From Fructilactobacillus cliffordii (lineage in GTDB: Bacteria; Bacillota; Bacilli; Lactobacillales; Lactobacillaceae), in assembly GCF_024029355.1 (NCBI RefSeq), contig NZ_CP097117.1:186001-250000 (forward strand): a stretch of DNA of 64,000 bases. Direction: 5' to 3'. Numbering within the stretch: position 1 is the stretch's first letter; each line of letters starts with the position of its first letter. Both the position numbers and the translations under genes were made by a program. Positions 1 through 64,000 of the stretch are shown piece after piece. The notes under the pieces were generated by a model. The model was not told where the DNA came from and made no database searches. It saw nothing but the letters and a program-made list of their open reading frames with translations.

Positions 1-2534
1 GCTCGGGCGCGCATCAACGGACTATCTGGAGCGGCAAATGGAATTCGGGGAATGATGATTGATTTTAGGTAGTTCGGTGGGAAATCCACCCCCTCCCAAA
101 AACCATTGGCCCCTAAAATGATAGGGGCCTTCTTACCTTCCGAACGCCGAATAATCTTACTTTGACTTCCAGAAATTCCGGCCGCTAGAACCATCCCGAT
201 TCCTGCTTGATCATGCAGTTTCGCATAAACCGCTTGAATCAACTCCAGGGAGTTAAACAGGACTAGCGTTGGAACCGGTTGCGCATGGTAAATTTTTTGA
301 ATCGAATTGGCCACAAACGCCACGTATTCCTCATTCTCAACCACAGCTGGCATCGGTGTGTTTTCTGCAATCATTAACTGAACCTGTTTTTGATAGTCAA
401 AGTCAGCTGCCAACCGCTTCATCCGGGTGTTATTCCGTCTTAAGTCTAATTGATCGTAAATATATTGTGATTTTTTCGAAGTAAAAAGTACGGCTCCCGT
501 AAAGATAATTGGTTTAAAATATTGATAAATTTGCTTATGCAAGCGCGTACTGGTGTCAAACCGCGCTAACTCTAGACGCATGTTATTCGGATCATGGTCA
601 GCCCCGTATCGCAACCAAAAACCGTCAACACTTTGCTGCTCAGCCACGGAACGTAAAAACAATTGCATCTGTGCTAATCCTTGCAGCACTTGATGCACGT
701 GTTCGTTAAATCGTAAAAACGTTTCGTATTCAGAAGCCAACCACTGACCATCCGTCTGCCCGAGACTTTGGTTGATAGTAGTTAAAAGTTGCTCCAACCG
801 CCGGGCTTGTTGTTCTTGATGCTTTAATTCTACCTGCTGTTGTCGCATAAACTGGTTTAGTTTTGCTGCTGAAACTCCAATTACATTCGCTTGCTGGGTA
901 AACCGAACTTGCAGCGACTGTATCAAATTTTGTAACAATTGCTGTTGCTGCTCTTCGATTTGCGTTAAAGAAGCAACCAATCGTTGTAAATTGGCACTTA
1001 AATTTCGATTTCGTTGCACAATCTCCGTTAAATTTTGTTCGTGAGTTTGAAAGATATCATTCCGCACTCGCCCTACGTTTGCTTTGACGGCTCCTAACCA
1101 CCATTCTTGGCGTTGGGCGGCAAAAGCGACCTCTGGTAAATGATGGGCTTCGTCCACCACTAAATACGGAATCCCCGTCAGTTGACTGGTTAACCGTGTG
1201 GCATTTTGATACAAATAGTGGTGATTAACAATAATTATATCTGTCGTTTGCAGGCGTTGCATTTGCCAGTGCCAAAAATCATAGTCCCCAAACTCGCTGT
1301 CAGTAAATTGAGGTTCTGACTGGTAATTAACCTGTTGTAAAATGGCTGCATTGTGGGGAATGTGCAGTTCATCTAAATCACCCGTTTCCGTCTCTGTCAG
1401 CCAGACCAAAATCTGGGCCTTACTAAACTGTGATAGATGATTACTATCATCCGCCACGACTGCCGTCGCAAAGCGGGACAAATCCAGGTAGTGACGTTTG
1501 CTTTTCAAGACTAGCGATTGCAAGTGAAAGCCCAAGTCTTGATTAAGTTGTTCTTGCACGACCGTCTGGAGCTGTTCTTGCAAGCTAATCGTTGCTGTAC
1601 TAATTACAACAGGGGTGCCACTTTGACTTAAAAAAGCCAATGGGACTAAATAGCCTAGCGTTTTCCCACTTCCAGTAGGCGCCTCAATTAATAAGTTTCG
1701 GGCGGGTTGTTTACCATCCGCAAAGTTTCGATAGATTAAATTCATCATTTTACTTTGCGACGCCCGCCATTCCAAGTGACCCGCAAAGTCTCGTTCCTTT
1801 TGCTTTTTGGACAAGGGAAATTTAGCTAACCGATTGTGTTGCGCTGCCGCAGGCAAGTGATGTTTTTTTAATACCAACCCTTCTAGTTCAATTAAACCAG
1901 CGGGCAGATGATCGTGTTTAGGATGCACCTTTGCCCCCATTTTAATGAATTCATGGGTTTGCTGGGGGAGCTTCAAATCTAACGCTAACAAGGATTGCAA
2001 AGTTGCATTCGGTAAGTCCTGCATCCGTTGGGCAATTCGCAGCAATAGCTGGGCGGTGGCATCCGCGTCGCTAGCAGAAGAATGTGGATGTTGATGTTGA
2101 ATCTGAAAATGAGCACTTAGATCACTTAATCGATAACTAGTTAACGTCGGAAAAAAGATTTGACTGAGGGTCACCGTATCAATCGCTTCAATCTCTAGGG
2201 AAGGAAAGCCCACGCGTTCTAAATGGTGATTCAAAAAGGGAAAGTCAAAGTTAACGTTATGCGCCACAAAGACCGTTCCTCGTAACATTTGATAAATTTG
2301 GGGCGCCAACTGATCAAAACTGGGCGCCGTCTTAATCGTGGTTTGATCAATCCCGGTTAATTCGGTAATTTCGCGAGGAATTGCCACCCCATCGTTTACG
2401 TACGTTGAAAAAGTAGAACTAATCTTGCCGTTCTGCACGAAACTCACACTAAATTGAATAATGCGGTCGTCACGCCGTAAATCAGTTCCCGTGGTTTCCA
2501 TATCCACCACAGCGTATTTCGAGTTTGAGTCCAT
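1..2534 (-). CDS. dinG: DinG-type helicase with N-terminal DnaQ-like exonuclease domain (3' end outside window)
   Basis: Translated on the minus strand from ATG at 2534, this frame stays open to the window edge (at least 844 codons), so the C-terminus is missing. The N-terminus holds a DEDD exonuclease motif I (DMETTG, residues 11-16) and later exonuclease motifs. A superfamily 2 helicase follows: Walker A APTGSGKT near residue 283, DEAH box near 461, and a late motif ILGANGFWEGVDFP near the edge. I see no iron-sulphur cysteine cluster, as is known for the Firmicute DinG subgroup with a nuclease domain. The usual family length is about 900-950 residues. The role is probably in DNA repair; the substrate cannot be read from sequence. 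It is divergent from the mevalonate operon. Confidence 0.93.
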   Translation of the reverse strand, partial: MDSNSKYAVVDMETTGTDLRRDDRIIQFSVSFVQNGKISSTFSTYVNDGVAIPREITELTGIDQTTIKTAPSFDQLAPQIYQMLRGTVFVAHNVNFDFPFLNHHLERVGFPSLEIEAIDTVTLSQIFFPTLTSYRLSDLSAHFQIQHQHPHSSASDADATAQLLLRIAQRMQDLPNATLQSLLALDLKLPQQTHEFIKMGAKVHPKHDHLPAGLIELEGLVLKKHHLPAAAQHNRLAKFPLSKKQKERDFAGHLEWRASQSKMMNLIYRNFADGKQPARNLLIEAPTGSGKTLGYLVPLAFLSQSGTPVVISTATISLQEQLQTVVQEQLNQDLGFHLQSLVLKSKRHYLDLSRFATAVVADDSNHLSQFSKAQILVWLTETETGDLDELHIPHNAAILQQVNYQSEPQFTDSEFGDYDFWHWQMQRLQTTDIIIVNHHYLYQNATRLTSQLTGIPYLVVDEAHHLPEVAFAAQRQEWWLGAVKANVGRVRNDIFQTHEQNLTEIVQRNRNLSANLQRLVASLTQIEEQQQQLLQNLIQSLQVRFTQQANVIGVSAAKLNQFMRQQQVELKHQEQQARRLEQLLTTINQSLGQTDGQWLASEYETFLRFNEHVHQVLQGLAQMQLFLRSVAEQQSVDGFWLRYGADHDPNNMRLELARFDTSTRLHKQIYQYFKPIIFTGAVLFTSKKSQYIYDQLDLRRNNTRMKRLAADFDYQKQVQLMIAENTPMPAVVENEEYVAFVANSIQKIYHAQPVPTLVLFNSLELIQAVYAKLHDQAGIGMVLAAGISGSQSKIIRRSEGKKAPIILGANGFWEGVDFPPNYLKSIIIPRIPFAAPDSPLMRAR

Positions 2535-2639
2535 CACGTATCTGCCTACTTTCGTTTCTAACTACGCTCATTTTACTACAAATCCTACGGAAACGGGTTC
2601 CTCGGCTTCAAGTTCAAAATCAAAGTTTATTTCTGACTA

Positions 2640-2648
2640 TGGTAGAAT
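2640..2648 (+). promoter_or_regulatory. Extended -10 promoter of the mevalonate operon
   Basis: TG at 2640-2641 plus TAGAAT at 2643-2648 form an extended -10 element 28 bases before mvk, in the gap divergent from dinG. No good -35 hexamer is visible at 17 bp spacing. Confidence 0.5.
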
Positions 2649-2676
2649 AAGACTGATAAGAAAGTGAGCGATTGAA

Positions 2677-3636
2677 ATGAAAAAGAAAGCGACGGGTCAC
2701 AGTCACGCCAAGGTGATTTTTTTAGGCGAACATAGTGCCGTTTATCATCAGCCTGCCATTGTTTTTCCCGTTCCCCAGGCAAACGTTACCGCAACGCTAC
2801 AAGCGTCGAATCAAGGTGTAACCACCATTCACAGTCAGTACTATTCCGGTCCCATTGCGGACTTGCCCGCATCAATGGCTGGGATTACGGCGTTAATTCA
2901 AAAACTACACCAAGAATTAAATCGCCAGCACCAACCAATGAACTTGGAAATTAACAGTACAATTCCCTTGGGACGCGGAATGGGGTCTTCAGCAGCCATT
3001 GCGAGTGCCATCATCCGCGGGTACTTTGCTTTTTTTGAAACGCCTCTGTCTCGAGCAACTCTAACCGAGTACACCGACATTGAAGAAAAAATTACCCACG
3101 GAAATCCGAGTGGGATTGACGCCCAAACGGTGAACGTTAGTCATCCGATTCTGTACGAGCAACAACAATTTATTGATTTTACCCCGCAGCTATCGGGCTT
3201 TTTGGTGATTGCAGATACTGGCTTAGCAGGCAATACTAAGACAGCGGTGAACCAGGTTCGGGAATTTCTCGAGGCCGACCCAGTTCGTCAAGAACTCATT
3301 ACTCGCTTAGGACACCTAACCGAAGTGGTTAAAACTTCCTTAACGAATCAGGATTTAGTAAAAACGGGACAGGTGCTAACCGAGGCACAGGCAATTCTAA
3401 CCGCCCTCGGCGTTAGCACGACCCAAATTGAACAACTAGTGGCCGTGGCCAACCAAGCAGGAGCTCTAGGAGCCAAATTAACTGGGAGTGGTTTAGGCGG
3501 TTGTATCATTGCGTTAGCGCCCGATTATCCTAGTGCAAAACGAATTGCCGCAGCCTTAACGGACTACGGAGCCACTCAAACGTGGATTCAATCATTAACC
3601 GAATTAAATCCAGAGGAGAATAATAACGATGAATAA
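2677..3636 (+). CDS. mvk: Mevalonate kinase
   Basis: A GHMP-superfamily kinase of 319 residues that phosphorylates mevalonate to 5-phosphomevalonate in the cytosol. Visible motifs are the N-terminal GHSHAKVIFLGEH segment, the phosphate-binding loop GRGMGSSAA (residues 99-107), the NPSGID segment with a candidate catalytic Asp at 148, and the C-terminal TGSGLGG loop. It is first of four genes (mvk-mvaD-pmk-fni) covering mevalonate to IPP/DMAPP. Its stop overlaps the mvaD start by 8 nt, implying translational coupling. The upstream enzymes HMG-CoA synthase and reductase are not in this window. The ribosome binding site is weak. Confidence 0.95.
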   Translation: MKKKATGHSHAKVIFLGEHSAVYHQPAIVFPVPQANVTATLQASNQGVTTIHSQYYSGPIADLPASMAGITALIQKLHQELNRQHQPMNLEINSTIPLGRGMGSSAAIASAIIRGYFAFFETPLSRATLTEYTDIEEKITHGNPSGIDAQTVNVSHPILYEQQQFIDFTPQLSGFLVIADTGLAGNTKTAVNQVREFLEADPVRQELITRLGHLTEVVKTSLTNQDLVKTGQVLTEAQAILTALGVSTTQIEQLVAVANQAGALGAKLTGSGLGGCIIALAPDYPSAKRIAAALTDYGATQTWIQSLTELNPEENNNDE

Positions 3637-4606
3637 CTACGCTAAAGCCCGCGCGCATACCAATATCGCCCTGGTTAAGTACTGGGGAAAGATAAACTCA
3701 GCGCTAAAGTTACCGACTACTAGCAGTCTTTCACTAACACTTGACCAATTTTATACCGATACGAGCGTGCAGTTTAACGAAACCCTAACTAACGATCAGG
3801 TAACATTCAATGAACGTCGTTTAAATGAACGGTCCGCCCGCCGCATTACTGATTTCTTGGATCTAGTTCGTAACCAAGCCGGGATTACCACTAAGGCAGT
3901 TGTTCAAACTACCAACAACGTTCCCACTGCTGCCGGGTTGGCTTCTTCTGCCTCCGGCTTTGCCGCCTTGGCCGCTGCCGCTAGTAAAGCCAGTGGCTTG
4001 CGGTTAAATCATCGTGAACTTTCCCGGATGGCGCGGCGTGGATCCGGATCCGCTACTAGGTCGATTGACGGGGGATTTGTCGAGTGGCACAAGGGAATTG
4101 GGGATCGAACTTCCTTTGCGACCCAGGTTGCTCCAGCCGACTACTGGGATTTAAACGTCATTGCCATTTTAGTGAACCAACAACCTAAAAAAATGAGTAG
4201 TTCTGAGGGCATGCAGCTGTCGCAAACGACCTCCCCCTACTACCACGAATGGGAAAAACTTTGCCAACGTGACTTAAAAAAGCTTAAAATAGCAATTAAA
4301 AACCATAACTTTAATGATTTAGGAAACATTGCGGAAGAAAATGCGATGCGGATGCACGCGCTGACCCTAAGTGCCGCTCCGGATTTTTGCTACTTTGACG
4401 CGGATTCTTTAAAGGCGATGCGCATCGTTCATCAGCTTCGCGAATCCGGGATTCCGTGCTACTTCACCATGGATGCTGGTCCCAACGTTAAAGTTTTAGT
4501 AGAACCAGAACATCGGGAGTCCGTCGTTTCAACCTTACAAACTGCGTTTGGACCAGATAACATTGTCGTGGCTGCTCCCGGTCCCGGTGTTCAATATCTC
4601 ACGTAG
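3629..4606 (+). CDS. mvaD: Diphosphomevalonate decarboxylase
   Basis: ATP-dependent decarboxylation of mevalonate diphosphate to isopentenyl diphosphate; 325 residues, normal for the family. The N-terminal ALVKYWGK motif, the glycine/serine-rich PTAAGLASSASGFAAL loop (about residue 100) and the SIDGGFVEW segment with the candidate catalytic Asp are diagnostic of this GHMP family member. GAGGAG at 3613-3618 lies inside the end of mvk and serves the overlapping start. Confidence 0.96.
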   Translation: MNNYAKARAHTNIALVKYWGKINSALKLPTTSSLSLTLDQFYTDTSVQFNETLTNDQVTFNERRLNERSARRITDFLDLVRNQAGITTKAVVQTTNNVPTAAGLASSASGFAALAAAASKASGLRLNHRELSRMARRGSGSATRSIDGGFVEWHKGIGDRTSFATQVAPADYWDLNVIAILVNQQPKKMSSSEGMQLSQTTSPYYHEWEKLCQRDLKKLKIAIKNHNFNDLGNIAEENAMRMHALTLSAAPDFCYFDADSLKAMRIVHQLRESGIPCYFTMDAGPNVKVLVEPEHRESVVSTLQTAFGPDNIVVAAPGPGVQYLT

Positions 4607-4620
4607 AAAGAAGACTAACA

Positions 4621-5688
4621 TTGATTAAAACAAGCACCCCAGGAAAATTATATCTTGCCGGTGAGTATGCCGTTGTTGAAAACGGTAATCCTGCAATTAT
4701 TGCGGCGGTTAATCGGTTTGTCACCGTCACCATTGATGAAAACACAGACCGCTGTTCCATCACTTCAAAACAGTACGAAAATCATCTCGTCCACTGGGAA
4801 CGAATTAACTCGCGGATGGTAGTTGATGATCGGGATAATCCCTTTCAATACATCATTGCAGCCATTCAGGTCACCGAAGACTACGTGCAGGCGCTGGGAA
4901 AGCCGACCCAGAAATATCACCTTAGTGTGAATAGTGACCTTGACAGTGGTACGGGAAAAAAATATGGTTTGGGTTCCTCGGCAGCCGTAACGGTAGCCAC
5001 GATCAAAGCCCTTTGCCAGTTGTATCACCTCAACGTTAGTAAGGTGCAATTATTTAAACTCGCAGCGATTGCCCACTTTAGCGTGCAGGGCAATGGGTCA
5101 TTAGGTGACGTAGCTTCTAGCGTGTTTGGCGGACTAATCACCTATTGCTCCTTTGATCGGCAATGGCTTTCTGAATTTTTACATAAAATTACCCTGCCGG
5201 AGCTCTTAAAACTCGAATGGCCCCGCTTAGAAATCACTCCCCTGCAAATTCCACCAGTCTTACGCTTTCTAGTGGGCTGGACCGGTTCCCCTGCTTCTAC
5301 GTCCCAGTTAATCGACAAGGTGGAACTGAAAAAAGGAAAACATGGAATTCACTACGAACGCTTCTTACATGACAGCAATAAGTGTGTTCGCGAAATTACC
5401 AACGGTTTTCGCCAAAATAACATCCGCTTGATTATGCAAAACATCAAGAAAAATCGGGAACTGTTGCAATCCTTGAGTCAGATGGCTGGAGTTCCCATCG
5501 AAACCCCCCAGTTAACCCGTTTAATTGAAATCGCAGAACAATTTGGCGGAGTAGCAAAAACCTCTGGCGCTGGAGGAGGCGACTGCGGCATTGTTCTGAT
5601 TAAATCTGATTGTGACATTGCCGGGTTAAAGGCCGCCTGGCGGGAAGCTGACATTGAGCCACTCGACCTCTCAATTTATAACTACTAA
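4621..5688 (+). CDS. mvaK2: Phosphomevalonate kinase
   Basis: GHMP kinase of 355 residues converting 5-phosphomevalonate to mevalonate 5-diphosphate. The N-terminus PGKLYLAGEYAVV, the nucleotide loop KYGLGSSAAVTVA (about residues 114-126) and the C-terminal KTSGAGGGDCG segment match Gram-positive phosphomevalonate kinases. It starts at TTG (4621), 14 nt after the mvaD stop, with an AGAAAGAAG ribosome binding site; the rare start may lower its translation relative to its neighbours. Third gene of the operon. Confidence 0.94.
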   Translation: MIKTSTPGKLYLAGEYAVVENGNPAIIAAVNRFVTVTIDENTDRCSITSKQYENHLVHWERINSRMVVDDRDNPFQYIIAAIQVTEDYVQALGKPTQKYHLSVNSDLDSGTGKKYGLGSSAAVTVATIKALCQLYHLNVSKVQLFKLAAIAHFSVQGNGSLGDVASSVFGGLITYCSFDRQWLSEFLHKITLPELLKLEWPRLEITPLQIPPVLRFLVGWTGSPASTSQLIDKVELKKGKHGIHYERFLHDSNKCVREITNGFRQNNIRLIMQNIKKNRELLQSLSQMAGVPIETPQLTRLIEIAEQFGGVAKTSGAGGGDCGIVLIKSDCDIAGLKAAWREADIEPLDLSIYNY

Positions 5689-5698
5689 GGAGGAATTC

Positions 5699-6733
5699 GT
5701 GATTAATCGTCAATCTCATCGCAAGGATGAACACGTTTCTCTAGCTAAAAAGTTTCATCAGCCATCTCACGCCGGTTTTGCTGATCTAAAATTCATTCCC
5801 AACGGTTTACCTGAACAAGCAGTTGCTAATATCGATCTGAAGACGTCATTAGCGGGGCATCCCCTCTCAGTCCCCTTTTACATCGAAGCAATGACCGGTG
5901 GTAGTACTTACACACAAAAGTTAAACCAGCAACTAGCTCAGGTCGCCAAAGAAACTGGACTGGCACTGGCGCTGGGAAGCGCCAGCGTAGCCTTAAAGGA
6001 TCCAGATAGTGCCGCCAGCTTTACAGTGGCCCGCAAAACTAACCCCACCGGAATGATCATGGGAAACGTCGGTGCTGGGGTCACTCCCGCAGCAGCACAG
6101 GCGGTCGTGGATCTCGTTCAGGCTGATGCCTTAGAGGTTCATCTAAACGTCGTCCAAGAACTAGTAATGCCTGAGGGCGACCGCGATTTTCATTGGGCAA
6201 CTAACCTACAAAACATCATCAACCACGTTTCGGTTCCGGTCATTGTCAAGGAAGTCGGATTTGGTCTTGATCAGGAAACCATCCGCCGGTTGCACCAACT
6301 CGGTGCCACCACTGTAAACGTGGGTGGCTTGGGCGGAACTAACTTTGCTCAAATCGAAAACTTTCGCAGAAAACGGAAAGAGATGGCTTATCTGGAGGAC
6401 TGGGGTTTAACCACCGTGCAGTCTCTGTACGAAGCCCAACAAGTTCCTGACGTCCAAGTGGTAGCAGCAGGTGGAGTTACAAATCCGCTAGAAATTGCTA
6501 AAGCCCTCGCTCTTGGTGCGGATGCCGTGGGGATTGCCAGTGAAATTTTAACCAATCTAATTGACAATGGCGTCGCAGATACCATCCAAATGATTCAGGA
6601 TTGGATTTATGGATTAAAGAGCATCATGACGGCGCTGGGAGTTCGAAATATTGCTGAACTTCGGACCCGTCCGGTGGTTCTAAGTCCCACGCTAGAAAGT
6701 TATTTACGGCAACGTAACATTCATACTAACTAA
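5699..6733 (+). CDS. fni: Type 2 isopentenyl-diphosphate delta-isomerase (FMN-dependent)
   Basis: Interconverts IPP and DMAPP using reduced FMN; 344 residues with a TIM-barrel flavoprotein pattern (EAMTGGS, LGSASVALKDP, QELVMPEGDR, VKEVGFG, VNVGGLGGTNF, AAGGV). I chose the GTG at 5699 because AAGGAGG at 5687-5693 sits 5 nt before it; an in-frame ATG at 5654 would overlap pmk and lacks a comparable site. Last gene of the mevalonate operon, followed by a strong terminator. Confidence 0.95.
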   Translation: MINRQSHRKDEHVSLAKKFHQPSHAGFADLKFIPNGLPEQAVANIDLKTSLAGHPLSVPFYIEAMTGGSTYTQKLNQQLAQVAKETGLALALGSASVALKDPDSAASFTVARKTNPTGMIMGNVGAGVTPAAAQAVVDLVQADALEVHLNVVQELVMPEGDRDFHWATNLQNIINHVSVPVIVKEVGFGLDQETIRRLHQLGATTVNVGGLGGTNFAQIENFRRKRKEMAYLEDWGLTTVQSLYEAQQVPDVQVVAAGGVTNPLEIAKALALGADAVGIASEILTNLIDNGVADTIQMIQDWIYGLKSIMTALGVRNIAELRTRPVVLSPTLESYLRQRNIHTN

Positions 6734-6763
6734 AAAATGATGAGCAAATGCTCATCATTTTTT
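6732..6763. terminator. Bidirectional terminator between fni and the CAAX-protease remnant
   Basis: A near-perfect inverted repeat with arms of about 15 bases (core ATGATGAGCA/TGCTCATCAT), flanked by A6 and T6 runs, works in both directions for the convergent genes. Confidence 0.9.
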
Positions 6764-6784
6764 AGTTAGGCTTACTTTTTTCAT

Positions 6785-7299
6785 TTAAAACAAAGCACTC
6801 ATAATTAATGCAAAATCTGAAATCCAATGGATATAAATCCCACTCCACAGCGTATTAGAATCTTTCCAGGAAGCAGTGATTGGATAACGAGTGATTCCTA
6901 CGATCAAAGGCATCAATAACTCAAAATGATAGTGAGGTAAATGTAAAAGCGCAAATAAGATACAACCTGATATATTTACAATGGGCCAAGCGAATCTTTT
7001 TAGTTTTGTTCTTAATAGTAAATGAATTAATGGAAGCAAAATTGAAGCCATTCCGACCTCTTCACCCACTAGAGATACTAAAAGTTTAAATGTGACCCAG
7101 ATTTTAAGAATTAAGGGGGCATGTAAGTGATACGATTCATTAAACATTGTTGTGTTATGAAATGCCTTAAAGTCATGGGGGAAAAATAAAATGATAACCA
7201 ATTAAAGCGAGAATCGAGTAAAATTGCCCCAGCAAAGCCAAGTAAGAAGAGCAAAACAGCGATGAAGTATCTTGGGGTTTTAAAGCTTAGCTTTACCAT
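6785..7299 (-). pseudogene. Frameshifted CPBP/CAAX-type intramembrane protease remnant
   Basis: Two overlapping minus-strand frames look like one broken gene. The first (7299 to 7111) begins MVKLSFKTPRYF and contains a hydrophobic segment. The second, in another frame and open to 6785, carries GEEVGMAS (motif 1 EE pair, but without the usual Arg), FALLHLPH (FxxxH motif 2) and HWISDF (motif 3-like). The frames overlap between about 7111 and 7200, where both read plausible protein, so one indel there would restore about 170 residues, still short for the family. The patch is more AT-rich than its neighbours. A sequencing error is the main alternative to genuine decay. Confidence 0.65.
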
Positions 7300-7473
7300 C
7301 TATGTGCTCCAAGTTTACTATTTACGTCATTTCTACCATTGGACCTTTCAAAATTACTGCGAATGTCTCTTTTATTATTAATAATGAATTCCATCTTTTA
7401 TGACATATTAATTAAGCATAACATGTTTACTAATTAGATGAAATTCTTATTTGTTTTTAATAATTAATGAAAA

Positions 7474-8817
7474 TTAAGCTTGAAATCGTAGTCCCTTCGG
7501 GAAGAAATTCTTCACGGTACCGTTTACCACTTTCCCAAATCCGACTGGCATTTGGTGATACACCAAAAGAGCCCAGCCTTTCGCTTGGATTTGATCGGTA
7601 GCAAAAATATCTCCGTGAACGTATTTTTGCCACTGATCATCGCTAAGCGCAATCGTACGTTGAACTTGTTCCGGGTTAAGGACCATTGCTAAACCGTAGC
7701 TCGGTTCAATCCGATTCTTCTTTAACGTTCCGAGGGGCGTTCCGGGGCGCATCACTTTCAATCCGTTTAAAGCCGGGATCTCTGGATTAAACGAATAAAG
7801 TTGTTCTTTAAACCGCAACAACGAACCAGCCTGAAAATTGGTCAGGTTCTGCTCCGCAAATTGTTGCCACTCTTTTCGCTCTGCTCCCGATGCACTGGCC
7901 TCTTGTTTTCTAATCTTAGTTGGCTTAGCAGTTTCCGTACTTTGAAGTTTGGCAATAAAATGACCGTCCCCTGCAAACAGCTGTGGAAAGAGCCGGACGG
8001 CATCCTGTAACTCAGGATTCCCGTTCGCCCACGCTGGTTGTCCACTGCTCATACCGGCTTGTTTTTCAAGTGGAATCATTTCTAATGCGTATTCATCCAA
8101 CAACCAGGCAATGATTTGTTCATCCTCTTCCGGTGCAAACGTACAGGTCGAATAAATTAGCTGCCCACCCGGTTTTAACATTTTAACGGCCTCGGTTAAG
8201 ATGTCACGCTGCCGCAGCGCACACTCAGCCGGATATTCTTCGTTCCAATAGGTCGTCGCCTCTGGATTCTTCCGGAACATCCCTTCTCCAGAACAGGGTG
8301 CATCCACCAGAATCTTATCAAAGTAAGCGGGAAAAGCTTTACTCAGGTGTTCCGGTGTCTCATTTAAAATTAACGGGTTCCACACACCAAATCGTTCAAG
8401 ATTTTCGACTAACACCTTGGCCCGGCTGCGGTTAATTTCGTTAGCAACCAGTAAACCTTGATTTTGCATTATCCCCGCCAACTGGGTTGATTTTCCCCCG
8501 GGAGCGGCACACAAATCAAGCACTCGTTCACCGGGTTGAGGATTGACCGCCTCTGCTACTAACATTGCCGACGGTTCTTGATTATAAACATACCCGCTTT
8601 GATGTTCTGGAGACTTGCCGGATACCTTGCCGTAATAACCATGCTGAATACCTGGGATGGGATGACTGGTATCGACGTCCAATTGCGCCGGACTCTTTAA
8701 GGGATTAATTCGAAATCCATGCTGTGGAGTGTCGGTAAAACTCTGTAAAAAGGCCGGAAACTGATCCCCTAGTAACCGTTCATATTTTGTTTTAAATGCT
8801 GCTGGTAATTCAATCAT
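7474..8817 (-). CDS. rsmF: RsmF/YebU-type 16S rRNA m5C methyltransferase
   Basis: A 447-residue SAM-dependent RNA cytosine-C5 methyltransferase of the NOL1/NOP2/Sun family. The SAM-binding segment LDLCAAPGGKSTQLA, the DAPCSGEGMF motif and the second catalytic Cys in YSTCTFAPEEDE are clear. The C-terminal extension (about residue 300 on) resembles the RNA-binding part of RsmF-like proteins, separating it from the rsmB gene also present here. I chose ATG at 8817, with GGAGG just upstream inside glpK; the genes overlap by 8 nt. The exact rRNA target is inferred from the family. Confidence 0.88.
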   Translation of the reverse strand: MIELPAAFKTKYERLLGDQFPAFLQSFTDTPQHGFRINPLKSPAQLDVDTSHPIPGIQHGYYGKVSGKSPEHQSGYVYNQEPSAMLVAEAVNPQPGERVLDLCAAPGGKSTQLAGIMQNQGLLVANEINRSRAKVLVENLERFGVWNPLILNETPEHLSKAFPAYFDKILVDAPCSGEGMFRKNPEATTYWNEEYPAECALRQRDILTEAVKMLKPGGQLIYSTCTFAPEEDEQIIAWLLDEYALEMIPLEKQAGMSSGQPAWANGNPELQDAVRLFPQLFAGDGHFIAKLQSTETAKPTKIRKQEASASGAERKEWQQFAEQNLTNFQAGSLLRFKEQLYSFNPEIPALNGLKVMRPGTPLGTLKKNRIEPSYGLAMVLNPEQVQRTIALSDDQWQKYVHGDIFATDQIQAKGWALLVYHQMPVGFGKVVNGTVKNFFPKGLRFQA

Positions 8818-10321
8818 GATTTTCCTCCGCAAAAAGCTGCGTTGCTTGAACCGCCCGTTGCCAACCAGCATACCGTGATTTCCGCTCGGATGCAGCCATT
8901 TTCGGTTGATAACTATTAGTTGACCGGATGATGGACTTAATGGTAGCTAAATCGGTCCAATAGTTAACCTGCAATCCCGCTAAGTAAGCAACTCCGAGTG
9001 CCGTGGTTTCTGTCAACGGGGCCCGTGTGATGGTCGTATCTAAAATATCGGCTTGAAACTGCATCAGGTATTCATTCTTCGAAACTCCACCATCCACCAT
9101 TAACGATTTGACCGGTAATCCGGTTTCCTTGCTCATGGTTTCTAAGACATCGCGAGTTTGAAAGGCCAAAGATTCTAACGTGGCTTTGACCAATTGCTTA
9201 TCATCCGTCTGCTGGGTAATCCCGAAGATAGCTCCCCGCGCGGCCTGATTCCAATAAGGGGCCCCTAGGCCGTTAAAAGCCGGCACTACATAGAGCTGAT
9301 TGTTAGAAGCCGCTGCTTGCGCTTGGTGGGCAGTTTCTGTTACATCTTGAACCAGCTTCACCTGATCTTTCAGCCAGTCTACGGCTGCTCCAGCGGTGAA
9401 AACACTCCCTTCAAACGCATAATTAACTTCCCCGTTCACACTATAGGCAATCGTGGTTAGTAAACCATGGGTAGACGTCTGGGGTTGGGTGCCTAAATTC
9501 ATCATAATAAAGGCCCCCGTCCCGTAGGTGTTTTTGGTCATACCGGGCTCTAAGGCTAGTTCCCCAAACAACGAGGCCTGTTGGTCCCCGGCAATTCCAG
9601 TAATCGGAATCTGGACTCCCATAAAGGTAAATTCTTGGGTGTAGCCGTAGAAATGGCTAGATTCTTCAACATCTGGCAACATTTGCTTAGGAATGTGCAG
9701 CAGGTTTAACAACTCTTCATCCCATTCCAACGTATGGATGTTATACAACATCGTCCGACTGGCGTTCGTCATGTCAGTGGCGTGCACGTGCCCGTTAGTT
9801 AACTTCCACAGCAACCAGGTATCGATGGTTCCAAACAATAAATCACCAGCCTCGGCTTGTTCTCGTGCCTGAGGAACCTGGTCTAACAACCACTGAATCT
9901 TGGTGGCCGAAAAATACGAGTCAATCAGTAAACCCGTTTTTTGCTGAATTAATTCCTGGTAACCGGATTCCTTTAGTTGGTTCGCAAGGTCGCTCGTCTG
10001 CTTTGATTGCCAGACAATGGCATTATGAATTGGTTTGCCCGTTTTTCGATTCCAAACCACGGTGGTTTCTCGTTGGTTACTAATCCCAATCGCGCGCACC
10101 TTATACGGTGGAGTTTCCGTCTGAAACAGCACCTCTGAGATGACCGTTTCTGTATTATTCCAAATTTCGATTGGGTCTTGTTCTACCCAACCAGGGTGTG
10201 GGAAAGATTGGTGAATCAAGCGCTGGGCCTGTCCCACGATTTGTCCCTGGCGATTAAATAAAATGGCTCGGACTGAAGTCGTGCCTTCGTCAATTGCGAG
10301 AATGTATTGTTCGTTTTTCAT
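8810..10321 (-). CDS. glpK: Glycerol kinase
   Basis: FGGY-family kinase (503 residues) making glycerol 3-phosphate. Visible are the N-terminal AIDEGTTSVRA phosphate loop, QSFPHPGWVEQDP, AGDQQASLFGE with catalytic Asp246, and KNTYGTG. Start ATG 10321 is preceded by GAGG with 6 nt spacing; an upstream ATG at 10336 is possible but poorly placed for a ribosome binding site. In Gram-positive GlpK, HPr phosphorylates His232 in a YHFYG context; here the equivalent segment reads FTFMG with Thr232, so PTS activation by that route appears impossible. Neither glpF nor glpD is adjacent; rsmF overlaps downstream. Confidence 0.95.
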   Translation of the reverse strand: MKNEQYILAIDEGTTSVRAILFNRQGQIVGQAQRLIHQSFPHPGWVEQDPIEIWNNTETVISEVLFQTETPPYKVRAIGISNQRETTVVWNRKTGKPIHNAIVWQSKQTSDLANQLKESGYQELIQQKTGLLIDSYFSATKIQWLLDQVPQAREQAEAGDLLFGTIDTWLLWKLTNGHVHATDMTNASRTMLYNIHTLEWDEELLNLLHIPKQMLPDVEESSHFYGYTQEFTFMGVQIPITGIAGDQQASLFGELALEPGMTKNTYGTGAFIMMNLGTQPQTSTHGLLTTIAYSVNGEVNYAFEGSVFTAGAAVDWLKDQVKLVQDVTETAHQAQAAASNNQLYVVPAFNGLGAPYWNQAARGAIFGITQQTDDKQLVKATLESLAFQTRDVLETMSKETGLPVKSLMVDGGVSKNEYLMQFQADILDTTITRAPLTETTALGVAYLAGLQVNYWTDLATIKSIIRSTNSYQPKMAASERKSRYAGWQRAVQATQLFAEENHD

Positions 10322-10352
10322 TACGTACCTCATCATTAAAAATTCAGTCCTT

Positions 10353-10381
10353 ATTATAACCTTTTCCCCTGCTTCTGCCTA
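10353..10381 (-). promoter_or_regulatory. glpK promoter
   Basis: A perfect TATAAT lies at 10353-10358 on the minus strand, with TAGGCA (4/6 match to TTGACA) 17 nt upstream at 10376-10381. It points to glpK-rsmF and lies back to back with the pepD promoter. Confidence 0.6.
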
Positions 10382-10400
10382 ACCGGAGCAGGCGCTCTCT

Positions 10401-10429
10401 TTTTCAGTTTCACCCAAGAAGTGTAAAAT
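10401..10429 (+). promoter_or_regulatory. Promoter of the dipeptidase-permease operon
   Basis: TTTTCA (10401-10406) and TAAAAT (10424-10429) are separated by 17 nt, upstream of a good ribosome binding site (AAGGAG) for the gene at 10466. Confidence 0.5.
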
Positions 10430-10465
10430 AGATGCGGAACTAATTTTACGAAGGAGCATCATAAT

Positions 10466-11887
10466 ATGACAGAACCAAATTATTCCGCTTGCACTAGTAT
10501 GTTAGTGGGTAAAAACGCGACCGTCGATGGTAGTACCCTCATCGGTCGCAACGAGGATGCCAAAGCCGCCTGGCCGAAGCGTTTCGTCGTTCACGAACAC
10601 CAGGTTGCAACTGATCCGGTTGTCTTTCAATCTACTGCGAATGGCTTTCAGTTAGAACTGCCGGCTGAGGCCGCTAAGTATACGGCTACCCCGGAATGGA
10701 CTGACAGTGAAGGCTTATTTGAAGAAGAAGGAATTAACGAACACGGCGTCGCCATGAGTGCGACCGAGAGTACCTATGCTAATGATAGTGTCTTAGGCTG
10801 CGATCCGTTAGTGAAGGATGGGCTCGGAGAAGAAGCAATGGTCACCGTCGTGCTTCCCTATGTCAAATCCGCTCGAGAAGGAGTCCAACGTTTGGGTGAA
10901 ATTGTTAGTACGAAAGGTGCCAGTGAAACCAACGGAATCCTGTTTTCTGATGCACAAGAAGTCTGGTACTTTGAAATCGGCTCTGGTCATCAGTGGGTCG
11001 CCCAACGGATTCCCGATGACTGTTATGCGGTGGTTGCGAACCAAATGGCGATTGAAAAGGTTGATTTTAATGACCAGGTTAACTTTCAATGGTCACAAGG
11101 TTTAGAAAAATTTGTCACCGACAATCATCTGAATCCAGATCGACACGGCTTTAACTTTCGCCACATCTTTGGAACTCGCACTCAAATGGATACCTATTAC
11201 AATACGCCGCGTGTGTGGTACGGACAAAGAATGTTTAATCCCGAAATTGAACAGGAGCCAACCTCACAGGATTTGCCTTTCCTCCGCAAGAGTAGCCGTC
11301 GATTATCAGCCACGGATGTCCAAATGTTGCTAAGTTCTCACTATCAAGGCACCGAGTTTGATCCAGTCGGAACGGGTAGTGAATTTGACAAGCATCGCTT
11401 CCGTCCGATTAGCTTCGCTAAAACCCAAGAGTCACACGTTTTACAATTGCAAGCAGATTTACCCGTGGAAATCGGTGGTATTCACTGGCTCTCCATGGGA
11501 GTTGGAGCAGAAAGTACCTTTGTCCCCTTTTTCGCCGGAATTAGTGAGACTCCCGCTGCCTATCAATATCCAGTTGGTCACGATTACGATCCTCAATCCG
11601 CCTACTGGAACTTTAAACTAGTTGGGATTTTAACCGACGCTCATTACCATCGTTTTATCGACCAGGTTAACGACGTCCAAGCAGAACTACGGCAAAGTTA
11701 TCGCCAAATTATTAATCAAGCTCAGTCCCAAGTTGCTAATAGCAATGATTTAGTTGCATTAGCCAATCAAGCTAGCAATCAAGCAGCTAAGCTCGCCTTA
11801 AGTCGGTTCCAAGCATTATCATCCCAACTTATCACCGACTCTGCTGACCTATCACCGTTAAACTATCACCAGGATTTGAATTTATAG
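10466..11887 (+). CDS. pepD: C69-family dipeptidase (PepD type)
   Basis: A 473-residue N-terminal-nucleophile hydrolase that cleaves dipeptides. The N-terminus YSACTSMLVG places the candidate nucleophile at Cys9; in family C69 it becomes N-terminal after removal of a short propeptide. The GSTLIGRNED segment and the Trp/Tyr-rich middle match the family. There is no secretion signal, so it is presumably cytosolic. It is followed after 16 nt by an amino-acid permease, suggesting co-expressed peptide breakdown and amino-acid exchange. Confidence 0.93.
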   Translation: MTEPNYSACTSMLVGKNATVDGSTLIGRNEDAKAAWPKRFVVHEHQVATDPVVFQSTANGFQLELPAEAAKYTATPEWTDSEGLFEEEGINEHGVAMSATESTYANDSVLGCDPLVKDGLGEEAMVTVVLPYVKSAREGVQRLGEIVSTKGASETNGILFSDAQEVWYFEIGSGHQWVAQRIPDDCYAVVANQMAIEKVDFNDQVNFQWSQGLEKFVTDNHLNPDRHGFNFRHIFGTRTQMDTYYNTPRVWYGQRMFNPEIEQEPTSQDLPFLRKSSRRLSATDVQMLLSSHYQGTEFDPVGTGSEFDKHRFRPISFAKTQESHVLQLQADLPVEIGGIHWLSMGVGAESTFVPFFAGISETPAAYQYPVGHDYDPQSAYWNFKLVGILTDAHYHRFIDQVNDVQAELRQSYRQIINQAQSQVANSNDLVALANQASNQAAKLALSRFQALSSQLITDSADLSPLNYHQDLNL

Positions 11888-11903
11888 GGAGGATCATAAC
11901 TGC

Positions 11904-13406
11904 ATGGCAAAACAAAAAATGAAGACTGGTTCACTGGTCTTAATGATTTTCTCTGCAATCTTTGGGTTCGCTAACGTAACCGTGGCCTATGATCAGATGG
12001 GTTATGCCAGCATCATTTGGTACGCCTTTGCGGCCATCGTCTTCTTTCTCCCCTCCAGCCTCATGTTCGCAGAATATGGTTCCGCTTTTAGTGACGCTAA
12101 GGGAGGAATCTACTCGTGGCTTAAGAATTCGATTGGTGAACGGCTCGCTTTTATCGGGACGTTTATCTGGCTCTCAGCTTGGATTATCTGGATGATATCG
12201 GTTTCTAGTAAGGTCTGGATTCCGGTTTCAAACATCTTCTTTGGCTCGGATAAAACCAACACCTGGCGCTTATTTAATCTATTTACACCGATGCAAACCG
12301 TGGGAATTTTAGGAATCATGTGGGTGTTAGTAATTACGTTTTGTGCTACCCGTGGTTTTGAACAAATTGCTAAAATCGCCAATCTGGGTGGATTCTTCAC
12401 CCTGTTGCTTCCCATCGTCTTTGTGGTTCTGTCGGTAATTGTCCTCATTCTGCATCATGGTCAATTAGCAGAACCGATTCACGGCATGAGTTCCTTTATT
12501 AAATCTCCGAACCCGTTGTTCGCCAGCCCAATTGCCTTACTATCATTCGTGGTCTATGCCATCTTTGCTTACGGTGGGATGGAATCAATGGGAGGAGTGG
12601 TTGACGAAGTGGATAATCCTAAAAAGACCTTCCCCAAAGGTGTTATGATTGCCGGCGTCTTAATGGCCATCATCTATTCGGGAACCATCTTCTTTGCTGG
12701 AGTAACCGCTAACTGGCACGTGGTCCTGGGTAACGGCAAAGTTAACCTTGGAAACATCACCTACGTTTTACTGAATAACCTTGGATTCGTCTTCGCTCAA
12801 TCACTAGGATTGTCGCATTCCGTGGCCATTACGGTTGGAAACTGGCTGGCGCGGTTCGCAGGTCTCAGTATGTTTCTGGCCTACCTGGGCTCCTTCTTTG
12901 TGCTAATCTACTCCCCAATTAAGTCGTTTATTGAAGGCTCTGACCCACAGATTTGGCCCAAGCGCGTTACGAATCTTAACCAACACGGAATGCCATCCTT
13001 TGCCATGTGGTTGCAAGCTGCCGCTGTTTCATTGGTGATTTTTGCCATTTCGTTTAGTGGATCGGGAGCGCAACAGTTCTATCTGATTTTGACCGATATG
13101 GCCAATATTTCGAGCACCTTCCCATACCTCTTCTTAGTTGGAGCCTTTCCGTTCTTTAAAAAAATCCCTGACATTGAACGACCGTTTGTATTTTACAAAA
13201 ATCGCATCATGACGAACGTTGTCGTAGTCATTATTCTCGTTATCTTAGTCTTAGGGATTGGTTTTACGGCCGTCGAACCTCTATTAGAACACGATTATCA
13301 AACCGCATTCTGGACCATCTTTGGCCCGGTTGCCTTTGGACTAATCGGCTGGTTGATGTATGAAGTGGGCTTGCGCAAGAAGAGTCGCAATCAATTACAA
13401 GCATAA
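11904..13406 (+). CDS. yjeM: APC-superfamily amino-acid permease, YjeM type
   Basis: An integral membrane transporter of 500 residues with about 12 hydrophobic segments. The N-terminus (IFSAIFGFANVTVAYDQMGY) and the AEYGSAFSDAKGGIYSWL segment resemble the glutamate/GABA-type APC transporters annotated YjeM. The substrate cannot be fixed from sequence; an amino acid released by the upstream dipeptidase is a reasonable inference. GGGAGG precedes the ATG. The operon ends at a strong hairpin. Confidence 0.88.
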   Translation: MAKQKMKTGSLVLMIFSAIFGFANVTVAYDQMGYASIIWYAFAAIVFFLPSSLMFAEYGSAFSDAKGGIYSWLKNSIGERLAFIGTFIWLSAWIIWMISVSSKVWIPVSNIFFGSDKTNTWRLFNLFTPMQTVGILGIMWVLVITFCATRGFEQIAKIANLGGFFTLLLPIVFVVLSVIVLILHHGQLAEPIHGMSSFIKSPNPLFASPIALLSFVVYAIFAYGGMESMGGVVDEVDNPKKTFPKGVMIAGVLMAIIYSGTIFFAGVTANWHVVLGNGKVNLGNITYVLLNNLGFVFAQSLGLSHSVAITVGNWLARFAGLSMFLAYLGSFFVLIYSPIKSFIEGSDPQIWPKRVTNLNQHGMPSFAMWLQAAAVSLVIFAISFSGSGAQQFYLILTDMANISSTFPYLFLVGAFPFFKKIPDIERPFVFYKNRIMTNVVVVIILVILVLGIGFTAVEPLLEHDYQTAFWTIFGPVAFGLIGWLMYEVGLRKKSRNQLQA

Positions 13407-13409
13407 ATC

Positions 13410-13443
13410 AAAAAGAGATTGGAAAAAATCCAATCTCTTTTTC
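13410..13443. terminator. Terminator between the permease and the convergent membrane protein gene
   Basis: Inverted repeat AAAAAGAGATTGGA/TCCAATCTCTTTTT with a short A-rich loop. A- and T-runs on both sides allow termination in either direction. Confidence 0.88.
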
Positions 13444-13452
13444 TTAAATTAC

Positions 13453-13743
13453 TTAATCATCATGATGCTTATGCGCTAACCTTTCTGCTTCTGTTCGCTT
13501 TAGTTTGCGTCGGTGACGGTCATCCCCCGCACCCCAGAAAAGTAATAGCATAAAAATGCCTATAAGGGCATGGAAGAAATCACCCGATGAATAACTATGG
13601 GTTGCAATTAAGACAAATAAAATCCCAATGGTTCCTATGAGTGGAATAATCCCACCCACCAAGAAATATTTAGTATCCGTTAAAACAAACACTTCTAACA
13701 GCATCAAAATGATAATTATGCCTAAAAAGATCCAAAAACCCAT
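13453..13743 (-). CDS. Small membrane protein of unknown function
   Basis: A 96-residue protein with three predicted hydrophobic segments (about residues 3-20, 28-46 and 56-72) and a basic, His-rich tail ending HKHHDD. A well-placed GAGGAG precedes the ATG. I recognise no family. It sits alone between the terminator of the permease operon and the rplS terminator, so it is probably monocistronic. Confidence 0.75.
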   Translation of the reverse strand: MGFWIFLGIIIILMLLEVFVLTDTKYFLVGGIIPLIGTIGILFVLIATHSYSSGDFFHALIGIFMLLLFWGAGDDRHRRKLKRTEAERLAHKHHDD

Positions 13744-13807
13744 TTAATTCTCCTCTAAGTTAGTTTAATTACTAAAATATCATAATTTTAGTAACTCGTA
13801 AACCAAC

Positions 13808-13842
13808 AAAAAACGGTTGGAAAAATTTCCAACCGTTTTTCT
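13808..13842 (-). terminator. rplS terminator
   Basis: Stem AAACGGTTGGAAA/TTTCCAACCGTTT immediately after the rplS stop codon, followed on the minus strand by a T-rich run. Confidence 0.88.
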
Positions 13843-13843
13843 T

Positions 13844-14203
13844 TTAGCGTTTTTTGAATGATTGCTTGATCCGAGCAGCTTTTCCTTGACGATCGCGCAG
13901 GTAGTAAAGTTTTGAACGACGAACCTTACCATGACGAACGACTTCAAGTTTAGCAACTCGAGGTGAGTTAAGTGGGAAAATTCTTTCCACACCGATTCCG
14001 TTACTGATTTTACGAACAGTGTAGGTAGCTTGAATCCCGACACCGCGGCGCTTGATAACTACACCAGTAAAATCTTGTAACCGTTCCGTGTCACCTTCAA
14101 CAACTCGAACAGATACCGTTACAGTATCACCCGGCCGAAAGTCGGGAATGTCAGAACGTAATTGTTCCTGATTGATCTTTTCGATCAGCTTGTTTTGACG
14201 CAT
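13844..14203 (-). CDS. rplS: 50S ribosomal protein L19
   Basis: A 119-residue L19, which lies at the 30S-50S interface. [33 protein letters not shown] and [16 protein letters not shown] are characteristic. I start it at ATG 14203, where AGGAG lies 7 nt upstream; a longer reading to 14224 has no ribosome binding site. Last gene of the rimM-trmD-rplS group, but with its own promoter and probable leader. Confidence 0.97.
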
Positions 14204-14206
14204 GTC

Positions 14207-14277
14207 AATTCTCCTAACTAGCACTCATATCTTTTCGACAGCGGAATACTGTTGTATTTTTTTAGTCTCACGACTAA
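14207..14277 (-). ncRNA. Probable L19 leader (autoregulatory 5' UTR of rplS)
   Basis: The roughly 70-nt leader between the predicted start site (about 14276) and the rplS start folds locally. It has a TTAGTC-GTGA-GACTAA hairpin (14262-14277), then ACAG...CTGT, then a GATATGAGTGC element close to the ribosome binding site. Firmicutes are known to carry an L19 leader motif here. Assignment is by position and local structure, not by a covariance search. Confidence 0.5.
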
Positions 14278-14282
14278 CTAAT

Positions 14283-14291
14283 AATATAGCA
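14283..14291 (-). promoter_or_regulatory. rplS promoter (extended -10)
   Basis: TGC followed by TATATT on the minus strand (14283-14291) is an extended -10 that would start transcription just before the L19 leader hairpin. No convincing -35 is seen. Confidence 0.5.
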
Positions 14292-14319
14292 CATAATCAC
14301 AACCAAATAAAGACTAATT

Positions 14320-15066
14320 TTATTCTTCTTCAATTTTTACTTCAGCTAATAACTCTTTCGCTCGCGGCGAAAGTTGCTGATAATCAATTAAATCCGGCCG
14401 ATGCAAATAGGTTTTGCGTAATGACTCCTTCAAACGCCAATCAGCAATCTTTTGGTGGTCTCCGTTCATTAAAACAGCAGGAACATCTGCACCACGAAAA
14501 TTAGCGGGACGTGTGTATTGAGGCGCTTCTAGTAATCCTGTAGAAAAGGAATCATCTACCGCGGATTCATCGTTACCAAGGACGCCGGGAATCAACCGTG
14601 ACAAGGCATCAATCATGACCAGCGTTGGCAACTCGCCTCCAGTCAGCACATAATCACCAATTGAATACTCATCGGTGACGACCGCCTTCACCCGCTCGTC
14701 AAAGCCCTCATAGTGTCCGCAAATAAAGGTTAAATGATCTGCTTGAGCTAAATCGGCGGCCGCTTGCTCGTCAAATCTCTTCCCAGCTGGATCAGTTAAA
14801 ATAACTCGTCCGGCTGAAAGTCCCTCTGCTTGGGCTTGTTGTTGCGTATACGCCACGGCATCAACAATTGGTTGCGCCTGCAGGAGCATTCCCGCTCCGC
14901 CTCCATACGGAGTATCATCAACGTTATGGTGCTTATTCTCAGAAAAATCACGAAAATTAGTGACGCTCACCTCTAAAAGGTGTTTTTCTAAGGCTTTCCC
15001 TAAAATTGAATCGTGCAACGGTCCGCTGATGGTTTGGGGAAATAAACTTAACACGTCAATCTTCAT
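14320..15066 (-). CDS. trmD: tRNA (guanine-N1)-methyltransferase
   Basis: A SPOUT (trefoil-knot) methyltransferase of 248 residues that forms m1G37 in tRNAs, preventing +1 frameshifting. [33 protein letters not shown] and the knot segment [13 protein letters not shown] are all intact. It starts immediately after the rimM stop, in the classical rimM-trmD-rplS order. Confidence 0.97.
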
Positions 15067-15582
15067 TTATTCCAAACCCTCCAGCAATTCCACCGTTACA
15101 ACCTGGTGCTCTAAATCAACCTTTTTGATGACCTCATCGATTTTAGGTAGCAATAAATCAGGTTGGTTATTGCGCTTAACCACCCAGACGTCGTTTGGAC
15201 CTAAATCCATGATGTCTTTAATTGTACCTAATTCGCGACCAGTTTCATCAATCACGCGTAAGCCAATGATTTGGCTGTAGTAGTATTCACCAGGCTGTAA
15301 CGGAGCCTCAGCTTGTTTAGCGGCATCAATTTTTAGAGTAGACGGCTTTAAGTATTCCACGTCATTGATGGACGGATGATCCTTAAAGTGCAACAAGATA
15401 AAATTTTTGTGTTTCCGGGATTGATCAATTTCTAGTTCAACCATCTGACCGTTTTTAGGAAAGGCGTAGACGGTCGCGCCTGGTTGAAAGCGAACTTCCG
15501 GAAAATCAGTTTGGGGTAAAACTCGAACCTCACCTTTTACTCCCTGCGTGTTGACGAGCGTTCCAATCTCTAAGTAATCCAT
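15067..15582 (-). CDS. rimM: Ribosome maturation factor RimM
   Basis: A 171-residue 30S assembly factor that binds S19. The N-terminal beta-barrel (LVNTQGVKGEVRVLP) and the C-terminal PRC barrel (DLGPNDVWVVK, LLLPKIDEVIKKVD) are present. It is abutted by trmD with no gap. A terminator lies between khpA and rimM, so rimM-trmD may also have their own promoter. Confidence 0.96.
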   Translation of the reverse strand: MDYLEIGTLVNTQGVKGEVRVLPQTDFPEVRFQPGATVYAFPKNGQMVELEIDQSRKHKNFILLHFKDHPSINDVEYLKPSTLKIDAAKQAEAPLQPGEYYYSQIIGLRVIDETGRELGTIKDIMDLGPNDVWVVKRNNQPDLLLPKIDEVIKKVDLEHQVVTVELLEGLE

Positions 15583-15614
15583 ATTTAAGTAATCCCTTTA
15601 ATTCTAATTTATGC

Positions 15615-15660
15615 TAAAAAAACTCCTAAATAAAACTGGGTTTTATCTAAGAGTTCTTTT
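15615..15660 (-). terminator. Terminator after khpA
   Basis: On the minus strand a long stem (AACTCTTAGATAAAAC with GTTTTATTTAGGAGTT, two G-U pairs, CCA loop) is followed by TTTTT. It probably attenuates read-through from rpsP-khpA into rimM-trmD. Confidence 0.78.
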
Positions 15661-15906
15661 CTATTTACCGTCATCAATAATTAACTTAACTCGCTTGTGA
15701 TCAGGAACGTGAATGCTATATACAATCGCGCGAATGGTTTGTGCCACACGGCCTCGTTTACCAATCACCCGCCCCACGTCTTGGGGATTCGGAGTCAAAA
15801 TATATTCATGAAATTCAGCGGTTTCCCGATGATCAATTTTGATGTCATCGGGAAACTTTACTAACGGTTTAATGATGGTTGTGATGAGATTGTCAAAGTT
15901 TACCAT
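15661..15906 (-). CDS. khpA: KH-domain RNA-binding protein KhpA
   Basis: A small protein (81 residues) that is essentially one KH domain with the GRVIGKRGRVAQTIRAI (GxxG) RNA-binding loop at about residues 41-57. In streptococci KhpA acts with KhpB/Jag on many RNAs and on cell elongation; that role is taken from the family. It follows rpsP by 8 nt, its usual place. Confidence 0.94.
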   Translation of the reverse strand: MVNFDNLITTIIKPLVKFPDDIKIDHRETAEFHEYILTPNPQDVGRVIGKRGRVAQTIRAIVYSIHVPDHKRVKLIIDDGK

Positions 15907-15914
15907 GATCAGCC

Positions 15915-16196
15915 TTATTTTTGCTTGTTAGCTAATTTGGCTTCATGCAACTTCTTCATGATGCCGGCTCTTGACAAAATGTTGCGAACTGTATCAGAAG
16001 GCTTGGCACCCTTTTGCAACCAATCCAAAATTGTTTCTTCTTCTAAAGTTACTTGGTTTTCTTGAATTAATGGGTTGTAAGTTCCCACGTTTTCAATGTA
16101 ACGACCATCACGAGGGCTTCGTGAATCAGCAACTACGATTCGATAAAATGGATTTTTCTTGGAACCCATTCGTTTCAAACGAATTTTAACAGACAT
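15915..16196 (-). CDS. rpsP: 30S ribosomal protein S16
   Basis: A 93-residue S16 beginning [32 protein letters not shown], the unmistakable family N-terminus. It has a basic tail. It heads the rpsP-khpA pair downstream of ffh, with AGGAGG before the start. Confidence 0.98.
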
Positions 16197-16278
16197 AATG
16201 ACACCTCCTCAAGTTTTCTTAACGGTTTCTATCTTACCAAGAATAAAAAGTAATGTAAAGGGTTTTTTCTTTACACTC

Positions 16279-17724
16279 TTACTTTTTCCGTTTTTTCAAA
16301 CGTTTTCGCTTATTCTTTTTCATCTTACGACTCATCCGTTTCATGGCAAGGTTGGAAAGCTTACCGCCCATGCCACCGCCACCCATGCCAGCAGCCTGCA
16401 TCATGTTTTCCATTCCAGCCATGTTCCCGTTTGAGACTTGGTTCATCATTTTCTTCATTTGATCAAACTGCTTGATCATCCGGTTCACGCTTTGAATCGG
16501 TTGCGCTGAACCACGGGCAATCCGACGCCGTCTGGATGGATTTAGAACATCTGGATTTTCCCGTTCCTCGTTCGTCATGGAATAAATCATCGCCTTGATT
16601 CGTTCCAAATCCTTGGGATCCATTTCCACGTTTTTAAGCGCCGGGTTGTTGGCCATTCCTGGAATCATCGCCATGATGTCCTTTAACGGACCCATGTTTT
16701 GAATTTGTTGTAATTGATCCAGGAAATCATCAAAGTTGAAGGAATTTTCGCGCATCTTTTCAGCGAGTTCCTGCGCTTTTTGTTCATCCACATTTTTCTG
16801 GGTCTTTTCAACTAAGGAGAGCACGTCTCCCATTCCCAGGATTCGGGAGGCCATTCGATCGGGATGAAAGACATCCAAATCGTCCATCTTTTCACCCTGA
16901 CCGGTAAAGAGGATTGGTTTACCAGTCACAGCCTTAATGGATAAGGCCGCACCACCACGAGTATCCCCGTCTAATTTGGTTAAGACCACTCCGGTGATAT
17001 CCAGATCATCGTTAAAACCTTCAGCCGTTTCAACCGCACTTTGTCCGGTCATGGCATCTACAACCAGCAGAATGTCAGTTGGTTTAGCAACTTCCTTAAT
17101 TTGTTCCAACTCGTGCATTAACTTTTCGTCAATCTGTAGCCGTCCGGCCGTATCGATAAAGACGTAATCGTTATGATTTTCGCGAGCTTGATCCAGTCCA
17201 TCCTTAACGATTTGCACTGGATCAACGTCGGTCCCTTCTGAAAAGACCGGGACGTCAATTTGCTTTCCCACTTGTTCTAACTGGTCGATGGCTGCCGGAC
17301 GATAAACGTCAGCCGCAATTAGCAACGGCCGTGCGTTATCATCCTTTTTCAAACGGTTAGCGAGTTTCCCCACCGTCGTCGTTTTTCCAGCCCCTTGAAG
17401 CCCAACCATCATGACGATTGTGGGAATCTTAGGGGCCTTTTTCAGATCGGTGGCTGAACCACCCATCATTTCAGTTAATTCATCGTCAACAATCTTAACG
17501 ATTTGTTGCCCCGGGTTCAGGCCTTCGAGCACCTTTTCCCCCTTGGCTTTTTCTTGCACTTGCTTAACAAAATTACGTACCACCGTAAAATTAACGTCGG
17601 CATCTAACAGAGCCAGCCGAATCTCGCGCATAGTACTGCGTAAATCGGCTTCACTAATCTGGCCCTTTCCCCGTAAATTACGAAACGCATTTTGTAATTT
17701 TTCTGATAAACCTTCGAATGCCAT
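16279..17724 (-). CDS. ffh: Signal recognition particle protein Ffh (SRP54)
   Basis: GTPase of 481 residues that binds signal peptides on nascent membrane proteins. The N domain is followed by the G domain (GLQGAGKTTTVGKLA near residue 108, DTAGRL, TKLDGD) and a Met-rich M domain; the C-terminus is a Gly/Met-rich stretch and a very basic KKRKK tail. AAGGAGG precedes ATG 17724. It lies with ylxM and ftsY in a single SRP cluster. Confidence 0.98.
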   Translation of the reverse strand: MAFEGLSEKLQNAFRNLRGKGQISEADLRSTMREIRLALLDADVNFTVVRNFVKQVQEKAKGEKVLEGLNPGQQIVKIVDDELTEMMGGSATDLKKAPKIPTIVMMVGLQGAGKTTTVGKLANRLKKDDNARPLLIAADVYRPAAIDQLEQVGKQIDVPVFSEGTDVDPVQIVKDGLDQARENHNDYVFIDTAGRLQIDEKLMHELEQIKEVAKPTDILLVVDAMTGQSAVETAEGFNDDLDITGVVLTKLDGDTRGGAALSIKAVTGKPILFTGQGEKMDDLDVFHPDRMASRILGMGDVLSLVEKTQKNVDEQKAQELAEKMRENSFNFDDFLDQLQQIQNMGPLKDIMAMIPGMANNPALKNVEMDPKDLERIKAMIYSMTNEERENPDVLNPSRRRRIARGSAQPIQSVNRMIKQFDQMKKMMNQVSNGNMAGMENMMQAAGMGGGGMGGKLSNLAMKRMSRKMKKNKRKRLKKRKK

Positions 17725-17734
17725 GTGTCCTCCT

Positions 17735-18094
17735 TTAGTTTTCTTCTAGTTTTTCTAACCGGTTCATTAACTCGTTTAATTGTCCGTCATCTGCGTGTTT
17801 AGTGTGCACGACCTGCGCTAATTGATCAATCAGTTGATTGCGCGCCACAAATTTTTGATACAAGCCCATCCGCTCTTCGTACCGCTCTAGGGTCAGTTCG
17901 GTCCGACGAATGTTATCGTACACCGCTTGCCGACTCACGTTAAAATTCTCAGAAATCTCACCCAGTGATAGGTCATCGGCGTAGTACTGGCGAATGTAAT
18001 CAGCCTGTTTGGGCGTCAATAAGCTGCCGTAAAAATCAAATAACGCGTTAATCCGGTTATCCTTAGCTAGTTTAGCATTAAAATCAGTTTCCAT
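17735..18094 (-). CDS. ylxM: YlxM family SRP-associated DNA-binding-like protein
   Basis: A 119-residue helix-turn-helix protein (LTPKQADYIRQYYADDLSLGEISENFNVSRQAVYDNIRR) of the UPF0122/YlxM family. In streptococci YlxM associates with SRP components. It sits between ftsY (2 nt gap) and ffh (10 nt gap), consistent with that role rather than classical transcriptional regulation. Confidence 0.95.
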   Translation of the reverse strand: METDFNAKLAKDNRINALFDFYGSLLTPKQADYIRQYYADDLSLGEISENFNVSRQAVYDNIRRTELTLERYEERMGLYQKFVARNQLIDQLAQVVHTKHADDGQLNELMNRLEKLEEN

Positions 18095-18096
18095 GG

Positions 18097-19419
18097 TTAT
18101 TCCTTAATGAGGCCTTTAAAGAGCCCATACACAAATTCTTCCGGATTAAAAGTCTGGAGGTCGTTAACTCCTTCTCCTAATCCGACGTACTTCACGGGAA
18201 TCCCCAGATCCTGCTTGATGGCCAGAACAATTCCACCCTTGGCCGTTCCATCTAACTTCGTCAAAACAATTCCGGTAATATCTGCTACATCACGAAAGAG
18301 CTTGGCTTGAGTTAAGGCGTTTTGTCCGACCGTTGCATCAATTACCAAGAGGACTTCTTGCGGTGCCCCTGGAATTTCTCGTTGGATGATTTTATTCATC
18401 TTTTCCAGCTCTTTCATCAGGTTAACCTTGTTTTGTAACCGTCCCGCTGTATCAACTAACAAGATGTCGTAATCTTCGTCTTTAGCTCGTTTCACCGCGT
18501 CAAAGACTACCGAAGCGGGATCGCTACCTTCTGGTTTTTGCACGATGTCTACCTGATCGCGGCGCGCCCATTCAGCTAGCTGTTCAATGGCTCCCGCCCG
18601 GAACGTATCAGCCGCAGCCACTAACACTTTTTTCCCTTCCGAACGATACTGGTTCGCCAGTTTTCCAATCGTGGTCGTCTTTCCAGCTCCATTAACCCCA
18701 ATCATCAGAATTACGGTCGGGCCGTCCGGATTTTGTTGCAGTTCCATCGATTGTTGGTCCGGAACGTCGTAAATTTCGACTAGTTTTTGCACGATGAAGT
18801 TTTGGACTTCATTGCGATTTTTAATGTTGTTTAACCGCACAGCATCACGAAGTTGGTCACTGATGTCAGTTGCAGTATTAACCCCCACATCAGCCTGAAT
18901 TAAGGTATCCTCTAAATCATCAAAAAAGGCTTCATCCACCGACCGGAAGTTCGCAAACAATCGGTTTAAACTTTGACCAAATGAAGACCGTGATTTCGAT
19001 AACCCGTGCTCATATTTTTGCTCGGCTGCTTGCATCGTTTCTTGTTCTGATTCCTCAGACTGCTTGGCTGAAGCTGATTCTTCTGTGGCGACAGTTACTG
19101 ACTCTGACTTAATTTTCTCCGCGGAAGCTGCCGTTTCAGACGTTGCTTCCGTTGTACTTTCTGAAGTAGTGGCTTCCGATTCCATTGCAGTTGAGCCTTC
19201 GTTTACTTGCGGGCTAGCACTTTCACTTGCAGAAGCGATTGCTGTTTCCGTACTAGCCGTTGATTGCTCAGTGCTAACAGCTGACGTCATTTCTGATTGC
19301 GCGGCATCAGATTCAGCTGCCTGGGATTGTTCTGCGGAAATTAATTCAGAACCATCAACTTGCTCCGGATGTTCGTGCTCGTTCTGATTTTTTCGTTTAA
19401 AAATGTCAAATAATCCCAT
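18097..19419 (-). CDS. ftsY: SRP receptor FtsY with a long acidic Ser/Glu/Ala N-terminal domain
   Basis: 440 residues. The C-terminal NG domain (from about residue 140) is standard: IGVNGAGKTTTIGKLA, DTFRAGA, DTAGRL, TKLDGTAKGG. Residues about 12-135 are a low-complexity acidic region rich in Ser, Glu, Ala and Thr. An acidic A region is known in other FtsY proteins and helps membrane or translocon docking; this one is unusually Ser-rich. The start ATG 19419 lies inside the end of smc (14 nt overlap) with AAGGAG upstream. Confidence 0.96.
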   Translation of the reverse strand: MGLFDIFKRKNQNEHEHPEQVDGSELISAEQSQAAESDAAQSEMTSAVSTEQSTASTETAIASASESASPQVNEGSTAMESEATTSESTTEATSETAASAEKIKSESVTVATEESASAKQSEESEQETMQAAEQKYEHGLSKSRSSFGQSLNRLFANFRSVDEAFFDDLEDTLIQADVGVNTATDISDQLRDAVRLNNIKNRNEVQNFIVQKLVEIYDVPDQQSMELQQNPDGPTVILMIGVNGAGKTTTIGKLANQYRSEGKKVLVAAADTFRAGAIEQLAEWARRDQVDIVQKPEGSDPASVVFDAVKRAKDEDYDILLVDTAGRLQNKVNLMKELEKMNKIIQREIPGAPQEVLLVIDATVGQNALTQAKLFRDVADITGIVLTKLDGTAKGGIVLAIKQDLGIPVKYVGLGEGVNDLQTFNPEEFVYGLFKGLIKE

Positions 19420-22400
19420 CGTTATGTCTCCTTTGTTGGGTATCTTCTAAGTTAACGGATACTAACTTTGAAACTCCAGAATCCTGCATGGTAATCCCTA
19501 CCAATTGGTCTGCATAAACCATCGTTTCCTTTCGGTGGGTAATCACAATAAATTGGGTTTGTTGTTTCAATTTTTGCATATAACGAGCGAAACGATCCAC
19601 ATTAGCGGGATCAAGCGCGGATTCTGCTTCGTCCAAAATCACGAATGGTACTGGCTTCACCTGCAAGACCGCAAACAATAAAGCTAAGGCAGTTAATGCC
19701 TTTTCTCCACCAGATAACAAACTCAAATCCCGATACCGTTTTCCTGGTGGTTTCACAAGAATGTCAATTCCCGTTGTCAATAAGTGATGGGGATCTGCTA
19801 GTTTTAGTTTAGCTTCTCCACCACCAAAAATATGCCGAAAGACTTCAGTAAAGGCGGAAGCCACCTCGTTAAAAGTGGTTTGAAACCGTTCTTTCACCGT
19901 TTGATCCATCTGATTCATAATCGTTAATAACTGAGTCTTCGCCGTTAAAAGATCGTCTAGCTGTTCATTTACAAAATCCGAGCGTGTTTTCAATTCATCA
20001 TAAGCCGAAATTGCTTCTACGTTAACGGGCCCAAGGGCGGTAATTTGGTCTTGAACCTGGTCCAATTCTTGTTGCAAAGTAGCTTCGTCTAAATCAAGAA
20101 CCTGCAGTTCCTGGTTAGAACTATCCTGTAAGGATTGCAATTCCGATTGGACTTCGGTTAGATGTTGCTGTTGAATTTTAGCATCCACCTGAAGCTCATG
20201 AGCCTGTTGCTGAACCTTTGTCAACGATTGGTGCTGGTCTGTAATTTCACTTTCCAACGTCTCAGCCTTAGTTCTTCCCGTCTTGATTTGTTGTTTAATT
20301 TCCTGTAACTCTTGTTGTTGTTTCTCAATCTGACTTTGGAGTTCAGCAGGATTAATGGTTGCATCTGATTCTAGTTCAGCCAAACCTTGTCGCAGTTGAG
20401 TCAATTGCTGTTGTAATTGAGTTTCATCCTCCTGTGCAGTTTGCAATTGCTTCGTTACCTGATGCACCTGATTGCGTTCCTGTTTCAGTCTTTCTCGAAT
20501 CTGACTCTCCCGCTGTTGCTGTTTCATCAAAACAGACTGACTTTGTTGCTGTTGTTGCTTATGGGTTTGGATTGCCTGTTTCAGGCGCTTGACCGTTGCT
20601 TGATTCTGATCTAATTTAGCTTGAGTTTGGGCAATAGCTTGCGAATCTACTGGCGTTTGCTTGTCATCTGCAAAATTCAGTTTTAACTGCAGTCGAGTCG
20701 CCGCCTGTTCACGTTTTTGTCGTTCTAATTGTTCCGTTAATTGCGCAACTTGTTGCTGCTGCATCTTTAACTCCGCAGTCTGAGTTGATTCTTGTTGATA
20801 CCACTCGTCCCGTTTAGTTTGAGCAGTTTGCCCTGCTTGCTTAATTTCTGTCAAACGTTGTTCCTGTTGTTTTAACTGTTGTTGTAACTGGGTTTTTCGT
20901 TGCGTTAGCTGGTCTAATCGTTGGCGTTGCCGCAAGATTCCACTTTCATCACGTTGATTTTTTCCTCCGGTAATGGATCCTCCTGCATTAACCACCTCTC
21001 CGGCTAACGTTACAATTTTAACCCGGCGTTGAACCAGTTGACTAATTGCCGTGGCATGCTTCAAATCGTCTGCAATGATCACGTTTCCCAACAAATGGAC
21101 TTTAACCCGTTTCATTTTGGCCGGCATGGTGACTAAGTCAGCAGCGACACCTAAAAAGCCGGGTTGTTGTTCAGCCATCCGTAACAAACTGGGATTCACA
21201 AATCGTTCATTAATGGCATCTAGGGGCAATAACGTTACCCGACCGAGTTGCCGTTGACTTAAAAAGCGAATGGCCTGCCGGGCATTTTTGACGTTGTCAA
21301 CTACAATTTGCTGGATGGCGCCGCCTAGCGTGGTTTCAATCGCTTGTAAATAACGCTCCTCAACCTGCAAGAAATCACCGACTGGTCCTAAAATCCCAGT
21401 TAATTCGTCACGATGTTGCAGTAAATTCCGACTGCCCCGGTACAAATTATTATGCCCCGTTACCATATTTTGTAAGCTATCACATTCGGTCTTAACCGTC
21501 TGCAAATCACGCAGTTGTTGATACCAACTTTGTTGCTGCTGTTCCTGTTGATTGGCCAGCTCATCAACTTGGGCTTGAAACCGTTGTTGCTGTGCTTGTG
21601 CTTGCGTAACTTGTTGTTGCAAGTTCTCTACGTTCTGCGTGGCCGTGGCTAATGTTGCTTCCTGACGTAGTTGTTCCGTTTCTAGCTCTCGTAATTGCCG
21701 TTGTTTTTCTTGATAGGCCTGTTGTTGTCGTTCAGACAGTTGATCCGCCATCCGCAACTCGTTTTTTTGATTCGTTAACTTTTGCATTAGCGCAACGTAT
21801 TGACTTTGAGCTTGCTCTAATTCAGCCTCTTCTGCATCTACCTGTTTCAATTTTTTCGTGGCATCACTCGCTTCAATTTGCTTGGTTAGCGCCTGTAAGC
21901 GTTCGATAGTTGTTTGTTCCGTCGTTTGAACTGCTTGCAGTTGTTCTTTCAGCTGATTAATTTTTTCCTGCTCTTGTTGATGCCGTTCCTGAAGTTCAGT
22001 GAGCCGGGTTTGATTAAATTCAAGCTGCTGTTTGCGGAGTTTAGCTTTCCCCGTAACTGATTCTAGTTGCTTCGTCGCCGCTAATAGTTGCTGTTGCAAT
22101 TCATCTTGCCGTTGTTCAGCCGTTGTTAGCCGTTGATGCACCGTTTGCTTCTGTTCATTTAACTGTTCTAGTTGCTTCGTTAGACGTTGTTGGTCAACTG
22201 CTTGATCTTGCAATTGAACAGTAGTATGTTGCTGTTGCTGCTGAAACTGATGCCGTTGAGTTACCAACTGAGTATAGCGTAACTGCTCCAAACGAGCCGT
22301 ATGTTCTAAGTACTCATTAGCCGTTGCACATTGCGCTTTTAACGGCTCTAACTGCTTATTTAGTTCGCGGGCAATGTCTGAGACCCGTTCGACGTTCGCC

Positions 22401-22954
22401 TGCGTATCAGCTAGTTTCTTTTCCGAATCAGCCTTTTGTTTTTTATACCGATACACTCCCGCAGCCGTTTCAATCACTGCCCGCCGTTGTTCTCCGCTTC
22501 CGGCTAAAATATCATCCACGTTTCCTTGAGAAATAATCGACAGTGACCCTTCTCCTAAACCAGTATCTAAAAACAGACGCTGGATATCACGTAAGAGGCA
22601 TTCTTGATCATTAATTAAATAGTTACTCTCACCATTGCGATAGTAACGTCTGGTAATTTTAACCTCGCTATAATCGGTGGCTAGGTAGTGATCGTGATTT
22701 TCAAATTGCAAACTTACTTCGGCCCGATTCAAAGGACGCCGATCATTAGAACCAGAAAAAATGACGTCCTTCATTTTTTGGCCCCGTAGTTGCTTAGCCG
22801 ACTGTTCCCCCAAGGCCCACCGAATTGCTTCAATAATGTTACTTTTCCCACTTCCGTTGGGACCCACGATTCCCGTTAAACCATCTTGACAGTCAATGAC
22901 CGTTCGCTCGGCAAATGATTTAAATCCAGAGATTTGAATTGACTGTAACTTCAC
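19406..22954 (-). CDS. smc: Chromosome segregation ATPase SMC
   Basis: 1182 residues, full length. Walker A GPNGSGKSN at about residue 32, long coiled coils, a hinge near residues 520-640, and the C-terminal LSGGEKALTALALLFA signature with a Walker B segment FVILDEAESALD. The coiled coils are exceptionally Gln-rich, with several Q4-Q5 runs. Forms the core of the ScpAB condensin that organises replicated DNA. GTG start. It sits in the rnc-smc-ftsY-ylxM-ffh operon. Confidence 0.97.
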   Translation of the reverse strand: MKLQSIQISGFKSFAERTVIDCQDGLTGIVGPNGSGKSNIIEAIRWALGEQSAKQLRGQKMKDVIFSGSNDRRPLNRAEVSLQFENHDHYLATDYSEVKITRRYYRNGESNYLINDQECLLRDIQRLFLDTGLGEGSLSIISQGNVDDILAGSGEQRRAVIETAAGVYRYKKQKADSEKKLADTQANVERVSDIARELNKQLEPLKAQCATANEYLEHTARLEQLRYTQLVTQRHQFQQQQQHTTVQLQDQAVDQQRLTKQLEQLNEQKQTVHQRLTTAEQRQDELQQQLLAATKQLESVTGKAKLRKQQLEFNQTRLTELQERHQQEQEKINQLKEQLQAVQTTEQTTIERLQALTKQIEASDATKKLKQVDAEEAELEQAQSQYVALMQKLTNQKNELRMADQLSERQQQAYQEKQRQLRELETEQLRQEATLATATQNVENLQQQVTQAQAQQQRFQAQVDELANQQEQQQQSWYQQLRDLQTVKTECDSLQNMVTGHNNLYRGSRNLLQHRDELTGILGPVGDFLQVEERYLQAIETTLGGAIQQIVVDNVKNARQAIRFLSQRQLGRVTLLPLDAINERFVNPSLLRMAEQQPGFLGVAADLVTMPAKMKRVKVHLLGNVIIADDLKHATAISQLVQRRVKIVTLAGEVVNAGGSITGGKNQRDESGILRQRQRLDQLTQRKTQLQQQLKQQEQRLTEIKQAGQTAQTKRDEWYQQESTQTAELKMQQQQVAQLTEQLERQKREQAATRLQLKLNFADDKQTPVDSQAIAQTQAKLDQNQATVKRLKQAIQTHKQQQQQSQSVLMKQQQRESQIRERLKQERNQVHQVTKQLQTAQEDETQLQQQLTQLRQGLAELESDATINPAELQSQIEKQQQELQEIKQQIKTGRTKAETLESEITDQHQSLTKVQQQAHELQVDAKIQQQHLTEVQSELQSLQDSSNQELQVLDLDEATLQQELDQVQDQITALGPVNVEAISAYDELKTRSDFVNEQLDDLLTAKTQLLTIMNQMDQTVKERFQTTFNEVASAFTEVFRHIFGGGEAKLKLADPHHLLTTGIDILVKPPGKRYRDLSLLSGGEKALTALALLFAVLQVKPVPFVILDEAESALDPANVDRFARYMQKLKQQTQFIVITHRKETMVYADQLVGITMQDSGVSKLVSVNLEDTQQRRHNDGII

Positions 22955-22969
22955 GAACGTTCACCCACT

Positions 22970-23680
22970 TTATTGTAGTTTTTGGTCTTTGATACCAAGT
23001 TTATTTAACGCAGCTTTAGCAGCTGCTTGTTCAGCACTTTTTTTCGAATGACCCTCACCCACGCCTAGTTCTTGGTTATCGACCAAAACAGCCACTTTAA
23101 ACTGCCGGTCGTTGTCAGGTCCGTCTTCATCTAAAAGTTCGTAGTTAATGTCGACGGGTCCATTAACTTGAATTGCTTCTTGTAATTCGGTCTTATGGTC
23201 AAAGAATTCGTCAAACCAACCTTCATCAAGCTTAGGAAAAATTACTAAGCGACAAAAGTTTTTCACGGTTTCAATTCCCTGGTCCAAATAAACGGCCCCA
23301 ATGAACGATTCAAAGATGTCACACAGTAACGAATCGCGATTGCGAGCGCCCGCCTTTTCTTCTCCTTTTCCCAACCGAATGTATTTATCAAAGTGACATT
23401 CACGGGCAAAGCGACTAAAACTATGCCGATTAACCATCGCGGCTCGGAGCCGGGTTAACCGTCCTTGGGGCATTTCTGGGTAGCGTTTAAAAATGTAATC
23501 AGAAACCACTAACTGATAAACCGCATCGCCTAAAAACTCCAATCGTTCGTAAAACTTAAGGTCTTCATCTGGATGCTCGTTAACGTAGGAAGCCTGCGTA
23601 AAGGCTTCGTCTAATAATGCTTCGTTGTTAAATTTAATGTTATAATCACTGGCTAATTTGTGATCAAATTCTTTCTGCAA
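22970..23680 (-). CDS. rnc: Ribonuclease III
   Basis: 236 residues: RNase III domain with the signature ERLEFLGDAV (about residues 45-54) and a second acidic site CDIFESFIGA, then a double-stranded RNA-binding domain ending SKKSAEQAAAKAALNKLG. It cleaves rRNA precursors and other duplex RNA. The start is TTG 23680, supported by GGGAGGA 5-6 nt upstream. It leads the smc-ftsY-ylxM-ffh operon. Confidence 0.96.
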   Translation of the reverse strand: MQKEFDHKLASDYNIKFNNEALLDEAFTQASYVNEHPDEDLKFYERLEFLGDAVYQLVVSDYIFKRYPEMPQGRLTRLRAAMVNRHSFSRFARECHFDKYIRLGKGEEKAGARNRDSLLCDIFESFIGAVYLDQGIETVKNFCRLVIFPKLDEGWFDEFFDHKTELQEAIQVNGPVDINYELLDEDGPDNDRQFKVAVLVDNQELGVGEGHSKKSAEQAAAKAALNKLGIKDQKLQ

Positions 23681-23711
23681 GTGAAGTTCCTCCCGATTTT
23701 TTAATAATTCT

Positions 23712-23720
23712 ATTATAGCA
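23712..23720 (-). promoter_or_regulatory. Promoter of the rnc-smc-ftsY-ylxM-ffh operon
   Basis: A perfect extended -10 (TGC followed by TATAAT) on the minus strand just downstream of the acpP terminator hairpin. The -35 position lies in the hairpin and does not match, typical of extended -10 promoters. Confidence 0.7.
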
Positions 23721-23726
23721 TTAAAC

Positions 23727-23758
23727 GAAAAACCCCATCAGTCAATGATGGGGTTTCA
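23727..23758 (-). terminator. acpP terminator
   Basis: Stem AAACCCCATCA/TGATGGGGTTT with a 5-nt loop, followed on the minus strand by TTTTCG. It begins 2 nt after the acpP stop and isolates plsX-acpP from rnc. Confidence 0.88.
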
Positions 23759-23759
23759 C

Positions 23760-24011
23760 TTATTTTTGCTTTGGTGTATTTTTAACGATTACGGTTACTA
23801 AGTCTTGAACTGTATCAATCTGTTCCGCGGCATCGTCTGGAATGACATCCCCAAACTCATCCTCAAGCTCAACGATAAAATGAGCCAAGTCCACAAAATC
23901 GGCGCCTAAATCACGTTGAAAATTAGTTTCTAGGTTAATCTCATCCTTTTCAACTTGAAATTGATCTTCCAACGTTTGTGCTACCGTTGCAAATACCGTT
24001 TGTTCATCCAT
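23760..24011 (-). CDS. acpP: Acyl carrier protein-like protein lacking the phosphopantetheine serine
   Basis: An 83-residue acidic helical protein with the ACP pattern and an ELEDEFG segment after the prosthetic site. The invariant DSL motif is replaced: residues 35-41 read LGADFVD, with Phe39 (codon TTT at 23895-23897) at the Ser position. The following Glu of helix II is replaced by His (DLAHFIVELEDEF). A 4'-phosphopantetheine arm could therefore not be attached. The frame is intact, with a strong ribosome binding site (GGTGGAGGG) and location directly after plsX. Either a repurposed scaffold or protein ligand, or decay of a redundant ACP; a functional ACP would have to be encoded elsewhere. 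Confidence 0.85.
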   Translation of the reverse strand: MDEQTVFATVAQTLEDQFQVEKDEINLETNFQRDLGADFVDLAHFIVELEDEFGDVIPDDAAEQIDTVQDLVTVIVKNTPKQK

Positions 24012-24029
24012 GGTAAAATCCCTCCACCG

Positions 24030-25049
24030 TTATTTTTGCTGTTGATCAGCATGGAATTGCATTGCAATTCCGTGCACTAAATTTGAATTAGCCACTTCAG
24101 CTGCGCTCTGCAGGGCGTAGAAAATTGTTTTGGCATTACTATTTCCGTGCGTTTTAATTACTGGTGCTTTCAATCCCAGCAAGACAGAACCACCATACCG
24201 CGTGTAATCCATCTTTTTGGCAATTTGTTTTAACGCTGGTTTTAACAATAGACCCCCGAGTTTCTCTCGGATCCCACCATCATTAATACTATCTTTAATC
24301 ATATTGACCACGGCCAGAGCACTACCTTCAATCCCCTTTAAAGCTGCATTGCCAGTAAATCCATCGGTGACAGCCACGTCGGTTACATTATGTAAGAGAT
24401 CGCGTGCTTCCACGTTTCCAATGAAGTTCAGCTCCCCGGCTTGACCCATTTTTTCGAGTTCTTCATACATTTTTCGGTGGTTGACGTCCCCTTTATCTGG
24501 TTCTGTTCCGTTGTTAATTAAGCCAATTCGAGGGTTATCCATCTTACGCACCAATTGACTGTACAATTTACCTAGTTGGGCGTACTGAAGCACGTTTTCC
24601 ACCTTAGCATCTGCATTCGCGCCGGCATCAATCATGGTAAATCCCTGATCATTATCAACGACTGGCAACGTCACAATTAACCCAGGTCGACTTATTCCGC
24701 GCATCCGACCGATAATTAATAAACCCGCGACCATCAGGGCCCCGGTATTTCCAGCTGAAAGCAATAAGTCCGCTTCCCCATCTCGAACCGCCTGAGCTGC
24801 GAGGACTAAACTCGCCCGTTTCTTCTTTTTGACCGCTCGCACCGGTTCATCATCCATTTCAATTACTTCATCAGCGTGAACAATCTGAATGTGCTCCTGA
24901 TTTTTGACTAACGGCTCAATTTGCTGTTGGTCTCCAAACAAGATGTATTCTACATCGTTCTGACTAGCATCACGAGCTAATTCTGCGCCCGCCACGATTG
25001 CTTGGGGAGCATAGTCGCCACCCATGGCATCAATTGCAATTTTAATCAT
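24030..25049 (-). CDS. plsX: Phosphate acyltransferase PlsX
   Basis: 339 residues with the family N-terminus MIKIAIDAMGGDYAP, then LLSAGNTGALM, and TDGFTGNAALKGIEG. Reversibly converts acyl-ACP to acyl-phosphate, feeding PlsY in phospholipid synthesis. It lies between recG (11 nt) and the ACP-like gene (18 nt). With fakA two genes upstream it links exogenous fatty-acid phosphorylation to the acyl-phosphate pool. No fapR gene is present between recG and plsX. Confidence 0.97.
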   Translation of the reverse strand: MIKIAIDAMGGDYAPQAIVAGAELARDASQNDVEYILFGDQQQIEPLVKNQEHIQIVHADEVIEMDDEPVRAVKKKKRASLVLAAQAVRDGEADLLLSAGNTGALMVAGLLIIGRMRGISRPGLIVTLPVVDNDQGFTMIDAGANADAKVENVLQYAQLGKLYSQLVRKMDNPRIGLINNGTEPDKGDVNHRKMYEELEKMGQAGELNFIGNVEARDLLHNVTDVAVTDGFTGNAALKGIEGSALAVVNMIKDSINDGGIREKLGGLLLKPALKQIAKKMDYTRYGGSVLLGLKAPVIKTHGNSNAKTIFYALQSAAEVANSNLVHGIAMQFHADQQQK

Positions 25050-25060
25050 GCAGTAACTCC

Positions 25061-27091
25061 TTAATCAAATGAGGTATTGTTATTTAATGTTTGTAATTGT
25101 CGGACTAAGTTTTGATTATCTGGATCTTGCATCCACTCGGGATTATCAGTCACCATTTTAGCGACTTCTTGGGCGGCACTCAAGACATTCACATCACTAA
25201 TCGGATCTCCCACGTTAAAACTCGGAATTCCCGACTGCTGTTTGCCTAGAATGTCACCCGGACCCCTTAATTCTAAATCTTTTTGTGAAATAAAGAAACC
25301 ATCGGTTGACGTGCTCATGACGTTCATTCGTTGCACGCCGACTTTGTTCTTGGGATCGGCAATTAAGATACAGTAAGATTGCTGTGCGCCTCGACCCACG
25401 CGCCCCCGCAGTTGATGAAGTTGGGCTAAGCCAAAGTGATCGGCATCATAAATAACCATCACACTGGCGTTGGAAACGTCCACGCCCACTTCAATCACGG
25501 TGGTAGAAACTAGGACTTGAGTTCGATTATGTTTAAAATCGTCCATGACCTGGTTTTTATCAGCTTCATTCATCTGTCCGTGCAGTAAACCGACGTGAAA
25601 ATCATGACCTAGCTGCTCCTGAAAGTGCGAATAGGTCATCATCACGTTCCGCATTTCGACTGCATCGGATTCATCAATCAGAGGAACCACGACGTAAGCC
25701 TGCTCTCCGTTGTGAAGGTGCTTGCGGACAAATTTCATCATTGTCTCTTCTTGACTACTCTTAATCCAAGTCGTTTTGATTGGTTTCCGGCCGCCGGGAA
25801 GTTCATCAATCACAGAAACATCCATCTCACCATAGGCGGTAATTGATAAAGTCCGGGGAATCGGGGTCGCCGTCATCGATAAGACGTTCGTTGCTGGCCC
25901 CTTTTCTCGCATCTGCTTGCGTTGGTTCACCCCAAACCGGTGCTGTTCATCAATAACTGCTAAACCCAAGTGATGATACTTCACACTGGGTTGAAACAGA
26001 GCGTGCGTGCCCACTACCAAGTTAATTTGACCTGCCTTAATTCGCGGTAATAACGTACGTCGAGCTTTAGCAGAAGTGGCTCCAGTTAGCAAAGCAATGT
26101 TAATGTTGGTTCCCGCAAATAACTGTGCCAAACTGTTAGCGTGTTGCTCCGCTAAAATTTCGGTCGGTGCCAGTAGCACGGCCTGTTGGTCTGACAAGAC
26201 GGTGGCTAGGATTGCTAACGCGGCCACAATGGTTTTCCCACTCCCCACGTCTCCCTGCAAGAGCCGGTTCATCGGAACGGGACGCTGTAAATCCGTTAAA
26301 ATTTCATTTACCACCCGATCCTGAGCATCCGTCAATTGGTACGGTAATTGCTCAATAAACGGTTTCAAAGTTAACTTATCTGCCTTAATCTGGGCCTTTG
26401 GTTCTGGTTGCTGCTGGCGCTGTTTCAAAGTTTGCAACTGCATCTGAAACAAGAAGAATTCATTGAACTTCGCCGTTCGGCGCGCTAATTTAACCGATTG
26501 GGGATTACTCGGAAAGTGCATTTCCTTAATCACCGTTTTTAGTGGTTCCAAGCGAAATTTGGTTCGAATCCAGCTGGGCACAAAATCTTCGATGACCGCT
26601 TGGTATTCAGAATAAGCTTGCTTAATCAAAGCCTGAAGTGTTTTCTGGGTAATCTGATGGTTAACCGAGTAAATCGAATTAAACTGATGGTGTTCATCGG
26701 TTAATAGTTTAATTCCGGTTAAACTCTTTTTGCTAGCGTCAAATTTACCATGAACCAGCAATGTTTGCCCTACTTCCACCTGTTTTTTCAGCCAAGGTTG
26801 ATTAAAAAAGGTCACTGGAACGACATCGTTGTCTACCATGAGTCGGAGAACCAAGCGGTTTTTCCGCCGTCCAAAGTAATTAACCACCGGTTCCGTAGCC
26901 ACGGTCCCTTTTAACGTCACTAACTGTTGATCCTGTAAGTCGGTGAGCGCCTGGCTCCGAAAATCTTCATAGCGGAATGGAAAATAGGTCAAAAGGTCAA
27001 ATACGGTATGAATGCTAAGGTCAGCCAACGCCACTTGCTTTTTGGGTCCGACCCCCTTAAGCGTTCCCACTGGATCCAAAATATTCTTCAC
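25061..27091 (-). CDS. recG: ATP-dependent DNA helicase RecG
   Basis: A superfamily 2 helicase of 676 residues that remodels stalled forks and Holliday junctions. An N-terminal wedge/OB domain is followed by Walker A GDVGSGKTIVA (about residue 285), the DEQH box in AVIDEQHRFG, SMTATPIPRTL, and the C-terminal QLRGRVGRG motif. Start choice: GTG at 27091 has AGGTGG 8 nt upstream; a GTG at 27103 is possible but would overlap that site. Confidence 0.95.
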   Translation of the reverse strand: MKNILDPVGTLKGVGPKKQVALADLSIHTVFDLLTYFPFRYEDFRSQALTDLQDQQLVTLKGTVATEPVVNYFGRRKNRLVLRLMVDNDVVPVTFFNQPWLKKQVEVGQTLLVHGKFDASKKSLTGIKLLTDEHHQFNSIYSVNHQITQKTLQALIKQAYSEYQAVIEDFVPSWIRTKFRLEPLKTVIKEMHFPSNPQSVKLARRTAKFNEFFLFQMQLQTLKQRQQQPEPKAQIKADKLTLKPFIEQLPYQLTDAQDRVVNEILTDLQRPVPMNRLLQGDVGSGKTIVAALAILATVLSDQQAVLLAPTEILAEQHANSLAQLFAGTNINIALLTGATSAKARRTLLPRIKAGQINLVVGTHALFQPSVKYHHLGLAVIDEQHRFGVNQRKQMREKGPATNVLSMTATPIPRTLSITAYGEMDVSVIDELPGGRKPIKTTWIKSSQEETMMKFVRKHLHNGEQAYVVVPLIDESDAVEMRNVMMTYSHFQEQLGHDFHVGLLHGQMNEADKNQVMDDFKHNRTQVLVSTTVIEVGVDVSNASVMVIYDADHFGLAQLHQLRGRVGRGAQQSYCILIADPKNKVGVQRMNVMSTSTDGFFISQKDLELRGPGDILGKQQSGIPSFNVGDPISDVNVLSAAQEVAKMVTDNPEWMQDPDNQNLVRQLQTLNNNTSFD

Positions 27092-27116
27092 AACTTTCAC
27101 CACCTAACTGTAGGAA

Positions 27117-27150
27117 AAGGCTGTCAATTCTAGTAGAATTGACAGCCTTA
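27117..27150 (-). terminator. Terminator between fakA and recG
   Basis: Stem AAGGCTGTCAATTCT/AGAATTGACAGCCTT with a 3-nt loop, ending in TTTT on the minus strand. The U run is short, so partial read-through into recG-plsX-acpP is likely. Confidence 0.72.
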
Positions 27151-27166
27151 CTTAATTCCCTTCGTT

Positions 27167-28873
27167 TTATTCCACCGAAATAATGAACGGATAAACTGGT
27201 TGATTTCCAGCGTGAATTTCGATTTCTAATTCATCATCGACAGCTGCGGCGGCTGCTTCAACTTGTTTCGCATCAGCTTCCGTCGCCCCCTCACCGTAAA
27301 TAATCGTCACGTTTTCACTGTCATCATCTAACATTTGCTTGGTCATTTGCACAGCTGCTTCGTCTAACGTTTTCGCTGTAACCTGGATCTGACCATCAAT
27401 GATGCCCATGAATTGTCCTTTTTTAATTTCTAAGCCATCAAGCTTGGTATCCCGAATGGCCGTCGTCACCTGGCCACTCTTAACTGTATCTAACGAATCA
27501 TCCATTGCCGTTTGGTTATCGCTCAAACTAGCCTCAGGATTGTAAGCAAACATGGCTGTCAATCCTTGCGGAATGGTTTTGGTGTGCACCACCTTCATCG
27601 GAACGTCCGTTAAATCTTCTGCTTGTTCGGCAGCTAAAAAGATATTTTTATTGTTAGGTAAAACCAAAACGTGCTTGGCGTTCGTCGTATTGACAGCCTT
27701 CACAATGTCCTCGGTACTAGGATTCATGGTCTGCCCACCACTAATAATTTTGGTAACGCCTAAACTCTTAAACAGTTTTTCTAATCCAGCTCCGGCGACA
27801 ACGGCGATCACTGCCATTTCAGCAGCTGGTTCTTCTGGAACAGCTTCCTTTGCCGGCATGGTGGATTCAGCTTCTTCATCATTTTCCATGATGGCTTCTT
27901 GTTGTTCCCGCATGTTGTCAATCTTGATGTTAATCAAATCACCAAAATTTTGACCCCAAGCCAAAACCTTGCCAGGATGTTCCGTATGAATGTGTACTTT
28001 GGCCACTTCATCGTCATTAATCACTAACAATGAATCACCGAGGGGAGCGAGATGATCATAAAAATGATCATAATCAAATTTATCTTTGTACTCCTTGCCC
28101 TTTCCAAAGCGTACCGTCATTTGAGTACAGTATCCATAGACAATGTCATCGGGGTTCAGTTGACCTTGCGCACTCGCATGGTCTGATTTTTTCACCATCT
28201 CGTCCATCTTGTTAGCTTCGACATTAAACTTAGCATGAACGTCATCGGAAGGCTCACGGTTATTCAAAATGTCAGCAAAGGCTTCCAGCACAAAGGTCAA
28301 TCCTTGTCCCCCAGAATCAACGACCCCGACTTGTTTCAAAACCGGAAGTAAATCCGGCGTTTGCTTCAAAGCCGTTTGAGCACCTTGCTTGATGGCATCG
28401 CTCACCACTCCTAAATCATCAGTTTGGGCTGCTTCTTTGCGACCAGCATTGGCCGCAAACCGAATGACCGTTAAAATGGTTCCTTCCGTCGGCTTCATCA
28501 CTGAACTGTAAGCAGTTTTAGCTCCGGCAGTGATGGCATCGGCAAATTCTTGCGCCGTTAAATCGGTTTTTCCTTCTACGTTTTTAGAAAAGCCTCGGAA
28601 AATTTGGGACAAAATGACCCCGGAATTTCCTCGAGCTCCCATCAGTAAACCCTTGGCCAGTGCCGCTGCTTTAGCTCCCACCGTTTGTTGAGATTCCTTA
28701 GCGACGTACTTTGCTCCACTCGCAAACGACAAACTCATATTCATCCCGGTATCCCCATCTGGAACCGGAAAAACGTTTAAAGAATTAATAAATTCTGCAT
28801 TATTTTGGAGGACGACCGCTGCAGCTTGAACCATTTGGTCGAACTCTTTAGTAGTAATCTTCGTTACTGACAC
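27167..28873 (-). CDS. fakA: Fatty acid kinase catalytic subunit FakA-like (DhaL-DegV-like)
   Basis: 568 residues. The N-terminal Dak2/DhaL nucleotide-binding domain carries PVPDGDTGMNMSLS (metal-binding Asp pair, about residues 37-40) and MGARGNSGVILSQ. A middle domain and a C-terminal DegV-like domain follow, the architecture of FakA/YloV. FakA with a FakB lipid-binding partner phosphorylates exogenous fatty acids. GTG start with GGGAG upstream. It is paired with the Asp23 protein gene as in other Firmicutes. Confidence 0.93.
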   Translation of the reverse strand: MSVTKITTKEFDQMVQAAAVVLQNNAEFINSLNVFPVPDGDTGMNMSLSFASGAKYVAKESQQTVGAKAAALAKGLLMGARGNSGVILSQIFRGFSKNVEGKTDLTAQEFADAITAGAKTAYSSVMKPTEGTILTVIRFAANAGRKEAAQTDDLGVVSDAIKQGAQTALKQTPDLLPVLKQVGVVDSGGQGLTFVLEAFADILNNREPSDDVHAKFNVEANKMDEMVKKSDHASAQGQLNPDDIVYGYCTQMTVRFGKGKEYKDKFDYDHFYDHLAPLGDSLLVINDDEVAKVHIHTEHPGKVLAWGQNFGDLINIKIDNMREQQEAIMENDEEAESTMPAKEAVPEEPAAEMAVIAVVAGAGLEKLFKSLGVTKIISGGQTMNPSTEDIVKAVNTTNAKHVLVLPNNKNIFLAAEQAEDLTDVPMKVVHTKTIPQGLTAMFAYNPEASLSDNQTAMDDSLDTVKSGQVTTAIRDTKLDGLEIKKGQFMGIIDGQIQVTAKTLDEAAVQMTKQMLDDDSENVTIIYGEGATEADAKQVEAAAAAVDDELEIEIHAGNQPVYPFIISVE

Positions 28874-28905
28874 AATTATCCAATCTCCCTCTTAATTCAA
28901 ACTTT

Positions 28906-29268
28906 TTAGTCGTTAATGACCTTAACGCCCTGCACAAACACGTTCACGGAGTCAGCGGTTACCCCTAACATCGTTTCCAGATTGTATTTAACTTTGGCTT
29001 GCACGGTTCGTGAAACCTCAGAAATCTTAGTTCCATAGCTCACAATAATGTTAACGTCGACCTGAATTTCATCATCAATCTGCCGAACCACAATTCCGCG
29101 GGAATAAGCATCCCGCCGTAGAATTTCGTTCATTCCATCTTTAATTTGATTACGGCTAGCCATTCCGACTACTCCATAATTATCGGTAGCGGCACCACCG
29201 ACTACCGTAGCAATCACATCATTGTCAATATCGATTGATCCATATTTAGTGTTCATTTTTACAGCCAT
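28906..29268 (-). CDS. yloU: Asp23/Gls24 family protein (YloU type)
   Basis: 120 residues in the Asp23 (DUF322) fold: a central VVGGAATDNYGVVGMA segment and a C-terminal VQAKVKYNLETMLGVTADSVNVFVQGV. In staphylococci an Asp23 protein is membrane-anchored and linked to envelope stress; the YloU role is unknown. I chose ATG 29268, 9 nt after GGGAG; the ATG at 29277 directly abuts the ribosome binding site. Co-transcribed with fakA. A paralogue lies at 45250. Confidence 0.9.
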   Translation of the reverse strand: MAVKMNTKYGSIDIDNDVIATVVGGAATDNYGVVGMASRNQIKDGMNEILRRDAYSRGIVVRQIDDEIQVDVNIIVSYGTKISEVSRTVQAKVKYNLETMLGVTADSVNVFVQGVKVIND

Positions 29269-29311
29269 CGGATGCATCTCCCTATTTTTAACGAGTTTCT
29301 CACGATACTAT

Positions 29312-29339
29312 ATATTAACATACTGATTTTAAAAACCAA
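29312..29339 (-). promoter_or_regulatory. Promoter of the asp23-fakA operon
   Basis: TG-T-TAATAT (extended -10, 29312-29320) with TTGGTT 16 nt upstream at 29334-29339. It diverges from the rpmB promoter within the same intergenic region. Confidence 0.45.
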
Positions 29340-29383
29340 AACATTCCGTTTTTGCTGTCAAGTAAGATTACTTGAAAGAAAGA

Positions 29384-29412
29384 TTGCAATTGCGCTAAAC
29401 TTGTGCTAGATT
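29384..29412 (+). promoter_or_regulatory. rpmB promoter
   Basis: TTGCAA (29384-29389), a 17-nt spacer, and TAGATT (29407-29412) with an upstream TG at 29404-29405. Confidence 0.7.
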
Positions 29413-29460
29413 AGTCACATAGCTAATTACGCTTTATTTTATGACAAAGGAGGGATTTTC

Positions 29461-29646
29461 ATGGCTAAGGATGCTTTAACTGGAAAGAGAACCCACTTTG
29501 GTAACCGTCGTTCTCACGCTTTGAACGCTTCGAGACGTAGTTGGAAGCCGAATTTGCAAAAAGTACGGATTTTAGTTGATGGGAAACCAAAGAAAGTTTG
29601 GTTAAGTGCCAGAACTTTAAAATCTGGTAAATTCAAACGGGTTTAA
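29461..29646 (+). CDS. rpmB: 50S ribosomal protein L28
   Basis: 61 residues, beginning [22 protein letters not shown], a standard L28 without zinc-binding Cys residues. A very strong AAGGAGGG precedes it. It is the only plus-strand gene in a long minus-strand region, a conserved Firmicute arrangement opposite asp23-fakA. Confidence 0.98.
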
Positions 29647-29671
29647 GCTTTATTCCACATTTTAATTAATT

Positions 29672-29713
29672 AAAACAAAAGAGCAACCGCAATTGCGGTT
29701 GCTCTTTTGTTTT
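29672..29713. terminator. Bidirectional terminator between rpmB and thiN
   Basis: An almost perfect palindrome (core GAGCAACCGCAATTGCGGTTGCTC) flanked by AAAACAAAA and TTTTGTTTT runs serves both convergent genes. Confidence 0.92.
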
Positions 29714-29716
29714 AAA

Positions 29717-30361
29717 CTAATCATGACTTTGGACTACCATCATGATACCGTGATCAAAATTAAATGTACCTTGTTCACCCAGAAACTCATTACTGGAAAA
29801 CGAGGTGGGTCGTTTGACTGCAAAGCGATTTAGTTGGTACTTCTCGTCAGGCAAGGTCAACGTGGTCGGCTCCAAAGCTACAAAATCCAGATATTTCATC
29901 CCAGATTGCTTCTCCACCAGATTCGTTCCCGGTTGATAGAACTGAATCCAATTGTGACGATCTTGCAGCGTTAAGCGCGTAATCACATCCGTTAAAAACG
30001 GTCGATAAACCATTAACAAATTAGTCAGAAGTTGATCCAGTCGACCGCCCGAAAATCCATACAAAGTTAGGTGAGCCGCAGGAAATTGCTGACCCGCAAA
30101 CTGTAACGCTAACTCTGTATCGGTTTCATCCTTAATTGGATTAGACTGGTGCACAATCTCCACACATTGCCTAATCAACGCAAGTTCATTTGCGGAAACA
30201 GAATCAAAATCACCAATGGCTGCATAGGGGGTAATGCCCATGTCCAGCAAATGCAACGTCCCCCGGTCAATTCCAATGCAGGGATTTTGTTCCAACCGAT
30301 GATTTAAATCAACTGGCCACTCGGATTTAGGTCCCCCGGCCAACAAATTAATTGTCTCCAT
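29717..30361 (-). CDS. thiN: Thiamine diphosphokinase
   Basis: 214 residues; transfers diphosphate from ATP to thiamine, giving the cofactor TPP. The N-terminal IGIDRGTLHLLDMGITPYAAIGDFDS, the KDETDTELAL segment and YGFSGGRLDQLLTNL are diagnostic. It follows rpe by 17 nt at the end of the priA-fmt-rsmB-rsgA-rpe-thiN series. Confidence 0.95.
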   Translation of the reverse strand: METINLLAGGPKSEWPVDLNHRLEQNPCIGIDRGTLHLLDMGITPYAAIGDFDSVSANELALIRQCVEIVHQSNPIKDETDTELALQFAGQQFPAAHLTLYGFSGGRLDQLLTNLLMVYRPFLTDVITRLTLQDRHNWIQFYQPGTNLVEKQSGMKYLDFVALEPTTLTLPDEKYQLNRFAVKRPTSFSSNEFLGEQGTFNFDHGIMMVVQSHD

Positions 30362-30378
30362 TAACTTGATCTCCGTTT

Positions 30379-31038
30379 TTAAAAATCAGTTGCCTTTTTG
30401 ATTGCTTGGACCCGTTCGGCAGGATTTTCGGCACCAAAGACGTACGAACCGGCTACGGCAACATCCGCACCGGCTTCGTATGGTTTAACCACCGTCTGGT
30501 TGTTAACACCCCCATCAATTTCAATGGTAAAGTCGTAGTCTTCATTTTCATTCCGCAGTTGGTTTAGTTGCTTAATCTTACTAATCGTTTCGGGAATAAA
30601 CTTCTGGCCCCCAAAACCGGGGTTAACCGTCATAACCAATACTTGATCAATGAGGTACAACACCGGTTCAATCAAACTCACCGGCGTTCCCGGGTTAATG
30701 ACAACTTCAGCTTTCACACCCTTGTTCTTAATCATCTGTAAAGCCCGGTGAATGTGAGGAGTTGCTTCCACGTGAACCCCAATTAAATCAGCTCCGTTGT
30801 CAGCAAACGTATCCACGTACCGTTCTGGATTTTCAATCATCAAATGACAATCTAATTCCATTTGTGTAATCGGCCGAATTGCCTTAACCCAGGCTGGACC
30901 ATAGGAAATGGCTGGAACAAACAAACCGTCCATAACGTCAATGTGAAGCACTTCTGCTCCCGCTTGATCAACCGCTTCAATGCTCTTTTGCAAGTTAATG
31001 TAATCCGCACTTAAAATTGATGGTGCCACTTTAATCAT
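30379..31038 (-). CDS. rpe: Ribulose-phosphate 3-epimerase
   Basis: 219-residue TIM barrel interconverting ribulose 5-phosphate and xylulose 5-phosphate, serving pentose-phosphate or phosphoketolase pathways. MIKVAPSILSADY, HIDVMDGLFVP, HLMIENPERY, MTVNPGFGGQKF and IEIDGGVN carry the metal and catalytic residues. I start at ATG 31038 (GAGGAAA upstream, inside the rsgA end); a longer reading overlaps rsgA out of frame without support. Confidence 0.97.
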   Translation of the reverse strand: MIKVAPSILSADYINLQKSIEAVDQAGAEVLHIDVMDGLFVPAISYGPAWVKAIRPITQMELDCHLMIENPERYVDTFADNGADLIGVHVEATPHIHRALQMIKNKGVKAEVVINPGTPVSLIEPVLYLIDQVLVMTVNPGFGGQKFIPETISKIKQLNQLRNENEDYDFTIEIDGGVNNQTVVKPYEAGADVAVAGSYVFGAENPAERVQAIKKATDF

Positions 31039-31039
31039 A

Positions 31040-31945
31040 TTAATTTCCTCTTTTCCGTCGGTAGACCGGTTTTTGGGCCTTAATGGTTTGATACTGGTCG
31101 ACATAATCTTCATATCGGCTCGTTAAAATTGTACCATTTTTTACCCCCTGCTTCACGGCGCAATCCGGTTCGTTAATGTGCACGCACTCCCGGAATTTAC
31201 AGTTCACGGCAACACGAACAAAGTCTGGATAATAATTTTTTAATTCGGTCGGTTGAATGTCCATGGTTTCAAAGGAAGAAAAGCCCGGGGTATCAGCAAC
31301 TACCCCCCCATTAATGGTAACCAACGAAACTTTTCTAGTGGTGTGCTTACCCCGACTCAACGCCTGCGAAATCTCTCCGGTTGTGAGGTTTAATTCCGGA
31401 TCCAAGTGATTTAAGAGGGTCGATTTTCCGGCTCCGGTTTGACCCATCACGACCGTCTGTTTATCAATTAGACGGGAAAGCAGCTGGGTATCTGCCTCCG
31501 GATCGGTTGCAATGATGGTCGGATATCCCACCAATTGCTGATAGTTTTTGACGATTTGTAAAAAGTGCGGCTTGACGGTTTCTGACAGTAGATCTACCTT
31601 GGTGAACACCAGGATTGGTTGAATGTGTTCTCGTTCTAGAGCAACCAGTTCTTTATCTAGTAAACTAGCCGAAAAATCTGGTTCTACCGCTGATGTAACC
31701 ACAAACGCCTGATCTGTATTCGCAATTGGAGGCCGAACCAGCTCGTTAAAACGCGGTAAGACCTTTAACACATATCCCTCATGTTGATTGGGAGCCGTAA
31801 ACTCCACCCAGTCACCAACTAGTGGTTTAATTTGGTGCTTACGAAAATTACCCCGAGCTCGGGTCCGAAAGGTTTTCCCGTTCAAAACAATGTCGTAAAA
31901 ACCGCTCAGTGATTGATAAATTTTGCCCTTTTGAACGTCTGTCAT
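31040..31945 (-). CDS. rsgA: Ribosome small-subunit GTPase RsgA
   Basis: A 301-residue circularly permuted GTPase acting in late 30S maturation. The N-terminal OB fold is followed by TKVD (G4, residues 115-118), then GQTGAGKST (G1, 168-176) and DTPGFSSF (G3), and a C-terminal Cys/His zinc knuckle (CKFRECVHINEPDC). Its start overlaps the rsmB stop by 4 nt; in most Firmicutes a PP2C phosphatase and PASTA kinase separate these two genes. Confidence 0.97.
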   Translation of the reverse strand: MTDVQKGKIYQSLSGFYDIVLNGKTFRTRARGNFRKHQIKPLVGDWVEFTAPNQHEGYVLKVLPRFNELVRPPIANTDQAFVVTSAVEPDFSASLLDKELVALEREHIQPILVFTKVDLLSETVKPHFLQIVKNYQQLVGYPTIIATDPEADTQLLSRLIDKQTVVMGQTGAGKSTLLNHLDPELNLTTGEISQALSRGKHTTRKVSLVTINGGVVADTPGFSSFETMDIQPTELKNYYPDFVRVAVNCKFRECVHINEPDCAVKQGVKNGTILTSRYEDYVDQYQTIKAQKPVYRRKRGN

Positions 31946-33282
31946 TCTGACACCTTTCTCAAGCCTGCGACGAAGAAACCGTCTGAACCATAATCATCCG
32001 GATAAATTTTCAACTCCGGTTCGGTTCGCCCAGCCTTTAAATCATGCTTAGTCGTTACGTAAACTGCTTCAAAATTAGGATGCGTTGCTAAAAACCCCTG
32101 CACGTTCGCCATGTTTTCTTGATCTAAGATCGTACAGGTGCTGTACATTAGCATGCCTCCCACTTTCAACGTCGGTGCTACTGCATCTAAAATCGCTTGT
32201 TGGATATTGGCTAATTTTTCCACATCCGCCAGCGTCTTTTCGTACCGAATTTCGGGTTTGCGCCGGATCAGACCAATCCCAGAACATGGGGCATCCACCA
32301 AAATGTGATCAAAGGTTTGGGGAGCAAATTCAGTTGTGACCCGACGGGCGTCTAATGCCTGCGTGGTAATCCGGTCGCTAACTCCAAGCCGCTGCGCGTT
32401 TTCCTGAATCTTCTTGAGCTTTTTTTCGTGAAGATCTAACGCAACAACCTTCCCCGTGGTCAACCGCTCAGCAATTTGGGTGGTCTTCCCTCCCGGTGCT
32501 GCACAAGCATCCAGCACAACATCACTTTCAGCTAACGGTAACGCTTGGACCGGTAACATTGCACTTTCATCCTGAATCGTGTACAACCCAGCTTTAAATA
32601 AAGCAGAATGAGCGGCCACGCCATGACTTAATACGAGTGCGTCGGCGGCAATGACACTCGGTCGTACCGTAAACCCTTCTGCTTCTAACTGACTCTGCAG
32701 TTCAGCGGGCGTGGTCTTCACCCGGTTGACCCGAATTGATTGGTTCGCCGGTTGGTTAATGGTGGCTAGCAGGTGCTCTGCTTTAGTTTGACCTAGTTGA
32801 TTCGTAAGGGTTTTAACCAACCAAACCGGTACACTAACCGAAATTGAAAGCCGTTCGACGGGATCTTTAATTTGTTGCAGATCGGGTAATCCCCGCCGCG
32901 CAATCGTATGCAAAACCCCCGTAACTAACCTTCGAATCCCATCATGACCACGTTGTTTAGCAATTTTAATGGATTCATCAAAAATTGCCCGGTTGGGAAC
33001 CTTATCCAAATAAACCATCTGGTAAATCGCACTATCAAGGAGTTCGATGACCCACGGTTGTAACTTATCGGCGTGACTGACCAGTTGCTGCACGTAGTAA
33101 TTAAGGGTGAGCCGATGCTGAATCACTCCATAAACGATGTTCGTAAATAAACGGATGTCTTTTTCTGACATCTCAGACGCGCTAATCACGTTATTAATCT
33201 GTAAATTAGAATAAGCGCCGTTATGCACGCGTTCTAACGTTTCCACCGCCAGAGAGCGTGGATTACTTTTGTTCGTACTCAT
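31942..33282 (-). CDS. rsmB: 16S rRNA m5C967 methyltransferase RsmB (Sun)
   Basis: 446 residues with an N-terminal NusB-like RNA-binding domain (residues about 1-140) and a C-terminal SAM domain: DACAAPGGKTTQIAE, DAPCSGIGLIRRKPEIR and YSTCTILDQENM with the catalytic Cys. ATG 33282 is taken as start; a TTG one codon earlier has slightly better spacing from AGGAG. Overlaps fmt by 20 nt and rsgA by 4 nt, indicating tight coupling. Confidence 0.95.
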   Translation of the reverse strand: MSTNKSNPRSLAVETLERVHNGAYSNLQINNVISASEMSEKDIRLFTNIVYGVIQHRLTLNYYVQQLVSHADKLQPWVIELLDSAIYQMVYLDKVPNRAIFDESIKIAKQRGHDGIRRLVTGVLHTIARRGLPDLQQIKDPVERLSISVSVPVWLVKTLTNQLGQTKAEHLLATINQPANQSIRVNRVKTTPAELQSQLEAEGFTVRPSVIAADALVLSHGVAAHSALFKAGLYTIQDESAMLPVQALPLAESDVVLDACAAPGGKTTQIAERLTTGKVVALDLHEKKLKKIQENAQRLGVSDRITTQALDARRVTTEFAPQTFDHILVDAPCSGIGLIRRKPEIRYEKTLADVEKLANIQQAILDAVAPTLKVGGMLMYSTCTILDQENMANVQGFLATHPNFEAVYVTTKHDLKAGRTEPELKIYPDDYGSDGFFVAGLRKVSE

Positions 33283-34216
33283 CAATAAATTGGTCTCCTG
33301 TTTGTAGTGTCTGATTCCCGTTTAAAAAGGCTTGAATCGTCGTTCTTGGTTTTCCCGCTGGCTGTAATTCGTTAATTTTTAAGACGGTCTGGTCTCCCGC
33401 TGCAACCTCTAGGCTGTGCTTGGTCCGGATGACAACTTGTCCGGGAGCCAAATTCGTGGTTTTTCCCACTGGTTGGACGTCCCAAAATTTATACCGTTTT
33501 CCATCCACTAGCGCATAAGCTCCAGGATTAGGCCGCAAAGCGCGTACCTTCCAATCCAAATTTTGCGCGGGCTGCCGGAAATCCAGTTGCTCTTCCCCTC
33601 GTTTAATCGTGGGCGAAAATACCACTTGGTCCTCAGCTTGGGGTTGCGGCGTAATTTCGTGCTTGGCTAACTTGGGCAACGTGTCTAACAACAAGTCTCG
33701 GCCCACGATGCTGAGCTTTTGAAACATGGATTCCGTATCATCTTGATCAGTGATGGGAACGGCTGCTTGTTCCAAAATGTCTCCCGCATCCATTTCCTTG
33801 ACCATGTACATAATCGTTACGCCGGTTTTGGCATCCCCATTCATAATTGCATACTGAACGGGAGCACCTCCCCGATACTTCGGGAGTAATGAGCCGTGTA
33901 CATTAACCGCTGCGATTTGGGCAGCCTGCAGTAACTTCGTTGGTAAAAACTGACCGTAGGCAGCAGTAACGATAAAGTCTGGAGCTAAATCAATTACTTG
34001 TTGTAACTCGGGACTGCCACCCAGCTTTTCGGGTTGTAAAACGGGCAACCCGAGTTCCTCTGCCGTTTGCTTGACAGGTGACGCGGTCAACTTTCGTTTT
34101 CGGCCGACCGGGCGATCCGGTTGGGTCACCACTGCTTCTACTTGGTAGTGTTCGTTTAACGCCCATAAAATGGGAACGCTAAACTGCGGGGTCCCCATAA
34201 AAACTACTTTTTGCAT
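33263..34216 (-). CDS. fmt: Methionyl-tRNA formyltransferase
   Basis: 317 residues. Formylates initiator Met-tRNA using 10-formyl-THF. MGTPQFSVPIL, the catalytic segment VNVHGSLLPKYRGGAPVQYAI and the C-terminal OB-like domain are intact. No def (peptide deformylase) gene precedes it here. GGAGG precedes ATG 34216; priA ends 9 nt upstream. Confidence 0.97.
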   Translation of the reverse strand: MQKVVFMGTPQFSVPILWALNEHYQVEAVVTQPDRPVGRKRKLTASPVKQTAEELGLPVLQPEKLGGSPELQQVIDLAPDFIVTAAYGQFLPTKLLQAAQIAAVNVHGSLLPKYRGGAPVQYAIMNGDAKTGVTIMYMVKEMDAGDILEQAAVPITDQDDTESMFQKLSIVGRDLLLDTLPKLAKHEITPQPQAEDQVVFSPTIKRGEEQLDFRQPAQNLDWKVRALRPNPGAYALVDGKRYKFWDVQPVGKTTNLAPGQVVIRTKHSLEVAAGDQTVLKINELQPAGKPRTTIQAFLNGNQTLQTGDQFIDEYEQK

Positions 34217-34225
34217 TTGATCCTC

Positions 34226-36640
34226 CTACATAAAACTCTGTGGTTCCACGTCGATGGCAATCCGAAAGCCCTTGCGGATCTCTGTTTGGGAAATGGCTTG
34301 AATCCGATTCAAAGCATCTGGAAGTTGCTCATCGTGTTTATATTTAATGATAATTTGATAATAGTACCGATTTTTAATCCGAGCAATGGGTCGTGGTGTC
34401 GGTCCCAACAACTCGGTCTGGGGAGCAACGTTTGCTTGTAGCAAGTTCGATACCCGTAAAGCTTCCTCCGCCGCTGCATCTTCCTGCAGGGCGCTCACCG
34501 TTACTAAGACGGTGTAGAAATAGGGACTATAGCCGGCCAGATGGCGGAGTTGCATCTCTTTGTGGAAAAACGCTTCATAATCCTGACGTTGGGCAAGTTG
34601 AATCGCATAGTGCTCGGGGTTGAAAGTTTGAATGATAACTTGTCCTGATTTTTCCGCTCGTCCCGCTCGTCCCGCGACCTGCGTTAACAAATCAAAGGTT
34701 CGTTCACTAGCCCGAAAATCAGGCAAATCCAACCCGGTATCGGCATTTAGAACTCCCACTAGCGTTACGTTTGGAAAATCGAGTCCCTTCGCAATCATTT
34801 GGGTTCCTAACAAGATGTCGGCCTGCTGTTCCCCAAACTGATGCAAAATGCGGCGGTGGGCGCCCTTTTTGCGAGTCGTATCCACGTCCATTCGCAGAAT
34901 ACGTGCTTCTGGGACTAATTGTTGCAGTTGCTGAGTTGCTTTTTCCGTCCCCGTTCCAAAGTAACGAATGTTACGACTATGACACTGGGGACATTCGTTA
35001 GGAATCGCCGTTTCATAACCACAATAATGGCATTTCATGGTGTGCGTATCCAGATGCATGGTCAAAGAAATATCACAATGCGGACACTTTAATACGTACC
35101 CGCAATCCCGACAAAGCATGAACGAAGAAAAGCCCCGCCGGTTTAACATTAATACGACCTGTTCATGGCGCTGTAACGTTGCTTTGATGGCGCTAATCAA
35201 CTCGTTCGAAAACAAGTCTCCCGTTCGTTGCACCGAATCAGTCATATCCACGATTTGAATCGCTGGCAGTTGCTGTTGATTAATCCGCTGGGGTAAGCGT
35301 AATAACTGATACACACCTTTTTCCGCACGGGCCCGAGATTCTAACGACGGAGTAGCACTTCCTAGCACCACCGGACAATGGTGGTACCGGGAGCGCCACA
35401 GAGCCACGTTGCGGGTATGATAGCGTGGATTATCGCTTTGTTTATAGCTCGGATCATGTTCCTCGTCTAAAATAATTAACCCTAACTTAGCGAGGGGCGC
35501 AAAAATAGCGGAGCGGGCTCCCACGACTACCTGAGCCTTACCTTCATTGATGCGGCGCCATTCATCGTATTTTTCCCCGTTCGAAAGACCACTATGTAAG
35601 ATGGCCACTTGGCTACCGAACCGATTTTTTACCCGGCTCACCATCTGGGGGGTCAGAGCAATTTCTGGGACGAGCATCAATGCCTGTTCTGATTGATCTA
35701 AAGCACACTGAATTGTCTGTAAGTAGACCTCGGTTTTACCAGAACCCGTGACTCCTTCTAATAGGAAAGTAGTTGCTTGGTGGTTCGTAACGGCGGAGTT
35801 AATCTGCGTAACCGCCTGCCGTTGGTCCGCGGTAAGTGGCTTCGGTTGATCCGGCTTAATCGCTTCCTTGTTGGGATCACGATACTTTTCGACTTCCGTT
35901 TTCGTAACCCAACCGCGTTTTTGAAACGTGTTAATGACCGCTGGAGTAATCCCCGGTTCTTGAACTAAATCCCGTTGTTTTAACGGGGTTTGGGGTTGTT
36001 GTTCTAACTGATTCAGGAGCGCTAACTGACCCGTAGCGTTTTTCCGAATTAACTGCCGGACCTCCGCAAAGTCTTCAATCTGATTAACGACTGCCAACTC
36101 AGTTTTACGCTTCGCCTGATTCTGCACTTGATACTGCAATTGCACTTTTCCCTGCTGCCGTAACTTAGTAAGCCGCGCTAATTCAGCCGTGGTGAAGTGC
36201 TCTTGGTCCAATGGTAGGGCTGGCTGCACAGCAAAGCGTTCCTGCAACCAGGAATCCTTCACCGGCGGAACTGGTGTCACCAACGTTTGGTACTTGGCCT
36301 TCATCACGTTGGGCAGCATTGTCAGCAAACAACTAATCCGAAACGAATAGGTCGTTTCGGAAAGCCACTGGGACAGTTCTAATAACTCAGGATTAACCAC
36401 GGGATTAAGGTCCATTAACCCTGCAATCGGTTTGAGTTTGGTCAAATCAGCCTTCGTTACGTCCGCGGCATCTTTCAGGCCCACCACAAATCCCTCAACC
36501 TTCCGATCACCCTTACCAAAGGGAACAACCACTCGCATCCCTGGTTGAATCTCATCCGTTAGTGCTTCCGGCACAACGTAGGAGTACGGAAAGTTTGTTT
36601 GGCGGGTAGGAACATCTACGATTACTTCTGCAATGGTCAC
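34226..36640 (-). CDS. priA: Primosomal replication restart helicase PriA
   Basis: 804 residues. An N-terminal DNA-binding domain precedes the superfamily 2 helicase core: GVTGSGKTEVY, DEEHD, GSATPS. A zinc-binding insertion with eight Cys (CRDCGYVLKCPHC and CHYCGYETAIPNECPQC) and IGTQMIAKGLDFP-like and QVAGRAGR motifs follow. Starts at GTG 36640 after a G-rich site (AAAGGGGGG). Heads the fmt-rsmB-rsgA-rpe-thiN group together with coaBC upstream. Confidence 0.97.
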   Translation of the reverse strand: MTIAEVIVDVPTRQTNFPYSYVVPEALTDEIQPGMRVVVPFGKGDRKVEGFVVGLKDAADVTKADLTKLKPIAGLMDLNPVVNPELLELSQWLSETTYSFRISCLLTMLPNVMKAKYQTLVTPVPPVKDSWLQERFAVQPALPLDQEHFTTAELARLTKLRQQGKVQLQYQVQNQAKRKTELAVVNQIEDFAEVRQLIRKNATGQLALLNQLEQQPQTPLKQRDLVQEPGITPAVINTFQKRGWVTKTEVEKYRDPNKEAIKPDQPKPLTADQRQAVTQINSAVTNHQATTFLLEGVTGSGKTEVYLQTIQCALDQSEQALMLVPEIALTPQMVSRVKNRFGSQVAILHSGLSNGEKYDEWRRINEGKAQVVVGARSAIFAPLAKLGLIILDEEHDPSYKQSDNPRYHTRNVALWRSRYHHCPVVLGSATPSLESRARAEKGVYQLLRLPQRINQQQLPAIQIVDMTDSVQRTGDLFSNELISAIKATLQRHEQVVLMLNRRGFSSFMLCRDCGYVLKCPHCDISLTMHLDTHTMKCHYCGYETAIPNECPQCHSRNIRYFGTGTEKATQQLQQLVPEARILRMDVDTTRKKGAHRRILHQFGEQQADILLGTQMIAKGLDFPNVTLVGVLNADTGLDLPDFRASERTFDLLTQVAGRAGRAEKSGQVIIQTFNPEHYAIQLAQRQDYEAFFHKEMQLRHLAGYSPYFYTVLVTVSALQEDAAAEEALRVSNLLQANVAPQTELLGPTPRPIARIKNRYYYQIIIKYKHDEQLPDALNRIQAISQTEIRKGFRIAIDVEPQSFM

Positions 36641-36670
36641 ACTGACCCCCCTTTCTTTGAAGTGTCTAAT

Positions 36671-37864
36671 TTAGTTAAAAGTTTTCTTTAGCACGGCTAA
36701 AATGCGCTCTGCAATTGCTGATTTGGATTCGACTGGAGTTTGGGTTTCAAACCCATTCGCACCAATAATCGTCACTTGATTATCATCTGCGTTAAAACCA
36801 ATCTGAGGGTTCCCCACGTCATTGAGAATAATAAAATCAGCCTTCTTGTTAGTTAACTTTCGAGCCGCATTTTGCTTTAAATCCTCGGTTTCTGCGGCAA
36901 ACCCTACCACTAATTGGCCCGGCTTTTTTTGCGTTGCTACTAACTTTAGTAAATCTGGATTAGCTTCTAATTCTAACGTTAAATGGGCGTCCTCCGTTGT
37001 TTTCTTGATCTTTTGTGGGAAAACCTGAGCTGGACGGAAATCGCTTACAGCAGCCGCCATGAGCAAGACATCTGTTTGGGGAAACAACGTTTGTAGTTGA
37101 ATTGCTAAATCTTGAGCCGTTCGCACCCGAACGAGTTTAACTCCCGGTGGGGTTGGCAGCGTCACGTTGGCACTAATCAGCGTCACTTCAGCCCCGTGGG
37201 CTTGGGCAGCTCGCGCTAGTTCATAGCCCATCTTTCCCGAAGAACGATTGGAAAGATAACGAACTGGGTCCAAATCTTCACGGGTTCCACCGGCCGTAAT
37301 CAAAACTCGTTTCCCCTGCCAGTCTTGCTCGTTAGTAAATAATTTTTCGATTTCAGTCGCGATAACTTCTGGTTCAGGCATTCGTCCCTTAGCCGCGTAT
37401 CCTTCGGCTAAAAATCCAGAATCAGGGCTCAACGTATGAATCCCATCTTGGCGAAGTTGCGTTAAATTTCTTTGGGTGGCGGGATTATTCCACATCCCAT
37501 CGTTCATGGCCGGCACTACCAGTTTTGGCGCCGGAGCTGCTAAGAAAGTGGTCGTTGCCATGGAATCAGCGATTCCAGTGGCAGCCTTCGCAATGAAGTC
37601 GGCAGAAGCCGGTACCACAACGTTTAGATCTCCCCATTGAGCCGTTTCAACGTGAACCACCCCAGTTTGGTCCCAATCCGCATCGGTCAGGACATGATGT
37701 TGCGCAAGCGTTTGAAACGTCAGGGGCGTAACAAAGCGGGTGGCAGCCGTTGTCATTACCACGCGCACTTCTGCCCCGGCTTTGATTAAGAGTCGCAACA
37801 AATAAACCGCTTTATAGGCCGCAATGCTTCCCGTTACGTATAACGTGATTTTTTTCCCGTCCAT
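36671..37864 (-). CDS. coaBC: Bifunctional phosphopantothenoylcysteine decarboxylase/synthetase
   Basis: 397 residues. The N-terminal flavoprotein half (CoaC: TGSIAAYKA, PAMNDGMWNNPATQ) decarboxylates 4'-phosphopantothenoylcysteine; the C-terminal half (CoaB: ITAGGTREDLDPVRYLSNRSSGKMG, DFIILNDV) makes it from 4'-phosphopantothenate. Both are steps of coenzyme A synthesis. Its ATG has GGGGTG upstream and a perfect TATAAT further up. Confidence 0.96.
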   Translation of the reverse strand: MDGKKITLYVTGSIAAYKAVYLLRLLIKAGAEVRVVMTTAATRFVTPLTFQTLAQHHVLTDADWDQTGVVHVETAQWGDLNVVVPASADFIAKAATGIADSMATTTFLAAPAPKLVVPAMNDGMWNNPATQRNLTQLRQDGIHTLSPDSGFLAEGYAAKGRMPEPEVIATEIEKLFTNEQDWQGKRVLITAGGTREDLDPVRYLSNRSSGKMGYELARAAQAHGAEVTLISANVTLPTPPGVKLVRVRTAQDLAIQLQTLFPQTDVLLMAAAVSDFRPAQVFPQKIKKTTEDAHLTLELEANPDLLKLVATQKKPGQLVVGFAAETEDLKQNAARKLTNKKADFIILNDVGNPQIGFNADDNQVTIIGANGFETQTPVESKSAIAERILAVLKKTFN

Positions 37865-37892
37865 AGTTCACCCCATGTCATTCGTTAATCTT

Positions 37893-37898
37893 ATTATA
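37893..37898 (-). promoter_or_regulatory. coaBC-priA operon -10 element
   Basis: Perfect TATAAT on the minus strand 28 nt before coaBC, just beyond the rpoZ terminator; no clear -35. Confidence 0.5.
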
Positions 37899-37920
37899 CC
37901 GAATTAACTGTCCCATTAAT

Positions 37921-37976
37921 AAAAAAGACCACTACGCCAGGCGCCCTAGGCATCCCACTACGTATGGTCTTTTTTG
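37921..37976 (-). terminator. rpoZ terminator
   Basis: AAAAAAGACCA pairs with TGGTCTTTTTT around a GC-rich inner hairpin (GGCGCC/CCTAGG region), giving a long stem with a T6 tail on the minus strand, 13 nt after rpoZ. Confidence 0.82.
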
Positions 37977-37988
37977 TTCTAATTAGGC

Positions 37989-38180
37989 TTAGTTTTCAAT
38001 CTTTAAAACTCCGGCCGCAATTTCTTCTAAGGCTTTTCCCACGGACTTGGAATTTTGATAGTGACTAAGTAAGGGAGCAGCTCCTTGGTCTAATTCTTCT
38101 GCCCGTTTACTGGCCAACATGACCAGTGAGTAACGGGAATCCACGATTTTTAACAAATCATCAATTGATGGATATAACAT
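37989..38180 (-). CDS. rpoZ: RNA polymerase omega subunit
   Basis: 63 residues beginning [30 protein letters not shown], the family signature. It stabilises assembly of the beta' subunit. Its ATG overlaps the gmk stop by one nucleotide (TAATG), a conserved gmk-rpoZ coupling. Confidence 0.96.
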
Positions 38181-38797
38181 TAGATTTCATCTCCTAAACT
38201 ATCCAAATAATCTGGCATTACTCGTTTGACTTTTAAGCGTTCACTTCGAACGATATCTTTAATCTGATTAACAGCGTTTTCAATTTTATCATTTACCACG
38301 GCATAATCATAGTTTTGCATCATATGAATTTCTTTGCTGGCCGTCTGAATCCGCTTGTTAATTACCTCTAGGGCGTCGGTCCCTCGACCAACCAGCCGAC
38401 TCCGCAATTCTTTGATGTCTGGAGGAGTCAGGAAAATAAAGATGCCGTCGGGGCAGTTCGCCCGAACCTGTAAGGCCCCGTTAACTTCAATTTCTAGAAA
38501 CACATCGTGACCCGCCTCTAATTGCTGGTTCACATAGTTTAATGGTGTTCCGTAGTAATTATCAACGTACTTGGCATACTCTAACATCTCACCATTTTTA
38601 ATGTGATCTTCAAATTCCGTTTTAGAGACAAAGTAATAGTCAACCCCATTTTGTTCGCCGTCACGTGGTTGTCTCGTCGTCATGGAAATCGAATAGTTAA
38701 AATCCACGCTTGAATCCTCAAACAGTGCCTTACGTACCGTTCCCTTTCCAACCCCTGATGGACCAGAAAGGACAATTAACATCCCTCTTTTTGTCAA
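38180..38797 (-). CDS. gmk: Guanylate kinase
   Basis: 205 residues converting GMP to GDP; the P-loop GPSGVGKGT and the GMP-binding [20 protein letters not shown] segment are intact. Start TTG 38797 has GGAGC 7 nt upstream; the later ATG (38782) would leave only LIVLSGPSG before the P-loop. Confidence 0.97.
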
Positions 38798-38867
38798 TTA
38801 AACCGCTCCTTCATCAAAATACTTATTATTGGTATTATGGCGGTTTTTTTCAAAATAATCAACAGCA

Positions 38868-40571
38868 TTATGCCCCGGCTTGCTTGGCCTTTTCAGCTAA
38901 TTTCAACAGTTCTTGTGCATGTTCAATCGTTAACTTTGTCACAGTTGTCCCAGCTAGCATCCGCGCTAATTCATCAACCCGCTGTTTACCTGTAATCGGT
39001 TCGATACTCGTTTCCGTACGACCCTGCTTGTCGACGTGTTTTTCAATGTAATCCTGATGATCCGCCATCGCTGCCACTTGCGGCAAGTGGGTAATACACA
39101 ATGCCTGCGACTTCAGACTAATCCCGTGAATCTTATCTGCAATTGCTTGGGCGACCCGACCCGATACTCCAGTATCCACTTCGTCAAAGATAATGGACGT
39201 TACCCCTTGCACCTTGGAAAAAATCGTTTTTAACGCTAACATAATCCGGGATAATTCTCCCCCAGACGCAATTTTATTAAGGGGAAGCATGGCTTCACCC
39301 GGATTAGTCCGCAGGTAAAACTCAGCGGTTTCAATTCCATTGGCATTAAAATGACCGGCTGGCAGGCTATTAAACCGAACCTCAAATTCGGTTTTGCCCA
39401 TATAAAGATCGGCCAGTTGTTGCTGAATTGCATGGGTCAATTCTTTGGCACCTTGGTGTCTAATTTGTAGTAGTTTAGCTCCCAGTTGATTCAATCCGGT
39501 TTCCACGGTTTTAAGCTGCGTCTCTAGGTCATTGCCACTGTTGTTTTCAGCTTGCATGTCGGCCAGCTCCGCAGAAATTTTGTCATAGTAAGCTAAAATT
39601 TGTTCGACAGAATCACCGTATTTCCGCTTTAATTCAAAAATAGTGTTTAACCGGGCTTCCACTTCATCCAGACGGGACTGATCAAATTCCAAGGAATCAA
39701 GTTGGTTCGCAATTTCTCCCGTGGCATCCTGCAACATGTAGTAGGCGCCCTTCACGTTTTCGGCAATCTGTTTAAACTCGTCTCCTAGCCGTTCCACGGC
39801 TTCAATCGCGCTCATGGAATCACCAATCATATCAAGCGGACTAATTGTCTCGTCCCCTTCAATGTCAGCCAGGCTTTGATTTAAACTATTGCTAATCGTT
39901 TGGAAGTTATTGAGCCGGTCCCGTTCTTTTAGTAATTCTTCTTCTTCCCCTGCTGTGAGGTCGGCCTTTTCAATCTCGTTAACCTGATACTGTAACATAT
40001 CAAATCGCTGGGCGCGCGCTTTTTCGTTTTGACTCTGATTACGAAGTTCTTTAGTTAACTTTTGGTACTTACGAAAATCTGTTTGATATTCAGAAAGGGT
40101 CGGCCGTAATTGATTGCCAATAAATTCATCCAGTAAGTCCATGTGCTGGTCCGCTTGCATCAACGCCTGATGTTCGTTTTGTCCATAAATATCAACCAAC
40201 GTTTCCCCAATTTTTTTCAGGGTGGTAGTATTCACCAACATCCCATTTACCCGGCAAATATTCCGCCCGTTTCGATAAAGTTCCCGTTGCAAAATAATGT
40301 TGTCATCACTGTGATCAATTCCAAATTCATCTAACTTTTGCTCGGCAATTCCACCTTGCGGCACTAGAAACAAGCCCTGCAAAACAGCCTTATTAGCACC
40401 CGTCCGGATGAAATGCTGTGAGCCTCGGCCTCCAGCTAGTAAGCCCACGGCATCGATGATGATGGACTTTCCGGCCCCGGTTTCTCCAGTTAACACCGTC
40501 ATACCAGTGTCAAAGTTGACGGCCAATTGGTCAATAATTGCAAAGTCTTTAATTGAAATCTCCTTTAGCAC
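38868..40571 (-). CDS. recN: DNA repair protein RecN
   Basis: A 567-residue SMC-like ATPase acting early in double-strand-break repair: IKDFAIIDQL, TGETGAGKSIIIDA Walker A, a central coiled coil, and the C-terminal SGGELSRIMLALK signature with Walker B IIFDEVDTGVSG. GTG start after AAGAAGGTGA. It directly follows tlyA; the argR gene usual between them is absent. Confidence 0.96.
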   Translation of the reverse strand: MLKEISIKDFAIIDQLAVNFDTGMTVLTGETGAGKSIIIDAVGLLAGGRGSQHFIRTGANKAVLQGLFLVPQGGIAEQKLDEFGIDHSDDNIILQRELYRNGRNICRVNGMLVNTTTLKKIGETLVDIYGQNEHQALMQADQHMDLLDEFIGNQLRPTLSEYQTDFRKYQKLTKELRNQSQNEKARAQRFDMLQYQVNEIEKADLTAGEEEELLKERDRLNNFQTISNSLNQSLADIEGDETISPLDMIGDSMSAIEAVERLGDEFKQIAENVKGAYYMLQDATGEIANQLDSLEFDQSRLDEVEARLNTIFELKRKYGDSVEQILAYYDKISAELADMQAENNSGNDLETQLKTVETGLNQLGAKLLQIRHQGAKELTHAIQQQLADLYMGKTEFEVRFNSLPAGHFNANGIETAEFYLRTNPGEAMLPLNKIASGGELSRIMLALKTIFSKVQGVTSIIFDEVDTGVSGRVAQAIADKIHGISLKSQALCITHLPQVAAMADHQDYIEKHVDKQGRTETSIEPITGKQRVDELARMLAGTTVTKLTIEHAQELLKLAEKAKQAGA

Positions 40572-40608
40572 TTAATCACCTTCTTTAAGAACCCTTAAAA
40601 GTTCGTTT

Positions 40609-41427
40609 TTACTTTCGTAACGTTTTATAGGCCTGATCTTGAACAGCTGGGATAGAGATTGCTTCGTTGATGGTAGGCGTGTCACTTACCTTTAAATGCA
40701 CTAAAAATTCCACGTTCCCTTCACCACCAGTAATCGGAGAAAAATCAAGGTTTAACACAGAAAAACCGGCTGCTACGGCATATGAAAAGACGTTTTCAAT
40801 CACTTCGCGATGCACTGCTGGGTCGCGAACGATTCCGTGTTTGCCGACATGTTCTCGCCCTGCTTCAAATTGAGGTTTAATCAGCGCCACCACTTCTCCT
40901 CCTGGCTGTAAAATGGGGTGCAGTGGTCCCAAGATGAGCCGTAACGAAATAAACGAAACGTCAATTGACGCAAAGGCTGGTTGTCCCGCGGTAAAATCTT
41001 CCGGTTTACTGTAACGAAAATTAGTGTTTTCCATCACAATTACCCGCGGATCCGTGCGTAATTTCCACACCAATTGATTGGTCCCTACGTCTAATGCGTA
41101 GCTTAACCGCGCCCCATTTTGCAACATCACGTCCGTAAAGCCCCCGGTAGAAGAACCGATGTCTAAAACAATCTGATTCACCACGGAAATTTTAAAACGA
41201 TCGAGTGCTTTGGCCAGCTTCAAACCGCCTCGACTCACATACGGCATCACGTTTCCCTTTAAATGAAGCTGGGTTTCACTAGGAATTTTAACTCCGGGCT
41301 TATCTAAGCGTTGTTCCTTTTCATCTAAAACTTCGCCCGCCATTACAGCTCGTTTGGCTTGTTCCCGACTCGTAAATAATCCTTGTTTTACTAAGAGAAC
41401 GTCAATTCGTTCTTTTTCCTTTGCCAT
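40609..41427 (-). CDS. tlyA: TlyA-family rRNA 2'-O-methyltransferase
   Basis: 272 residues: N-terminal S4 RNA-binding domain (RIDVLLVKQGLFTSREQAKRAVMAG) followed by an FtsJ-like Rossmann methyltransferase (LDIGSSTGGFTDVMLQNGA, DVGTNQLVWKLR). Family members methylate ribosomal RNA; the haemolysin label sometimes used is historical. It sits between ispA and recN. Confidence 0.93.
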   Translation of the reverse strand: MAKEKERIDVLLVKQGLFTSREQAKRAVMAGEVLDEKEQRLDKPGVKIPSETQLHLKGNVMPYVSRGGLKLAKALDRFKISVVNQIVLDIGSSTGGFTDVMLQNGARLSYALDVGTNQLVWKLRTDPRVIVMENTNFRYSKPEDFTAGQPAFASIDVSFISLRLILGPLHPILQPGGEVVALIKPQFEAGREHVGKHGIVRDPAVHREVIENVFSYAVAAGFSVLNLDFSPITGGEGNVEFLVHLKVSDTPTINEAISIPAVQDQAYKTLRK

Positions 41428-41437
41428 GCATCCATTC

Positions 41438-42292
41438 CTATCCTTTGAAATACGTTAAAAAGCTCCGCAATAAATCAGCATGAGGCACTGCATCTAAAGC
41501 TGATTCTCCTTCGGCAATCGTTTCCTGTAAGACCTGTTGAGCCTGCTTACGTCCGAGAAGATGCGCATAACTATTCTTGCCCTCGTCTTCATCAGTTCCT
41601 GCCTGTTCGTCCATTAAATCATCATAAATTTGAAAGGCTAATCCAAACTTTCCTGCAAAGTCAGCTAAATGCTGACGCTGATTTTCAGTGACGTTGGCCA
41701 TAATGGCTCCAGCCAACACACTGTAGTGAAATAATGCTCCAGTTTTTTTACGGTCCAAATCCTGCAGTTCTACCAAAGACAATTGCAGTCCTGTTGCTTC
41801 CATGTCAATGACTTGTCCGGCAACCATGCCACGAGATCCTGCTGCTAGCGCTAACCGGTCGACCAATTCAATAATTTGATTTGCGGGCAGCCCGCTAGTG
41901 GCTAACACGTTAAAGGCATCCGTCAATAAACCACCCCCGGTTAAAATCGCCTGAGCCTCCCCAAATTGCTTGTGATTGGCTAATTTTCCTCGTCGGTAAT
42001 CACTATCATCCATCGCTGGTAAGTCATCGTGAATCAACGAATAAGTGTGAATCATTTCGACCGCCACACTGGCTTGAAGACGTTCCTCCGTAATGGTTTC
42101 ATCGCAGGTAAGCAAGGTCGCTAACGTTAGCAGAGGACGAAGGCGTTTTCCTCCGGCCAGTAACGAATAACGCAACGATTGCTGCAACGTTTGCTCCGTG
42201 CTTTCGTGGTCTAAAATCCTAGTTAATTCCGCTTCAATCTGTGGTCGATAATGCTGCGTCAACGCGGCTAACGTGGTTATTTTTTGGTCCAT
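41438..42292 (-). CDS. ispA: Farnesyl/geranyl diphosphate synthase
   Basis: 284-residue trans-prenyltransferase with both Asp-rich motifs (DDLPAMDDSD for FARM and YDDLMDEQ for SARM) and GGKRLRPLL. Condenses IPP and DMAPP from the mevalonate operon at 2677-6733 into short-chain prenyl diphosphates. Its start overlaps the xseB stop by one nucleotide. Confidence 0.95.
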   Translation of the reverse strand: MDQKITTLAALTQHYRPQIEAELTRILDHESTEQTLQQSLRYSLLAGGKRLRPLLTLATLLTCDETITEERLQASVAVEMIHTYSLIHDDLPAMDDSDYRRGKLANHKQFGEAQAILTGGGLLTDAFNVLATSGLPANQIIELVDRLALAAGSRGMVAGQVIDMEATGLQLSLVELQDLDRKKTGALFHYSVLAGAIMANVTENQRQHLADFAGKFGLAFQIYDDLMDEQAGTDEDEGKNSYAHLLGRKQAQQVLQETIAEGESALDAVPHADLLRSFLTYFKG

Positions 42293-42570
42293 TAGAATGG
42301 TACATCCTCATCATCTTGCTTTTCATTTTTAGCTTGTTTTTCATAACCCTTATCCCGGGTAAACGAAACTTCCTCACCATCCGGGGTCATCATCTTGGTG
42401 AGCGTATCTTCCGCATTTTGTAACGTTTGTTGCATTGCTTGGCTCAATTTGACTCCCGTTTGGAATTCACTGAGCGCTTTTTCCAAGGGAACGTTTCCAT
42501 TTTGGAGTTCCTGGACAATTTGTTCGAGGCGTTGCATGTTGTCTTCAAAGGTTGGTTTATTAGTTGTCAT
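42292..42570 (-). CDS. xseB: Exodeoxyribonuclease VII small subunit
   Basis: 92 residues with the coiled-coil XseB pattern (FEDNMQRLEQIVQELQNGNVPLEKALSEFQTGVKL). Partner of XseA in single-strand-specific exonuclease VII. Overlaps xseA by 11 nt and ispA by 1 nt. Confidence 0.95.
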   Translation of the reverse strand: MTTNKPTFEDNMQRLEQIVQELQNGNVPLEKALSEFQTGVKLSQAMQQTLQNAEDTLTKMMTPDGEEVSFTRDKGYEKQAKNEKQDDEDVPF

Positions 42571-43918
42571 GATGATCTCCTTTTGCTTTCATAACCCGTT
42601 GCACGTTAGTAACGGCGGTTCCATCGCTAAAGGCAACCGTCAACTGATCGCCTAGTTTAACCTGAGTCACCGACTTCACTAGTTGGTGCTGGTCATCGTG
42701 AACCAGGCTATATCCCCGACTCATAATTTTAAGCGGACTAAGATGGTCCAAGGCAGCAACGTTGCCACGGAGTTGTTCTTGTTGTCGTTGTAAATTGGCC
42801 GTCATGGCTTGGCGCAAATTTTCGCGTTGGTAAGTTAGTTCCCGTTGATTTTGCTGAATCAGATTTTGAGGTGAGTTAGATTTCAAATTACTACTTGCTA
42901 ATGCCAGTTGGTTCTGTCGCTCCGTTAAAATCCGCCGCATTTCTTGTTGTAAGCGTTCGGTCAATTGGTCCCGTTGCTGAGTGTAAGTTTCGTACAACCG
43001 CTGGGGCTGCTGGAACACGTAAGTTTGACGCAGTTGATCTAAACGTTGTTGTTGCAACTGTAAAATGTGATTCATACTGCTTTCCAACGTGGTTTGTGCG
43101 GTCCGTAACTGGGCTAAAACGTCGCTCAAAACAGGAGTTGCTAATACACCAGCCTGAGTAGGGGTCGATGCTCTGACATCTGCAACAAAATCTGCAATCG
43201 TGTTGTCCGTTTGGTGCCCCACGGAAGAAATAATCGGAATTTGACTCGCGTAAATTGCTCGTGCCACAACCTCCTCATTAAAGGGCCAAAGATCTTCAAT
43301 CGAACCCCCACCACGGCCGATGATTAACGTGTCAAAGTCGCCTAACTGATTAACCCGTTCAATTTGGGATACAATTTCTGCTGCAGCATTTTCACCCTGC
43401 ACAGCGGCGGGGAACAGAACTACCTGGACCTTGGGATCGCGTTTCCGGACGGCATCAATAATATCCCTAATCACCGCTCCACTCTGGGAAGTCACAACCG
43501 CAATTCGTCGCGGATAATTTGGTAACGGCTGTTTGTGTTCTGGCGCAAATAATCCCTCTTGATAAAGCTTTTGTTTCAATTGTTCATAGGCTACGTACAG
43601 ATTTCCGACCCCATCTGGTTCCATGCCTTCCACGTAAATTTGGTACTGTCCACTACGCGGAAAGGTCGAAATCCGACCGGTAATTAAAACCTTCATTCCT
43701 TCTTCCGGTTCAAACTTGACCTTGGCAAACTGACCTTTCCACATCACGGCACTAATCACCGACTGGTCATCCTTGACACTAAAGTATTGGTGACCGGGAC
43801 GCTTACGCCAGTTTGAGATTTCCCCCGTCAAGTAGACTCGTTTTAAGTACGGGTCGCGATCAAATTTTTGTTTAATGTATTGATTTAGGGCCGTAACCGT
43901 TAAATATTCCTGTTGCAT
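42560..43918 (-). CDS. xseA: Exodeoxyribonuclease VII large subunit
   Basis: 452 residues: N-terminal OB fold (VYLTGEISNWRKRPGHQYFSVKD), catalytic region (VTSQSGAVIRDIIDAV, IIGRGGGSIEDLWPFNEE, SVGHQTDNTIADFVAD) and a long C-terminal coiled coil ending in the short beta segment (MSRGYSLVHD). Begins one nucleotide before the folD stop. Confidence 0.96.
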   Translation of the reverse strand: MQQEYLTVTALNQYIKQKFDRDPYLKRVYLTGEISNWRKRPGHQYFSVKDDQSVISAVMWKGQFAKVKFEPEEGMKVLITGRISTFPRSGQYQIYVEGMEPDGVGNLYVAYEQLKQKLYQEGLFAPEHKQPLPNYPRRIAVVTSQSGAVIRDIIDAVRKRDPKVQVVLFPAAVQGENAAAEIVSQIERVNQLGDFDTLIIGRGGGSIEDLWPFNEEVVARAIYASQIPIISSVGHQTDNTIADFVADVRASTPTQAGVLATPVLSDVLAQLRTAQTTLESSMNHILQLQQQRLDQLRQTYVFQQPQRLYETYTQQRDQLTERLQQEMRRILTERQNQLALASSNLKSNSPQNLIQQNQRELTYQRENLRQAMTANLQRQQEQLRGNVAALDHLSPLKIMSRGYSLVHDDQHQLVKSVTQVKLGDQLTVAFSDGTAVTNVQRVMKAKGDHHDN

Positions 43919-44770
43919 CTAAAGTCCCCATTCACTCATTTCTACCGTTTGTTGCATTAAAGTGGCAATTGTCATCGGTCCTACTCCTCCAGGAACTGGA
44001 GTAATGCTTCTAATATTAGTGGGTTCCGTCGGATAATCAACGTCTCCCACAAGTTGTCCGTTTTCGTCCAGATTTTGGCCTACGTCAATTACCGTGGTTT
44101 GCGGCTGAAAATCAGCATCATTTAAGAAATGCGCTTTTCCCACCGCTGAAATCACAATATCTGCAGTTTTGAGAAAATCCTGGCGGTCACGAGTTTGGCT
44201 GTGTAGCACTGATACCGTAGCCCCTGCATTCAACAGTAAGGCTGCGAGGGGCTTACCCACGATTGAGCTCTTGCCAATCATGACTACGTTGGCCCCTTTA
44301 ACTGGAATCTGGTTAAACTCTAACAAGGTCATCACGCCCCGCGGAGTACAGGCCACCGGGTACGGGCCCGGTAAATTCAAGTACAATTTCCCCACGTTGA
44401 CCGGATGAAAGCCATCAACGTCCTTGTTCGGATCAATGGTTGCAATGACCTTAGTTTCATCTAAGTGCGCTGGTAATGGTGACTGTACTAAAATGGCATT
44501 AATACGATCATCGTGATTCAAGACGGAAATAATTTCCAATAATGCTACTTCACTGATGTCTTCTGGGAGCTGTTTTAACACGGAGTAAATTCCCAATTTT
44601 TGCGCTTGTTTTTCCTTCATACGCACATAACGTTCACTGGCCTGATTATGCCCCACCAATACCACCGCCAATCCAGGAATAATTCCCCGTTGTTTCAGCA
44701 GTTTAACTCGTTGTTTCGTTGCTTCGTTGACCGTTTGTGCAGCTTTACGACCATCAATTAATTGGACCAT
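43919..44770 (-). CDS. folD: Methylenetetrahydrofolate dehydrogenase/cyclohydrolase FolD
   Basis: 283 residues. MVQLIDGRKAA, the YVRMKEKQAQKLGI segment with the catalytic Lys, QSPLPAHLD, and GKSSIVGKPLAALL with PVPGGVGPMT identify it. It interconverts methylene- and 10-formyl-THF, the latter used by Fmt. The start is ATG 44770, preceded by GGAGGGGG; a longer in-frame reading has no support. Confidence 0.97.
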   Translation of the reverse strand: MVQLIDGRKAAQTVNEATKQRVKLLKQRGIIPGLAVVLVGHNQASERYVRMKEKQAQKLGIYSVLKQLPEDISEVALLEIISVLNHDDRINAILVQSPLPAHLDETKVIATIDPNKDVDGFHPVNVGKLYLNLPGPYPVACTPRGVMTLLEFNQIPVKGANVVMIGKSSIVGKPLAALLLNAGATVSVLHSQTRDRQDFLKTADIVISAVGKAHFLNDADFQPQTTVIDVGQNLDENGQLVGDVDYPTEPTNIRSITPVPGGVGPMTIATLMQQTVEMSEWGL

Positions 44771-44832
44771 GATTACCCCCTCCCCTTTCAAACTTAGTTT
44801 TAGTTTAGCATAGATTACCCTAAAATTAAGGT

Positions 44833-44870
44833 AAAAAAAAGTAGAACCCACTGGCAGGATTCTACTTTTT
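44833..44870 (-). terminator. nusB terminator
   Basis: AAAAAGTAGAATCC/GGGTTCTACTTTTT hairpin that includes the nusB stop codon, with a T9 tail on the minus strand. It separates nusB from folD. Confidence 0.88.
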
Positions 44871-45260
44871 AATTTGATCTAAAACAGCATTAACAAAGTT
44901 CGTCGATTGTTGATCACTAAACTGTTTCGTTAATTCTAGCGCTTCGTTAATCGCTACTTTGCGTGGAACTTCAGTGCTGAATTTAATTTCATACACAGCA
45001 ATTTGAAGAATAATTAAATCCGCTTTGTTCAAACGTTCTAACTTCCACTTGGATGCTAGATGTGCTTGAATTGTTTCATTAATCTCCGGTTGCTGTTGTT
45101 GCACCCCATTTACCAACTCTAAAAAGTAAGCTGGCATCGGATCGACCTTACCATCGGTTAATTCACGAAATAATGCTTGTGGTTGCGTTTCGACATTATT
45201 TTCCCTAGCAAATAACGTTTGAAAGGCCAGCACTCGAATCTGGTGTCGATTAATTTTCAC
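44862..45260 (-). CDS. nusB: Transcription antitermination factor NusB
   Basis: 132 residues, all-helical; binds boxA with S10 in rRNA antitermination. NRHQIRVLAFQTLFA at the start and KVAINEALELTKQFSDQQSTNFVNAVLD at the end match the family. I prefer GTG 45260, since GGAGAAG lies just upstream within the Asp23 gene; ATG 45272 is in frame but has no such site. Overlaps the preceding gene by 11 nt. Confidence 0.93.
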   Translation of the reverse strand: MKINRHQIRVLAFQTLFARENNVETQPQALFRELTDGKVDPMPAYFLELVNGVQQQQPEINETIQAHLASKWKLERLNKADLIILQIAVYEIKFSTEVPRKVAINEALELTKQFSDQQSTNFVNAVLDQIKK

Positions 45261-45687
45261 GGTCTTCTCCATCACTATTGAACAAACTATCAGTATCAAC
45301 TTTGGGAGTTCGTTCTGGCACAATTCCTTCCACGTGAACGTTAACTGATTGAGCATGTAAATCAGTCATCACGAGGATTTGTTGCCGGACTTGTTCTTGA
45401 ATCTGCAATGCTACCTTCGGAACAGAAACGCCGTAATTAAAATAGACATACACATCAATATCTAAATCACCTTGTTCGCTGAGAACCAGTTTAACCCCTT
45501 GGGTTCGTTCTTTTCTACCAAACAAACCTTTGACGCTAGTGGAAAGGTTCCCCTGCATTCGGTTAACTCCTTCAACTTGAATTGCTGCAATCCCAGCAAT
45601 CACTTCAATTACTTGGGGCGCAATTTTAATTTGACCTAAATCATCCTTTTTTGTTGCTAACGTAATAAACTGTTCTTCAGTTGCCAT
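45250..45687 (-). CDS. yqhY: Asp23/Gls24 family protein (YqhY type)
   Basis: 145 residues with the Asp23 fold (IKIAPQVIEVIAGIAAIQVEGVNRMQG, VYVYFNYGVSVPKVALQIQEQVRQQI). In Bacilli YqhY is encoded next to fatty-acid or nusB genes and has been linked to acetyl-CoA carboxylase control; that link is from the family only. ATG 45687 has a G6 ribosome binding site. Paralogue of the gene at 28906. Confidence 0.9.
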   Translation of the reverse strand: MATEEQFITLATKKDDLGQIKIAPQVIEVIAGIAAIQVEGVNRMQGNLSTSVKGLFGRKERTQGVKLVLSEQGDLDIDVYVYFNYGVSVPKVALQIQEQVRQQILVMTDLHAQSVNVHVEGIVPERTPKVDTDSLFNSDGEDREN

Positions 45688-45713
45688 TGCTGTTCCCCCC
45701 AAATTATTTCTAG

Positions 45714-46277
45714 TTATTTACCCCGTGAAATGTAAGTCCCATCGGTCGTGTTAATGACCAACTTGTCTCCTTGATTTACAAAGAAAGGAACTTGTAACGT
45801 CAAACCAGTGGTCATCGTAGCTGGTTTGGAACCACCAGAAGCGGTGTCACCCTTAATGCCCGGTTCTGTTTCAGCTACTTCTAAAGTAACTGTCTTAGGA
45901 ACTTCAATTCCAATCGTCTCACCTTGGTATTGGACTATTTGCACTTCCATGTTAGGTTGCAAGTATGGCATTGCTGATTCAGCAGCTTCTCGTGGAATCG
46001 TAATTTGGTCATACGTATCAACGTCCATGAACACTAAACCATTCCCATCATCGTACAAGTATTGCATCTTTTTGGTATCGATTTCAGCCTTTTCCACTTT
46101 GGCTCCAGACCGGAAAGTTTTTTCTTGGACGGCACCAGTCCGTAAGTTCTTCAACTTAGTCCGAACGAATGCTCCCCCTTTACCAGGTTTAACGTGTTGA
46201 AAGTCAATAATCTTCCAAATTGCGTTGTCTACTTCAATTGTTAAACCAGTTTTAAATTTTGCTGTTGAAATTGCCAT
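45714..46277 (-). CDS. efp: Elongation factor P
   Basis: 187 residues in three beta-barrel domains; relieves ribosome stalling at polyproline. The domain I loop reads KPGKGGAF with Lys at the tip (about residue 32), the lysine-type EF-P of Firmicutes rather than arginine-type. The gene follows the rpmA terminator and precedes yqhY-nusB. Confidence 0.97.
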
Positions 46278-46353
46278 AGTAATCCTCCGTTTAATCCATC
46301 ATTATCATATCAATACTAGTGACCAGGGCGCAAGTAAAACAGCCGGTCGGTAA

Positions 46354-46381
46354 TAAAAAAGGCCCGCCGTAAGCGGGCCTC
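46354..46381 (-). terminator. rpmA terminator
   Basis: AGGCCCGC/GCGGGCCT stem with a short loop, followed by TTTTTT on the minus strand; ends the rplU-prp-rpmA transcript. Confidence 0.92.
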
Positions 46382-46391
46382 GAATCTTTAT

Positions 46392-46688
46392 TTACTTATT
46401 AACCGTTTCAGTTGCTGGGTAAACAGAAACTTGACGCTTACTTCTGCCCAAACGTTCAAAACGAACGACTCCATCAACTAATGCGAATAAAGTATCATCT
46501 GAACCACGTTTAACGTTCTTACCTGGGTAAATCCGAGTTCCACGTTGTCTGTAAATAATTGATCCAGTTGTAACTGATGAACCATCAGCAGCCTTAGTTC
46601 CTAATCGACGACCGGCAGAATCCCGACCGTTTGATGAAGAACCACCGGTTTTATGGTGAGAGAAAAATTGCAAATCCATTTTAAGCAT
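46392..46688 (-). CDS. rpmA: 50S ribosomal protein L27 with cleavable N-terminal extension
   Basis: 98 residues. The N-terminus [16 protein letters not shown] is the Firmicute extension that must be removed by the protease Prp after LQFF so that the mature L27 tail can reach the peptidyl-transferase centre. The mature part ([20 protein letters not shown]) is standard. The prp gene lies just upstream. GGAGGTG precedes the start. Confidence 0.97.
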
Positions 46689-46714
46689 ATGTCATCCACC
46701 TCCAAATAAAGAGA

Positions 46715-47035
46715 TTATTCAATTGTTACGAAATCAGAATATTGATCCGTAATCGCACTAATTCCATTTTCAAAGCTTTGTAATAACGTTTGACCGGCCA
46801 CGTTAGCTTGCTGTGGTTCCGTTAACGAAACGCTCAGATAACCACCATCGGTTTCGTTATGAGTAATTGCTGGCTGTAATCCAGCAACCTGCTCTAGTCC
46901 GTTAACCGTCGTGATTGCTAACGCTGAAACAGCGGCACAAACAATGTCATGACCGTATTCTCCAGAATCGGCATGTCCGGATAGTTCAAATCCGGCAATT
47001 ACATCGTGATTAGTATCAAAATGAGCCCTAATCAT
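46715..47035 (-). CDS. prp: Ribosomal-processing cysteine protease Prp
   Basis: 106 residues (YsxB family). His in SGHADSGEYGHD (about residues 20-32) and Cys in the following DIVCAAVSAL segment are the catalytic pair. Prp cleaves the L27 N-terminal extension. It begins 2 nt after the rplU stop without an obvious ribosome binding site, suggesting translational coupling to rplU. Confidence 0.95.
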   Translation of the reverse strand: MIRAHFDTNHDVIAGFELSGHADSGEYGHDIVCAAVSALAITTVNGLEQVAGLQPAITHNETDGGYLSVSLTEPQQANVAGQTLLQSFENGISAITDQYSDFVTIE

Positions 47036-47037
47036 GA

Positions 47038-47346
47038 TTAAGCATTTACTTTTTCAATCTTAACTTTCGTGTAAGGTTGACGGTGACCCTTCTTTGATTG
47101 GGCCCCCTTCTTTGGTTTGTAACGGAAAATGGTAATCTTCTTGTTCTTGCCTTGTTTTTCAACTGAGCCTTCTACAGAAGCACCATCAACTAATGGAGTT
47201 CCAACCTTAGGATTGTCTCCACCAACGAAAATAACTTGGTCAAACGTAACCTTGTCACCTGCTTCGGCGTCTAGTTTTTCAACAAAAATACTTTCACCTT
47301 CGGCGACTTTGTATTGTTTACCACCAGTAACGATAATTGCGTACAT
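47038..47346 (-). CDS. rplU: 50S ribosomal protein L21
   Basis: 102 residues beginning [18 protein letters not shown] and containing [24 protein letters not shown], typical L21. First gene of rplU-prp-rpmA, preceded by a strong promoter and a structured leader. GAGGAGGTG precedes the ATG. Confidence 0.98.
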
Positions 47347-47349
47347 TCA

Positions 47350-47457
47350 AATGCACCTCCTCTATTAATTGCTTAGACTCGCCAGAGATAAGCGCCGTTT
47401 CAGGACTTAATTTACTTACACTGTGCGGTTGTAGCTGTGGAAGTCCACAAGTACAAC
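47350..47457 (-). ncRNA. L21 leader (probable autoregulatory 5' UTR)
   Basis: About 108 nt lie between the predicted start site (about 47457) and rplU. The 5' part forms a nested hairpin (TTGTA..TGTGG-ACTT-CCACA..TACAA on the minus strand), followed by a CCGCACAGTG segment and a second structured stretch. Firmicutes are known to have a conserved L21 leader at this place. Assigned by position and visible structure only. Confidence 0.6.
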
Positions 47458-47463
47458 AATGAA

Positions 47464-47492
47464 AGTATAGCGAAATTTACCATAACTGTCAA
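47464..47492 (-). promoter_or_regulatory. rplU-prp-rpmA promoter
   Basis: A perfect -35 TTGACA (47487-47492), 17-nt spacer, and TATACT (47464-47469) on the minus strand; one of the strongest promoters in the window. Confidence 0.88.
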
Positions 47493-47498
47493 CTAAAT

Positions 47499-47532
47499 AA
47501 AAAAATCACTTCTAAAATGTTAGAAGTGATTA
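47499..47532 (-). terminator. tRNA-Arg terminator
   Basis: Stem AATCACTTCTA/TAGAAGTGATT with a 6-nt loop and a T7 tail on the minus strand, 5 nt after the tRNA gene. Confidence 0.88.
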
Positions 47533-47536
47533 AGAA

Positions 47537-47610
47537 TGTCGCAGGAGCGACTCGAACGCTCGACCTACGGTTTAGAAGACCGTTGCTCTATCCAACTGGG
47601 CTACTGCGAC
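47537..47610 (-). tRNA. tRNA-Arg (anticodon TCT)
   Basis: Full cloverleaf: acceptor GTCGCAG/CTGCGAC, D arm GCCC-AGTTGGATA-GAGC, anticodon arm ACGGT-CTTCTAA-ACCGT with anticodon TCT (reads AGA/AGG), T arm GAGCG-TTCGAGT-CGCTC, discriminator A. CCA is not encoded. Confidence 0.97.
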
Positions 47611-47626
47611 AATATTAACAGTAGTA

Positions 47627-47655
47627 ATTATATTGATTATGACCCAGGAAGTCAA
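47627..47655 (-). promoter_or_regulatory. tRNA-Arg promoter
   Basis: TTGACT (47650-47655), 17-nt spacer, perfect TATAAT (47627-47632) on the minus strand, about 10 nt before the transcript start and 17 nt before the tRNA. Confidence 0.85.
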
Positions 47656-47669
47656 CGCCCAATTTAGCC

Positions 47670-48188
47670 TTAAATTTGCTCCTGTAACGCTTGTAATTGT
47701 TGTTTAAACTCAGCTTCCAGCTGGTCCACCGTAAAGCCGCAATCAACTAGTGCCCACTTCAAAAATAGCATCCAGGCGTGTTGAAAGGCCGCTTGCCGCT
47801 TTTTATAATAACTGGTTAACAGCATCCGTTTTAACATCAAATAGAGAGTTGCTTTTTTAGACTGGTCATCGATATCTAACTGCTGCAACTTTTCAAGCTC
47901 GTCCGCTTCTGTCTGACAAACTTGGTTCCAGTTCATTAAATTAGCAAAGAGAAAGAAACTGCGTAAGCATCGCACTACTTGGCCTAATTGTTGCGACTTG
48001 GGTTGCAAACTTGGATTTGCTACGACTCCTGTCTCTAATCCCGTGGCCTGGGCCAGGCTAGCCAACTGAACATCCAAACTAACTAATGCGGCCATTTGGT
48101 GCCGTGGCTGCGTCCAAATTAACTGTTTTTGCACGTCTAATTGTTGGTAATAGCTCAAAGTCTCTGTTTGCATGGTTTTAAAGCTCAT
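47670..48188 (-). CDS. Uncharacterised all-helical protein; possible relative of dimeric dUTPase
   Basis: 172 residues from ATG 48188 (GGTGGAGG upstream, 11 nt overlap with miaA). The protein is predicted helical and Gln/Leu-rich. The pattern LVSLDVQLASLA, RSFFLFANLMNWNQV and AFQHAWMLFLKWALVDCGFTVDQLEAEF recalls the helices of dimeric dUTPases encoded near miaA in related bacteria. However, I cannot see the ExxE/ExxD metal-binding Glu residues that activity requires. It may be a degenerate or repurposed member, or unrelated. Coupled to miaA. Confidence 0.6.
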   Translation of the reverse strand: MSFKTMQTETLSYYQQLDVQKQLIWTQPRHQMAALVSLDVQLASLAQATGLETGVVANPSLQPKSQQLGQVVRCLRSFFLFANLMNWNQVCQTEADELEKLQQLDIDDQSKKATLYLMLKRMLLTSYYKKRQAAFQHAWMLFLKWALVDCGFTVDQLEAEFKQQLQALQEQI

Positions 48189-49104
48189 CTGTGTTCCTCC
48201 ACCTCTGTACTGCTTGTTCAATTTCAGTGATTTGTTCTTTGCGTTCCACTAAATTGTACCAGTGAACGTCCATCTGATTCCGAAACCAGGTTAACTGCCG
48301 TTTAGCATAATGGCGCGAGTCTTTTTGAATCTCACTCACAGTTGTCGCTAAATCTTGTTCTCCGGCAAAGTACGGCGTAAATTCACGATAGCCAATGCCC
48401 TTTAAAGCCGGTAGATTTGGTCCCTGCTTTCGTAACCATTCGTTTTCAGATAACAGTCCCACTTGCATCATCAGTTCCACCCGCTGATTAATTCGTTGAT
48501 ACAGTAGCGATCGCTCACAATTTAAACCAATTAGATAGGCATCATATGGATGTGGATGGTTTTGCTGGTCACTCGGCAACTTGCCAGTCACGCGATAAAT
48601 CTCTAACGCTCTCATCACTCGCCGGCTATTATGCGCATCAATCTTAGCAGCCGCAATGGCATCAATTAATTGCAGTTGGTGCCAGAGTTCTTCTGGACCG
48701 ACTTCCGCTAACTCTGCTTCTAACTGGGAACGAACCTCAGCACTGGAACTGTTGTGACCCCCAAGTTGTAATCCTTGTAAGAGGGCCTTTAGATAGTATC
48801 CAGTTCCACCAGCGATAATTGGAAGTTTCCCCCGCTGGTGAATCCCTACAATTAACGCCTGACAATCACTAACAAATTGTTGCACTCCGTATCGTTCCTG
48901 AACGGTTAGGATGTCAATTAGGTGATGCGGAACCAAAGCTTGTTCTGTGGGAGAAACCTTGGCAGTTCCAATGTCTAAATGGCGATACACCTGCATGGAG
49001 TCTCCCGAAATAATCTCTCCGTTAAATTTCTGGGCGAGGGAAAGCGCTAAATCACTTTTTCCCACGGCAGTGGGTCCAACGACCGCTAATACTTTTGGCT
49101 TCAT
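48178..49104 (-). CDS. miaA: tRNA dimethylallyltransferase MiaA
   Basis: 308 residues. P-loop GPTAVGKSD (residues 10-18), DSMQVYRHLDIGTAKVSP, GGTGYYLKALLQG and YAKRQLTWFRNQ identify it. Transfers a dimethylallyl group from DMAPP (a product of the mevalonate operon) to A37 of tRNAs reading UNN codons. Divergent from the DUF3042 gene. Confidence 0.97.
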   Translation of the reverse strand: MKPKVLAVVGPTAVGKSDLALSLAQKFNGEIISGDSMQVYRHLDIGTAKVSPTEQALVPHHLIDILTVQERYGVQQFVSDCQALIVGIHQRGKLPIIAGGTGYYLKALLQGLQLGGHNSSSAEVRSQLEAELAEVGPEELWHQLQLIDAIAAAKIDAHNSRRVMRALEIYRVTGKLPSDQQNHPHPYDAYLIGLNCERSLLYQRINQRVELMMQVGLLSENEWLRKQGPNLPALKGIGYREFTPYFAGEQDLATTVSEIQKDSRHYAKRQLTWFRNQMDVHWYNLVERKEQITEIEQAVQRWRNTDEL

Positions 49105-49133
49105 TTTCTTCTCACTTTATTTGGTTTTAACAC

Positions 49134-49162
49134 TGGATATCTTACCGCAATTCGAGCATAAT
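49134..49162 (+). promoter_or_regulatory. Promoter of the DUF3042 gene
   Basis: TGGATA (49134-49139), 17-nt spacer, CATAAT (49157-49162). Confidence 0.5.
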
Positions 49163-49201
49163 AGACAAGGAAAGAACAGTTATCACGAGGAGGCCCTTAG
49201 A

Positions 49202-49378
49202 ATGAACAAATTTGGAAAAGGATTTGCTACTGGTGTAATCACGATGTTAGGGATTGCTGCCGGAGCATTATTCTCATTTAAAAAGACGGTCGTTGAACCA
49301 ATCGAAAAACAAGAAGAAAAAGCTGACGAAAACCGGAAAAAGGTTATGCGCAAAGCCGGATCTTCTCACTTAGGTTAA
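49202..49378 (+). CDS. DUF3042 family small membrane protein
   Basis: 58 residues: an N-terminal hydrophobic helix (GFATGVITMLGIAAGALFSF) followed by KKTVVEPIEKQEEKADENRKK and a basic tail, matching the DUF3042 family found beside miaA in lactobacilli. GAGGAGG lies 9 nt before ATG 49202; a much longer in-frame reading is a shadow of miaA. Function unknown. Confidence 0.88.
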   Translation: MNKFGKGFATGVITMLGIAAGALFSFKKTVVEPIEKQEEKADENRKKVMRKAGSSHLG

Positions 49379-49386
49379 TTAGCCGG

Positions 49387-49417
49387 AGCACTTCTCATAT
49401 GGAGAAGTGCTTTTTTG
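49387..49417 (+). terminator. Terminator of the DUF3042 gene
   Basis: AGCACTTCTC/GAGAAGTGCT stem with a 5-nt loop and a T6 tail on the plus strand. Confidence 0.92.
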
Positions 49418-49436
49418 TTATTCAATTAGAGCAAAC

Positions 49437-49470
49437 AAAAACACTAGGTAAAATTTTACCTAGTGTTTTT
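49437..49470 (-). terminator. Terminator of the rhodanese gene
   Basis: Palindrome AAAAACACTAGGTAAAA/TTTTACCTAGTGTTTTT, ending in T-rich sequence; lies 3 nt after the rhodanese stop and 20 nt from the opposing terminator. Confidence 0.85.
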
Positions 49471-49473
49471 AAA

Positions 49474-49887
49474 TTAACCTTTTTTAACTTTACCGTCCCA
49501 CTTCTGATAACCTTCATTTAAGATGGCTAACTTTTGAAATCCCTGCTTATGTAGGAACTTCGCGGCCTGGACACTTAAAACCTTGGTTTGATCATACAGA
49601 TAAACCGGTAAATCAGGACGAAGTTGTTGATATGAAATCTTTAAGGAAGCATATGGAATGTTACGTGCTCCCAGGATATGACCAGTTTCAAAGCTTTGCG
49701 CTTCGCGAAGATCAATTACTTGGGCTTGACGAATTCCAGCTTGAAACTGATCCTCAGATAAGAACTTAGTATATTTCTTAACCTGAAAAATCCGCCAATA
49801 ACGTACTCCCGCAATAACCACGATTACCAACAAAATCGCAATTAAAATCATTAATAACGATGAGGCAAATCCACTTGCAACAATCAT
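49474..49887 (-). CDS. yqhL: Membrane-anchored rhodanese-like protein
   Basis: 137 residues: an N-terminal transmembrane helix (about residues 6-26), then a single rhodanese fold with VIDLREAQSFETGHILGARNIPY. The active-site loop appears as YDQTKVLSVQAAKFL, without the Cys that carries persulphide, so sulphurtransferase activity is doubtful. Adjacent to glk, as in many Firmicutes. The symbol is by analogy. Confidence 0.82.
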   Translation of the reverse strand: MIVASGFASSLLMILIAILLVIVVIAGVRYWRIFQVKKYTKFLSEDQFQAGIRQAQVIDLREAQSFETGHILGARNIPYASLKISYQQLRPDLPVYLYDQTKVLSVQAAKFLHKQGFQKLAILNEGYQKWDGKVKKG

Positions 49888-49903
49888 AAATCGTCACTCC
49901 AGC

Positions 49904-50866
49904 CTATCTAAATTGTAAGGCCATGGAAGCAGCTCCAATTACCCCAGCGTCGTTACCTAGTTCAGCTAACTTCAACTTGGTTGAGTCGCGAATGGATGGG
50001 AAGGCGTTTTCTTGGAAGTACTTCGTCGTTGGTTGTAAGAGGGTATTACCGGCATTAGAAACTCCCCCACCAATGACGATGCTAGCGGGATTCAAAGTAT
50101 TACCAATGTCTGATAATGCTAATCCAAGGTAGAAACAAATCCGGTCAACCACTTGGTTAGCTAGGATATCACCATTATCAGCCAAATAGAAAATCAACTT
50201 TGAAGTAATCTTTTCATCAGTTTGTTCTAATTCGGCTAACCGAGAAGTTCCATGAAATTCCTTAGCCATGTCAGCAGCAACCCGCACGATTCCAGTAGCG
50301 GAAGCATAAGTTTCTAGACAACCTTTTTTACCACAAGTACATTGGTACCCATTTGGCTGAACCGCGATGTGACCAATTTCACCCGCACCACCGTTAACCC
50401 CGTGGAGTAACTTTCCATTGGCAATCACACCACCACCAACTCCAGTTCCCAAGGTTACAAAGACCACGTCTTCTTCCAGACTTCCGGCACCCTTCCAATA
50501 TTCACCTAGCGAAGCAACGTTCGCATCGTTATCTAAATCAAATGGTAAACCTAAGCCTTCTTGAATCTTTTGGCGCACTGGTTGCATTTTAGCCCAATTC
50601 AAGTTGTAAGCTTCAGAAACCGTGCCGTTTTCACGATCAACCGTTCCGGGAGTTCCCATTCCAATTCCAATAAAATCGGCGTTTGTCTTTCCTGAGTCTT
50701 CAATATGTTGTTGAATTGACTTGATGATGTTATCAACGATGTGGCTTCCGTTATCACTAATGTCGGTTAAAATCCGCCATTTTTCAAGAATTTCACCTTG
50801 TTGATTTAAAAAGGCCATTTTCGTGGTCGTTCCACCTAAATCAATTCCAATTAAGTTCTTTGCCAT
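49904..50866 (-). CDS. glk: ROK-family glucokinase
   Basis: 320 residues. The phosphate motif GIDLGGTTTKMAF at the N-terminus, the ROK signature with zinc-binding CTCGKKGCLE (about residues 175-185), EIGHIAV, and NDANVASLGEYWKG place it with Bacillus-type GlcK. Phosphorylates intracellular glucose with ATP, important where sugars enter without PTS. Overlaps yqgQ by 26 nt. Confidence 0.96.
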   Translation of the reverse strand: MAKNLIGIDLGGTTTKMAFLNQQGEILEKWRILTDISDNGSHIVDNIIKSIQQHIEDSGKTNADFIGIGMGTPGTVDRENGTVSEAYNLNWAKMQPVRQKIQEGLGLPFDLDNDANVASLGEYWKGAGSLEEDVVFVTLGTGVGGGVIANGKLLHGVNGGAGEIGHIAVQPNGYQCTCGKKGCLETYASATGIVRVAADMAKEFHGTSRLAELEQTDEKITSKLIFYLADNGDILANQVVDRICFYLGLALSDIGNTLNPASIVIGGGVSNAGNTLLQPTTKYFQENAFPSIRDSTKLKLAELGNDAGVIGAASMALQFR

Positions 50867-51092
50867 CTTCTAATCCTCCAGTTGTCTGTTGTTCTTTGGT
50901 TGCCTCAATTCGATGCTCGTGTTTCAAAACCAACTTAGCAGCCATAAAATCTGACCGAGAAATCACTTGTGCTTCGTACAAGTGATCCAACTCTAAGGCC
51001 ATTACTTCAATATCCCAAATTCGCTTACCAACGTAGACGTAGATTCCAAATCGCTTTAAGAGCTGTTGAACATCATATAGATTTTTCATCAT
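50841..51092 (-). CDS. yqgQ: YqgQ family protein (DUF910)
   Basis: 83 residues; LYDVQQLLKRFGIYVYVGKRIWDIEVMALELDHLY is the YqgQ signature. Function unknown, though it is nearly always beside glk. Start 51092 (or the next codon, also ATG) is preceded by GAGGTGA. The C-terminal tail overlapping glk is longer than usual. Confidence 0.92.
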   Translation of the reverse strand: MMKNLYDVQQLLKRFGIYVYVGKRIWDIEVMALELDHLYEAQVISRSDFMAAKLVLKHEHRIEATKEQQTTGGLEDGKELNWN

Positions 51093-51120
51093 TGGTCACC
51101 TCATTGGTTATAACTATGCC

Positions 51121-51786
51121 TTAATGATTAAATCCAATGATCCACAAGGCTATTATAACAATAATTAAAACGTTTGCATAAATAAATCGTACTTTTTTTG
51201 ACAATAATTTTGGTTGGGACAGACCAACTGTAAAGCTACCACAAAAACCACCCACGAGGCCACCTACATGGCCCCAAATATCGATAGTAGGTAAAAATAA
51301 ATCAGAAACCAAGTTAATGATAATTAACAATAAAAACGACTGGGCTGTTTGTTTAAACCACTGATTTTGCGGTAAAGTCAGTCCTAACATTAAAAAGGCC
51401 CCAAACAAGCCAAATAAGGAAGTACTACATCCGGCGGAAACGCTCCCGTCGCTACCAAAGCCAAAACTAAATAGATTCCCTACGATTCCAGAACCTAAAA
51501 AAAGGGCTAAGAACCGCCAGTGACCAAAAATTCCTTCTAAAATTCGGCCCAAGAAATACAAAGTCAATAAATTAAGGGTCAAATGTTGCCAACCAATGTG
51601 GATAAAGATCGGAGTAACCAACCGCCACCATTGACCGGCACGGACTAGCTGATTAACTTCACCTCCAAATTGAACCAGGGTGGTTAAGTTGGTCGTTCCA
51701 CCGGCCAAAGTCATGGCAATAAATACCAATGTCATCACCACGATTAAAGTCCACGTTACGATTGGCTGATTACGTAGTTTACTCAT
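51121..51786 (-). CDS. gluP: Rhomboid family intramembrane serine protease
   Basis: 221 residues with six to seven hydrophobic segments. The catalytic Ser lies in AGCSTSLFGLFG and the His in IWGHVGGLVGGF; HIGWQHLTLNLLTLYFLGR is the conserved loop. It lacks the N-terminal soluble domain and TPR of Bacillus GluP, so the symbol is only approximate. ATG 51786, 6 nt after GGAGG, is better than ATG 51792. Overlaps the 5-FCL gene by 8 nt. Confidence 0.92.
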   Translation of the reverse strand: MSKLRNQPIVTWTLIVVMTLVFIAMTLAGGTTNLTTLVQFGGEVNQLVRAGQWWRLVTPIFIHIGWQHLTLNLLTLYFLGRILEGIFGHWRFLALFLGSGIVGNLFSFGFGSDGSVSAGCSTSLFGLFGAFLMLGLTLPQNQWFKQTAQSFLLLIIINLVSDLFLPTIDIWGHVGGLVGGFCGSFTVGLSQPKLLSKKVRFIYANVLIIVIIALWIIGFNH

Positions 51787-52321
51787 CGGCATCCTCCACT
51801 AGTAATTGCTGCACTGGAACATCAAAGGGATCCGTTTCCCAGGGAGTCTCCAGTAACTGCTCCTTTTGTACCAAGGCAAGCGTTGCTCCTGAAAAATCAG
51901 CTAGGAAACGATCATAGAAACCACCGCCATATCCAATCCGCTGGTGGTTGGTAGTACAAAAGGCAACGCCTGGTACAATCATTAAATCAATTTCATCTGC
52001 CTGCACTGGTTCCCCGTTCGTTGGTTCAATCACGCCAAAGTGGGTTTTTACCAACTGAGTATGGACTGTTAGCGGATAAAAGCGCATGCGTCGTCCGGGA
52101 AAAGTTCGCGGGATTACAACCGTTTTCCCTAATTGTTGCGCCACGTTAATGATTGGTTGCGTAGGAATTTCGTGATCCATACTCATTGTTACTGCTACAG
52201 TCTGAGCATTCAGCCATTCTGGAGTTGCGAAGAGACGTTGGTATAAATTTTGAAACCGGTGAGGACCAGCTGATTGGTTTGCTAGTCTTTGCATCACTTC
52301 AGTTCTAATTTCTGTTTTCAT
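51779..52321 (-). CDS. fau: 5-formyltetrahydrofolate cyclo-ligase
   Basis: 180 residues. SMDHEIPTQPII, PRTFPGRRMRFYPL and the ATP-binding IVPGVAFCTTNHQRIGYGGGFYDRFL match the family. Recycles 5-formyl-THF to methenyl-THF. Precedes and overlaps the rhomboid gene, a common pairing. Confidence 0.94.
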   Translation of the reverse strand: MKTEIRTEVMQRLANQSAGPHRFQNLYQRLFATPEWLNAQTVAVTMSMDHEIPTQPIINVAQQLGKTVVIPRTFPGRRMRFYPLTVHTQLVKTHFGVIEPTNGEPVQADEIDLMIVPGVAFCTTNHQRIGYGGGFYDRFLADFSGATLALVQKEQLLETPWETDPFDVPVQQLLVEDADE

Positions 52322-52336
52322 TTTTCTTCCCAGTTA

Positions 52337-52370
52337 ATAAAAAAGATTTTGGGCCTCAGCCCAAAATCTT
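52337..52370 (-). terminator. rpmG terminator
   Basis: AAGATTTTGGGC/GCCCAAAATCTT stem whose first bases overlap the rpmG stop codon, followed by TTTTTT on the minus strand. Confidence 0.9.
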
Positions 52371-52518
52371 ATTTTGTTTCCCGATGTAATGTAACTTTTC
52401 TTTCACGTGGGCAATACTTTTCTAATTCTAAACGGTCGGGGTTATTACGACGATTTTTAGATGTTAAGTAATTGCGTTCGTGGCATTCAGTACATTCTAA
52501 AGTGATGTGTACACGCAT
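52369..52518 (-). CDS. rpmG: 50S ribosomal protein L33 (incomplete zinc ribbon)
   Basis: 49 residues from ATG 52518, with GGAGG upstream. [24 protein letters not shown] is typical of L33. The Cys pair C9/C12 and C36 are present, but the fourth ligand of the C+ form is Glu39 (YCPRERK). It may be an intermediate toward the zinc-free form. An extended -10 (TGT-TATATT) lies upstream at about 52557-52565. Confidence 0.95.
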
Positions 52519-52638
52519 GTTAAATACCTCCAAACAATGCTTTTTAGATTTATCAAATATAACAAATACTAGTCTACCATCTTTTCAGATTAATTTCTAC
52601 CAATTAATCAAATAAACGTTAAGTATTTCTACTTGACG

Positions 52639-54699
52639 CTAATTATCGTTGTGTTGTACGTCTTTCCAGTAAGCTTGATAAATGTTTTTCGCTAAATCAA
52701 TGTTATTGCTTTGAGCATCATTCGGTAAGTTGGTCATCGCTAAGGCCACAACCACTTGTGGGTGATCTGATGGAGCATACGAAGCCAAACTCAGGGTCGT
52801 TGTTTCCTGACCGTTATAGAAGGTTTGCGCCGTCCCCGTCTTAGCCGAAATCTCCGGTTTAATGTCAGCTAGGGCGCCACCGGTCTTGTACTTATTGTGA
52901 CCATGAACCACTTGGTAGAGTCCTTGCTTAATTACACGGCTTTCATCGGTACTCATTGGAACCGTATTTAAAACCTGCGGCATAATGGTTTCACGAACTG
53001 CTCCTAGTTTTCCTGTTTTACCGTTCGTACTTCGCACATTTTCAACCACGTGTGGACGTACCCGGTACCCACCGTTTGCAATGGTCGACATATATTGAGC
53101 AACTTGTAAAGTCGTGTAGCCGTCATAGTTACCGAAAGATTCATCAAGCGCCTTCCCGATGTTTGCAAATCCGCCTGGTCCTTCAATCCCGGTCGTTTCA
53201 TTTGGTAAGTCAATTCCGGTTTTAACTCCGAGTCCAAACTGGTTAAAGTAACCCCGCTCGATGTTAAAAATGTTAGGATTCATGTTCAAAGGAGCCCCTT
53301 CAACATAGTGATATCCAGCTTCTTTCATGGCTAATTGCATCATGTACGAGTTAGAAGAAACTTCTAACGCATCCGAAGCATTTAATGCAATGTTAGCGGC
53401 TCCCGTCTTGTTAAACCAGGAACTCTTCGTAGTTCCTCCATTTTTAATTGGCATGTCAGTCAAAGTGCTGCTTTCAGGCGTAATTACTTTACTCCGTAAT
53501 GCTCCATAAACCGTAGCACCTTTAACTACCGAACCCATGGTAATCGAACTATTCATTACCCCTAGATCATTCTGCGTAACCTTCCCGGTTTTAGGATTGC
53601 GGCTGACCCCGGCCATACCGATAATTGCTCCTGTATTAGGATTCATTACGACGGCATAAGTTCCAGTCGCATTTCCACCTGGTTGAGCTTTTTTCACCAT
53701 ATCCTGCAATTCCTTTTGGAATTTACCATTAATGGAAAGCTGGAGGTTGTCGCCACGCCGACCGGGATACTTTTTAACCGCCTTAACAATTTGATCATCA
53801 CTATTTAACTTAATGTCAGTTTGTGACTTTGATCCCCGTAAAACTGGTTCATATTGTTCTTCCAAGCTGTTGTTTCCAGCTGCCTCATTCTGGGAATAGC
53901 CTTGTGATAGTAACTGATTCATTCGACTATCAGGTAGACCAACTTGGTTAGAGGTAACTGTTCCTGTAATGGACTGAATTTCTTTCCCGTTTGGATACTC
54001 ACGCGTCCAATTAGTTCCAACTTGAACGCCCGGAAGCTCCTGCGCATGTTCTCCCACCTGAGCAATCTCTTGATTGCTAACGTTGTCATACTTCACGTAG
54101 GTCGTCGTTAACCGGTAAGCCCCACTCATAGAAATATAAATGGCAGCCGCGTTTTTAAACTGAGTAGTTTCTTGGTATGGCGGATTCTTTTGAGCAATTT
54201 TTAGTTCTGCTTCCACCTTTTGGTCCGGATTAAGATTTTGAGCATTCGGAACCTGCTTGGCCATCTGGGTTTGATGTTCAGTACTAGCTAAATAGTACTG
54301 TGCCATCTGCTTCTTTGTTAGTTTATTAGTAGGAACTTTGACAATTTTACTCAATTTAGTGGCCACTTGATACATGTCATTGACCGTCACTTTTGGTCCT
54401 CGAGTATAAGTAATCGCCCGTTCTGTTTTATTACCAACCAATAATTTTCCGGTGGAATCATAAATCATGCCCCGTTGTACGTTTCCGTACACGGTGGAGC
54501 TATTATTTTTATTGACTGCTGACTTAAAGTAATTACCTTGAATCAACTGTAAATCTGCTAATTTCCAAATTAAAACCGCAAACAAGGCCCCAACCAACAG
54601 AAAAATCAAATTCAATCGGAAAGGAATTCGCTTATTGCCAGTTTCTTGTCGTTTAGTTCGTGTTTTTTTCTTGAAAAATCTACCAAAGAAATTACCCAC
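52639..54699 (-). CDS. pbp2B: Penicillin-binding protein 2B-like transpeptidase
   Basis: A class B PBP of 686 residues. A basic cytoplasmic tail and one transmembrane helix (about residues 30-50) are followed by a dimerisation domain and a transpeptidase with SVVK (active-site Ser in TMGSVVKGATV), SSN (EVSSNSYMMQ) and KTGTAQ. No PASTA domain is present. Makes septal or peripheral peptidoglycan cross-links. I prefer GTG 54699 because AGAGGAG lies 7 nt upstream; ATG 54717 (six codons longer) has no ribosome binding site. Confidence 0.93.
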   Translation of the reverse strand: MGNFFGRFFKKKTRTKRQETGNKRIPFRLNLIFLLVGALFAVLIWKLADLQLIQGNYFKSAVNKNNSSTVYGNVQRGMIYDSTGKLLVGNKTERAITYTRGPKVTVNDMYQVATKLSKIVKVPTNKLTKKQMAQYYLASTEHQTQMAKQVPNAQNLNPDQKVEAELKIAQKNPPYQETTQFKNAAAIYISMSGAYRLTTTYVKYDNVSNQEIAQVGEHAQELPGVQVGTNWTREYPNGKEIQSITGTVTSNQVGLPDSRMNQLLSQGYSQNEAAGNNSLEEQYEPVLRGSKSQTDIKLNSDDQIVKAVKKYPGRRGDNLQLSINGKFQKELQDMVKKAQPGGNATGTYAVVMNPNTGAIIGMAGVSRNPKTGKVTQNDLGVMNSSITMGSVVKGATVYGALRSKVITPESSTLTDMPIKNGGTTKSSWFNKTGAANIALNASDALEVSSNSYMMQLAMKEAGYHYVEGAPLNMNPNIFNIERGYFNQFGLGVKTGIDLPNETTGIEGPGGFANIGKALDESFGNYDGYTTLQVAQYMSTIANGGYRVRPHVVENVRSTNGKTGKLGAVRETIMPQVLNTVPMSTDESRVIKQGLYQVVHGHNKYKTGGALADIKPEISAKTGTAQTFYNGQETTTLSLASYAPSDHPQVVVALAMTNLPNDAQSNNIDLAKNIYQAYWKDVQHNDN

Positions 54700-54730
54700 G
54701 ATGTTGCTCCTCTTCATTTTGTATTTTCAT
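54692..54730 (-). CDS. Possible 12-residue leader peptide overlapping the pbp2B start
   Basis: ATG 54730 opens a 12-codon frame (MKIQNEEEQHRG) that stops at 54692-54694, just past the pbp2B GTG. GGAGG lies 13 nt upstream, rather far. The frame contains the pbp2B ribosome binding site, so ribosomes on it could influence pbp2B initiation. It is too short to be supported by composition; chance is the main alternative. Confidence 0.3.
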   Translation of the reverse strand: MKIQNEEEQHRG

Positions 54731-54764
54731 AAATCAGTAATTGCCTCCGAAGACAACTATTCAC

Positions 54765-54793
54765 ATTATCACATTATCACGAATTAACCGCAA
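54765..54793 (-). promoter_or_regulatory. pbp2B promoter
   Basis: TTGCGG (54788-54793), 17-nt spacer, GATAAT (54765-54770) on the minus strand. The -10 is part of a tandem TGATAATG repeat, so a second -10 at 54773-54778 is possible. Confidence 0.5.
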
Positions 54794-54831
54794 TCTGATT
54801 ATTCTTAAAGTTAGCTTAAATCTTACTCACA

Positions 54832-54867
54832 AGAAAAAAACTCGCGAAAGGCAAACCTTTGCGAGTC
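54832..54867 (-). terminator. greA terminator
   Basis: ACTCGCAAAGG/CCTTTCGCGAGT stem on the minus strand, followed by TTTTTTT. Confidence 0.9.
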
Positions 54868-54881
54868 TTCTTACTTGGTCA

Positions 54882-55358
54882 TTATTGAACGGAAATAATT
54901 TGAACGTGCATTACTCCGTCAGGAATTTCGATGTCAACCTCTTCACCCACCTTGTGTCCTAACAAGCCCTTGGCAATTGGTGAATCGTTGGAAACTTTAC
55001 CAGACAACGGATCTGCTTCAGCTGCCCCAACAATTTGGTAAGTTTCTGGTTCTTCATCTGGAAGTTCCTTAAATTCAACCGTTTTTCCCACACTCACTTC
55101 ATCACTAGCAGTTTGTTCTTCATCAACCACTTCTGCAAATTGGAGCATGTGTTCAACCGTGTTAATCCGACTTTCCAATAATGCTTGTTCATTTTTAGCT
55201 GATTTGTACTCAGAATTTTCGGACAAATCACCATAGCTTCGCGCAATTTTAATTTGTTCAATTACGTGGGGACGCTGGTTAGTCTTTAAATCTTCTAACT
55301 CAGCTTCAAGTTTCACTTTCCCCTCTTTGGTCATTGGATATACTTTATCTTCAGCCAT
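54882..55358 (-). CDS. greA: Transcription elongation factor GreA
   Basis: 158 residues: an N-terminal coiled coil ([40 protein letters not shown]) with the acidic tip DLSEN that rescues backtracked polymerase by transcript cleavage, and a C-terminal FKBP-like domain. Lies downstream of udk. Confidence 0.97.
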
Positions 55359-55426
55359 TGTTCCACCTCAATTATTTTAGTCAACTTAGAATTTATCACG
55401 AACCTCGTTCATTAGCAAATAAAAAG

Positions 55427-56086
55427 TTACTCAGCCAGTAAGGGACCTTCGTCATCCGTCCCTAAAATTGCTTTAATTTTAGTGGCCAGCAAATCAATGG
55501 CAACGTTATTTTTACCTCCACGCGGAATAATGATATCTGCGTACCGCTTCGAAGGTTCCACAAATTGTTGGTACATCGGACGCACTGTTCCCAGGTATTG
55601 TTGAATAATTGAATCCAAGGAACGTCCCCGTTCTTCCGTATCCCGCTGAATCCGTCTGATTAACCGAATATCGTCATCCGTATCCACAAACACCTTAATG
55701 TCCATTAAATCACGTAACCGGGAATCATTGAGCGTTAAAATTCCCTCCAGAATAATCACGTCAGTGGGTTCTTGGCGTTCTGTTTTATTGCTCCGCGTAA
55801 ATTGGGAATAATCATAAACTGGTTTTTCGATTGTTTCGTAGTTCAATAACCGCTGGAGTTGATCGACCAGTAAATCGTTATCAAAGGCATCCGGATGGTC
55901 ATAATTGACCTTTTTTCGGTCGGCCATGCTCATCTCAGCCTGATCTTTGTAATACGAATCTTGTTGAATAATGGAAATGGAATGACCTAGGAGACGTTGT
56001 AAAATTGCCCGACTTACCGTCGTTTTCCCGCTACTAGAACCACCTGTAACTCCAATAATCACGGGCCGTTTTTGCTTAATTACCAT
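55427..56086 (-). CDS. udk: Uridine kinase
   Basis: 219 residues; the P-loop [14 protein letters not shown] (about residues 12-25), QDSYYKDQ and [11 protein letters not shown] identify it. Phosphorylates uridine/cytidine in pyrimidine salvage. It starts 21 nt after pheT; the mltG gene often found before udk in lactobacilli is absent. Confidence 0.96.
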
Positions 56087-56107
56087 CAGTCTGTTCAGCC
56101 TTTCTGC

Positions 56108-58522
56108 TTATCTGATTTCTGCATTGAGTTCTGCTTGTAAATGTTGCTCAACTTTAGCCATAGCTTGGTTCACCACGTCGTCCTGCAACGTTTCTTGTGG
56201 ATTTTCAAAACTTAATGTATATGCCAAAGACTTCTTACCTGCCGGAACGTGTTCGCCAACGTAAACATCAAATAGCGTTACAGTATGCAAGTAGGCTCCC
56301 CCACGTTTCCAAATAATGGTTTCAATTTGTTTGTTTGTGACATCATCAGCAACTAACATGGCGATATCACGCTTAATTCCTGGTAAGGAGCTCACCACTT
56401 GATATTGCGCTTCGTGCTTAGGTGCAGTCATTAGCCGATCAAAATCTAACTCAAAAACATAAGTCGGTTTCACCTTAAACTGCTTAGTAGTGTTGGGATG
56501 AACCTGACCGAGAAAACCAATAACTTCATCATCTAGTTTGATCAAGGCTGTCCGACCAGGGTGCATTTGCGCTAACTGCTCCGTTGATTCGTACGTAATT
56601 GTTCCTTGGAGTGACAAGGTTTGCAAGTATTGAGCAACAATTCCCTTTAATAGGAAGAAATCAACCGGACGAACCTGTTGGTTCCAACTAGCGATGGGCA
56701 TGGTACCAGAAATGGCTCCGGCAACGTGTTCCACTTCGGTCGGTCGAATCTGATCTTCCTGATCCTTGTAGAATACCCGACCTTGTTCATACAGGGAAAC
56801 GTTTTCCACTCCGCGAGCTTGGTTGTAAGTAACATCGTCCAGTAAGCCACTGACCAGGTTCATCCGGAGCACCGAGTGATCCTTAGTCATTGGCCATTGC
56901 AAGTCAGTAGAAAAACTCTGCTGTAACATGAACATGGCAGCCTTTTCGGGCGTCGTCAGTGAGTAAGAAATGGCATGATTAAGTCCCATGCCCTGTAACG
57001 TTTGCCGTGATTTCCGCATGGCATGTTGTTTCGAGGTTAATCCCCCTTCAGTTGTTTGGGTCACTGGCAAGGTTTCTGGAATATTGTCGTAGCCATAAAT
57101 CCGGGCCACTTCTTCAATTAAATCAGCATCAATTTGTAAGTCCCAGCAGCGCGTCGGAATGGTAACAGTAAATTCACCGTGGTTATCGACCACGCCAAAT
57201 CCCAACCGGGTAAAGATTTCGTTAATCGTGGCTGCACTCAAATCGGTGCCCAGCACGTGATTAATCCGGTCCGCCGTAATTTTAATCACCCGTTCGTTCA
57301 CCGGTGCCTGACTTCCGGTAACTACCCCCTGGCTAGCCTGCCCGTCAGCTAGAGATTGAATCATTCCCGCTGCATAATTAAGAGCCGTAATGACATCGCC
57401 GTGATCAACGCCCCGTTCAAAGCGTTGGGATGCATCCGTGTGCAGATTCTCTTTTTGGGCCATTTTCCGAGTCAATACGGAATCAAATACTCCGGCTTCT
57501 AAGACAATCGTAGTGGTCTCGTTGGTAACCCGAGTCGAATCACCTCCCATTAACCCGGCTAATGCGACTGGTTGGTCACCGCTAGTGATTACCACGTCTT
57601 GGTCGTTTAGTTCACGTTCAGCTTCATCCAGCGTGGTGATTTTTTCCCCCGGACGAGCCCGTCTAACTTCTAAGTTAGCCGCTGGTAATTGACTTAAATC
57701 ATAAGCGTGTAATGGTTGTCCCAGGAATAGCATCACGTAGTTCGTAACGTCCACCACGTTATTAATTGGCTTAATTCCAGCGTTCCAGAGCCGAATTTGT
57801 AACCAGAGGGGACTCGGATGGACTTGCACGTTTTTGACCACTTGTAAGTGATACTGACTAGCTAGTTGATCGTCAGCAGTAGCAGCAATCACGTCAGCAC
57901 TGCTCTCCTGACCTGTTGCTGCTTCTGGTTGCACCGTAAAGTCCGGTTTTTGATCCAACACGGCCGCCAAATCGTAGACAACCCCGCGCATACTTAACAT
58001 GTCACCACGATTGGGCGTTACATCTAGGTCTAACATGGGATCGTTCATTCCCAAGTAGTCGTAAACTTCATCCCCTAACTTAGCATCATCGGGTAAGAAG
58101 TAAATTCCGTCCTTCCATTCGTCGGGAACCACGTCCTTGGGAAATCCAATTTCATCTAAGGCACAAATCATGCCGTCAGACTTAACCCCACGCATTTTTG
58201 CCTTTTTAATCTTCACGTTTCCGGCTACCCGAGCCCCAGGCATGGCCACAATGACCTTCTTGCCGACTTCAACGTTTGGAGCTCCACACACGATTTGTTG
58301 TGGTTCCGCTGCACCTACATCCACCTGACAAATGTTCAAGTGACCAGCATCTGGGTGTTTTTCTATGGATAAAATCTGGCCGACGATTAACTTTTTCAAA
58401 CCCGTACTTCGTTTCGTAACCGAATCTACCTCAACCGAGGTCCGTTCAATCTTTTCTCCTAGTGATTCTGGATCAAGTTTGAGCTTCAGGTACTGGCTTA
58501 ACCAATCATACGAAAGTAACAT
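56108..58522 (-). CDS. pheT: Phenylalanyl-tRNA synthetase beta subunit
   Basis: 804 residues, full length: N-terminal tRNA-binding (EMAP) domain (about residues 40-150), B3/B4 editing domain, B5 domain with DADLIEEVARIYGYDNIP, catalytic-like core, and C-terminal anticodon-binding FDX-ACB domain. Forms the alpha2-beta2 enzyme with PheS, 14 nt upstream. Confidence 0.98.
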   Translation of the reverse strand: MLLSYDWLSQYLKLKLDPESLGEKIERTSVEVDSVTKRSTGLKKLIVGQILSIEKHPDAGHLNICQVDVGAAEPQQIVCGAPNVEVGKKVIVAMPGARVAGNVKIKKAKMRGVKSDGMICALDEIGFPKDVVPDEWKDGIYFLPDDAKLGDEVYDYLGMNDPMLDLDVTPNRGDMLSMRGVVYDLAAVLDQKPDFTVQPEAATGQESSADVIAATADDQLASQYHLQVVKNVQVHPSPLWLQIRLWNAGIKPINNVVDVTNYVMLFLGQPLHAYDLSQLPAANLEVRRARPGEKITTLDEAERELNDQDVVITSGDQPVALAGLMGGDSTRVTNETTTIVLEAGVFDSVLTRKMAQKENLHTDASQRFERGVDHGDVITALNYAAGMIQSLADGQASQGVVTGSQAPVNERVIKITADRINHVLGTDLSAATINEIFTRLGFGVVDNHGEFTVTIPTRCWDLQIDADLIEEVARIYGYDNIPETLPVTQTTEGGLTSKQHAMRKSRQTLQGMGLNHAISYSLTTPEKAAMFMLQQSFSTDLQWPMTKDHSVLRMNLVSGLLDDVTYNQARGVENVSLYEQGRVFYKDQEDQIRPTEVEHVAGAISGTMPIASWNQQVRPVDFFLLKGIVAQYLQTLSLQGTITYESTEQLAQMHPGRTALIKLDDEVIGFLGQVHPNTTKQFKVKPTYVFELDFDRLMTAPKHEAQYQVVSSLPGIKRDIAMLVADDVTNKQIETIIWKRGGAYLHTVTLFDVYVGEHVPAGKKSLAYTLSFENPQETLQDDVVNQAMAKVEQHLQAELNAEIR

Positions 58523-58536
58523 TCTTCATCCTCCTG

Positions 58537-59574
58537 TTAGTCAAATTGCGTCAAAAATTTCAGGTTGTTTAAGTAGAAATCCCGAATATCGTTGACACCA
58601 TATTTCAGCATTGCAAACCGATCGGGACCCACTCCAAAGGCAAAGCCGCCATATTCGTGTGGATTAACGCCAGCCATTTTTAAAACGTTCGGATGAACCA
58701 TTCCGGCCCCCAGTACTTCAATCCAACCAGATCCCTTGCAAACGGCACAACCCTTGCCGCCACAATTCATACACGTGATGTCAGCTTCCACAGATGGTTC
58801 GGTAAATGGAAAATAACTGGGGCGTAACCGTACTTGAAATTTATCCCCAAAGAGCGCATGGGTCATGGCAGCCAACGTTCCCTTTAAATCAGCCATCGTA
58901 ATGTGCTTATCAATCACAATTCCTTCTACTTGGTGAAATTGATGCGAATGAGTCGGATCATCAGTGTCCCGCCGGAATACGACTCCAGGAGAAATCATCT
59001 TTAGGGGTCCTTGGCTAAAGTCATGTGTTTCTAATGCCCGCGCCTGCATGGGTGAGGTGTGGGTTCGCATTAAAATTTCCTTAGTGATGTAGAACGTATC
59101 CTGCATGTCACGAGCAGGATGATCCTTCGGTAAGTTCATCATCTCAAAGTTATAGTGTTCTTCTTCGACTTCTGGACCACTTAAAACTTGATACCCCATG
59201 CCGATGAAAATATCTTCAATTTCATCAATGATCTTTTGAATCACGTGGGGATGACCAAAGGGAATTTGGTCTCCGGGCAAGGTGACATCAATCTTTTCTG
59301 CAGCTAATTTTTGATTCAAGGCCGCCGTTTCTAAGGCCGATAGCTTCGTTTCTAGCGCCGTAGTTAATTCATCCCGAATCTGGTTAGCTAAGCTTCCCGC
59401 CGTCGGCCGTTCTTCGACGGGTAACTTGGCAATCCCCCGGAGCGTTTGGGTAATTGAGCCTTTTTTCCCCAGAAGTTGCACCTTAATTTGGTTTAATTCC
59501 TTTTGATCCGTCGCAGCCTCGATCTGCTGCAAACCATTGTCCTTAATCGTTTCTAATTCCGTTTGCAAACTCAT
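58537..59574 (-). CDS. pheS: Phenylalanyl-tRNA synthetase alpha subunit
   Basis: 345 residues with an N-terminal coiled coil and the class II catalytic core: motif 2 VFRRDTDDPTHSHQFHQVEG, and motif 3 in FAFGVGPDRFAMLKYG. A CxxCxxxxCxxC zinc-like knuckle (CMNCGGKGCAVC) is visible before the last motif. Controlled by the Phe T-box directly upstream. AAGGAGG precedes ATG 59574. Confidence 0.98.
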   Translation of the reverse strand: MSLQTELETIKDNGLQQIEAATDQKELNQIKVQLLGKKGSITQTLRGIAKLPVEERPTAGSLANQIRDELTTALETKLSALETAALNQKLAAEKIDVTLPGDQIPFGHPHVIQKIIDEIEDIFIGMGYQVLSGPEVEEEHYNFEMMNLPKDHPARDMQDTFYITKEILMRTHTSPMQARALETHDFSQGPLKMISPGVVFRRDTDDPTHSHQFHQVEGIVIDKHITMADLKGTLAAMTHALFGDKFQVRLRPSYFPFTEPSVEADITCMNCGGKGCAVCKGSGWIEVLGAGMVHPNVLKMAGVNPHEYGGFAFGVGPDRFAMLKYGVNDIRDFYLNNLKFLTQFD

Positions 59575-59596
59575 GGAAATCCTCCTTTAATTTTGT

Positions 59597-59816
59597 CCAG
59601 AAAAAAAGCTCCGCCCCAGACCGGGACGAAGCTTCGCGTTACCACCCAAATTCGTAGGTTTACCTACGCACTCATTTGATGGATAACGATCATCAGTCGG
59701 ACATTTTTCAGCATGATGCCTACAGCCACAAGCGAATTCGGTTTCTTTGATCACTTTCAGCCTCCGTGATCTCTCTGTCACAGTAGAAACTTACTACCTC
59801 TTTGACTATCGTAGTT
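59597..59816 (-). promoter_or_regulatory. Phe-specific T-box riboswitch controlling pheST
   Basis: On the minus strand the leader carries the T-box core (TTGGGTGGTAACGCG, complement of 59635-59651), followed by a terminator hairpin (59601-59634, 12-bp stem with two G-U pairs and a T7 tail). Stem I includes AGAGAG near its base and a candidate specifier TTC (Phe) at 59734-59736. Uncharged tRNA-Phe would favour the antiterminator and raise pheS-pheT expression. Confidence 0.93.
59601..59634 (-). terminator. T-box conditional terminator
   Basis: AAGCTTCGTCCC/GGGGCGGAGCTT hairpin with a T7 run on the minus strand; its left arm overlaps the antiterminator region after the T-box core. Confidence 0.9.
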
Positions 59817-59822
59817 ACTAAA

Positions 59823-59851
59823 AATATAAATCATTCTGAGCATCGGGTCAA
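59823..59851 (-). promoter_or_regulatory. pheST promoter
   Basis: TTGACC (59846-59851), 17-nt spacer, TATATT (59823-59828) on the minus strand. The -35 overlaps the stop codon of the HxlR gene. Confidence 0.82.
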
Positions 59852-60192
59852 GCCTCATCGTTACCATTACACCATTTATCCGCCCACGCATGCGTAGCTT
59901 CCATGACCGGACGTAAATCTTGTCCCTTGGGTGTTAAATCATACAAAATCAATGCTGAATCATCACTAGTCTTTCTAGTGACAATGTCATAGCCCTGTAA
60001 TTCCTTTAACCGGGCCGTTAAAACCCGATCACTACAATCAGGAACTTTTAAGGCCAATTCCCCAAACCGGAGTGGTCCACTCACCAATAAAGATTGAATA
60101 ATCATTCCGTTCCACTTGCGCCCTAAAATTTGGAATGCTTCCTGAAAGCTAGCACATAAACAGGTTTCGTCCCTCATTCGTCTTTTTCCCAT
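59848..60192 (-). CDS. HxlR-family transcriptional regulator
   Basis: 114 residues with a winged helix: FQILGRKWNGMIIQSLLVSGPLRFGEL, then VLTARLKELQGYDIVTRK. Cys11 and Cys13 (ETCLC) lie just before the first helix, where thiol-sensing HxlR members such as YodB and HypR carry their reactive Cys; further Cys at 53 and 108. Targets unknown. ATG 60192 has GGAGG 8 nt upstream. It follows the HD-domain gene by 21 nt. Confidence 0.9.
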   Translation of the reverse strand: MGKRRMRDETCLCASFQEAFQILGRKWNGMIIQSLLVSGPLRFGELALKVPDCSDRVLTARLKELQGYDIVTRKTSDDSALILYDLTPKGQDLRPVMEATHAWADKWCNGNDEA

Positions 60193-60213
60193 CGAAAGGG
60201 CCTCCTTACTCAA

Positions 60214-60696
60214 TTATTTTTTCAAAGCTTTTTTTACTTTACTTTCCAGTGGTGTCATAAATTCATTAACCGCCGCATAATCGTCCACCAAAGATACAAT
60301 GACACTTTCCTTGTACTTAGGCCGGGCCAAAGTTAGCCCCCACATGTGCTTCAAAATGATGTCTTCTTCCTTAGGAGTCAACTGCGTAATTTTTTTAGCA
60401 TTTCTTAACGCCACCCGGGGATGAATAAAGGCATGACTTCCTACCGAAAACTTAGTTGTCCGCCAATCGTAATAAAACAAGTCGTGCAACAAGCCCCCTC
60501 GAGCGGCCGCTCGGTAGTCCAGATTCATTCGTTTGGCAATTCGATAACTTTCATAAGAAACGTATATACAATGTTTTAAGCGTGTTGAGTGGTGATGCTG
60601 GGTATAATTTGCCAGTTTTTGCACCGCGGGCGCTTCCAACAAATCTTGCACACAGCTTAAGTATTCCGGATCATTTTGCCAATCAGTCTTGGTCAT
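60214..60696 (-). CDS. HD-domain hydrolase
   Basis: 160 residues. The metal-binding pattern is visible: His in RLKHCIYVSYESY, the HD pair in ARGGLLHDLFYYDW, His in HAFIHPRVALRNA and a late Asp in VSLVDDYAAV. Such proteins act on nucleotide or phosphoester substrates; this one cannot be assigned further. Co-transcribed with the SpoU methylase (13 nt) and the HxlR regulator. Confidence 0.88.
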   Translation of the reverse strand: MTKTDWQNDPEYLSCVQDLLEAPAVQKLANYTQHHHSTRLKHCIYVSYESYRIAKRMNLDYRAAARGGLLHDLFYYDWRTTKFSVGSHAFIHPRVALRNAKKITQLTPKEEDIILKHMWGLTLARPKYKESVIVSLVDDYAAVNEFMTPLESKVKKALKK

Positions 60697-60709
60697 TTTC
60701 TCACCTCGT

Positions 60710-61477
60710 TTAGTTCGCTTTAATGCGGAACATGATTACGGCTGCAGCAATGGCAACGTTTAAAGACTCTGCGTGACCCGTAATGGGAATATACAAGTTC
60801 TTCGTAGTTTGGTGCAGTAATACTGGATTCATTCCGTTGCCCTCGTTACCCATAATCAAAGCAAAATCTCTCTGGGGCTGAACCTCGCGATAATTAACCG
60901 CCTCTGGGTTCAGTTCGGTTCCATAAATTGGCTGGTGCTTAGTGTGAAACCAGTCTAACACGGCTTTTAGATCAGCTTCTACAACTTGAAGGTGAAACTG
61001 ACTTCCTTGCATGGCTCGCAAAACTTTCCCATTATACGGGCTTGCCGTTCCATTGCCAAAAACCACTCCGGCAAAACCCGCCGCATCAGCAGTTCTAACC
61101 ATGGTTCCAATGTTACCTGGATCCTGCACTTGGTCTAGCAATAACCATGCGCCATGATAGTCTGGTTCAACTACGGGAGCTTGCAATTTACAAACCAGAA
61201 AAATTCCTTGGGGAGTTGTGGTTTCTCCCAGCTCTTGAGCGACCGCGTCAGAAATCAACGTCACCGGAAGGTCAGATAATTTTGAACCGTGCTCTAAATA
61301 CTGGTCGTCCGTTGCATAAATCATTTCAATTTCAGCTGCCGGTAAAGCGGATAGCGCTTCTTGAACCAGATGCCAACTCTCGAGTAAATAACGCTGTTGG
61401 TGCTTGCGTCCCTTGGGAGTGGCTAATTTTTTGAGCTGCTTAATTTGTTGATTATGTTTTGAATCAATTCGTTCCAT
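60710..61477 (-). CDS. TrmH/SpoU-family RNA 2'-O-methyltransferase
   Basis: 255 residues: an N-terminal substrate-binding domain (KHNQQIKQLKKLATPKGRKHQQRYLLES) and a SPOUT knot with LDQVQDPGNIGTMVRTADAAGF, IMGNEGNGM and IPITGHAESLNVAIAAAV. Typical of 23S rRNA 2'-O-ribose methylases of the YsgA/RlmB group in Firmicutes; the target nucleotide is not known. First gene of its operon. Confidence 0.9.
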   Translation of the reverse strand: MERIDSKHNQQIKQLKKLATPKGRKHQQRYLLESWHLVQEALSALPAAEIEMIYATDDQYLEHGSKLSDLPVTLISDAVAQELGETTTPQGIFLVCKLQAPVVEPDYHGAWLLLDQVQDPGNIGTMVRTADAAGFAGVVFGNGTASPYNGKVLRAMQGSQFHLQVVEADLKAVLDWFHTKHQPIYGTELNPEAVNYREVQPQRDFALIMGNEGNGMNPVLLHQTTKNLYIPITGHAESLNVAIAAAVIMFRIKAN

Positions 61478-61510
61478 TTTTTAATCACCACTCGCTCACT
61501 TATTAACGTC

Positions 61511-61519
61511 ATTTTATCA
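61511..61519 (-). promoter_or_regulatory. Extended -10 promoter of the SpoU-HD-HxlR operon
   Basis: TGA followed by TAAAAT on the minus strand, 33 nt before the methylase start; no good -35. Confidence 0.45.
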
Positions 61520-61596
61520 CATTCCTCAAAAAAGGTTGTAGTTAACTTCCACCGCACTTAGTGAGTTTAATTGAAGTTAATGGGGGTTTAGGTTAG

Positions 61597-61602
61597 TATA
61601 AT
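61597..61602 (+). promoter_or_regulatory. yidC -10 element
   Basis: Perfect TATAAT 31 nt before yidC. The nearest -35-like TTGAAG (61571-61576) is 20 nt away, longer than optimal. Confidence 0.5.
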
Positions 61603-61633
61603 AGCTATGATTGAAACCAAAGGAGTAAGTTAA

Positions 61634-62566
61634 ATGAAAAAAAGAAAAAAACTAGCGTTACTAGGCTTAGCCGGTCTCGCTGCTTTCACTTTGTCTGGGT
61701 GTGTCCAGACTGATGCACACGGAAAGCCATACGGATTTGTTTACGATTACCTAGCCGTTCCCGGGCAGCACGTCATGGATTGGCTGGCTCAGTATGTAGG
61801 AGGCTACGGTTGGTCCTTAATTGTGATCACCGTCGTGGTCAGACTCTTACTGTTACCCATGATGGTCAGCCAGGTGAAAAAATCGACCGTCCAGCAAGAA
61901 AAAATGGCCTTGGTTAAACCACAACTCACTAAGTTACAAAAGCTGATGAAAAATGCCAAAACCCAGCAAGAGCAAGTGGAGTTAAACCAACAAATGATGC
62001 GCTTGTACAAGGACAATAACATCAGTATGACCGGTGGAATTGGCTGTCTGCCGCTTTTAATTCAGTTACCAGTGTTTGCTGCTCTATACGCAGCCATTCG
62101 GTACTCACCACAACTGTCCCACACCGTTTTCATGGGGATTCAACTAGGACAAAAGAGTTTATTACTCGCCATTTTATCCTTGATTGTCTACGGAATTCAA
62201 GGTTACCTGTCTATGATTGGGATGCCCAAGGATCAACGAAAACAAATGGGCTTCATGATGTTAATCAGTCCCATCATGATTTTCTTTGTAACCATGTCCT
62301 CTCCAGCCGGATTAGGAATCTACTTCTTCATCGGTGGACTCTTCGCCATCTTACAACAATTAATCGTTAATGCTTATCGGCCTAAAATCGTGGCGCAGGT
62401 TAATGCCGAAGCCAAACGTAACCCACCAAAAGTGGTCGTTCCAGATGAGATTGTTAAGGCAGAGGATCAGATTGAAACGGAAGAAAAAGCAGAAACCAAG
62501 GAATCTGAAGCAACCAATCACCATCCACGCAATCAGAATAAACAACGTCATCATCATGATGACTAA
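61634..62566 (+). CDS. yidC: Membrane protein insertase YidC (lipoprotein form)
   Basis: 310 residues with a lipoprotein signal peptide: basic MKKRKK, a hydrophobic core and lipobox LSGC with Cys23. Five transmembrane segments follow, including the conserved Arg in VVVRLLLLPMM within the membrane groove, and a coiled coil. The C-terminal tail is acidic then His-rich (HHHDD). Inserts membrane proteins with SecYEG and SRP. It is not next to rnpA-jag, so it may be the second YidC paralogue common in Firmicutes. Confidence 0.95.
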   Translation: MKKRKKLALLGLAGLAAFTLSGCVQTDAHGKPYGFVYDYLAVPGQHVMDWLAQYVGGYGWSLIVITVVVRLLLLPMMVSQVKKSTVQQEKMALVKPQLTKLQKLMKNAKTQQEQVELNQQMMRLYKDNNISMTGGIGCLPLLIQLPVFAALYAAIRYSPQLSHTVFMGIQLGQKSLLLAILSLIVYGIQGYLSMIGMPKDQRKQMGFMMLISPIMIFFVTMSSPAGLGIYFFIGGLFAILQQLIVNAYRPKIVAQVNAEAKRNPPKVVVPDEIVKAEDQIETEEKAETKESEATNHHPRNQNKQRHHHDD

Positions 62567-62599
62567 AAAAAGTCGTTCCCGCTGGGAACGACTTTTTTT
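62565..62599. terminator. Bidirectional terminator between yidC and the BI-1 gene
   Basis: AAAAAAAGTCGTTCCC/GGGAACGACTTTTTTT with a CGCT loop; both convergent genes end beside it. Confidence 0.92.
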
Positions 62600-62609
62600 G
62601 ATTTAATCA

Positions 62610-63311
62610 CTAATTATTATTGTTTTGACCCATTCCGATTAATTCAACCAGAATTTCAAACAAGTTCAAAACATCCAGGTAGATGTTTAAAGCACCTAAA
62701 GTACTGAATTTTTCTAACTGAGCTTCTGAACTAACTTGGTTGGCAAACCGTTTCACACTCTGCGTATCCACGATGATGTAGAAGGCAAAGATAACTAACA
62801 TGATTACATCAATCAGTAAGTAGAAACCTGGAACTCGAATGAAAACTGCCACAACTGAAAGAACAATGGCAGCTAACAAACCCCAGAACAAGTAGATAGA
62901 CATCGGAATGTAATCCTTCTTGGTGTGGTTAGCGTAGTATGTCAAGCCCCCAAACATAACGGCAGTTGCCAACATGGCTAATCCAATCGTGTTGATATTG
63001 TAAATCACCAACAACGGACTCACGGAAACCCCAAACAATACCGTCATTGTGTAATAAATCGCATTGGCGGTCGAAGGACTTGAGTTTTCATTACTAATTG
63101 AACGCGATAACATAAACATTAGTGCCAACATGATTACTAGGAAAATCAAAGATGTTCCTAATCCCATCGACATAATAAAGTTACGCATGAACGTGGCCAT
63201 AAAGGCCATTACTAATCCAGTAATAATCAGTCCAATCGTCACTTTTTGGTAAGTTTTCGCGATCAAACGTTGTGCTAGATCTTGAGTGTTACCCAAAATT
63301 TCACCATTCAT
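62610..63311 (-). CDS. Bax inhibitor-1 (YccA/UPF0005) family membrane protein
   Basis: 233 residues with seven hydrophobic segments. The pattern VMFGGLTYYANHTKKDY, FAFYIIVDTQSVKRFANQ and the C-terminal ALNIYLDVLNLFEILVELIG is typical of the BI-1 family. The bacterial prototypes are pH-sensitive calcium leak channels or FtsH modulators; the role here is unproven. Confidence 0.93.
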   Translation of the reverse strand: MNGEILGNTQDLAQRLIAKTYQKVTIGLIITGLVMAFMATFMRNFIMSMGLGTSLIFLVIMLALMFMLSRSISNENSSPSTANAIYYTMTVLFGVSVSPLLVIYNINTIGLAMLATAVMFGGLTYYANHTKKDYIPMSIYLFWGLLAAIVLSVVAVFIRVPGFYLLIDVIMLVIFAFYIIVDTQSVKRFANQVSSEAQLEKFSTLGALNIYLDVLNLFEILVELIGMGQNNNN

Positions 63312-63343
63312 AGTGAAACCCCCTTTTTAATTGTAATGCTTGA

Positions 63344-63352
63344 ATTGTACCA
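63344..63352 (-). promoter_or_regulatory. Extended -10 promoter of the BI-1 gene
   Basis: TGG followed by TACAAT on the minus strand, 33 nt before the gene. Confidence 0.5.
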
Positions 63353-63375
63353 CATTTGTTGGGAAACAGTTACCT

Positions 63376-64000
63376 TTAACCCTTGTCGTGGTTGTCATAG
63401 CGGGACTGTAACGTCGTCAGTGATGTTTTATCAGTGACTGTCATTATCTGCTCAGAATCTGGTTGCACAGTAAACTTCGTTGGGGAGTCAACCACAAACG
63501 GAATTCCCGTCTCCGCTAAGTAACGATACTGGGGAATCAACTCTGGCGCAATCTCTCGAAATTGTTCCTGCGGTGGTACTTGCGTCCGCATTTGCTTGAA
63601 CCGTTCACCCTGCCGGAACCCGAATTCCATTAAGGAATTGTCCTTAATCTCATCCACTAATCGGGCCCCAATGGTCTGCTTCGGATCATTAATTTGTTCC
63701 TGTACTAAAGCTAGTGCTGCTTGCCATTCTGAAGCATTTGGCAGTTGATCCAGTACCGATTGTAACTGATCAATTAACTGCTGGGCTTGCAGGTGTAACT
63801 TAGCTGGCAACGGTTCAGTAGGAGCGGACACGGCCACCTGCTGATTAGCATTGGCAGCCTGTTGCAGCTTCTCTTTATCCCAATCACGTGGAAAGAGAAT
63901 TCCCGATATTATCAGTAGTTTAACAAACTGTAACGTGCTTAGTTGCATCCCATCTAATGCAAACGGATCATCATCTAGCACGCGTAACTCCAAATATTGA
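63376..64000 (-). CDS. gshA: Glutamate-cysteine ligase, C-terminal part (5' end outside window)
   Basis: The frame enters from the window edge with QYLELRVLDDDPFALDGMQ, the gamma-glutamylcysteine ligase motif ELR..D.DPF, and runs about 205 codons to 63376. It ends where the ligase domain should end, without the ATP-grasp glutathione synthetase domain of fused GshAB, so this is a stand-alone GshA. Makes gamma-glutamylcysteine, the first step of glutathione synthesis. Confidence 0.9.
   Translation of the reverse strand, partial: QYLELRVLDDDPFALDGMQLSTLQFVKLLIISGILFPRDWDKEKLQQAANANQQVAVSAPTEPLPAKLHLQAQQLIDQLQSVLDQLPNASEWQAALALVQEQINDPKQTIGARLVDEIKDNSLMEFGFRQGERFKQMRTQVPPQEQFREIAPELIPQYRYLAETGIPFVVDSPTKFTVQPDSEQIMTVTDKTSLTTLQSRYDNHDKG

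Follow-up and report, generated by a model that had tools for sequence, protein, structure and literature searches.

Acyl carrier proteins (ACPs) are defined by an arm linked to a serine. By analogy, the closest tested counterpart of the protein described here would be the mitochondrial ACP (mACP) of Plasmodium falciparum, in which this serine became Phe113 and in which the Phe113Ala substitution weakens both Isd11 binding and growth (PMC8547962). The two proteins share the same substitution at the same site, and in mACP the carrier function has been lost and the fold and acidic contacts have been kept; unlike the protein described here, mACP is mitochondrial and is bound to Isd11–Nfs1 in Fe–S cluster assembly (PMC8547962). 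In Enterococcus faecalis, AcpB carries phosphopantetheine and is the superior acyl acceptor via PlsX (PMC6509188, PMC9083066), and acyl-AcpB produced through FakAB and PlsX enhances the binding of FabT to its promoter (PMC6509188, PMC9083066, PMC13046290). In E. coli, the ATPase activity of MukB, an SMC-like protein, is stimulated equally well by apo-AcpP and holo-AcpP (PMC8602292). This is likewise a protein contact made without the prosthetic group; unlike the ACP described here, AcpP retains Ser36 and its function as a carrier. Fixed-phrase searches of open-licence full texts gave no bacterial ACP that lacks the Ser in this way, and the available parts of two Fructilactobacillus papers (PMC12724224, PMC11393972) do not treat the gene.

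The window, i.e. the whole stretch of Fructilactobacillus cliffordii DNA that was analysed (64 000 nucleotides), contains the following features around this gene.

19406..22954, minus strand: smc (TIGR02168, 1031.6 bits), two genes downstream of acp

22970..23680, minus strand: rnc, RNase III (TIGR02191, 240.4 bits)

23712..23717, minus strand: TATAAT, a weak candidate, found by eye, for the −10 box of an independent promoter for rnc

23730..23756, strand not assigned: terminator-like hairpin in the acp/rnc gap; the scan lists it on the plus strand only, and on the minus strand, read by eye, TTCGTTT comes after it

23760..24011, minus strand: Ser-less ACP in the AcpB position, 83 amino acids, assigned from profile matches and a predicted four-helix fold

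23880..23882, minus strand: codon 44, His (Glu in 49/49 ACPs from outside the genus)

23895..23897, minus strand: TTT codon for Phe39 at the phosphopantetheine-serine position (Phe in 9/9 genus ACPs, Ser in 49/49 others)

24020..24025, minus strand: GGAGGG ribosome-binding site, 8 nt before the ATG and within the 18-nt plsX–acp spacer

24030..25049, minus strand: plsX, acyl-ACP:phosphate acyltransferase, 339 amino acids (TIGR00182, 342.1 bits; cut-off 243.4), upstream of acp with an 18-nt gap

27167..28873, minus strand: YloV/FakA-type fatty acid kinase (TIGR03599, 651.7 bits, above cut-off; FakA equivalog NF038248, 648.8 bits, below its cut-off of 975)

The initial annotation had described an intact, well-started and well-ended frame with Phe39 at the prosthetic site, and both points were verified: the ORF has an ATG start preceded by the GGAGGG box, a TAA stop and no interruption, and codon 39 is TTT. 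The product scored 37.4 bits against PF00550 (E = 3.2e-9; cut-off 20.8), which places its family membership beyond chance, and 79.7 bits against the NCBIfam acyl carrier protein model NF002150 (cut-off 66). Against TIGR00517 it remained below the cut-off of 70.45 (61.6 bits), as did the fab ACP of the same genome (58.7 bits). AlphaFold2, run with five sequences, predicted four helices (residues 3–18, 39–53, 59–64 and 68–78; mean pLDDT 85), with helix II beginning at Phe39. In a Foldseek search of the PDB, the best 50 of 365 matches were ACPs or complexes that hold an ACP, with a query TM-score of up to 0.88. Of the solved structures, the Enterococcus ACP 2n50, which is presumably AcpB, matched best in sequence (80.3 bits). 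By family profile and predicted fold, the ORF is classed as an ACP. Proteins of this type could be wrongly labelled as acyl carriers by automatic annotation, as the score of the window ACP above the NF002150 cut-off illustrates.

Ser and Cys are both absent from all 83 residues, and the sequence thus rules out pantetheinylation by the ordinary route; an alternative attachment residue of the usual kind is ruled out in the same way. The F. cliffordii genome (1,459,401 bases in one contig) contains three PF00550 matches, namely the window ACP and two ACPs with a DSL motif. One of the latter is in a complete-looking fab operon, fabZ-fabH-acp-fabD-fabG-fabF-accB-fabZ-accC-accD-accA-fabI, in which the genes were named by reading the ORFs, with an NCBIfam check that covered the first fabZ and acp. 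The other adjoins a gene for which the top-scoring NCBIfam models are 4′-phosphopantetheinyl transferases, all below their cut-offs. The suggestion that this is an apo-only ACP in a genome with normal ACPs, one of them in a fab cluster, agrees with these observations, and a genome without another ACP is rejected. The second DSL ACP and the transferase-like gene lie directly side by side (L121:679-1544; G000:C1, approximately 714,179-715,044), apart from the fab operon. Another member of the genus has an additional ACP–FabH pair beyond the fab operon (G006:C14:4095-5318).

For comparison, 60 genomes were sampled, comprising ten of Fructilactobacillus (G000–G009, the window's included) and 50 from outside the genus. 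Loci L189, L210, L213 and L214 were left out of the analysis. The PlsX-linked ACP has Phe at the site in 9/9 copies across the ten Fructilactobacillus genomes, within a motif that reads DFVDLA, DFIDLA or DFIDMA. All nine frames are intact, the proteins are 42–99% identical to that of the window, and the Phe codon is TTT in all but one copy, which has TTC. Outside the genus, 49 of the 50 genomes carry an ACP at or near plsX, and the site is Ser in 49/49; the gene is next or close to plsX in 45 of these and some 2 to 7 kb distant in G043, G048, G050 and G056, and G047 has no ACP at or near plsX. An exact Phe pattern gave 12 matches in 397 genomes of the family (the nine genus ACPs and three non-ACPs), and a Phe/Leu/Tyr/Cys/Trp pattern gave 14 matches in 398 genomes of the class, of which the window's own was the only ACP; because exact patterns were used, these surveys missed variants with other neighbouring residues, and matches were judged not to be ACPs by reading their ORFs. 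A sequencing or assembly artefact behind the Phe codon, for which no supporting evidence was found in Fructilactobacillus, is refuted for the genus by the presence of Phe in nine genomes with two different codons, and we give it next to no probability. A sequencing error in the window is rejected on the same grounds. On this sequence evidence the change from Ser to Phe is genus-wide and old, a point absent from the initial annotation, as are the failure to find FabT in the genus, the species that lacks the gene and the Ser-less Clostridia lineage described below. A single loss of the serine in the Fructilactobacillus ancestor forms part of our best explanation.

In the tenth Fructilactobacillus genome, G005, plsX, the hairpin and rnc are present, and the plsX–rnc interval holds no ACP gene. 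The gene is thus dispensable in G005, which retains plsX. At this locus (L096, G005:C12) the hairpin and a TATA-like box still precede rnc, as judged by eye.

In a tree of 79 rows and 82 columns, in which many deep forks are open and the bootstrap had not settled, the nine genus ACPs group as a single clade (97/97) whose stem branch is long (0.92). The 21 AcpA sequences form one group (100/100) with the window-type ACP outside it. The Phe clade is placed among the plsX-linked ACPs, which are not one group (12 of them, belonging to other families, branch with AcpA at 95/95) and whose deep forks are weak. NG86 dN/dS values for the Phe-ACPs ranged from 0.011 to 0.219 (19 of 21 pairs computable, from seven of the nine sequences, without G003 and G006; two pairs saturated, and dS above 1 in 17 of the 19), and YN00, which ran for nine of the 21 pairs, gave 0.059–0.278. 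For the pair G000–G004, dN/dS was 0.011 for the Phe-ACP (dN 0.005 at dS 0.443), 0.000 for the fab ACP (AcpA), 0.022 for PlsX and 0.051 for FabH; for G001–G007 the respective values were 0.151, 0.089, 0.038 and 0.072. Low dN/dS indicates purifying selection on the Phe-ACP gene, somewhat weaker than on its neighbours in the G001–G007 pair. A pseudogene is rejected on account of the 9/9 intact frames and the dN/dS range. Slow decay of a redundant ACP towards a loss already completed in G005 would be consistent with the missing gene there, with the long stem of the Phe clade and with a constraint somewhat below that on AcpA and PlsX in one of the two unsaturated pairs; we consider it very unlikely in view of the nine intact frames, a Phe that is invariant across proteins of such different identity and the near absence of amino-acid change between G000 and G004. 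The initial annotation had favoured a retained non-canonical role over decay and had proposed dN/dS as a check; the substitution pattern is not relaxed and, with the genus-wide Phe, agrees with that preference.

Further changes accompany the loss of the serine. In the alignment, the nine genus ACPs and the 49 others share no residue at columns 39, 43, 47, 71 and 74, which correspond to Ser36, Val40, Met44, Ala68 and Tyr71 of the E. coli protein. Residue 44 is aligned with E. coli Glu41. The replacement of this helix II Glu by His, claimed for the window copy, was confirmed there; it is not fixed in the genus, in which residue 44 is His in five ACPs and Lys, Arg, Gly and Glu in one each (Glu in 49/49 others). 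Most acidic residues of helix II are retained in the genus. In E. coli ACP, Ala68 is directed into the acyl cavity and Met44 outwards, and Tyr71 is sensitive to long acyl chains (PMC12469350). By analogy, Leu at position 71 of the Phe-ACP would fill the acyl cavity, and residue 43, a smaller Ala, would lie one turn past Phe39. Columns that are invariant among the nine are concentrated in residues 34–53 (15/20, versus 9/63 elsewhere; Fisher p = 8e-7), where mean pairwise identity is 0.89 (0.52 elsewhere). This segment is also better conserved in the 49 Ser-ACPs (0.69 versus 0.43), so that its conservation in the genus is partly a general ACP trait.

The window ACP resembles E. faecalis AcpB in its gene position directly downstream of plsX, in its separation from the AcpA of the fab operon and in its ACP fold. 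AcpB bears the arm and serves FabT, whereas the window ACP is Ser-less and belongs to a genus in which no FabT was found. FabT was sought beside fabH at 30 loci, FabH having been found in 46 of the 60 genomes: of the 20 loci from outside the genus, 17 have a FabT gene next to fabH, and fabZ directly precedes fabH in all ten genus loci (L122–L131). A FabT profile gave 158–240 bits on the 17 syntenic FabTs (158–224 on the 11 outside its training set) and at most 40 bits genome-wide in G000–G009, so that no FabT was recognised in the ten Fructilactobacillus genomes. The window ACP is thus distinguished from an AcpB-type acyl acceptor by having no attachment residue, and from an AcpB-type FabT ligand by a genus in which FabT was recognised in 0/10 genomes. 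FabT was also not recognised in G013 (44.2 bits), G032 (37.0 bits) and G034 (46.5 bits), with the controls G010, G021, G022 and G030 at 157.8–220 bits. These three genomes keep the Ser, and the loss of FabT is therefore not sufficient for the loss of the serine; as a sufficient cause it is rejected. It does fit a loss of carrier function in the Phe-ACP, and may have ended the need for the plsX-side ACP to carry acyl chains. Genomes with no recognised FabT may still have one that has diverged strongly, in view of weak, nearly full-length MarR-like matches (G034, 46.5 bits; G009, 36.8 bits). The three genomes belong to three other genera, and FabH is present in each (L136 in G013, L132 in G032 and L142 in G034).

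The replacement of an essential Ser by Phe in every copy of the genus suggests that the protein is probably a binding partner and not a carrier. We propose that an ACP in the AcpB position lost its pantetheine serine and was then kept as a binding protein free of the prosthetic group. It would dock on PlsX through its acidic helix II, with Phe39 providing the hydrophobic contact otherwise made by the acyl-pantetheine arm. In this way it would regulate the PlsX reaction that links acyl-phosphate and acyl-ACP, as a fixed subunit or gate that works independently of acyl chains. We estimate a probability of about 0.9 that the protein has been kept for binding in one form or another and not as a carrier; that PlsX is the partner, in the manner proposed, is close to an even chance. 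The Phe substitutions of mACP and of the Fructilactobacillus ACP would have arisen independently, and we know of no Isd11–Nfs1-type partner for the window ACP.

Gene order, through the 18-nt spacer and the hairpin between acp and rnc, favours PlsX as the partner. The initial annotation had put forward PlsX, or an acyl-phosphate complex with FakA, as a possible ligand. The acp gene is probably co-transcribed with plsX. The distance from plsX to the first possible acp start is 9–30 nt in the nine genus loci and at least 38 nt in 19 other linked loci. The hairpin scan found four sites (shuffled sequences: mean 1.6, sd 1.3), and other members of the genus have similar hairpins 3′ of the ACP stop, as seen by eye. 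The TATAAT candidate is weak because the same scan did not list 23712..23717. Counting against PlsX, a comparison of ten genus sequences of the enzyme with 20 others showed just four positions that are clearly specific to the genus and gave no obvious sign of co-evolution, and the ACP is missing from G005 despite the presence of plsX.

The binding could also have the opposite sign, with the Phe-ACP as a decoy or inhibitor that blocks ACP binding to PlsX (alternatively to PlsC, FabD or some other enzyme that uses acyl-ACP) and lowers flux while accepting no acyl chains itself. Its position beside plsX and its largely preserved acidic helix II without the Ser would suit such a function; since helix II is altered at the hydrophobic residues 43 and 47 and at Glu 44, ordinary acyl-ACP sites may fail to recognise it, and we regard the decoy as improbable. 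A retained apo-ACP ligand of a protein other than PlsX (SMC, RNase III, FakA or another) appears somewhat unlikely. MukB, which we take to be a distant relative of this SMC, counts by that distance against SMC as the partner. E. coli apo-AcpP acts on MukB without the arm and as holo-AcpP does (PMC8602292), so SMC and other proteins are possible partners, and both smc and rnc are neighbours of acp; the terminator-like hairpin that parts them from acp counts against them.

The Phe-ACP bears on the control of PlsX, which links fatty acid uptake and synthesis in Gram-positives, in bacteria with no recognised FabT. The Phe-ACP would also offer a clean system for studying an ACP as a pure protein ligand.

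A second Ser-less lineage was found in Clostridia. A genome-wide scan, which confirmed five of 170 stretches, gave a Clostridia MAG (G420, L038) with plsX, ACP and rnc in which the site reads DLGADFIDLQE. This ACP is the only PF00550 match of the MAG, which may be incomplete, and was the only ACP among three matches to the Phe pattern in 147 genomes of its order. In all five genomes of this Clostridia genus (G420, G951, G952, G940 and G950; L200–L204, respectively) the ACP flanked by plsX and rnc has no Ser; Phe is present in one and Glu, a type seen in this set of five genomes, in four. All five score above the PF00550 cut-off (29.2–39.1 bits). They thus resemble the window ACP in the plsX-acp-rnc locus, the PF00550 match and the missing Ser, and differ from it in having Glu in four of five cases and in belonging to a different bacterial class; by taxonomy, the lineage is independent of Fructilactobacillus. 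Phrase searches of open-licence papers gave no description of the Clostridia protein. That rnc adjoins the Ser-less ACP here as well is consistent with a partner other than PlsX, and SMC in particular is disfavoured by a membrane-protein ORF, in place of smc, after rnc in the two Clostridia loci that were read beyond rnc (L038, L211).

More generally, the plsX-side ACP slot may have repeatedly yielded pseudo-ACPs free of the prosthetic group (with Phe in Fructilactobacillus, and with Glu and Phe in the Clostridia genus) that are dedicated, acyl-independent regulatory subunits of PlsX and the bacterial counterpart of the malaria mitochondrial ACP; we advance this tentatively, as more doubtful than probable. 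If free-living bacteria have lost the Ser throughout a genus under selection, and a second lineage lacks it at this locus too, the work of an ACP as a carrier would be separated from its work as a binding protein. The four Clostridia genomes other than G420 each have an additional carrier-like ORF with Ser in the motif (L205–L208).
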